IMG/VR virus record: IMGVR_UViG_3300017786_000114
Span: 1 to 26,145 of that record
From: a virus
DNA length: 26,145 nucleotides
Strand: one strand, 5' to 3'
In this document: piece by piece, positions 1-26,145 of the stretch
Numbering within the stretch: the stretch's first letter is position 1
Layout: every line of letters starts with the position of its first letter
Notes under the pieces: generated by a model
What the model was told of the DNA's origin: nothing
What the model saw: the letters and a program-made list of their open reading frames with translations, nothing else
The model's database searches: none
Program-made: the position numbers and the translations under genes

Positions 1-3000
1 ACCGCGATTAAACAAGCGGTGCAAAGAAGTAATAATTTAAATCGTAATAATGATTTGATTGATAAAATTTTAGAGTACACGACACCACAAGGTAAAAAGA
101 CTAAAGAGTTTTTTGAAATGGAACGTGAAATGATTGGTAGAAGATCAGCTGATGCCAATAAAGCACAAGAACTACAACGACAATTAGACAAAGAAATAGA
201 CGCATTGTACGGACAGATGGGTCAGAAGTTTGGTATTGGAGTACAAAAAGAAAGAACCGCACTTACTAAAATTGTTAATGATGCATTAGTATCAAGTGCT
301 GATGGACCTACGGTTACTCCTATTCTTAGTGCAGAAGGTTTAACAGAAGGTGCTACTTTTACTTTAGGTAATATGACAGTTGATTCTCTTAATGCTTTAC
401 GTAAAGCAAAATTAAAAGATCCAGAAGAAGTTATTAGAATATTACAAAGAGCTAGACGAACTATGGATAAATCTTTTACTGATATTGCAAGTAATGTATT
501 TAGGTTTGGTAAATCTACTAAAGAAGCTGCAGATGATACTTTAAATCGTTTTGCTAAATTTAAAACTGCTTTTGAAACTAAGTCTTTAGATTATATTGAT
601 GACACTTACAGGATTTTTGGGAATAAAAACAGTGAAGCATTAAAAGGTTTTAAACCTACCGCTGAAGCAGTTACAAATGCAAAAGAATTGTTTAAACAAT
701 TAGCTTTCAAAAGAACTGGTAAAACATTAAGCGATGAAGAAGCTGCATACGAAGTAGAACGTATTTTAGTATCTTCTAAAAAACAAAATAAATTTTTAGT
801 TGAAGGCGAAGCAGTGCCTTTATTACAAGATGAAACTGGATTTCTAAAAGACATAGCTATTAAAGACTGGACTAAACCTATGTTGCCTTTAAACAAAGTT
901 GCTGGTGAAGCAGGTGAAGATATTTTAGTTAATGGACTTACACCAAGAAAAGTTATTGAAGATTTATTTGGCAAAGTACAAGATCCTAGTGCAACTATTT
1001 TATCTACCTTAAGCGATTTATCTTTGGTTAGACGTAAACACGAATTCTTTGGTGACTTCTATGATACAATGGCTGGTAAACAAATGTTTAATACTAGACG
1101 AGAAGCAGCTGCAGTGTTTGGTGATAATAACGTAGGTGAAAAAGCTATACAAATGTTAGCAACAAATCCTGGCGGTAAATTAAATATTGAAGCAGTTAAT
1201 CCTTTAAACGGTAGATGGTCAAGCAAAGGTATTCAAGAAGCTTTAGAAGAAGTTAATAGTGGTTGGACTACAGTTCTTGATAAAGATAATGTGTTTACTA
1301 CTTTCTATAATAATTTTGTTCTATATCCAAAAGCAACTTCACAATTAGCAAAAACAGTTCTATCTCCGGTAACACATTTTCGTAATTTAATTTCAGCAAC
1401 AGCCTTTGCTTCAGCTAACGGTATTATGCCTTTAATGAATAGAGAAGCACTTGATGAAGCAATGGGTGCATTTAGTCAAGTAGGTGCTAGAGGTAGTGAA
1501 GCTGCAAACAAAAGATACCGAGAACTATTACGTCTTGGTGTGGTAAATAAAAATGCCAGGTTAGGTGACTTAGAAGATTTACTTGATGACGTAGATTTTG
1601 GTACTACTAAATTTACTAATAAAGTTATGCAGAACTTAGGTAAAAAATTAAACAAAGGTAAAGAATATGCAACTGATTTATATACCGCTGAAGATGATTT
1701 TTGGAAAATGTATACATTTGCTGCAGAACGTAAACGTATTAAAGATGCTTTAAAAAAATCAGGTATCGACGCAAATGTTTTTGCTAAGTCGTCTGATAAT
1801 GATTTAGGTATGGCTTTTAAAAATGCTGAAGAATATTTAGATGAAGCAGCCGCAAACATTGTACGTAATAATGTGCCTAATTATGATTACGTTTCTAAGT
1901 TTATTAAAGATTTAAGAAAAGCACCAATAGGTAACTTTGTGTCTTTCCCTGCAGAAATTATCAGAACTAGTATAAATATTCTTGGTAAAGGTTTTAAAGA
2001 ATTTAATTATATAGACCCTATTACAAAAACTAAACCTTTTAGGTCTATTGGTATGCAACGTATGGCTGGTTTTGGTGCTACCGCAGTGGCTATACCATAC
2101 GGAACCGTTGAAGCATTTAAAGCAGCTTACAATGTAAGCGGTTTAGAAATGGATGCGTTAAGAAGATTTGTTCCTGACTGGTCTAAGAACTCAACTTTGA
2201 TACCTATAAAAGATGATGATGGTAATTTTACTTACGTAGATTTTTCTCACGCTAATGCATACGACACAATGATACGACCGTTTAAAACTATTATGAATGC
2301 AGTAGCAGATGGTAGAACTGACAACGACACAGTTATGGAAGATCTTATGCAAGGTGTAGTTGAGTCTACTACAGAACTTGGTTCACCTTTTATTAGTGAA
2401 TCTATTTGGACTCAAGCATTAACAGATGTTTTTGTAAGGAATGGAAGAACTAGAGACGGTAGAAGATTATACACAGAACAAACTCCGTATGGTGATCGCT
2501 TTGCTACTGGATTATTTCATTTAGTTGAATCACAAACTCCAGGTTCAATTAGTACTATTAAAAGATTATTTAATTCTGTTTTTGAAAGACCTGATGAATA
2601 TGGTAAGTCTTATGACTTTACCAAAGAAGCTGCAGGTATTGCCGGATTAAGAGCAGTTAAAATTAATCCCGTTAATACAATGAAGTATAAGATCGCTGAT
2701 TATAGAACTGGTATTAACAATTCTCGTCGTGAGTTTACATCACCATTATTAAAAGGTGGCGTGGTTACACCAGAGCAAATTATTGATAGATATAAATTAG
2801 CTAACGAATCTCTATATCAAGTACAAAAAAATATGACTAAAGATTTTTATGGTGCTATGATTTTAGGTGCTAAGGAAGATGCTTTAAAAAGAGAATTTAA
2901 AGATAGGGTTTCTAATAAAGCATTAAGAGGTATTATTAATGGTGAGTTTAAACCTTTTATTCCATCAGAAAATATAGAAAAATCATTTAGAGATCAAGCT

Positions 3001-3285
3001 AGAGAGCTAGGAAACAACAGTCCGTATGCTAGAGCTAAAAACACTATTAGACGATTAGCAGCTCAATATAATAAATTAAAATTGTTTGGTGATAAATTAC
3101 CGGATTTCCCTAATCCGTTTGCAGGTGAAAACACTGTCTTGTCAACTGAAGGAATTACTAGTAGACTACCTTCATTAAATCTAGGTTTAAATAGCCTTGG
3201 GGGATCAGCAACCAATAATACATCTTTAACTCAAGCTAAAGGATCCAAAGTATTTGGATCAAACGATACAATATTTGGAAGTTAA
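1..3285 (+). CDS. Large virion-type protein, 5' partial
   Basis: The reading frame is open from base 1. The first possible start is GTG at 19, with no ribosome site before it, so the gene very likely begins left of the window; at least 1088 residues are visible. The protein is long, mostly helical in character and rich in Lys, Ala and Asn. It has mildly hydrophobic stretches near residues 448-468 and 680-700 and a low-complexity Ser/Thr/Gly/Asn tail. I see no catalytic motif. Its position before lysis genes and its size fit an internal virion or tail-associated (ejection-type) protein of a podovirus, but that is inference from context, not from a recognised domain. The next gene starts two bases after its stop, suggesting co-transcription with the lysis genes. 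Confidence 0.7.
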   Translation, partial: TAIKQAVQRSNNLNRNNDLIDKILEYTTPQGKKTKEFFEMEREMIGRRSADANKAQELQRQLDKEIDALYGQMGQKFGIGVQKERTALTKIVNDALVSSADGPTVTPILSAEGLTEGATFTLGNMTVDSLNALRKAKLKDPEEVIRILQRARRTMDKSFTDIASNVFRFGKSTKEAADDTLNRFAKFKTAFETKSLDYIDDTYRIFGNKNSEALKGFKPTAEAVTNAKELFKQLAFKRTGKTLSDEEAAYEVERILVSSKKQNKFLVEGEAVPLLQDETGFLKDIAIKDWTKPMLPLNKVAGEAGEDILVNGLTPRKVIEDLFGKVQDPSATILSTLSDLSLVRRKHEFFGDFYDTMAGKQMFNTRREAAAVFGDNNVGEKAIQMLATNPGGKLNIEAVNPLNGRWSSKGIQEALEEVNSGWTTVLDKDNVFTTFYNNFVLYPKATSQLAKTVLSPVTHFRNLISATAFASANGIMPLMNREALDEAMGAFSQVGARGSEAANKRYRELLRLGVVNKNARLGDLEDLLDDVDFGTTKFTNKVMQNLGKKLNKGKEYATDLYTAEDDFWKMYTFAAERKRIKDALKKSGIDANVFAKSSDNDLGMAFKNAEEYLDEAAANIVRNNVPNYDYVSKFIKDLRKAPIGNFVSFPAEIIRTSINILGKGFKEFNYIDPITKTKPFRSIGMQRMAGFGATAVAIPYGTVEAFKAAYNVSGLEMDALRRFVPDWSKNSTLIPIKDDDGNFTYVDFSHANAYDTMIRPFKTIMNAVADGRTDNDTVMEDLMQGVVESTTELGSPFISESIWTQALTDVFVRNGRTRDGRRLYTEQTPYGDRFATGLFHLVESQTPGSISTIKRLFNSVFERPDEYGKSYDFTKEAAGIAGLRAVKINPVNTMKYKIADYRTGINNSRREFTSPLLKGGVVTPEQIIDRYKLANESLYQVQKNMTKDFYGAMILGAKEDALKREFKDRVSNKALRGIINGEFKPFIPSENIEKSFRDQARELGNNSPYARAKNTIRRLAAQYNKLKLFGDKLPDFPNPFAGENTVLSTEGITSRLPSLNLGLNSLGGSATNNTSLTQAKGSKVFGSNDTIFGS

Positions 3286-3287
3286 TT

Positions 3288-3503
3288 ATGGAACCAAAAA
3301 CACAAAGAGAACATATTATTTCATTACAAGGACATATAACAGGCGTGAAGAGAGATCTAAACAATTTAAAGGGTGACGTAAAACACCTACATCAAGACAT
3401 AGAGTCATTGGGTGGCAAGATAGACAAAATCTATTGGGTAGTATTATCTATAGTGGGGGCTGTAGGATTAATGGTTATAGAAACACTGATGGGGATGTTA
3501 TAA
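3288..3503 (+). CDS. Coiled-coil protein with one C-terminal membrane segment (holin or spanin candidate)
   Basis: This is a 71-residue protein. Residues about 10-48 have a heptad-like pattern consistent with a coiled coil, and residues about 49-69 are a single hydrophobic membrane segment. This design resembles XhlA-type hemolysin/holin-associated proteins and other small phage lysis proteins. The M15 endolysin three genes downstream lacks a signal peptide, so a membrane-permeabilising partner would be expected nearby. The stop codon overlaps the start of the next gene in TAATG, so translation is probably coupled. A small structural membrane protein is the main alternative. Confidence 0.6.
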   Translation: MEPKTQREHIISLQGHITGVKRDLNNLKGDVKHLHQDIESLGGKIDKIYWVVLSIVGAVGLMVIETLMGML

Positions 3504-4309
3504 TGCAATCAACTGGAATATTAGGTCAAGTAAATAATGAAGCAGCTGTAAGACGAGAACCAGCGACTCCACATACTGAACTACAGCAGAGTAATACGAT
3601 TCCTAATTTAGCTAATTTAATGGCAAACAATCCAGGCTTTAGTGGTTTTGCTGCCAACCCAACAGAATCTGTTGTGACTGGTGGTCCAACATTATATGAA
3701 AGTGCTACTAATACGCCACCCCCTATGAATTTAAATATGCAACCAATGTACCCAAACCTGGATACCAGACCAGGACCGATTGCTGCTTTTGATCCTATGC
3801 TTGGTGGTGGTTTTAATCCTGGACTACAACAACCATCTCCACCTCCGCAAGCAGGTACAGCAGGTTTTGACACTAATGCTTTTTCGGATCAAATTTTAAC
3901 AGGTGTTGGAGATTTGTTTAAAGAATATATGGGACCAGACGAACAATCAACAGGTTTACCAGGAGCGTTGCCAATAGCTCAACCACTACCTGATATTGGA
4001 ATTAACAGACCAACGCCAGTGAGACCTAGTCCGGGAATGACACCTGGAGGTATGTTCCCAGGATTACCAGGAGGATTACCAGGAGGAATGCGTCCGGAAA
4101 TAGGTCTGCAACCAGGTCCGGCAACAGGTATACTTGAGCTATTACGAATTGCTCAAAAGCAAGAAGTTCCAGATCCTAATAATCAAGTATTTACAGGAGG
4201 TCAACCGGGAGAACAGCCTGATGCTTATAATTATGCGGCTCCTATGGGTGGACCACAAGCTCAATATAATAATTCCAATAGTATTCAAAGCGCTTTTAGA
4301 GGTTTCTAG
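3503..4309 (+). CDS. Pro/Gly-rich phage protein, probably virion-associated
   Basis: The protein has 268 residues when started at the ATG that overlaps the previous stop (TAATG). An open frame extends further left, but it would run through the upstream membrane gene, so I reject that longer start. The composition is low-complexity: many Pro, Gly, Asn and Gln, with a collagen-like stretch near residues 170-200 containing GLPGG repeats. There is no membrane segment and no catalytic motif. Disordered Pro/Gly-rich proteins among late genes are usually structural or assembly factors. The function is unknown. Confidence 0.6.
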   Translation: MQSTGILGQVNNEAAVRREPATPHTELQQSNTIPNLANLMANNPGFSGFAANPTESVVTGGPTLYESATNTPPPMNLNMQPMYPNLDTRPGPIAAFDPMLGGGFNPGLQQPSPPPQAGTAGFDTNAFSDQILTGVGDLFKEYMGPDEQSTGLPGALPIAQPLPDIGINRPTPVRPSPGMTPGGMFPGLPGGLPGGMRPEIGLQPGPATGILELLRIAQKQEVPDPNNQVFTGGQPGEQPDAYNYAAPMGGPQAQYNNSNSIQSAFRGF

Positions 4310-4803
4310 TGATTGGTACTGGTATAATGAGTGCATTAAAAGGTATGGGCGCAGCAGCTAAGCTAGCATCGCAAGGCGTACGACCAATGATTAAACCTGT
4401 TAAAGCAGCTAAAGATCTTACTGGTATTACTAATGCAACTAAAGTTATGACTAGAAATTTAATTCAAAACAAAAATTGGGATGGTGTTTTTGATTTGTAT
4501 AGAGACATAGGAGTGTTGGGTATGCACGGCAGTGCAAAAGGTATGAACGCTAAAATGTTTAAAGGTTTAAGTCCACGTGAACGAAATAATATATTAAAAG
4601 AAATAAAAAAAATAAGTTTAGCAGCAAAACCTCCTCAAGGAATTACTAAAAGAAAAGTTAAAGATGTTTTTGATTATTTTGAAGCAGAGTTTGGCGGGTC
4701 TATTCCTCTTGATGTAAGTTTACCTTCTGACACTGCAGAGATAATTAAATTTAGACCTAAAAAAGCAGAAGGTGGATTGACGTCACTAACGGATTTATTA
4801 TAA
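4309..4803 (+). CDS. Ala/Lys-rich hypothetical phage protein
   Basis: The frame gives 164 residues from a GTG that overlaps the previous stop (TAGTG). An ATG at 4327 would give 158 residues, and neither has a good ribosome site. The N-terminal 30 residues are Ala/Gly-rich and amphipathic, followed by a basic middle and an acidic, more globular end. No known motif is recognised. It sits between the Pro/Gly-rich protein and the endolysin, and its stop overlaps the endolysin start by one base (TAATG), so it belongs to the same late operon. Confidence 0.6.
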   Translation: MIGTGIMSALKGMGAAAKLASQGVRPMIKPVKAAKDLTGITNATKVMTRNLIQNKNWDGVFDLYRDIGVLGMHGSAKGMNAKMFKGLSPRERNNILKEIKKISLAAKPPQGITKRKVKDVFDYFEAEFGGSIPLDVSLPSDTAEIIKFRPKKAEGGLTSLTDLL

Positions 4804-5264
4804 TGAATTTATCAAATAACTTTACATTAGCTGAGCTAACTAAATCACAGACCGCGACCCGCAAAGGTATCGACAATGAACCAGGGACCGTGGAGATTGA
4901 GAATCTTATTCACCTAGCGAAAACCATCCTGCAACCAGTGCGCGAGCACTTCGGTAAACCGGTTATGATATCTTCAGGCTATAGAAGCCCAGCGTTGTGC
5001 GAGGCTATCGGTTCTTCGGCTAAGTCACAACACGCCAAGGGTGAGGCAGCAGACTTTGAAATAGGTGGTGTAGATAATTTAGAACTTGCAACGTGGATCG
5101 CGGACAACTGTGAGTTTGATCAATTGATACTAGAATTTTATGATGGGGTTGACCCCAACTCCGGTTGGATACATTGTTCTAGTAAGATGGAAAACTTACG
5201 AAAACAAACGTTGAAAGCAGAACGAATAGAAGGCCGAACTTCTTATTCTCCAATTCTACTTTAG
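4803..5264 (+). CDS. M15-family peptidase endolysin
   Basis: This 153-residue protein carries the M15 zinc peptidase signature: SGYRS near residue 60, SxHxxGxAxD with zinc ligands His77 and Asp84, and WIH with His124. Glu111 is a plausible catalytic acid. The family cleaves D-Ala/L-Ala bonds in peptidoglycan crosslinks, and phage members of this length are endolysins. There is no signal peptide, so release to the periplasm needs a holin, possibly the membrane protein at 3288. The gene is visibly richer in G+C than its neighbour (about 51% at 4861-5040 against 32% at 4561-4740, counted by eye). Its TAG stop overlaps the TAA stop of the opposing helicase in TTAG. Confidence 0.9.
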   Translation: MNLSNNFTLAELTKSQTATRKGIDNEPGTVEIENLIHLAKTILQPVREHFGKPVMISSGYRSPALCEAIGSSAKSQHAKGEAADFEIGGVDNLELATWIADNCEFDQLILEFYDGVDPNSGWIHCSSKMENLRKQTLKAERIEGRTSYSPILL

Positions 5265-6709
5265 ATCCAATCTTTAAGATCTTCGCCCATAATTTCATTT
5301 GCAATGTTTACCTTTGTTCTAAGTGCTTTAACTATTTTCTCATCTATAGTCTTTTCTGCTATTAAGTCTATGTACAATACGCTGCCAGTCTGGCCGATAC
5401 GATGTGCTCGGTCTTCTGATTGAAGTCTTTTTTCTAAGTCATAGTTATTAGAATAGTAAATAACGGTGTTGGCGGCAGTAAGGGTAATTCCATAACCTCC
5501 AGTCTGTGCATTTCCGACGAAAAAGCGCGCAGGGCCCTTAACTTGCTGAAATCGAGCAATTCCTTCTTGGCGATGGGTAGGGTCCACCCCACCGTGATAT
5601 TCGACTGTAGAGGCTTCTCCGTAAGCTTTTTTTAACTCAGCGACTATAAATTTTAGGTCTTCACGGTAATTTGCCCATATAATTACTTTACCTTCAGTTT
5701 CTTCAATACAATCCATTAATGCCTGTACACGATTGTTTTTTAAATGTGTAACCGTACCATCGTCAGCTTTGAAGTGACCGCAAGTAACTTGATGTAGCCG
5801 CATTAGCTGTGTCATTACATTTACTGTTGACATAATTTTACCTTCTTCAGTAAAAGCCATAGCCATTTGTTTCATCTGTGCATAAACATCTTGCTGTTCT
5901 TTAGTTAGCTCAACAATACGTTTAGTAAATACTTTAGGTGGTAAATCTAAACAATCTTCTTTTAATACTCGGTACGAAAAACTATCTAACTTATCACCTA
6001 GTTCGTCTAGACGTCTATAACTTGTAACTAATTGTACTGAACGACCACCAAAATTTCTCTTGACCATATTTGCATATCGTGCACGGAAACTATAATAAGA
6101 TTGATGCTCTAGATGGTATGGATCTAAAAACTCACATTGACTATATAAGTCAAGTGGAGATTTGGTAACAGGTGAGCCGGTTAAGATTCTACGATACGAC
6201 GCTAGATTCCCTATTTGTAAAATATTTTTTGTACGTTTAGCTGTCGGATTCTTGATTGTCGTTGATTCGTCGATTCCTAATAGGGCTTTCCCTAAGAATA
6301 TGTTAAGGAAACTTCTAGCAAAGTCCAGACCTTTCTTTGTAGAAAATGCTTCTACGTTCATTATCAATACCTTAAGGTCTTCTTTACCATCAAATAATGT
6401 ATCTAACTCAAATTGTTTTTTCTTAGTAATATTAGCTTCCCACAATACTTTAGTATGTTCTACGTGGTCCGGTAAATGTACCGGAAATTCTATGCTGTCC
6501 CAGTTTTTATATACACCTTTAGGGGCAATGATTAAGGCACCGCGGATCGCGCCTTTGTCATAAAGCATAGCTATATTATCAACGAGGACCTTGGATTTAC
6601 CGGTACCCATTTCCATAAATAAAGCAAATGTTTTAGTAGCCCAGGATTTTTTTAAGGCTAGTTTTTGATGCTCATAGGGCTTAGTTTTGTATTTATAATG
6701 GTCTATCAT
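5261..6709 (-). CDS. SNF2-type DNA helicase/translocase
   Basis: This 482-residue SF2 protein is the only gene on the reverse strand. In order it has a Q-motif (PYEHQ, residues 11-15), Walker A MEMGTGKSK (32-40), motif II as DEST instead of DEAH (147-150), motif III TGSP (177-180), and motif VI QSEDRAHRIGQ (430-440) typical of SNF2 proteins. It lacks large accessory domains, as usual for phage members. SNF2 ATPases translocate on duplex DNA. Phage versions are linked to replication, recombination or restart, but the exact job here is unknown. It starts at an ATG 91 bases from the divergent gene at 6801, with no clear ribosome site, and ends against the endolysin with overlapping stop codons. 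Confidence 0.9.
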   Translation of the reverse strand: MIDHYKYKTKPYEHQKLALKKSWATKTFALFMEMGTGKSKVLVDNIAMLYDKGAIRGALIIAPKGVYKNWDSIEFPVHLPDHVEHTKVLWEANITKKKQFELDTLFDGKEDLKVLIMNVEAFSTKKGLDFARSFLNIFLGKALLGIDESTTIKNPTAKRTKNILQIGNLASYRRILTGSPVTKSPLDLYSQCEFLDPYHLEHQSYYSFRARYANMVKRNFGGRSVQLVTSYRRLDELGDKLDSFSYRVLKEDCLDLPPKVFTKRIVELTKEQQDVYAQMKQMAMAFTEEGKIMSTVNVMTQLMRLHQVTCGHFKADDGTVTHLKNNRVQALMDCIEETEGKVIIWANYREDLKFIVAELKKAYGEASTVEYHGGVDPTHRQEGIARFQQVKGPARFFVGNAQTGGYGITLTAANTVIYYSNNYDLEKRLQSEDRAHRIGQTGSVLYIDLIAEKTIDEKIVKALRTKVNIANEIMGEDLKDWI

Positions 6710-6739
6710 AATTAATTATACTTTCTTTTAAATTCTTTC

Positions 6740-6767
6740 TTGACATATATATAAACATAATTATATT
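6740..6767 (+). promoter_or_regulatory. sigma70-type promoter of the replication module
   Basis: A perfect TTGACA (6740-6745) is followed after 16 bases by TATATT (6762-6767), a five-of-six match to TATAAT. It lies 33 bases before the first gene of the rightward replication module, in the gap between divergent genes. This suggests host RNA polymerase reads the early genes. Confidence 0.6.
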
Positions 6768-6775
6768 TAATTCAA
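6748..6775 (-). promoter_or_regulatory. Possible sigma70-type promoter for the SNF2 helicase
   Basis: On the reverse strand, TTGAAT (6775-6770) is followed after 16 bases by TATATA (6753-6748), about 40 bases before the helicase start. It overlaps the forward promoter at 6740-6767, so the two directions could compete. The gap is very AT-rich, which makes such matches easy by chance. Confidence 0.35.
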
Positions 6776-6800
6776 GATAAAAATTTAAGAAAGTTTTAGA

Positions 6801-7202
6801 ATGAAGAATAAAATATTTGAGTTGTATAAACCTAGAAGTCTAGCAGAGTTTTTAGCTTTTAAAGTAGAGAACCCTAAAGAAAAATTTGTTTATGTATTAC
6901 AACACCCCGCGCCTAATATAAATGTATTAAGTGCATCTGAGTTTGGTTACTTAGTTATTTGTTTACCAAAACAAGATAATATTATTTACAGTGCAGCGCC
7001 GTTTGTACGTAAAATGAAAAAAAATTTACAGGATTTTAAACCCGATGATTATATTTTATGTTTGGGTGATCCTTCAATTATTGGGTTATCCACAGCTGTA
7101 GTTAGTGATACTACTAATGGACAATTTAATCTCTTGAAATGGGATAGACAAGAGTATAAATATTATCCCTTAAACATAGACTTATATCAGAAAGAAGAAT
7201 AA
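6801..7202 (+). CDS. Hypothetical phage protein, first gene of the replication module
   Basis: This 133-residue protein has no recognised motif and no membrane segment. The sequence is mixed and globular, with several aromatic residues and a strand-rich centre (residues about 25-65). It is the first gene after the divergent promoter region, and its stop overlaps the next start by one base (TAATG), so it is probably expressed early with the replication genes. I cannot assign a function. Confidence 0.65.
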   Translation: MKNKIFELYKPRSLAEFLAFKVENPKEKFVYVLQHPAPNINVLSASEFGYLVICLPKQDNIIYSAAPFVRKMKKNLQDFKPDDYILCLGDPSIIGLSTAVVSDTTNGQFNLLKWDRQEYKYYPLNIDLYQKEE

Positions 7203-7762
7203 TGAGTAATTTAACACTAGACGATTTAGAAGACGATCAGCAACAGCTGATAGAAAAAACAGACATACAAACATTGGCTTCATATTGCCAAGAGCTACAA
7301 GCACATCAAGAAAAAATTGAAGAACTTGAAGCAACAGTTAAAGAATATAAAGAAAAAGCAGACAAAATTAGTTCAGAGATAATACCTAATTTGCTCGCAG
7401 AGCAAGGGCTATCATCTTTGAAACTCGCTGACGGTAGTGGTGTAGAGGTTAGAAAAGCCTATAGCTGTACTGTAAAAAAAGACTCGGTCGAATCAGCGTA
7501 TGAATGGCTTCGTAACAACGGACTAGGTGATCTTATTAAAAATGAGGTTGCTGTTCAGTTCGGTAAGGGCGAGGATACAAGGGCTAACGATTTGTTAGAA
7601 CTTGCAGTGCAAGAAGGCTTTGAGCCTTCGCAGAAGCAGAAGGTAGAACCTATGACTTTGAAAGCACTCTTTAGAGAGCGTATCGAGGCCGGCCTCGATA
7701 TGCCCTCGGATTATTTTCACACTTTCGTGAAAGATCAAACCAAAATAAGCCGGAAATCGTGA
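7202..7762 (+). CDS. Conserved phage protein with N-terminal coiled coil
   Basis: This is a 186-residue protein. Residues about 25-60 are a long charged helix with heptad character (Glu/Lys/Leu), followed by a strand-rich globular region (about 65-130) and a C-terminal segment ending in basic residues. The overall form resembles a family of small phage replication-module proteins of unknown function (possibly DUF7173-like, from memory only). It sits directly before the likely ssDNA-binding protein and starts by one-base overlap with the preceding stop. A role as a partner of ssDNA-binding or recombination proteins is plausible, but only by context. Confidence 0.65.
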   Translation: MSNLTLDDLEDDQQQLIEKTDIQTLASYCQELQAHQEKIEELEATVKEYKEKADKISSEIIPNLLAEQGLSSLKLADGSGVEVRKAYSCTVKKDSVESAYEWLRNNGLGDLIKNEVAVQFGKGEDTRANDLLELAVQEGFEPSQKQKVEPMTLKALFRERIEAGLDMPSDYFHTFVKDQTKISRKS

Positions 7763-7765
7763 AAC

Positions 7766-7771
7766 AAGGAG
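7766..7771 (+). promoter_or_regulatory. Ribosome binding site deciding the start of the SSB-like gene
   Basis: AAGGAG lies eight bases before the ATG at 7780. It is one of the strongest ribosome sites in the window and favours this start over the upstream GTG at 7759. High translation suits a protein needed in stoichiometric amounts. Confidence 0.7.
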
Positions 7772-7779
7772 AACGAATA

Positions 7780-8556
7780 ATGACACAAGAAAAAGCAATA
7801 AAGAAAAAAGAAGACACAAGCATAGCTTTAGCGAGTATGTTTGAAGCAGATTCTAATACAGGTTTAGATAATATGGGTGCTGAAGATATGGCACTACCTT
7901 TTCTAAGAGTATTAGGACAGCTATCACCCGAGATAAATAAACGGGACGCCAAATATGTTGAAGGTGCAGAAGCAGGTATGATATTTAATACCGTGACTAA
8001 GCAGGCATATGATGGGGAAAAAGGACTTAACATAATCCCAGCTTATTACAAGCGAGAGTATGTTGAGTGGAGTGATAGAGGCCAGGGCACATCCGCTCCG
8101 GTTGCTATACATTCAGTAAGCAGTGGCGTCATTAAAGAGGCTACAAGAGATGCAGGATACAAAGATAGATTACCAAACGGTAATTATCTTGAGAACACTG
8201 CTTCTTATTATGTGCTTACGGAAGATATGCAGACGGCATTAGTTTCTATGAAATCGACTCAACTTAAAGTTAGTCGTAATTGGAACTCAATGATGAACAG
8301 TATCAAACTACAAGGAAAGAATGGTTTGTTTACTCCGGCTTCATATAGTCACGTGTATAACCTTAAGACAGTAGAACAATCTAATGACAAGGGAACTTGG
8401 TATGGTTGGACTATTTCTAAGGTAGGTCCGGTACAGGATAAAAATTTGTACGCGGCCGCTAAAGGTTTTGCAGAATCGGTGAGAGACGGTGATGTGAAAA
8501 CTAAGCATAGTGAAGAAGAAACTGAATCGAAATCAAACGACTCGGTACCATTTTAA
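7780..8556 (+). CDS. Putative single-stranded DNA-binding protein
   Basis: The protein has 258 residues from the ATG at 7780, chosen because AAGGAG (7766-7771) lies eight bases upstream; an in-frame GTG at 7759 overlaps the previous gene and has no such site. The body is strand-rich, with aromatic and basic residues. The last 15 residues are acidic and end in NDSVPF, very like the DIPF-type tip by which bacterial SSB proteins recruit partners. Its place next to primase, helicase and polymerase supports an ssDNA-binding role. I do not see a canonical OB-fold signature, so the assignment rests on the tail, composition and context. A strong hairpin follows the gene. Confidence 0.6.
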   Translation: MTQEKAIKKKEDTSIALASMFEADSNTGLDNMGAEDMALPFLRVLGQLSPEINKRDAKYVEGAEAGMIFNTVTKQAYDGEKGLNIIPAYYKREYVEWSDRGQGTSAPVAIHSVSSGVIKEATRDAGYKDRLPNGNYLENTASYYVLTEDMQTALVSMKSTQLKVSRNWNSMMNSIKLQGKNGLFTPASYSHVYNLKTVEQSNDKGTWYGWTISKVGPVQDKNLYAAAKGFAESVRDGDVKTKHSEEETESKSNDSVPF

Positions 8557-8564
8557 TCTATGTT

Positions 8565-8596
8565 GTAGACCTAACTTCCCCCGAGGTTAGGTCTAC
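8565..8596 (+). terminator. Perfect 11-bp stem hairpin, probable attenuating terminator
   Basis: GTAGACCTAAC (8565-8575) pairs perfectly with GTTAGGTCTAC (8586-8596) around a ten-base loop. It begins nine bases after the stop of the SSB-like gene. Only four T residues follow (8601-8604), after a four-base gap, so termination may be partial. It could lower expression of the downstream primase and helicase relative to the SSB-like protein, or act as an mRNA-stabilising or processing structure. Confidence 0.6.
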
Positions 8597-8607
8597 GGAA
8601 TTTTCCT

Positions 8608-8853
8608 ATGAAAAGAAGCAGAGAATCTTTATATCAGATGCGATACTATCGCAAGAAAACTATGGATAGTTTACGGTCTGTTGTTAAAAAATTAAAAGAA
8701 GAAAAAAAATTATTTATGGACAGTCCCGAGGGAATCGCCTATAAAAAAAGAAAGTTAAAAGAATCCGGTTATCAACAAGCATACCGAGAAAAGAATAGAG
8801 AGAAAAATAGAAAGTATCAGAAAGAATATTATAAACTATATGGACAAATTTAA
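8608..8853 (+). CDS. Small basic coiled-coil-like protein
   Basis: This 81-residue protein is very rich in Lys, Arg, Glu and Tyr, with long amphipathic helices throughout and no hydrophobic core visible. It starts 11 bases after the hairpin and overlaps the primase gene by 14 bases, implying coupled translation. Basic helical proteins of this size in replication modules often bind nucleic acid, but there is no recognised motif. The function is unknown. Confidence 0.6.
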   Translation: MKRSRESLYQMRYYRKKTMDSLRSVVKKLKEEKKLFMDSPEGIAYKKRKLKESGYQQAYREKNREKNRKYQKEYYKLYGQI

Positions 8854-10372
8854 GAATATTTTTGAAGGCAATAAGAGTGCCTATGGTCAACTAATATTAA
8901 CTGGTGAAACTACTGACAAAGGTAAAGCAGTTGGTAAAGCATTTATTAAAAAAGAACCTATCCCCGACAAGCTATGGCAAGATCATTTAGATGGTAAGGA
9001 TCCAGCATTGGGTGTCATACCTATTAATGAAAGTAATTTATGTAAGTGGGGCTGTATTGATGTTGATGAATATTCAGGATTAGATCATAAAAAAATAATC
9101 GATTCAATTAAACTACAGAACTTTCCGTTGGTAACTTTTAGATCAAAGTCTGGTGGTGCACATTTATTTTTATTTACAAAAGATTTTATTCCTGCTGTTT
9201 TAATGCAGGCAAAATTAAAAGCTATGTCAGAAGCATTGGGGTTTGGTGGTAGCGAAATATTTCCAAAACAAACTGAGATTCTAGTAGAACGTGGTGACAC
9301 TGGTAACTTTTTAAATCTACCCTATCACAATGGTACGCGTGGTTTACGTTATGCTATGGATGCAGAAGGTGTAGCTATTAAACTAGATGATTTTTATACA
9401 TACTATGAACAAGTTGCTTTAACTGAAAAACAAGTACAAGAAATTATTATTCAAAAAGACAAGATTGTTAAAGTTGAAGAGGCTTTTAAAGATGGACCGC
9501 CGTGTCTAAATAAACTAGCAGCAGATGGTTTTGGTGATGGCTCTAGAAATAATGGTTTATTTAATATTGCTGTTTACAGGAAACAAGCTGATCCCGATAA
9601 CTGGGAAGATAAAGTTATGGAAGATAATCAGACACATATGGACCCACCATTAGGTTTTCAAGAAGTAAAACAATTATTAGGATCAATAGGTAAGCGTGGT
9701 TACGATAAATATAGATGTAAAGACCAACCTATCTGCGGTGTCTGTAATGCTGCAAAGTGTAGAACTAAAAAGTTTGGTGTAGGCTTTGAAGAAGAACAGA
9801 TGCCAGAACTAGATACGTTGACAGTTATAAACTCTGATCCACCGCAATGGTTTTTAAATGTTGCTGGGAAGAGAGTTGTGTTTACTGCTGAAGAATTACA
9901 TAATCCAAATTTATTTTCTATCGTTTGTATGAAGCAAGCAAAAGTTATTACACTTATACCAAAAGCCAAAGACTGGCGTGAAGTTTATTTAAAACCTTTA
10001 ATGGCAGGTTTAGTTGAGATTGAGGCATTAGAATCTTTGAGTCCACAAGTACAAATAGAAAATTTATTATATGATTTTACTGTACATAGATCTAAAGCCA
10101 GAACTAAAGAAGATATCTTAAACAAAATAGCTTGGACTGATGAAGGCTTTACTTATTTTAGAATGAGAGATTTTTATGCTTTTGCTAAGCGTAACAATTG
10201 GGACATAGATTTACAAAAGACAGGTAACTTGATTAGACAACTAAAAGATATTTATGTAGATGAGGTTAGAATGAAACTAAAAAGTCAGACACCTCACCTT
10301 GTTAAAATAAAAGCATTGAAAGATGGTGGTGCAGAAGTTAGTCGTGTAACTTATCAGGAGTCACCGTTTTAA
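8840..10372 (+). CDS. Archaeo-eukaryotic-type DNA primase
   Basis: This 510-residue protein would make primers for the phage polymerase. The AEP catalytic core is visible: IDVDEY gives the metal-binding Asp74 and Asp76, SGGAHLFLF gives His108, and EIFPKQ (139-144) with NFLNLPYHNG (156-165) matches the TOTE/phage AEP class. After it comes a PriCT-like region with GSRNNGLFN (about 234-242) and a cysteine cluster at Cys293, Cys299, Cys302 and Cys307, possibly with Cys222, able to bind zinc or an iron-sulfur cluster. The C-terminal 170 residues are unassigned and could touch a helicase. There is no fused helicase, unlike T7 gp4. It overlaps the next gene by one base (TAATG). Confidence 0.85.
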   Translation: MDKFKNIFEGNKSAYGQLILTGETTDKGKAVGKAFIKKEPIPDKLWQDHLDGKDPALGVIPINESNLCKWGCIDVDEYSGLDHKKIIDSIKLQNFPLVTFRSKSGGAHLFLFTKDFIPAVLMQAKLKAMSEALGFGGSEIFPKQTEILVERGDTGNFLNLPYHNGTRGLRYAMDAEGVAIKLDDFYTYYEQVALTEKQVQEIIIQKDKIVKVEEAFKDGPPCLNKLAADGFGDGSRNNGLFNIAVYRKQADPDNWEDKVMEDNQTHMDPPLGFQEVKQLLGSIGKRGYDKYRCKDQPICGVCNAAKCRTKKFGVGFEEEQMPELDTLTVINSDPPQWFLNVAGKRVVFTAEELHNPNLFSIVCMKQAKVITLIPKAKDWREVYLKPLMAGLVEIEALESLSPQVQIENLLYDFTVHRSKARTKEDILNKIAWTDEGFTYFRMRDFYAFAKRNNWDIDLQKTGNLIRQLKDIYVDEVRMKLKSQTPHLVKIKALKDGGAEVSRVTYQESPF

Positions 10373-11880
10373 TGAAAACAATTATCTTAGGTCCACCAGG
10401 TACCGGTAAAACTACTACACTATTAAATTTAGTTGATGATTTTATGAAGTCCGGTGTTGATGCAAAACGTATTGGTTATTTTTCTTTTACACGCAAGGCT
10501 GCACACGAAGCAGCTAGTCGTGCAGCAGAGAAATTTGATTTAGATGAGAAGCAAGATTTAATTTATTTTAGAACGCTACATTCTTTAGCGTTTAGAATGT
10601 TAGGTCTTAACAAAGAACGTGTAATGAAAAAAGAAGACTATCGAGAGTTTGGTTTGAAAGTTGGCATACCAATTAAAATGTCATTTCATTCCGAAAGTGA
10701 TGGTGTATTTAATTCTGACAATGAATATTTAAGATTAATAAATAAAGCAAGAGTAACGGAACGAGATTTAATGGATGTCTATGATGATAACTTACACAAT
10801 TTAGATATTGAACGAGACACTTTATTCCTATTAAATCAAGAACTTAATCGTTTTAAAAAAGAGAAAGGTATGATAGATTATGACGATATGCTGGACAACT
10901 TTGTTTCACAAGATATCAGCCCAAACTTTGATGTCTTGTTTATCGACGAGGCACAAGATCTATCTCCATTGCAATGGAAAATGGTTAGAGGTATGTGGGC
11001 CAAGTCAAACAAAACTTACATTGCTGGAGATGACGATCAAGCAATCTTTAAGTGGGCGGGCGCCGATGTTGATCATTTCATTGCCCTCCGTGAAGATGTT
11101 GACGATATTAAAGTTTTAGATCAATCGTATCGTATTCCTGGTGGACCAATACACGAACTATCACAAAGTATTATTGATCGCGTACAAAATAGATATGATA
11201 AAAATTATAAACCAAGACCAGAAATTGGAAAGCTACATCGTTACGCTGACATTACTCAAGTAGATATGTCACAAGGTGAGTGGTTAGTATTAGCATCAGC
11301 AAATTATTTTCTCGATGACATAAAAGAATTATGTGAACTGCAGGGTTGGTATTATTCACACCGTGGTAAATATTCAGTGTCTTTAAATTTACTTACAGCG
11401 ATACGTAACTGGGGTCAATGGATTAAAGGTGAAAGACTAAGTGTTATACAAATAAAAAATATATATTCTTATCTTGGTGATAACGTGACACGGGGTTATC
11501 GTACTGCAAAAACTTTTGATGCAGACTTACACTATGGTATTGAAGAATGCATCGCGGAACACGGATTACAAACTAAAGAAGTTTGGCATAGTTCTTTTGA
11601 AGGGCTTGGTTCTAATACAGAAAACTATATTAGAAATATGTTAGCTCGAGGTGAAAATATAATTAAGGCACCAAGAATTATTATGTCTACAATACACGGC
11701 GCCAAAGGAGGCGAAGCTGATAATGTTTTACTACTGCCTGATATTACTAAGTCTGCTGTCGATGCTAATGATATTGATCCAGACGACTTGCACCGGTTGT
11801 TTTATGTAGCCGTTACTCGTGCAAAGAAAGCATTACATATTTTAGAACCAAAAAACTACGAAAGGGCGTACCCATTATGA
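10372..11880 (+). CDS. UvrD/Rep-like SF1 DNA helicase
   Basis: This 502-residue helicase has Walker A GPPGTGKT (residues 7-14), motif Ia SFTRKAAHEA (38-47), motif II IDEAQD (191-196), motif III AGDDDQAIFKW (218-228), motif IV LDQSYRIP, motif V STIHGAKGGEAD and motif VI YVAVTRAKKAL near the end. All key residues are present, so it should be an active 3'-5' DNA translocase. It is shorter than cellular UvrD (about 720 residues), as is common for phage forms with reduced 1B and 2B domains. Placed between primase and polymerase, it may be the replicative unwinding motor, since no hexameric helicase is visible. It overlaps the next gene by four bases (ATGA). Confidence 0.92.
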   Translation: MKTIILGPPGTGKTTTLLNLVDDFMKSGVDAKRIGYFSFTRKAAHEAASRAAEKFDLDEKQDLIYFRTLHSLAFRMLGLNKERVMKKEDYREFGLKVGIPIKMSFHSESDGVFNSDNEYLRLINKARVTERDLMDVYDDNLHNLDIERDTLFLLNQELNRFKKEKGMIDYDDMLDNFVSQDISPNFDVLFIDEAQDLSPLQWKMVRGMWAKSNKTYIAGDDDQAIFKWAGADVDHFIALREDVDDIKVLDQSYRIPGGPIHELSQSIIDRVQNRYDKNYKPRPEIGKLHRYADITQVDMSQGEWLVLASANYFLDDIKELCELQGWYYSHRGKYSVSLNLLTAIRNWGQWIKGERLSVIQIKNIYSYLGDNVTRGYRTAKTFDADLHYGIEECIAEHGLQTKEVWHSSFEGLGSNTENYIRNMLARGENIIKAPRIIMSTIHGAKGGEADNVLLLPDITKSAVDANDIDPDDLHRLFYVAVTRAKKALHILEPKNYERAYPL

Positions 11881-12164
11881 AAAATAAATTTGGCATACCA
11901 GGATTTACTGTTGAAAACAGAGAAATTAAACTGGAAGAAGGTGATTTAAAAAAATTTGATGCAGTTGATTATCCATCACATTACAACCAAGGACAAATAC
12001 AATGCATCGATGCCATTGCTTCTATGCAAGGTGATGGTTTTAAATATTATTTACAAGGTAGTGCGGTCAAATATATATGGCGGCACGAACACAAAGGCAA
12101 ACCTATCGAGGACCTAGACAAAGCAATCTGGTTCTTGAATAAACTGAAAGCACAATATGAATAA
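11877..12164 (+). CDS. DUF3310 family protein
   Basis: This 95-residue protein matches DUF3310: a DYPSHYNQGQIQCIDAI segment near residues 26-42, then YLQGSAVKYIWRHEHKG and a closing helix DLDKAIWFLNKL. The domain is frequent in phages and also occurs in the T7 gp1.7 nucleotide kinase, so a link with nucleotide metabolism or replication is possible. The stand-alone form here lacks the rest of gp1.7. It overlaps the helicase stop by four bases and the polymerase start by eight, so the three are translationally coupled. Confidence 0.85.
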   Translation: MKNKFGIPGFTVENREIKLEEGDLKKFDAVDYPSHYNQGQIQCIDAIASMQGDGFKYYLQGSAVKYIWRHEHKGKPIEDLDKAIWFLNKLKAQYE

Positions 12165-14016
12165 ACCACTACAAATGCCAATGTTTAGTCCGGAAACCGA
12201 ATGGGTACCACCATTAAATTTACCAGACTTAAAAGAGTATTCAGAGATAGCGATTGACTTAGAAACCAGAGATCCAAACCTTATGACTATGGGTTCAGGT
12301 GCGATACGTGGTGACGGTGAGATCGTTGGTATTGCAGTAGCGGTTGAAGGTTGGTCCGGTTATTTTCCGATAGCACACGAAGCTGGCGGCAATATGGATC
12401 GAGCATTAGTTTTAGATTGGTTCGAAGAAGTTTTACATACCGACGCTACAAAAATATTTCACAATGCGATGTATGATGTTTCCTGGATTAGATCACTTGG
12501 TTTTCAAATCCGTGGTGGCATTATTGACACAATGATTGCATCATCGCTGGTCGATGAAAACCGTTGGAGTTTTACTCTTGATTCTATGTCTAAACAATAT
12601 GTAGGTATGGGTAAGAATGAAAAGACTTTAGCAGAGGCGGCCAAAGCTTGGGGTGTCAACCCTAAAGCAGAGATGTGGCGATTACCCGCACCGTTGGTAG
12701 GTGAGTATGCTGAACGCGATGCAGAAGTGACACTAAAATTATGGCACGCAATGAAACACGAACTAACACAGCAAGATTTATGGGACATATTTAATTTAGA
12801 GACAAACTTATTCCCGTGTTTAGTTGATATGAAATTTAAGGGAGTTAGGGTTGATTTGAATCAAGCGGAAATTTTAAAAAAAGATTTAAATAAACAGGAA
12901 AAAATAATTCACCAAAAAATAGAAAAGTTATCAGGTTTTCCCATAGAGATATATGCAGCTACTAGTATTGCTAAAGCATTTGATAAATTAAAAATGCCTT
13001 ATGATCGTACTGATAAAGGTGCACCAAGCTTTACTAAAAACTTTTTAGCAACACACCCGCACGAGCTACCAAAATTAATTAATGAAGCAAGAGAAATTAA
13101 TAAAGCTAGTTCAACTTTTATTGATACAATTTTAAAGCACGCACACAATGGTAGAATCCATAGTGACATCAACCAGATCCGGTCGGACGACGGGGGAACT
13201 GTAACCGGTCGTTTTAGTTACAGTAACCCCAACCTACAGCAAATACCGGCACGGCACAAAGTTATTGGTCCGGCGATACGGTCATTGTTTTTACCTGAAG
13301 AAAATTGTACCTGGGGTTGTTTTGATTATTCTCAACAAGAACCAAGAATTGTGGTGCATTATGCTTCTTTATTAAAATTAGAAGGATCGTCAATGATTGT
13401 CGATCAATATAATGATGGTGAAGCAGACTTTCATCAGATGATTGCTGATATGGCTGGTATCGAACGTAAACAGGCCAAGACTATTAACTTAGGATTAATG
13501 TACGGTATGGGTAAAAATAAACTTATGGCGGAATTAGGTTTACAACAAGAACCTGCAAAAAGTTTAATAAGTAATTATCATCGAAAGGCGCCGTTTGTAA
13601 AAATGTTATCAGAAGCTGTAACTAGACAGGCTGAGGACAGTGGTAAGATTCGCACCATTGGCGGTAGACTTTGTCATTTTGATATGTGGGAGCCTCACGG
13701 TTATGGAATTAAGAAACCATTAAAACACGAAGACGCACTAAGGGAACACGGCCCGGGGATTAAACGCGCATTCACTTACAAAGCGTTAAACAAATTAATT
13801 CAAGGTAGTGCTGCTGATATGACCAAGAAAGCTATGTTAGCTCTTTATGAAGCCGGGGAAGTACCTCATATACAAATACACGATGAATTAGATATTTCTG
13901 TACATTCTAAAGAGCAAGCGGAGAAAATTATAAATATAATGGAAGATGCGGTTCAATTAAAAGTACCAAATAAAGTAGATTTTGAAGAAGGCACAAACTG
14001 GGGATCTATATCTTAG
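12157..14016 (+). CDS. polA: Family A DNA polymerase with 3'-5' exonuclease, Leu-762 type
   Basis: This 619-residue protein is the replicative polymerase. The exonuclease domain has DLE (Asp34, Glu36), FHNAMYD (Asp107) and YAERD (Tyr184, Asp188), so proofreading looks intact. The polymerase domain has TGRFSYSNPNLQQIP (about 350-364), motif A FDYSQQEPR (Asp390), motif B RKQAKTINLGLMYG (Arg437, Lys441) and motif C HIQIHDELD (His575, Asp576). The residue equivalent to E. coli Phe762 is Leu445; this class has been linked to slow, accurate synthesis and sometimes to temperate life styles. There is no 5' nuclease domain. A 9-bp stem hairpin follows the stop, ending the replication operon. Confidence 0.97.
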   Translation: MNKPLQMPMFSPETEWVPPLNLPDLKEYSEIAIDLETRDPNLMTMGSGAIRGDGEIVGIAVAVEGWSGYFPIAHEAGGNMDRALVLDWFEEVLHTDATKIFHNAMYDVSWIRSLGFQIRGGIIDTMIASSLVDENRWSFTLDSMSKQYVGMGKNEKTLAEAAKAWGVNPKAEMWRLPAPLVGEYAERDAEVTLKLWHAMKHELTQQDLWDIFNLETNLFPCLVDMKFKGVRVDLNQAEILKKDLNKQEKIIHQKIEKLSGFPIEIYAATSIAKAFDKLKMPYDRTDKGAPSFTKNFLATHPHELPKLINEAREINKASSTFIDTILKHAHNGRIHSDINQIRSDDGGTVTGRFSYSNPNLQQIPARHKVIGPAIRSLFLPEENCTWGCFDYSQQEPRIVVHYASLLKLEGSSMIVDQYNDGEADFHQMIADMAGIERKQAKTINLGLMYGMGKNKLMAELGLQQEPAKSLISNYHRKAPFVKMLSEAVTRQAEDSGKIRTIGGRLCHFDMWEPHGYGIKKPLKHEDALREHGPGIKRAFTYKALNKLIQGSAADMTKKAMLALYEAGEVPHIQIHDELDISVHSKEQAEKIINIMEDAVQLKVPNKVDFEEGTNWGSIS

Positions 14017-14019
14017 TTT

Positions 14020-14050
14020 GCCGCCTCTAAAAAGGAATAAAAGAGGCGGC
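14020..14050 (+). terminator. GC-rich hairpin after the polymerase gene
   Basis: GCCGCCTCT (14020-14028) pairs with AGAGGCGGC (14042-14050) around a 13-base A-rich loop, three bases after the polymerase stop. There is no T-run after the stem, so it is either a factor-dependent or weak terminator or an mRNA 3' stabiliser. It is the most GC-rich stem in an AT-rich region. Confidence 0.55.
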
Positions 14051-14096
14051 ATATGATAAGGGAAAGATTGATATTATAATATATTAAATTAAATAC

Positions 14097-14124
14097 TTGT
14101 CAAATAAAATAAAAGGACTATATT
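14097..14124 (+). promoter_or_regulatory. sigma70-type promoter of the small-gene operon
   Basis: TTGTCA (14097-14102), a 16-base spacer and TATATT (14119-14124) lie 34 bases before the RHH gene start and after the polymerase hairpin. Interleaved inverted repeats, ACTAT/ATAGT (14117-14121, 14130-14134) and TATTAT/ATAATA (14121-14126, 14135-14140), cover the -10 and probable start point. They could be an operator for the RHH protein encoded next. Confidence 0.5.
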
Positions 14125-14157
14125 ATCCCATAGTATAATACAAACAGAAGGAAGAAT

Positions 14158-14325
14158 ATGCCAGATACGGAAAAATTTAAGTCAGTATCAGTGTCAAAAG
14201 ACACTCACAATAGACTTATAAAGTTTGCAGCCACTCGTTTTGAAGTGCCTGTATCAATACAGAAAGCAATTAGCTTTATGCTAGAGAAAGAAACTAAGAA
14301 AAATGGAAAGCGAAAGTCTAGTTAA
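14158..14325 (+). CDS. Small ribbon-helix-helix-type DNA-binding protein
   Basis: A 55-residue frame starts at ATG 14158, with AAGGA five bases upstream. The pattern matches the Arc/MetJ/CopG class: a short strand with alternating residues (KSVSVS, residues 8-13), a first helix (about 15-28) and, after the PVS turn at 31-33, a second helix (about 33-46), then a basic tail. Such proteins dimerise and bind palindromic operators through the strand. It is the first gene behind the promoter at 14097 and would probably repress it. It overlaps the following zinc-ribbon gene by 23 bases. There is no toxin partner next to it, so a phage regulator is likelier than an antitoxin. Confidence 0.65.
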   Translation: MPDTEKFKSVSVSKDTHNRLIKFAATRFEVPVSIQKAISFMLEKETKKNGKRKSS

Positions 14326-14575
14326 AACAATATGTCCACGCTGTGATGGCAATGGATATATTCGTATAACACCAGTAATTGCTGGGGTTTTTGATCGGTC
14401 TAGTGAAATAGATTGTCCTATGTGTGAAGAAGAATTTACACATATGGGTAAAAAAGTAACAGCACATAATGGTTATGTGCTGCTACCTAAAAATCAAACA
14501 CGAATTAATATAGAAGGTGGTCGTGAATCAAAAACAAAATGGTCTGGCGAGACTTTACCGGAAGTAGGTAAATGA
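14303..14575 (+). CDS. Small zinc-ribbon protein
   Basis: This 90-residue protein has CPRCDGNGY (Cys11, Cys14) and CPMC (Cys38, Cys41), a DnaJ-like CxxCxGxG followed by CxxC arrangement that should bind one zinc. The rest is short and hydrophilic, with no catalytic motif. Phages often carry such stand-alone zinc ribbons as nucleic-acid or protein-binding adaptors. It overlaps the RHH gene by 23 bases and belongs to the same operon. The specific partner is unknown. Confidence 0.7.
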   Translation: MESESLVKTICPRCDGNGYIRITPVIAGVFDRSSEIDCPMCEEEFTHMGKKVTAHNGYVLLPKNQTRINIEGGRESKTKWSGETLPEVGK

Positions 14576-14603
14576 TGCCATTAAACCCCGAGGATGAATA
14601 CGG

Positions 14604-14777
14604 ATGGTGACAATAGCAGATAGAATGAAACGCATTAATAACTGTCGAGATATGTTAACTAAAGTAACGTGTCCACGAATGCGGTTAATGTGGAAAAGAA
14701 ATTATGAAAAATTATTAAAAAATTATTGGGAGGAAGAAGGTGAAAGAATTCTTAACGCCGCTGGGCAAGTACACTAA
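14604..14777 (+). CDS. Small basic hypothetical protein
   Basis: The frame gives 57 residues, rich in Arg, Lys, Met and Asn, with two cysteines (14 and 23). A modest GAGG ribosome site lies about ten bases upstream. It overlaps the next gene by 38 bases, which is more than usual here, so confidence is limited. A tiny preceding frame (14572-14610) ends across its start and might couple its translation. The function is unknown. Confidence 0.4.
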   Translation: MVTIADRMKRINNCRDMLTKVTCPRMRLMWKRNYEKLLKNYWEEEGERILNAAGQVH

Positions 14778-14961
14778 TTTTGTATTATTACTACTAATAC
14801 TGCATTTTTGTATAACAGTTATGGTTGTAAATTTTAGATATATTGATAGACTCAACAATACAATAGACACGATGTGGCACGAAATTGAACAGGTGAAAGA
14901 TACAAATATACAACTGTACCAATTTATCGAGGAGCACGGAGATGACATTAAAGGACGATAA
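14740..14961 (+). CDS. Single-pass membrane protein with coiled-coil tail
   Basis: This 73-residue protein starts at GTG, behind a good GGGAGG ribosome site (about 14728-14733). Residues about 13-33 are a membrane segment (VLLLLILHF core), and residues about 34-66 are a charged helix with coiled-coil character. It could be a membrane anchor, spanin-like or superinfection-exclusion protein, and the sequence does not decide between these. The topology resembles the protein at 23602 but without clear sequence identity. It overlaps the next gene by 20 bases. Confidence 0.6.
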   Translation: MKEFLTPLGKYTNFVLLLLILHFCITVMVVNFRYIDRLNNTIDTMWHEIEQVKDTNIQLYQFIEEHGDDIKGR

Positions 14962-15340
14962 AATAATGAGAGCAACGATTCCGGACCGGATGATGAGTAC
15001 AACTTTTACTCTACCTATAGATGACCGCAAGGTAGTGGGTATTGTAAACTACACCGCAAATAAAAATGGGGTAATACCGTTAGCGTTTTGGGTAAAAATT
15101 AAACCAACTGATTCGTACTTGGATCGAGAACTAAGAGCGTCCGGTAAACTAATCTCAAGGTGTTTACAGCACGGTGAAGATTTAAAAGATTTAGCTGACA
15201 CTTTATCGCAAGATAATATTATTGGACAAATGGTAAATTACTTTACTAAAAATGTAGAAGATATTATTATGGGTGTCCCAATTGACAAAAAACAACGTAT
15301 GCTATCAACGGATCCATATGCATCACAGATGAAGGAGTAA
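14942..15340 (+). CDS. Stand-alone TSCPD-like domain protein
   Basis: This 132-residue protein resembles the TSCPD domain found at the C-terminus of B12-dependent ribonucleotide reductases. It has a strand-rich first half with IPLAFWVKIK (about residues 45-54), then a helix ISRCLQHGEDLKDLADTLS (about 70-88) matching the family pattern of a helix, a Gly and a loose LxxxxxxLxx end. The long reductase core is not in the window, so this would be a separate or trans-acting piece, or an unrelated phage protein with the same fold. It carries no known catalytic residues. Its stop lies two bases before the next ATG, which has its own AAGGAG. Confidence 0.5.
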   Translation: MTLKDDKIMRATIPDRMMSTTFTLPIDDRKVVGIVNYTANKNGVIPLAFWVKIKPTDSYLDRELRASGKLISRCLQHGEDLKDLADTLSQDNIIGQMVNYFTKNVEDIIMGVPIDKKQRMLSTDPYASQMKE

Positions 15341-15342
15341 CT

Positions 15343-15486
15343 ATGGCTAAAGACGGCGCACATTACCCATCAGTAAAATACAAAGAAAACTTTAATAGTA
15401 TTTTTAAAAACAAAAAAAGATTAAGTCCTAAAACAACCAAACAATTTTTAGAAGGAATAAATGAAAAAAGTAAAAATAGAAACTAG
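15343..15486 (+). CDS. Small lysine-rich protein
   Basis: A 47-residue frame has a strong AAGGAG (15332-15337) five bases before its ATG, so it is probably translated. It is basic, with about a quarter Lys, no Cys and no membrane segment. It overlaps the next gene by 26 bases. No family is recognised; the composition suggests nucleic-acid binding or a small virion or regulatory peptide. Confidence 0.5.
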   Translation: MAKDGAHYPSVKYKENFNSIFKNKKRLSPKTTKQFLEGINEKSKNRN

Positions 15487-15742
15487 TTTTTTATCTCTTT
15501 CTAATTCAGATAGTGAAGAGTTTGAAATAGAATGGATTCCCGAAGGTGCTGAACAAGAGGGTGATAAAATAGTCGAGGTTGATTTACCAGCAAGTACGGT
15601 AGATCGAATCTGTAAACAGAACTATGGTCACACTAATTGGGCTAGAATGTCAGCCATTTCCCCTGAAGAACTACAAAAAAACCCTGCTGATATTGACTAT
15701 AACGAGGGAATAATATATTTTAAGAATTCAACAACTGTATAG
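15461..15742 (+). CDS. Acidic hypothetical protein
   Basis: This 93-residue protein starts behind AGAAGGA, about four bases upstream. The first half is acidic (Glu/Asp-rich, residues 15-45) and strand-like; the second half contains aromatic residues and a short helix. No motif is recognised. It is the last gene before the tail-appendage genes. Its stop codon lies in GTATAGGA, resembling the GTATAGGG core of the inverted repeats near 21829. Confidence 0.55.
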   Translation: MKKVKIETSFLSLSNSDSEEFEIEWIPEGAEQEGDKIVEVDLPASTVDRICKQNYGHTNWARMSAISPEELQKNPADIDYNEGIIYFKNSTTV

Positions 15743-15750
15743 GATACTTT

Positions 15751-16428
15751 ATGACTTTACCTTCATCGGGAGCTATTTCATTCGGGGCTATTAGAACTGA
15801 GGCTGCTTTTTCTGGAGCAGTGTCTATGGGTGATTTATATCGTGAAGGATCTAAAATTCCATCTTCTGACGGAACTTCTGGCATACCTACTTCCGGTGCT
15901 ATCAGTGCATCTAATTTTTATAGTAAAACTATCTATCCAACTTTTCTTCAATATGTTGCAGGACAACCTGGCAACGCTAAAAACCTTATGAAAGGTTACT
16001 CTTTAGGATCTAATCTATTTACAGCTGGTGGTTCTGTAACTGCTGGAGCATTAGTTACAGGGAGTGGTTTTCGTGTTCTTGCTAATGCGATGACTTGGAA
16101 CGGTAGCTCACCAGGTATAAATACGTTAACTTTGATGGTAGTAGTTAAAGACTTTGCTAATGCTTGTAATTCCTCAGATATTAACGGTAATAATGCCTCT
16201 AGTCGTTTACAAGGTAAAACGTTAACTGTATACAATGGTGTTGGTACGGGTGGAACTGTTCTTTTCTCAAGAGCACTTACTAGTGTTACTACTGGAACTA
16301 ATGGTATCAGCGCTACTAGTCCTTTATTTAATAATAGTGCAAATCAATCAAACACTATAAGAGTTAATGGTGGTGTAGAGACTGCATTAGATTCAACATC
16401 TAATACTTACTCTTTTACAATAAGTTAA
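15751..16428 (+). CDS. Tail-appendage/minor virion protein with SSGAIS repeats
   Basis: This 225-residue protein is rich in Ser, Gly, Thr and Asn. Its N-terminus has two copies of a module: LPSSGAISFGAI (residues 3-14) and IPTSGAISASNFY (about 46-58). Modules of this kind start many tail-fibre and neck-appendage proteins of marine phages. The remainder is strand-rich and low-complexity, as in adhesion proteins. It has few Lys or Cys and no catalytic motif. It probably attaches to the virion by the N-terminus, with a receptor-facing C-terminus. The two following genes may be its partners. Confidence 0.7.
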   Translation: MTLPSSGAISFGAIRTEAAFSGAVSMGDLYREGSKIPSSDGTSGIPTSGAISASNFYSKTIYPTFLQYVAGQPGNAKNLMKGYSLGSNLFTAGGSVTAGALVTGSGFRVLANAMTWNGSSPGINTLTLMVVVKDFANACNSSDINGNNASSRLQGKTLTVYNGVGTGGTVLFSRALTSVTTGTNGISATSPLFNNSANQSNTIRVNGGVETALDSTSNTYSFTIS

Positions 16429-16432
16429 TTAT

Positions 16433-16744
16433 ATGGCTACAATAACTTTTAATAGAACTGTAGATACTGATCCGAACAACACAGATACATTTGTTTATGT
16501 GTACAAACCTAATGAACCAGGTTTAACTACTAAAACATTTTCTATAGTTCGTGATGCACCATATAATATACAAGCTAGGGAAGCTGTTTTTCTAGGAGAA
16601 TGGCTCGAGGAACTTGGTTATGATGCTAGTAGATATAGTGTGGATGGTAATGGTGTTATTTATAACAAACACCAAGAAAGATTAGATGGAATGTTAGTGC
16701 CTAAAAAAGAAAAACAACCCGTAGAAATTCCGGAAGAATTATGA
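16433..16744 (+). CDS. Hypothetical protein next to tail-appendage gene
   Basis: This 103-residue protein has a strand-rich first half and an acidic Pro/Glu/Lys tail (residues about 88-103). It begins four bases after the appendage gene without a clear ribosome site, and its stop overlaps the next start by four bases. No family is recognised. The position suggests a virion accessory or chaperone, as inference only. Confidence 0.6.
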   Translation: MATITFNRTVDTDPNNTDTFVYVYKPNEPGLTTKTFSIVRDAPYNIQAREAVFLGEWLEELGYDASRYSVDGNGVIYNKHQERLDGMLVPKKEKQPVEIPEEL

Positions 16745-17445
16745 TTTTAACTATACCTTTTAATGTAAAAAACATTGCTAACAAACTTCAATTAGGTGTT
16801 GCTCAAAACACTAAAATTGGTAATAAGGTTGTTCGAGAAAACCACGAAGAGCACATTAAAGATGGTGAAGGTAATTTTATTAATACTCAAGTAGTTGGTA
16901 AACCCTATCTAAACACTTCTTCTAATAATTATTTTCTTATCGAAGGCAAGGTAAGACTTAGATATGACTGGGTGGATTCAGACGAATTTAATTCTAATCA
17001 CGTTGATGAGTTTGCTAATTTAGTTAACGCTAATCTACAGCACGCTGATAGTAGTTCCGCAGCTTACGATTTTTTAGACACCGGCCTTAATTATATTGAA
17101 GCCGAATATACAGCTACTGAAAGCAATGGTGATTGGAGAAAAAGTGGTGTTGGTATCGAACCAAATTGTTTAAAAAGTAGTGTTGAAATAAGACAAGATG
17201 ACACCAGAATTATTTGTCCAATGCAATATCAAGCAGGTTGGACAATGGAAATGAAAGATATACCAGTCGGGGGGACCATAGATTCGCCAAAAGTAGGTAA
17301 TGAAATGTATATATTTTTCGGTCAAGACTGCTCAGCAAGTGGCGCAGATGTTATTAAAAATGACGTTAAACGACAAACCTCCGATGCATTATCAGTAGCA
17401 AATAGAAGTGATAAGTTTTGTAGGTTGGTTAGAATCTATAAATAA
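16741..17445 (+). CDS. Hypothetical protein, probably virion-associated
   Basis: This 234-residue protein is mixed alpha/beta in character, without membrane segments. Cysteines lie near residues 143, 158, 197 and 227. Residues 60-75 look like a strand pair (YFLIEGKVRLRYDWVD). It is coupled to the previous gene by a four-base overlap, and the Coq4-like gene starts directly after its stop. I do not recognise the family. An origin as a tail-appendage or head-decoration protein fits the neighbourhood. Confidence 0.6.
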   Translation: MILTIPFNVKNIANKLQLGVAQNTKIGNKVVRENHEEHIKDGEGNFINTQVVGKPYLNTSSNNYFLIEGKVRLRYDWVDSDEFNSNHVDEFANLVNANLQHADSSSAAYDFLDTGLNYIEAEYTATESNGDWRKSGVGIEPNCLKSSVEIRQDDTRIICPMQYQAGWTMEMKDIPVGGTIDSPKVGNEMYIFFGQDCSASGADVIKNDVKRQTSDALSVANRSDKFCRLVRIYK

Positions 17446-18255
17446 ATGAAATATCGATTAACCCAGATAAAATTAATCTGGATGTATTTTAAAGTCTTCC
17501 AAACGGACGTGCAGTCACCGCTGCCATTAATTTTTAAGTTTGTTCACGAGCTTGACAAAGGTAAGTTAAAAGAAATTTATCGGCGTTTTAAAAAAACCAA
17601 AGTAGCAAGTAAAGTATTAAATAGTCAGGACCATTTTTTAGATATAATAGAAGATGGTGATTTTGAGCCAGGAACTTTTGGAGCTGAATTTAAATCTTGG
17701 AGTAGACGTGACGCAGTGTTAGATGTGTTTAGTGTTTACTACCCAATTGAAAAAATAACTCCACTATCACAGTTTTTACGCTCAAGTGTAATGGAACACG
17801 ACCTCATACACTTCTTTAATGGCTACGATACCTCACCATACGGAGAGATTGGCGTCCTATCATTCCATTTAGCGAAAGAATGGCGAGAAAGTTATGCTTC
17901 AATCTTGTATTCAAGTGCAATAATGGCGTTTAGAAATAGTTTTATACCAGCAAAATATCCACCGGTTAGTTGGTGGAAGAACATTTTATATAATCCATTT
18001 ACAGTTTTTATTCTTACTGTAAGAGAAGGTTGGCGCCGCGGGAAACGCGCACCGTGGTTTATGTCGGTTGATTGGGAATCTTATTTAAACGTTGATTTAC
18101 AAGTAGTTAAGAAAGAGTTAAACTTACAAGAACCACCTAAATTTTGGATGCGAATGTCACCAATGTGGGCGGTAGTCAAAGAACAATATTTAGATTATGC
18201 AAACCAATGGAAAGAAGATAGTAAAACCACTGCAATTGACAGGGGCAAAGTATAA
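17446..18255 (+). CDS. Coq4-like ubiquinone-biosynthesis protein
   Basis: This 269-residue protein carries the exact Coq4 zinc signature HDxxH-x11-E: His118, Asp119, His122 and Glu134 in EHDLIHFFNGYDTSPYGE. Around it are other family-like traits: PGTFGAEF near residues 75-82 (compare PxGTLGxxY) and a C-terminal GWRRGKRAP (about 195-203) followed by WE and a closing helix. Coq4 proteins act in ubiquinone synthesis; recent work assigns C1 decarboxylation and hydroxylation of the quinone ring. A phage copy could keep host respiration going. It begins immediately after the previous stop and leads a coupled cassette. The first 70 residues are weaker matches, and substrate use is unproven. Confidence 0.75.
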   Translation: MKYRLTQIKLIWMYFKVFQTDVQSPLPLIFKFVHELDKGKLKEIYRRFKKTKVASKVLNSQDHFLDIIEDGDFEPGTFGAEFKSWSRRDAVLDVFSVYYPIEKITPLSQFLRSSVMEHDLIHFFNGYDTSPYGEIGVLSFHLAKEWRESYASILYSSAIMAFRNSFIPAKYPPVSWWKNILYNPFTVFILTVREGWRRGKRAPWFMSVDWESYLNVDLQVVKKELNLQEPPKFWMRMSPMWAVVKEQYLDYANQWKEDSKTTAIDRGKV

Positions 18256-18268
18256 ATATTCTTGTCGT

Positions 18269-18502
18269 ATGGACAAAGCCGTTACAACGGATAGTGACTA
18301 TATAGAAGAATTAGAAATGCGTTTTGAAGAGTCGGCTGACATTTGGAAATTAACTAATGAAATTATTTATGGGTTTGATGGATACATTGTACAGATGGGT
18401 GCATTAAAAAATAAAATTAAAAAGTTAGAAGCAGAATTATATTTAATAAAAAAGTTTTTAGAAGAAGCAAAAAGAAAGACAAATAGAAATTTTAATGAGT
18501 AA
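18269..18502 (+). CDS. Small coiled-coil protein
   Basis: The protein has 77 residues from the ATG 13 bases after the Coq4-like stop. A longer start at 18197 would overlap Coq4 by 59 bases and is less likely. Most of the protein is one or two long charged helices (Glu/Lys/Leu) with heptads near residues 45-68. No motif is recognised. It overlaps the sulfotransferase-like gene by eight bases. It may simply be a linker gene of the cassette or a scaffold for its enzymes. Confidence 0.5.
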   Translation: MDKAVTTDSDYIEELEMRFEESADIWKLTNEIIYGFDGYIVQMGALKNKIKKLEAELYLIKKFLEEAKRKTNRNFNE

Positions 18503-19274
18503 AGTAATATTACACAACGGACGATGTGGTTCGACATATTTATATTTATGTATGGATCGATATTATCGGGCCCGTGAAGGTGATGATAGTTTAGGTGATT
18601 TTATGTCTATCTACGAACGTGATTATGATTTAGATAAATGTAAGTATGTAGGTTTGAATGAGTTCTTGGTGCCAGAAGTTATTAACTCCGTGTATTATAA
18701 TAATACATTAATGACGAGCAGTCCAGCGCGGACCGAAGCTCGGGGCAAAGAAGAGAGACGTGGAGAGCTGCACAATGTTATGTATACAACTATGGTGCCA
18801 GATAGTTATGAAAAAGAAATTAGACGGTACATTATAAAAAATACAATGCGAGATCATTTTGTATTATTAAAATATCCGTTACTAACAAATCCAAAAACAA
18901 ATTTTGATGCTGACTATATTAGTTGTGAACGTGCTGATGTACGCGCACAAACACGAAGTTTATATTTAGCTATGACTACCGGTTACTATCATATTGGTCC
19001 AGGCGAAGAACGTAAGATACAACGTTTAAGTAAATTTGAACCGGGGATTGAGGTTTTAGATCGTTGGACTTATGATATGGAAAAAAGCTGGGAAGCGTAT
19101 CGCGCAATGAAACCGAAAAAATGTCAAACGTTTTTTATGGAAGATTTTGAAAACCTAAAACCCTACCAAGTACTTGAAATGGTTGGATTAAATGACTGGA
19201 ACAAATATCTTGACAAGAACTTTGATGTACCCATTAGAAAGGTGTGGTCGACAAACTACAATATGACAATATGA
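18495..19274 (+). CDS. Sulfotransferase-like protein
   Basis: This 259-residue protein begins with VILHNGRCGSTYLY, where GRCGST (residues 9-14) matches the 5'-phosphosulfate-binding loop of PAPS-dependent sulfotransferases (RxGST). A second segment near residues 145-158, with Arg146, Arg150 and Ser155, could be the 3'-phosphate-binding motif. Such enzymes move sulfate from PAPS to a hydroxyl or amine of a sugar, lipid or small molecule. The middle of the protein does not closely match a known branch, so the acceptor is unknown. It is translated in a coupled set with TauD-like downstream (four-base overlap). Host-surface or virion-sugar modification is possible. Confidence 0.65.
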   Translation: MSKVILHNGRCGSTYLYLCMDRYYRAREGDDSLGDFMSIYERDYDLDKCKYVGLNEFLVPEVINSVYYNNTLMTSSPARTEARGKEERRGELHNVMYTTMVPDSYEKEIRRYIIKNTMRDHFVLLKYPLLTNPKTNFDADYISCERADVRAQTRSLYLAMTTGYYHIGPGEERKIQRLSKFEPGIEVLDRWTYDMEKSWEAYRAMKPKKCQTFFMEDFENLKPYQVLEMVGLNDWNKYLDKNFDVPIRKVWSTNYNMTI

Positions 19275-20338
19275 AAATACAACAACTACAAAACGCAGTC
19301 GAAGCATTTGACTTTGATATTTTTAGTGACGAACACATACCGGCTTTAGGTAAAGTGTTGGCCGACAAACAAGTCGTAGTGGTTAAACAAAAGTTAAATG
19401 AAGAACGTCACTATGATATTTTAGATTCCTGGGGCAGTCCGGGAATGTCACCGGTGATCTATGGTATCGGTACTGGTAAACTAAAAGGTTTACATTGGAA
19501 CGCGGTACGTAACACTACTGCACGCATTGGTAAATTAATTAATCCGCGCCATAGAAGTAGAATGCAATCAGTAACATTTCAAAAAGACCGACGTGGTAGA
19601 GCGTTAGGAATTTTTACTAACGGTAAGTTAGGGTGGCATAATGATCAACCGGCATTCGAATCAGCTGGTCGGGTTGTTGGGCTGGCTAGTGTCGAAGGTT
19701 CACGTGGTTCACAAACTAGTTTTTTATCGACAGCTGCGGCTTATGCAAATTTAAATCAAGATGACTTTACCCAAGTCAATGAATTAATTTCTGTGCACAA
19801 ATGGGATATGAATTATAATAACAAGGCGGTGTTAAATAACTTTGCCGGCGAGCTAATTGAAGAACAACACGCTATTATGCGTTACAATGGTTGTCCGTTG
19901 GACGGATTGTGCGCACCATTTGCAGCTCAGACCGCGTCAGGAATGGGTGGTATTCACTTTCCGGGCAGTTTATTCAGTCATTTTTTAGGTATGGAAGTAG
20001 AAGAATCTAATAAATTTATAAAACATATTTGGGAAAAAATAAATAAACCAGAATATATCTACACGCACAACTGGTCCGACGGCGAGGTGTGTTATATGGA
20101 TCAGGCTATTACCCTACACGCGCGACCAACAGACGTTAAAGACGGTGACACCCGGCGGATGTGGCGCTGCTCAGGTTACCTGGACAAGCTGTACCCAGGC
20201 AAAGGACCGGCGACAATGAAAATAAATTATCTGGGTAATGAGATTTCGTGGGATAATCTTTTTGAAAAGATAGACAAAATTCAACGTGAAGAATATAATC
20301 TAAAAAAATGGTCAAAAATTTTTAGGAAGATGCCATAA
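19271..20338 (+). CDS. TauD/TfdA-like 2-oxoglutarate Fe(II) dioxygenase
   Basis: The protein has 355 residues from the ATG at 19271, which overlaps the previous stop by four bases; an upstream in-frame GTG at 19244 is less favoured. The iron site is visible as GWHNDQ (His123, Asp125) and the distal LHARP (His283), with Arg295, Arg296 and Arg299 to bind 2-oxoglutarate. The N-terminal KQVVVVKQ segment is typical of TauD/TfdA proteins. The family oxidises small substrates such as taurine, herbicides or carnitine precursors. The length exceeds classic TauD (about 283), with an insertion near residues 160-230. With the sulfotransferase-like gene it suggests chemistry on a sulfated or sulfonated compound, but the substrate is unproven. 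Confidence 0.85.
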   Translation: MKIQQLQNAVEAFDFDIFSDEHIPALGKVLADKQVVVVKQKLNEERHYDILDSWGSPGMSPVIYGIGTGKLKGLHWNAVRNTTARIGKLINPRHRSRMQSVTFQKDRRGRALGIFTNGKLGWHNDQPAFESAGRVVGLASVEGSRGSQTSFLSTAAAYANLNQDDFTQVNELISVHKWDMNYNNKAVLNNFAGELIEEQHAIMRYNGCPLDGLCAPFAAQTASGMGGIHFPGSLFSHFLGMEVEESNKFIKHIWEKINKPEYIYTHNWSDGEVCYMDQAITLHARPTDVKDGDTRRMWRCSGYLDKLYPGKGPATMKINYLGNEISWDNLFEKIDKIQREEYNLKKWSKIFRKMP

Positions 20339-20340
20339 GA

Positions 20341-21027
20341 ATGGATTTAATTAATATAAATAAATATGCTTATCCCAGTAGTTCACGCGCTAGTATATCA
20401 GGTCTTAGACATTATGCTATTGATGGTACTGAGGAAAGACTACCTTCCGTTACTACGGTTATTGGGCAGACTCAAGAAGAAGATAAAGCTGCCAGTCTAC
20501 AAAGATGGCGCGATCGTATTGGTCACAAAGCCGCGGCAAAAATTACGCACGACTCTAGTACCCGTGGTACAGCGATGCATTTATATTTGGAAAAATATTG
20601 TTTGGGTGAAGGTTATATGGATCTCACAGACTTGGGTCTGCAAGCTAAAAAAATGGCTGAAAAAATTGTAGACAAAGGTATTGATAACCGGATCGATGAA
20701 GTTTACGGCAACGAAGCCACGTTATATTACCCAGGGTTGTATGCCGGTAGCTGCGATTTGATTGCACGGCTGGACGGTAAACTAACCATTATTGATTTTA
20801 AACAATCTAATAAGCCAAAACAAAAAGAATGGATCCGGGACTACGAGCTTCAAATGGCCGCATATGCAATGGCCCACGACTGTGTGTATGATACGGAAAT
20901 TGATTGTGCGGTGAATATGATCTGTACGCCAGATTTATATTATCAAGAATTTAGAATCGAAGGCGAAGATTTACGCCAAGCGAAATATGATTTTTTAAGG
21001 AGATTAGATAAATTTTATGCCAAGTAA
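20341..21027 (+). CDS. PD-(D/E)XK (RecB/Cas4-type) exonuclease
   Basis: This 228-residue nuclease has RGTAMH (His80), NEATLYY (Glu125), GSCDL (Asp139), IDFK (Asp152, Lys154) and the QMAAY helix (Gln171, Tyr175), the ordered set of RecB-type nucleases. It lacks the cysteine cluster of Cas4 proteins. Phage members usually resect DNA for recombination or break down host DNA. It starts two bases after the TauD-like stop, so it is read with the metabolic cassette although it functionally belongs with replication. It overlaps the next small gene by 11 bases. Confidence 0.88.
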   Translation: MDLININKYAYPSSSRASISGLRHYAIDGTEERLPSVTTVIGQTQEEDKAASLQRWRDRIGHKAAAKITHDSSTRGTAMHLYLEKYCLGEGYMDLTDLGLQAKKMAEKIVDKGIDNRIDEVYGNEATLYYPGLYAGSCDLIARLDGKLTIIDFKQSNKPKQKEWIRDYELQMAAYAMAHDCVYDTEIDCAVNMICTPDLYYQEFRIEGEDLRQAKYDFLRRLDKFYAK

Positions 21028-21178
21028 CTGGAAATTTTTAAAGTGTTTAGTGGTAACCTGTTGGGAGAGTTTTGTCGATTATTGGAAATGGGTTTTCTTA
21101 GAGTCTGATTGGACCTCGGTCCGTGGACCGATGCCCGCGTTATTATTGTTAACGTTGTTGATATGGTGTTTACAATGA
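21017..21178 (+). CDS. Small membrane protein
   Basis: A 53-residue frame starts at an ATG inside the end of the exonuclease gene. It is rich in Trp, Leu and Cys, and residues about 39-52 are a hydrophobic segment (ALLLLTLLIW core), preceded by a moderately hydrophobic stretch at 9-28. Its stop overlaps the following ATG (ATGA). The tight packing supports a real gene, but the 11-base overlap at the 5' end and the lack of a family keep confidence moderate. Confidence 0.45.
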   Translation: MPSNWKFLKCLVVTCWESFVDYWKWVFLESDWTSVRGPMPALLLLTLLIWCLQ

Positions 21179-21396
21179 AAATGTTTTTTGTAATTACTGT
21201 AATGTTAACATTTAATAATGCTGACATACGGGTTGAACGTGAATATAAACAGAAAAGCTTCCAGGATACCTGGTCTTGTCACGAATTCATAGCAGAAAAT
21301 AAAATGACGTTGTTACTACCACACATACAAGCATACGGGGATAATTTACGTGGGTTTGAGTTTTATTGTGAGTCTAGATATGCGGAGGAAGTGTGA
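21175..21396 (+). CDS. Small secreted-type protein with cysteines
   Basis: The protein has 73 residues from the ATG that overlaps the previous stop. The first 14 residues (MKMFFVITVMLTFN) look like a short signal peptide or membrane anchor. The exported part has two cysteines, in SCHEF and FYCES, which could pair. A comparable layout appears in the protein at 23972. No function is known. Periplasmic or envelope targets such as lysis timing or exclusion are possible. Its stop overlaps the following GTG start (GTGA). Confidence 0.5.
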   Translation: MKMFFVITVMLTFNNADIRVEREYKQKSFQDTWSCHEFIAENKMTLLLPHIQAYGDNLRGFEFYCESRYAEEV

Positions 21397-21833
21397 ACGC
21401 TTATAGCAATGGTGAAATAGACGCAATTAACCGGATTAATCGGTCGGGTAAACTGTTTAAAGAACCGTTGAGCGCGGCTCGCGGAGCTTATTATTCTTTT
21501 GACGCCGAAAATAACGACAATATAGTAGAGATTAAACGTAGAAACTTCACAAGTGATCATTTTTTTGCACAAGAAGGTGTAATTATAGAACGTTCTAAGT
21601 ACAATGATCTTATGACAATAGCTGAAAACAACAATAAAAGGGCTTTATATTGTAATATATTCACGGATCGTAAGGCGGTTATATGGAATTTATCTGAAAT
21701 GACAACAAATAACTATGATTTTGGGTGGCATAAAAAAGGTATGAACAGAAGAACTTTTGAGTCTGAGGATAAAATAGATAAAAGTGTTGCATTATTGCAA
21801 CTATCAGACGCTACGGTTGAGGCTACAGTATAG
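21393..21833 (+). CDS. Hypothetical protein, possible PD-(D/E)XK-like nuclease fold
   Basis: This 146-residue protein starts at GTG, coupled to the previous gene. A segment with Asp37 in SFDAEN and IVEIKRR (Glu46, Lys48), followed by a helix-strand region with CNIF, resembles the D...ExK core of restriction-endonuclease folds. The match is short, and I would not assign catalysis from it. The C-terminal ATVEATV lies within the left 29-bp inverted repeat that bounds the noncoding element; the stop codon is inside the repeat. If that element inserted here, the original C-terminus may have been different. Confidence 0.5.
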   Translation: MNAYSNGEIDAINRINRSGKLFKEPLSAARGAYYSFDAENNDNIVEIKRRNFTSDHFFAQEGVIIERSKYNDLMTIAENNNKRALYCNIFTDRKAVIWNLSEMTTNNYDFGWHKKGMNRRTFESEDKIDKSVALLQLSDATVEATV

Positions 21834-21845
21834 GGAGATTTAGGG
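21817..21845 (+). repeat. Left 29-bp inverted repeat of noncoding element
   Basis: This repeat reads TTGAGGCT, three bases, GTATAGGG, then AGA and TTTAGGG. It matches the right copy at 22049-22077, read on the opposite strand, at 23 of 29 positions without gaps. It overlaps the end of the upstream gene; TATAGGGAGA inside it also equals the end of the T7 promoter consensus. Confidence 0.75.
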
Positions 21846-21882
21846 GGTACCTATGTTTATTTTTAACGAACTTGAAATGACT

Positions 21883-21971
21883 ACGGTAACGGTAGATTTA
21901 AGGTTAAGTGTATGAAAGTATTAATGAAAAGGTCTACCGTTTTACTTTTTGAAAACGGTAGAAACGGTAGA
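21883..21971. repeat. ACGGTAGA motif array with 11-bp inverted repeat
   Basis: ACGGTA occurs in tandem at 21883-21888 and 21889-21894. ACGGTAGA occurs at 21889-21896, 21955-21962 and 21964-21971, and as its complement TCTACCGT at 21933-21940. TCTACCGTTTT (21933-21943) and AAAACGGTAGA (21952-21962) are a perfect 11-bp inverted repeat with an eight-base gap. This layout is typical of an operator or iteron cluster; the binding protein is unknown. Confidence 0.7.
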
Positions 21972-22048
21972 GTAGATTCAGTTTTTGGCAGTTTTCTCCC
22001 ACTTGGCGTGCGAGAGCTTTTTTCTCATTTTTTACGAACACTAGGGGT

Positions 22049-22077
22049 CCCTAATTTCCCCTATACCACAGCCTCAA
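22049..22077 (-). repeat. Right 29-bp inverted repeat of noncoding element
   Basis: On the reverse strand it reads TTGAGGCT, three bases, GTATAGGG, then GAA and ATTAGGG, matching the left copy at 23 of 29 positions. It ends 18 bases before the next gene. No target-site duplication is evident outside the two copies. Confidence 0.75.
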
Positions 22078-22095
22078 ATACAGGTATAAAATAAT

Positions 22096-22371
22096 ATGAG
22101 CAATGAAATACCACCAATGGTCAATGTAGTCTGGTTGGATACTAATGAATGTAGTATGTCCACGTGGCAAAGCAAAGAAGAGTTGTTAGATAGTAAATTT
22201 TGTACAGTTGATTCACTCGGTTATCTTATTGCTGATAAAGAGGATTGTGTAATCATTGCAGGCGATAAAGATACTTACAATAAAGACGATATTTATGGTA
22301 GAGCCCAAGTAATACCTAAAGGTGTGGTGCTAGACATACAATTCTTATCCAAAAATGAAGACAATAACTGA
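22096..22371 (+). CDS. Conserved hypothetical phage protein
   Basis: This 91-residue protein is acidic and globular, with strand-rich character: VNVVWLDT near residue 10, a helix around 24-30, then VDSLGYLI and CVIIAGDK. Proteins of this form are common in phages, often near replication or packaging genes, without known function. It starts soon after the inverted-repeat element, so that element may control its transcription. It overlaps the next gene by 17 bases. Confidence 0.65.
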   Translation: MSNEIPPMVNVVWLDTNECSMSTWQSKEELLDSKFCTVDSLGYLIADKEDCVIIAGDKDTYNKDDIYGRAQVIPKGVVLDIQFLSKNEDNN

Positions 22372-22912
22372 AGATATATTAGATTGGTCTAAAAACTTTA
22401 TAGAAAAACCTAATGAATACTTAGGTAACGTACCGGTATGTCCGTATGCTGCTAAAGCCCGTCAAGACAATGCTCTTAAAATATTGGAAGTACACAAGAA
22501 CTACAATCTTATAGACAAGATCGTAGAGGGCATAGAACTTATAAAAGACCCAAAAACAGACATAGTTATAGTAGCCTGTAGTGATATAGAAATAACAGTA
22601 GAAGAATTAAGCATACTTATAAATGGTTATAATATTATATTCGTACCACAAGATATATATTTAATGGCTTCTCACCCATATGATGAAGAAGAAGACGAGC
22701 CAGTAGAATTTCTAGAAACAAACTGGGAACCAGAGAATGATTTTTTGATGGTGTTAATTCAAAATTATGATAAGTTAGAGCGTGCCAGTGATATGATGCG
22801 CAAAAAGGGATACTATGATAAGTGGCCCTTAGACTATTACGATGGCACAGTTAATAAAAGAAAATCTTATAGGAGATATCGCAATGCGAGGAATGAAAAA
22901 AAGAATGAATAA
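22355..22912 (+). CDS. Conserved phage protein with CPYAxxAR motif
   Basis: This is a 185-residue protein. Residues about 12-40 contain NFIEKPNEYLG then VCPYAAKAR, a pattern I recall from uncharacterised proteins of marine T4-like and podovirus phages. A strand-rich centre (IVIVACSD, NIIFVPQDIYLM) and a basic C-terminal tail (about 165-185) follow. The function is unknown. Cys29 within the conserved motif may be important. The tail overlaps the longer reading of the next gene, whose preferred start at 22884 still lies within this gene. Confidence 0.65.
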   Translation: MKTITEDILDWSKNFIEKPNEYLGNVPVCPYAAKARQDNALKILEVHKNYNLIDKIVEGIELIKDPKTDIVIVACSDIEITVEELSILINGYNIIFVPQDIYLMASHPYDEEEDEPVEFLETNWEPENDFLMVLIQNYDKLERASDMMRKKGYYDKWPLDYYDGTVNKRKSYRRYRNARNEKKNE

Positions 22913-23114
22913 AGGCGGCTTAACAGGCGGTCAAAAATCACTTGATAAAAACAAAGACGGTAAAATTTCAGGCGAAGACTTTAAATTAATGAAAGCTAAA
23001 GGTGGCTCAGTTAAAAAAAGAGTTAAAAAGAAAAAGAAGCCTACTAAAAAACGTGCTAAAGCTATGGGTGGCGGTATGATGAAAAAAAGAATGAAACGTG
23101 GAGGTAAGGCGTAA
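22884..23114 (+). CDS. Polybasic protein with EF-hand-type calcium loop
   Basis: The protein has 76 residues from the ATG at 22884, preferred because AGGAG lies eight bases upstream; a longer start at 22842 exists. Residues 21-32 (DKNKDGKISGED) match a canonical EF-hand loop: Asp21, Asn23, Asp25, Gly26, Ile28 and Asp32. From residue 43 on it is Lys/Arg-rich with Gly/Met patches. Only one EF loop is present, without clear flanking helices, so calcium binding is plausible but unproven. It heads a run of three polybasic genes with one-base overlaps or no gaps, probably nucleic-acid-binding or virion components. Confidence 0.65.
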   Translation: MRGMKKRMNKGGLTGGQKSLDKNKDGKISGEDFKLMKAKGGSVKKRVKKKKKPTKKRAKAMGGGMMKKRMKRGGKA

Positions 23115-23305
23115 TGGCTAAGGACACACACGTAACTAAAGACGGTAGAACAGTTAAAAAAGGTTTGTATTATTATATGAACCAAGCTAAGAAAAAAGGT
23201 ACAAGCAAAAAAGGCAAAGGTACTGTTACAGATAAAGCGTTAAGAGAATCTGCTAAGACTGCTAAAAAACCTACAAAGAAAAAGAAAAAAAAGAAGAGTA
23301 GCTGA
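23114..23305 (+). CDS. Lysine-rich small protein
   Basis: This 63-residue protein is about one third Lys. A short ordered start (VTKDGRTVKKGLYYYMNQAKK, roughly residues 7-27) precedes a disordered Lys tail ending in seven consecutive lysines. Small proteins with a 'GLYYYMNQ'-like segment are frequent in marine phages and have no known function. It overlaps the previous stop by one base and the next start by one base, so the three basic proteins are made together. Confidence 0.6.
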   Translation: MAKDTHVTKDGRTVKKGLYYYMNQAKKKGTSKKGKGTVTDKALRESAKTAKKPTKKKKKKKSS

Positions 23306-23601
23306 TGGCTATTTCTCGGGGGCAAATACCAAAGACCACTACTGGCAAAGGTGCGAACTATCGCAAAACTAAATCAGGCGCAGGTATGACAGCTAAAGGT
23401 GTAAAAGCCTATAGAAAAGCAAACCCCGGAAGTAAACTAAAAACAGCAGTAACTGGCAAAGTAAAAAAAGGCAGTAAAGACGCAAAGAGAAGAAAATCTT
23501 ATTGTGCTAGATCTGCTGGTCAACTAAAAAACAGTTCTGCTAAAACTAAAAACGATCCTAATTCTAGAATTAGACAGGCGCGTAGAAGATGGAAATGTTA
23601 A
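23305..23601 (+). CDS. DUF6321-like conserved basic phage protein
   Basis: This 98-residue protein contains KSGAGMTAKGVKAYRKANPGSK (about residues 23-44, given here in part), then RRKSYCARSAGQ (62-73) and an end of RARRRWKC-like form (RQARRRWKC). This pattern matches the widespread DUF6321-type protein of cyanophages and pelagiphages. Cys67 and the C-terminal Cys98 are conserved features of the family as I recall it. It is highly basic, which suggests nucleic-acid binding, packaging or virion association. It runs directly into the next gene with no gap. Confidence 0.7.
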   Translation: MAISRGQIPKTTTGKGANYRKTKSGAGMTAKGVKAYRKANPGSKLKTAVTGKVKKGSKDAKRRKSYCARSAGQLKNSSAKTKNDPNSRIRQARRRWKC

Positions 23602-23985
23602 ATGAAAAGATTAGATGTCGATGAAAACACCGCAATCTCAATGCCGGCACGTAACCTTATTACTATTATTGGCGCTTGTCTTGTGGGTGCTTGGTTCGGG
23701 TTTGGCGTCATTGAGCGACTTAATAATATAGAAACAAAACTACAGCTTATGGAGAAAGACCTAGAAGCTGCTAATGCTTTTATTGACGGAGTCCCCAAAG
23801 GCGATATGGTCAGTCCACAGGTCCAAGAGCTCTATATGTTGGTTGAGTACCTAGCTGAAGCTACCGAAAAGCTTAAAGAACAAATGGAATCGGAAGTACC
23901 ATTGATATTAAAAAACGAAATGATTATACAATTTCACGAAGATCGTATTATAGATTTAGAGGAAAGAAAAAATGGGAATCATTGA
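23602..23985 (+). CDS. Membrane-anchored coiled-coil protein
   Basis: This is a 127-residue protein. A short cytoplasmic start is followed by a membrane segment at about residues 19-37 (LITIIGACLVGAWFGFG), then a long coiled-coil region (about 38-60 and 75-122). The topology resembles inner-membrane spanin or holin-associated phage proteins, and similar genes are common in marine podoviruses. It begins immediately after the previous stop. The function is likely at the envelope, possibly in lysis or exclusion. Confidence 0.65.
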   Translation: MKRLDVDENTAISMPARNLITIIGACLVGAWFGFGVIERLNNIETKLQLMEKDLEAANAFIDGVPKGDMVSPQVQELYMLVEYLAEATEKLKEQMESEVPLILKNEMIIQFHEDRIIDLEERKNGNH

Positions 23986-24202
23986 AACAGTTATTATACT
24001 TAGTTTATACGTCTATGATGGCGGCAATAAAAACATAGAAGGTTGGTATCACCAGGATAACATCAGCACGTGCCTCACAGCTAAGCGCCTAGCTGAGCGT
24101 AACTCCGGCAATCAAGTACAATATACCTGCACGTTAGAACAATGTATGATGACAACAGATCAAACAGGCGTTAAACATTGCGATAAAATTGTTAAAGATT
24201 GA
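23972..24202 (+). CDS. Small secreted-type cysteine protein
   Basis: This 76-residue protein overlaps the previous gene by 14 bases. The first 14 residues are hydrophobic (MGIIETVIILSLYV) and could be a signal sequence or anchor. Four cysteines (about residues 34, 53, 58 and 70) in the remainder could form two disulfides. The architecture, a short signal followed by a small Cys-containing domain, parallels the gene at 21175. An outer-membrane spanin partner for the preceding membrane protein is conceivable, but there is no lipobox. Confidence 0.5.
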   Translation: MGIIETVIILSLYVYDGGNKNIEGWYHQDNISTCLTAKRLAERNSGNQVQYTCTLEQCMMTTDQTGVKHCDKIVKD

Positions 24203-24239
24203 TAATGAACGATATTTTAACAATACAGTGGAAAAACAT

Positions 24240-24268
24240 TTGCTAACTTAGGGTAACTATACTATAAC
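24240..24268 (+). promoter_or_regulatory. Promoter of the packaging operon, possibly giving a leaderless mRNA
   Basis: TTGCTA (24240-24245), a 17-base spacer and TATAAC (24263-24268) fit a sigma70 promoter. The terminase gene ATG begins at 24276, only seven bases after the -10 box, so the transcript would start at or next to the start codon. There is no ribosome site in the intervening bases. Confidence 0.45.
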
Positions 24269-24276
24269 TTACCCTA
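24249..24276. promoter_or_regulatory. Palindromic operator over the TerS promoter and start codon
   Basis: TAGGGTAA (24249-24256) and TTACCCTA (24269-24276) are a perfect 8-bp inverted repeat separated by 12 bases. It covers the promoter spacer, the -10 box and the A of the TerS start codon. It could be an operator for a repressor, or, in RNA read from upstream, a hairpin hiding the start. Confidence 0.5.
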
Positions 24277-24761
24277 TGGGTTTACCAAAAAAACTTACCG
24301 AACAACAAATTAAATTCTGTCAATTACTTGTATCAAACGAAGGTCGTATGACCCAAACAGAATGTGCTAAAGAAGCAGGTTATGCAGACAACAGTGCAGC
24401 AGTCAAAGCTTCCAACTTAACTAATCCAAATAAATATCCTTTAGTTGCTAAATATATTGGCGAACTACGAGAAGAAAACCAACAAAAATATGCAGTGTCT
24501 TTTGAAAGACACATTACTGAACTAGCTAAAATTAGAGAAGCCGCGTTACAAAAAGGTGCTTACAGTGCAGCTGCTAATGCAGAACATATGAGAGGTAAAG
24601 CTGCAGGACTTTACATAGAACAAAAAATTATACGTACAGGTAAACTAGAAGACTTATCACTAGAAGAACTAGAAACTAAAATGAGAAAGATATACGAAGA
24701 CAATAAAGTATTATTAGAAGGAGACTACCAGGTATTAGACGATGGCAAAGCAGTGGAATAA
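24276..24761 (+). CDS. terS: Terminase small subunit
   Basis: This 161-residue protein matches phage TerS proteins. The N-terminal helix-turn-helix LTEQQIKFCQLLV (residues 7-19) and TQTECAKEAGYADNSAAVKAS (about 26-46, quoted in part) would recognise the packaging site. A long central helix (about 55-112) would form the oligomer, and the acidic tail (about 120-161) would contact the large subunit. The large subunit is not in the window and is expected to the right. The start has no ribosome site; a palindrome and promoter lie directly upstream. Confidence 0.9.
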   Translation: MGLPKKLTEQQIKFCQLLVSNEGRMTQTECAKEAGYADNSAAVKASNLTNPNKYPLVAKYIGELREENQQKYAVSFERHITELAKIREAALQKGAYSAAANAEHMRGKAAGLYIEQKIIRTGKLEDLSLEELETKMRKIYEDNKVLLEGDYQVLDDGKAVE

Positions 24762-24888
24762 ATCAACAACACACGAGCCTGGTCCAAAGAAACGTACTTC
24801 AATAGGTAATTCAATTAGGACAAGACCTAAAAATAAACACAAACGTAGAATGTTTAAAAAGAAAATAGGACAAGGCACAAGATGTTAA
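24742..24888 (+). CDS. Small basic conserved phage protein
   Basis: A 48-residue frame overlaps the TerS end by 20 bases and the next gene by seven. It is Lys/Arg-rich, with the pattern KQWNKSTTHEPGPKKRTS then RTRPKNKHKRRMFKK. I recall similar small proteins beside terminase genes in marine phages. Despite the overlap, the coding pattern and the tight join to the next start support a real gene. The function is unknown; nucleic-acid binding is plausible. Confidence 0.6.
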   Translation: MAKQWNKSTTHEPGPKKRTSIGNSIRTRPKNKHKRRMFKKKIGQGTRC

Positions 24889-25529
24889 CACGTTATCAAA
24901 ACCCAGAAAATGGTTCACCTTGTTTTATTATACACAATGTTTTCACAGCAGAGGATTGTAAAAATATTATTGACGAATATAAAGACCAAGTACACAAAGC
25001 GACTCACGACGATGGTAGTGGTGGCTTAACAGACAACGATAACTCTGTTAGATCTTCTCAAGTTTCTTGGATTAACAACACATCAATTTCACAAAAACTT
25101 AATGATATGATGACAATCGCTAATCACAGTGCCGGTTGGTCTTATGACATAACTTCACACGAACACCACCAATTCACAAAGTACGAACCCAACGATCATT
25201 ATTCTTGGCATTATGATGGTAGTGGATGTAATTTTTCTAAACGATCTTTTACTTTTGGTGAATTAAAAAGTTTAACACAAACATCAAACCCTGGTTGTAT
25301 TAACACAGTTAGAAAAATATCAGCCAGCGTCCTATTAAATGATGACTTTTCAGGAGGTGAATTTGATTCTGTTCATCTAGAGGATGGTGTAGCAGTTAAA
25401 AAAGAAATCAAACCCAAAACAGGTGACGCTATCTTTTTTCCCTCACACATACAACATAGAGTACGACCAGTAAGAGTAGGCACAAGATATAGTTTAGTCT
25501 GTTGGTTTGCGGGGCCTCCATTTAAATGA
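24882..25529 (+). CDS. 2-oxoglutarate Fe(II) oxygenase, prolyl-4-hydroxylase/PKHD type
   Basis: This 215-residue enzyme has the iron site SWHYDGS (His110, Asp112) and HIQHRVRPV (His192), with Arg202 in GTRYSLVCWF for 2-oxoglutarate. LNDDFSGGEF (152-161) and the final WFAGPP are typical of PKHD-type oxygenases such as PiuC. It contains an insertion (about residues 117-144) between the HxD and the ISASVLLN strand. Phages often carry such enzymes; suspected roles include protein or nucleic-acid hydroxylation. It sits between packaging genes, overlapping both neighbours, so a virion target is possible. It is the second 2OG oxygenase in the window and is not similar to the TauD-like one. Confidence 0.88.
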   Translation: MLTRYQNPENGSPCFIIHNVFTAEDCKNIIDEYKDQVHKATHDDGSGGLTDNDNSVRSSQVSWINNTSISQKLNDMMTIANHSAGWSYDITSHEHHQFTKYEPNDHYSWHYDGSGCNFSKRSFTFGELKSLTQTSNPGCINTVRKISASVLLNDDFSGGEFDSVHLEDGVAVKKEIKPKTGDAIFFPSHIQHRVRPVRVGTRYSLVCWFAGPPFK

Positions 25530-25756
25530 GTAATTATAGTATAAGTGTGCATAGATACACCGTTAATAAAATGATGCAGGTATTGCAAAGGTTCACTGAA
25601 TCTGAAGAAGGCGCTGAAGCTACAGTACAAATGATTTTGCCCGAAGGACGTAATCCGTTGCAAAAAGAATTCAATATTAAAGAAATTAAACTGGTTGAAA
25701 ACAAACTAATTGGACCCGCATACGACAAATATAGGCTAATGATTTTAGTGGAGTAG
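25526..25756 (+). CDS. Hypothetical protein
   Basis: This 76-residue protein overlaps the oxygenase by four bases (ATGA). It is globular and mixed alpha/beta in character, with a helix near residues 13-28 and a strand-rich end. There is no Cys and no membrane segment. No family is recognised. Its end contains the GGAG that probably serves the following nuclease gene. Confidence 0.6.
   Translation: MSNYSISVHRYTVNKMMQVLQRFTESEEGAEATVQMILPEGRNPLQKEFNIKEIKLVENKLIGPAYDKYRLMILVE
25750..25753 (+). promoter_or_regulatory. Ribosome binding site before a probable CTG start
   Basis: GGAG lies eight bases before CTG 25762, the only usable start at the conserved beginning of the VRR-NUC frame. The in-frame stop at 25732-25734 and the absence of ATG, GTG or TTG in the early frame point to CTG initiation. 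Confidence 0.55.
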
Positions 25757-25761
25757 TTACC

Positions 25762-26139
25762 CTGAAAAATGAATCAAAACTTTGGCAAAAAGTTAAGAAA
25801 AATACACCTAATATAACCTGGACAAGAGTAGAGTCTTGGGCCAGTTTTGGCTTTCCTGATCTGGTTGGCTATACTGAAAACTCTGGATTTTTTACCGTTG
25901 AATTAAAGGTAACTAAGGGTAATAAAATAACCTTCTCACCACACCAAATTGCATTCCATATCAAGCACCCGACAAACACCTGGATCATAGCCACCACCCA
26001 CGATCAAAGACTCCCGATACTTTTTCCAGGCTCCGCGATCCTTGCGCTTGCGGCCGACGGCTTGAGCGCTTGCGGGCCCACCCGCCCTGTGCCCTGGAAC
26101 GAGCTTGAGGCCCAGCTTGTGCCTGAGCCCTGTGGATAA
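25762..26139 (+). CDS. VRR-NUC domain nuclease with probable CTG start
   Basis: The frame gives 125 residues from CTG. The PD-(D/E)XK core of VRR-NUC proteins is clear: WTRVESWASFGFPDLVGY (Asp34 in the PDL motif) and FFTVELKVTKGNKITFSPHQ (in part; Glu48 and Lys50 of ELK), then a helix QIAFH. These nucleases act on branched DNA or as nickases. In phages they sit near the terminase, as here. In-frame there is a stop at 25732-25734 and no ATG, GTG or TTG until far inside, so initiation at CTG, behind GGAG at 25750, is the best reading. The last third is GC-rich, yet the protein still looks like the family's C-terminus. A DnaA box overlaps the stop. Confidence 0.8.
   Translation: MKNESKLWQKVKKNTPNITWTRVESWASFGFPDLVGYTENSGFFTVELKVTKGNKITFSPHQIAFHIKHPTNTWIIATTHDQRLPILFPGSAILALAADGLSACGPTRPVPWNELEAQLVPEPCG
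26131..26139 (-). promoter_or_regulatory. DnaA box, perfect TTATCCACA on the reverse strand
   Basis: TGTGGATAA on the forward strand is the complement of TTATCCACA, the strong DnaA-box form. It includes the stop of the VRR-NUC gene. The window then ends in CTTGTG, which could begin a second tandem box. It lies in a segment of about 67% G+C (26031-26145), unlike the rest of the window. Confidence 0.6.
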
Positions 26140-26145
26140 CTTGTG

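Follow-up and report, generated by a model that had tools for sequence, protein, structure and literature searches.

A 239-bp element with inverted ends lies downstream of a phage exonuclease gene

The stretch of viral DNA analysed here (26,145 nucleotides, hereafter the window) carries a 239-bp element downstream of a PD-(D/E)XK exonuclease gene, as well as a gene for an archaeo-eukaryotic primase (AEP), which together with those for a SNF2-type helicase and Pam3 gp33/gp34-like proteins (5261-6709 and 7202-8556) makes up a conserved replication block (Table 1). Between a 95-aa gene and the element lies a 146-aa gene of unknown family (21393-21833; 646-1083 in contig L029), seen only in the window's close clade, and, as originally predicted, its stop codon falls within the left copy of the inverted repeat. 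Directly after the element, the protein of a 91-aa gene (22096-22371) is 100% identical to those of contigs L047 and L053, whereas the neighbouring genes in these contigs are mostly 56-92% identical; in most relatives the same slot holds an HExxH-motif protein, and the arrangement looks like a recent cassette exchange beside the element.

Table 1. Features of the element and associated replication genes, in window coordinates
Feature	Position	Strand	Basis or remark
AEP primase (AEP-TOTE, PriCT-1-like), candidate primase for the putative origin	8840..10372	+	AEP-TOTE and PHROG primase matches
PD-(D/E)XK exonuclease gene, constant upstream neighbour	20341..21027	+	Relatives
Outer block TTGAGGCT, left	21817..21824	+	Copy on both sides only in close relatives
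Entire conserved element (239 bp from one outer TATAG boundary to the other)	21828..22066		Near-constant length (see text); exonuclease gene always upstream
Left end GTATAGGGAGATTTAGGGGGTACCTATGTTT; the upstream 146-aa gene terminates within it (stop codon 21831-21833)	21828..21858	+	Sequence, relatives
First iteron pair ACGGTA-ACGGTAGA	21883..21896	+	Relatives show CGGTAGTGGTGGTAA here
AT-rich spacer between iterons	21897..21932		TTAA...TATGA...TTATTAA conserved in close family
Inverted iteron ACGGTAGA	21933..21940	-	Sequence
Second iteron pair ACGGTAGA-A-ACGGTAGA	21955..21971	+	9-bp period, P about 0.01 versus shuffles
Conserved block CAGTTTTTGGCAGTTTT	21979..21995	+	Relatives
Conserved GC-rich block CACTTGGCGTGCGAG	22000..22014	+	CTTGRCGCGCGAG-like in distant relatives
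Right end GTATAGGGGAAATTAGGGACCCCTAGTGTTC	22036..22066	-	Sequence, relatives
Outer block TTGAGGCT, right	22070..22077	-	Copy on both sides only in close relatives

The element was originally predicted as a stretch of 261 bp delimited by a 29-bp inverted repeat, which we recover between 21817-21845 (+) and 22049-22077 (-) with 23 of 29 positions identical and no gaps. Both TTGAGGCTNNNGTATAGGG and TATAGGG occur in the window at these two ends only. By itself the repeat is nevertheless only mildly unusual and constitutes weak evidence, because a search for any 29-bp inverted repeat with arms at most 300 bp apart across the whole 26-kb window also reached 23/29 in one of 12 dinucleotide shuffles; what renders the repeat convincing is its conservation in relatives. 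The 29-bp match itself stands, but the unit conserved across the family is shorter on the outer side, the outer blocks being restricted to close relatives, and the general family end reads TATAG-(GTGGAGATTTGACCC-like)-N4-TGTT (also written TATAGTGGAGATTTGACCC-N4-TGTT), pointing inward at both sides.

Between the ends, the anticipated motif array consists of five ACGGTA cores, the sole such cluster in the window. Two forward iterons are followed by an AT-rich spacer of ~33 bp, one inverted and two further forward copies, and then by the CAGTTTTTGGCAGTTTT and CACTTGGCGTGCGAG blocks, so that a 9-bp-period array in both orientations around AT-rich DNA precedes CACTTGGCGYGCGAG. Period-9 repetition exceeds shuffles in many elements, and the AT-rich spacer and T-runs beside the repeats are to be read against a genome that is AT-rich as a whole. 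Of 32 representatives, 6 contain an exact match to the IHF consensus, against 1.05 expected, and each of these falls within the inter-iteron spacer; the window's own spacer matches with one mismatch, and the consensus is weak in the window's group. Local dyads (at least 6/7) are modestly enriched at the ends, with nine on the right (2.7 expected) and five on the left (2.4 expected). Helical phasing of the element length was considered and rejected: shifts near two turns (216/217 and 258/259) hint at it, but others (241-244) are inconsistent. As predicted, the interior harbours no convincing gene; a 60-aa ORF at 21912-22094 was discarded as a conserved gene, since it keeps neither frame nor length among relatives.

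The element is conserved at a constant position in marine phages

Relatives were collected through neighbouring genes and the end consensus, a profile search yielding 45 distinct paired-end elements to which further, more divergent ones were added by eye; an exact search of IMG/VR returned near-identical contigs only. More than 40 distinct marine phage contigs have this ~238-bp element at one and the same position, closely following the PD-(D/E)XK exonuclease gene, with its two ends conserved and paired. The exonuclease gene lies upstream and on the same strand in all 28 records placed, with a median gap of about 260 bp. Despite interior indels, 35 of 46 elements keep an end-to-end distance of 237-239 bp. 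Each long record has a single copy of the element, with no scattering of the end motif through long genomes, and a search of 84,980 bacterial and archaeal genomes found no exact copy of the 19-bp consensus end.

From phage to phage the sequence of the two ends changes, yet they continue to match each other. In L018 they agree at 20/20 positions (TATAGTAGAATATTTGACCC), in L120 again at 20/20 but with an unrelated sequence, and in L162 at 16/20 with a third sequence type, whereas in the window's clade (L029, L004) both have shifted jointly to a TTTAGGG-like type. The proposal of drift in two copies that keep short blocks comes close to this pattern, in which the ends change together. The iteron sequence, for its part, is phage-specific: CGGTAGNGG, CGGTATTTN, TTTGGTACT, TTGGCACAC, GGCACTTTN, GGACATGGT, GGATACATG, CTACTACAC and GTCGCA are found among others. 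In a simple cluster count over eleven records, in four of which the motif used fell below threshold, iteron clusters where detected lie only at or right beside the element, as expected of clustered sites present once per replicon.

The primase, polymerase and exonuclease match those of phages 023Pt_psg01, HTVC027P and HTVC023P, and by its sequence the source phage belongs with the HTVC023P-type pelagiphages and their allies; the element family as a whole belongs to marine phages that are relatives of the SAR11 phages. Phage 023Pt_psg01 carries the element in the same place by the replication module. The isolate HTVC027P shows the iteron, IHF-like and GCGCG modules alone; clear inverted ends were not found there (15/20, AT-rich). 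Neither distant blastn nor HExxH-protein searches revealed a close relative among isolate phages.

Suggestive co-variation of the inner sequence with AEP and gp34

Of the 32 records searched, 24 yielded the AEP primase; the remaining ones are fragments. Its AlphaFold model is mediocre (pLDDT 66), and the best PDB matches of this model are a CRISPR-associated PrimPol and RepB' of plasmid RSF1010, with a weaker match to the S-2L PrimPol. Across 14 genomes, the inner sequence of the element correlates best with the identity of AEP and of its neighbour gp34, and hardly at all with that of UvrD or PolA; linkage confounds the AEP/gp34 co-variation, which is suggestive only.

In genome G008 (L229), the UvrD-like helicase, from 16670 onward, is only 39% identical while most other replication proteins are at 68-88%, and the C-terminal part of its AEP is also more diverged, suggesting that these two change together. 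As the iterons of G008 and G006 are unchanged despite this strong divergence, the AEP C-terminus and UvrD were both rejected as candidate iteron readers.

Discussion

We favour, with moderate confidence, the view that the element is the replication origin, of iteron type, of HTVC023P-type phages and their allies. The same element adjoins the replication module in every record placed, its ends are matched yet varying, its length is near fixed and its iterons are phage-specific; furthermore, most records encode an AEP primase whose model matches PrimPols including RepB'. From these features we infer an origin whose iterons, to either side of the AT-rich spacer, would be recognised by an initiator specific to the phage; in many members the spacer itself may be occupied by host IHF or another protein that bends DNA. 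DNA would then open at the AT-rich region, where the phage replisome (AEP primase, helicases and PolA) would start. On opposite strands and a near-constant ~238 bp apart, the inverted ends would serve a single protein as a matched pair of sites, at which synthesis of the two strands plausibly starts, by analogy with ssiA/ssiB, used by the RepB' primase of RSF1010.

Replicon-specific short repeats beside AT-rich DNA are shared with the iteron origins of lambda (ori) and of plasmids P1, R6K and pSC101. Such origins often include an IHF site, the combination of iterons and a bending protein being standard, and their repeats differ between replicons (PMC5043065). The phage element departs from them in its 9-bp period (as compared to about 19-22 bp), in having repeats in both orientations, and in the matched inverted ends that flank these at a near-fixed distance. 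At the RSF1010 oriV, RepC binds iterons and RepA exposes ssiA/ssiB, at which RepB' primes (PMC4234260). The phage element likewise combines iterons, two candidate primase start sites on opposite strands and an AEP-type primase encoded by the replicon, the predicted structure of which hits RepB'; unlike in RSF1010, however, the inverted sites flank the iterons ~238 bp apart, end hairpins are weakly supported, and no RepC or RepA relative is among the proteins identified here.

The original prediction listed a replication or packaging site among its options, and the conserved place by replication genes, the iteron array and the matched ends support that option. The main rival to an origin is accordingly a pac site, at which the small terminase would bind the repeats, IHF would bend the DNA between them and packaging would start near an end. 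At phage lambda cosB, the small terminase reads repeats, between which IHF bends the DNA; the element resembles cosB and phage pac sites in its repeats, its IHF-like site and the proximity of terS (terminase small subunit), located downstream in all records that yielded it, and repeats of variable specificity would fit. We nevertheless consider packaging unlikely, and favour the replication module, because the distance and orientation of terS vary (0.3-0.6 kb and opposite strand in one record set, 1.6-6.1 kb and same strand in the other), whereas the exonuclease stays adjacent and on the same strand. In addition, no partial correlation links terS identity to the inner sequence (-0.13, over only 28 pairs). 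Contigs run straight through the element, so that it is no fixed virion end, and a cos-type packaging end is disfavoured on the same grounds.

Two outward promoters that share an operator, one on each side of a regulator-binding array, appear improbable. The right end of some relatives reads TTGACA-N17-TACTAT (L014), abuts the ribosome-binding site of the downstream gene and could double as a promoter. Neither end of the element in the window carries a sigma-70-like site, though, so that the paired promoters of the original prediction find no support there; left ends are no better than shuffles (median P 0.72), a leftward transcript would be antisense to the upstream genes, and the end motif does not recur elsewhere in the manner of a phage promoter. 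Outward sigma-70 promoters as a general feature were thus rejected, both the left ends and the window scoring at shuffle level.

Still less probable is an RNA structure closed by a stem between the two ends. The ends do co-vary, and the fold of the window strand is better than that of shuffles (z -3.6), but G-U to A-C mismatches stand at 33:40, without the strand bias that covariation in an RNA would leave; the family consensus fold reaches only -8.25 kcal/mol (covariation term -0.64), Rfam yields no match, and RNA structure predicts neither iteron turnover nor fixed length. In the light of the mismatch ratio and the weak family fold, it appears to be as DNA that the ends are kept matched. Finally, a recombination, partition or mobile element can largely be dismissed: repeats and an IHF-like site resemble attP or parS in outline, and terminal inverted repeats those of the miniature mobile element (MITE) suggested originally, but six long records contain neither a tyrosine integrase (the one integrase family searched) nor a ParA-type ATPase, while the single copy per record at a constant locus, the lack of exact end copies in prokaryote genomes, and immediate flanks that are inverted rather than directly duplicated all speak against a MITE.

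Several observations weigh against the origin reading itself. Iterons are shared by genomes with diverged AEP C-termini and UvrD (G008 and G006), terS is nearby, the AEP model is mediocre, and the IHF match is weak in the window's own group. A pair of DnaA boxes at the window's 3' end also counts against it and may possibly mark another origin, though one not conserved in relatives: exact boxes (TTATCCACA) are found at 26131-26139 (-) in the window, at 6479 and 6510 in L001, at 237 and 268 in L002, and at 53215 and 53297 in G001, and are absent from most relatives. They belong to a GC-rich tandem repeat with a 31-bp unit, located at the end of the window and immediately beyond it, and three contigs are interrupted there or close by. 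GC skew is uniform along the genome, with no switch at the element, and is thus uninformative as an origin marker.

In line with the original remark that the predictor knew of no described phage element with this sequence, literature on HTVC027P, pelagiphage origins, and AEP combined with iterons yielded no description of it; the HTVC027P transcriptome paper mentions neither origin nor promoters, and no paper describing an origin in HTVC023P-type phages was found in the literature searched. A further-reaching proposal, which we regard as doubtful, is that the element represents a new class of origin in abundant marine phages, with a fast-changing, phage-specific iteron core that would give each lineage its own specificity, set between two inverted sites that match, change slowly and keep a near-fixed distance, and from which an AEP primase would start both strands.

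HTVC023P-type phages are a widespread pelagiphage group, and precise candidate origins are now at hand in the growable isolate HTVC027P, at 14,739-14,953, and in 023Pt_psg01, so that replication initiation in a phage with an AEP primase becomes testable. The changing iterons suggest origin-specificity groups, which could become relevant when several phages infect the same SAR11 cell.
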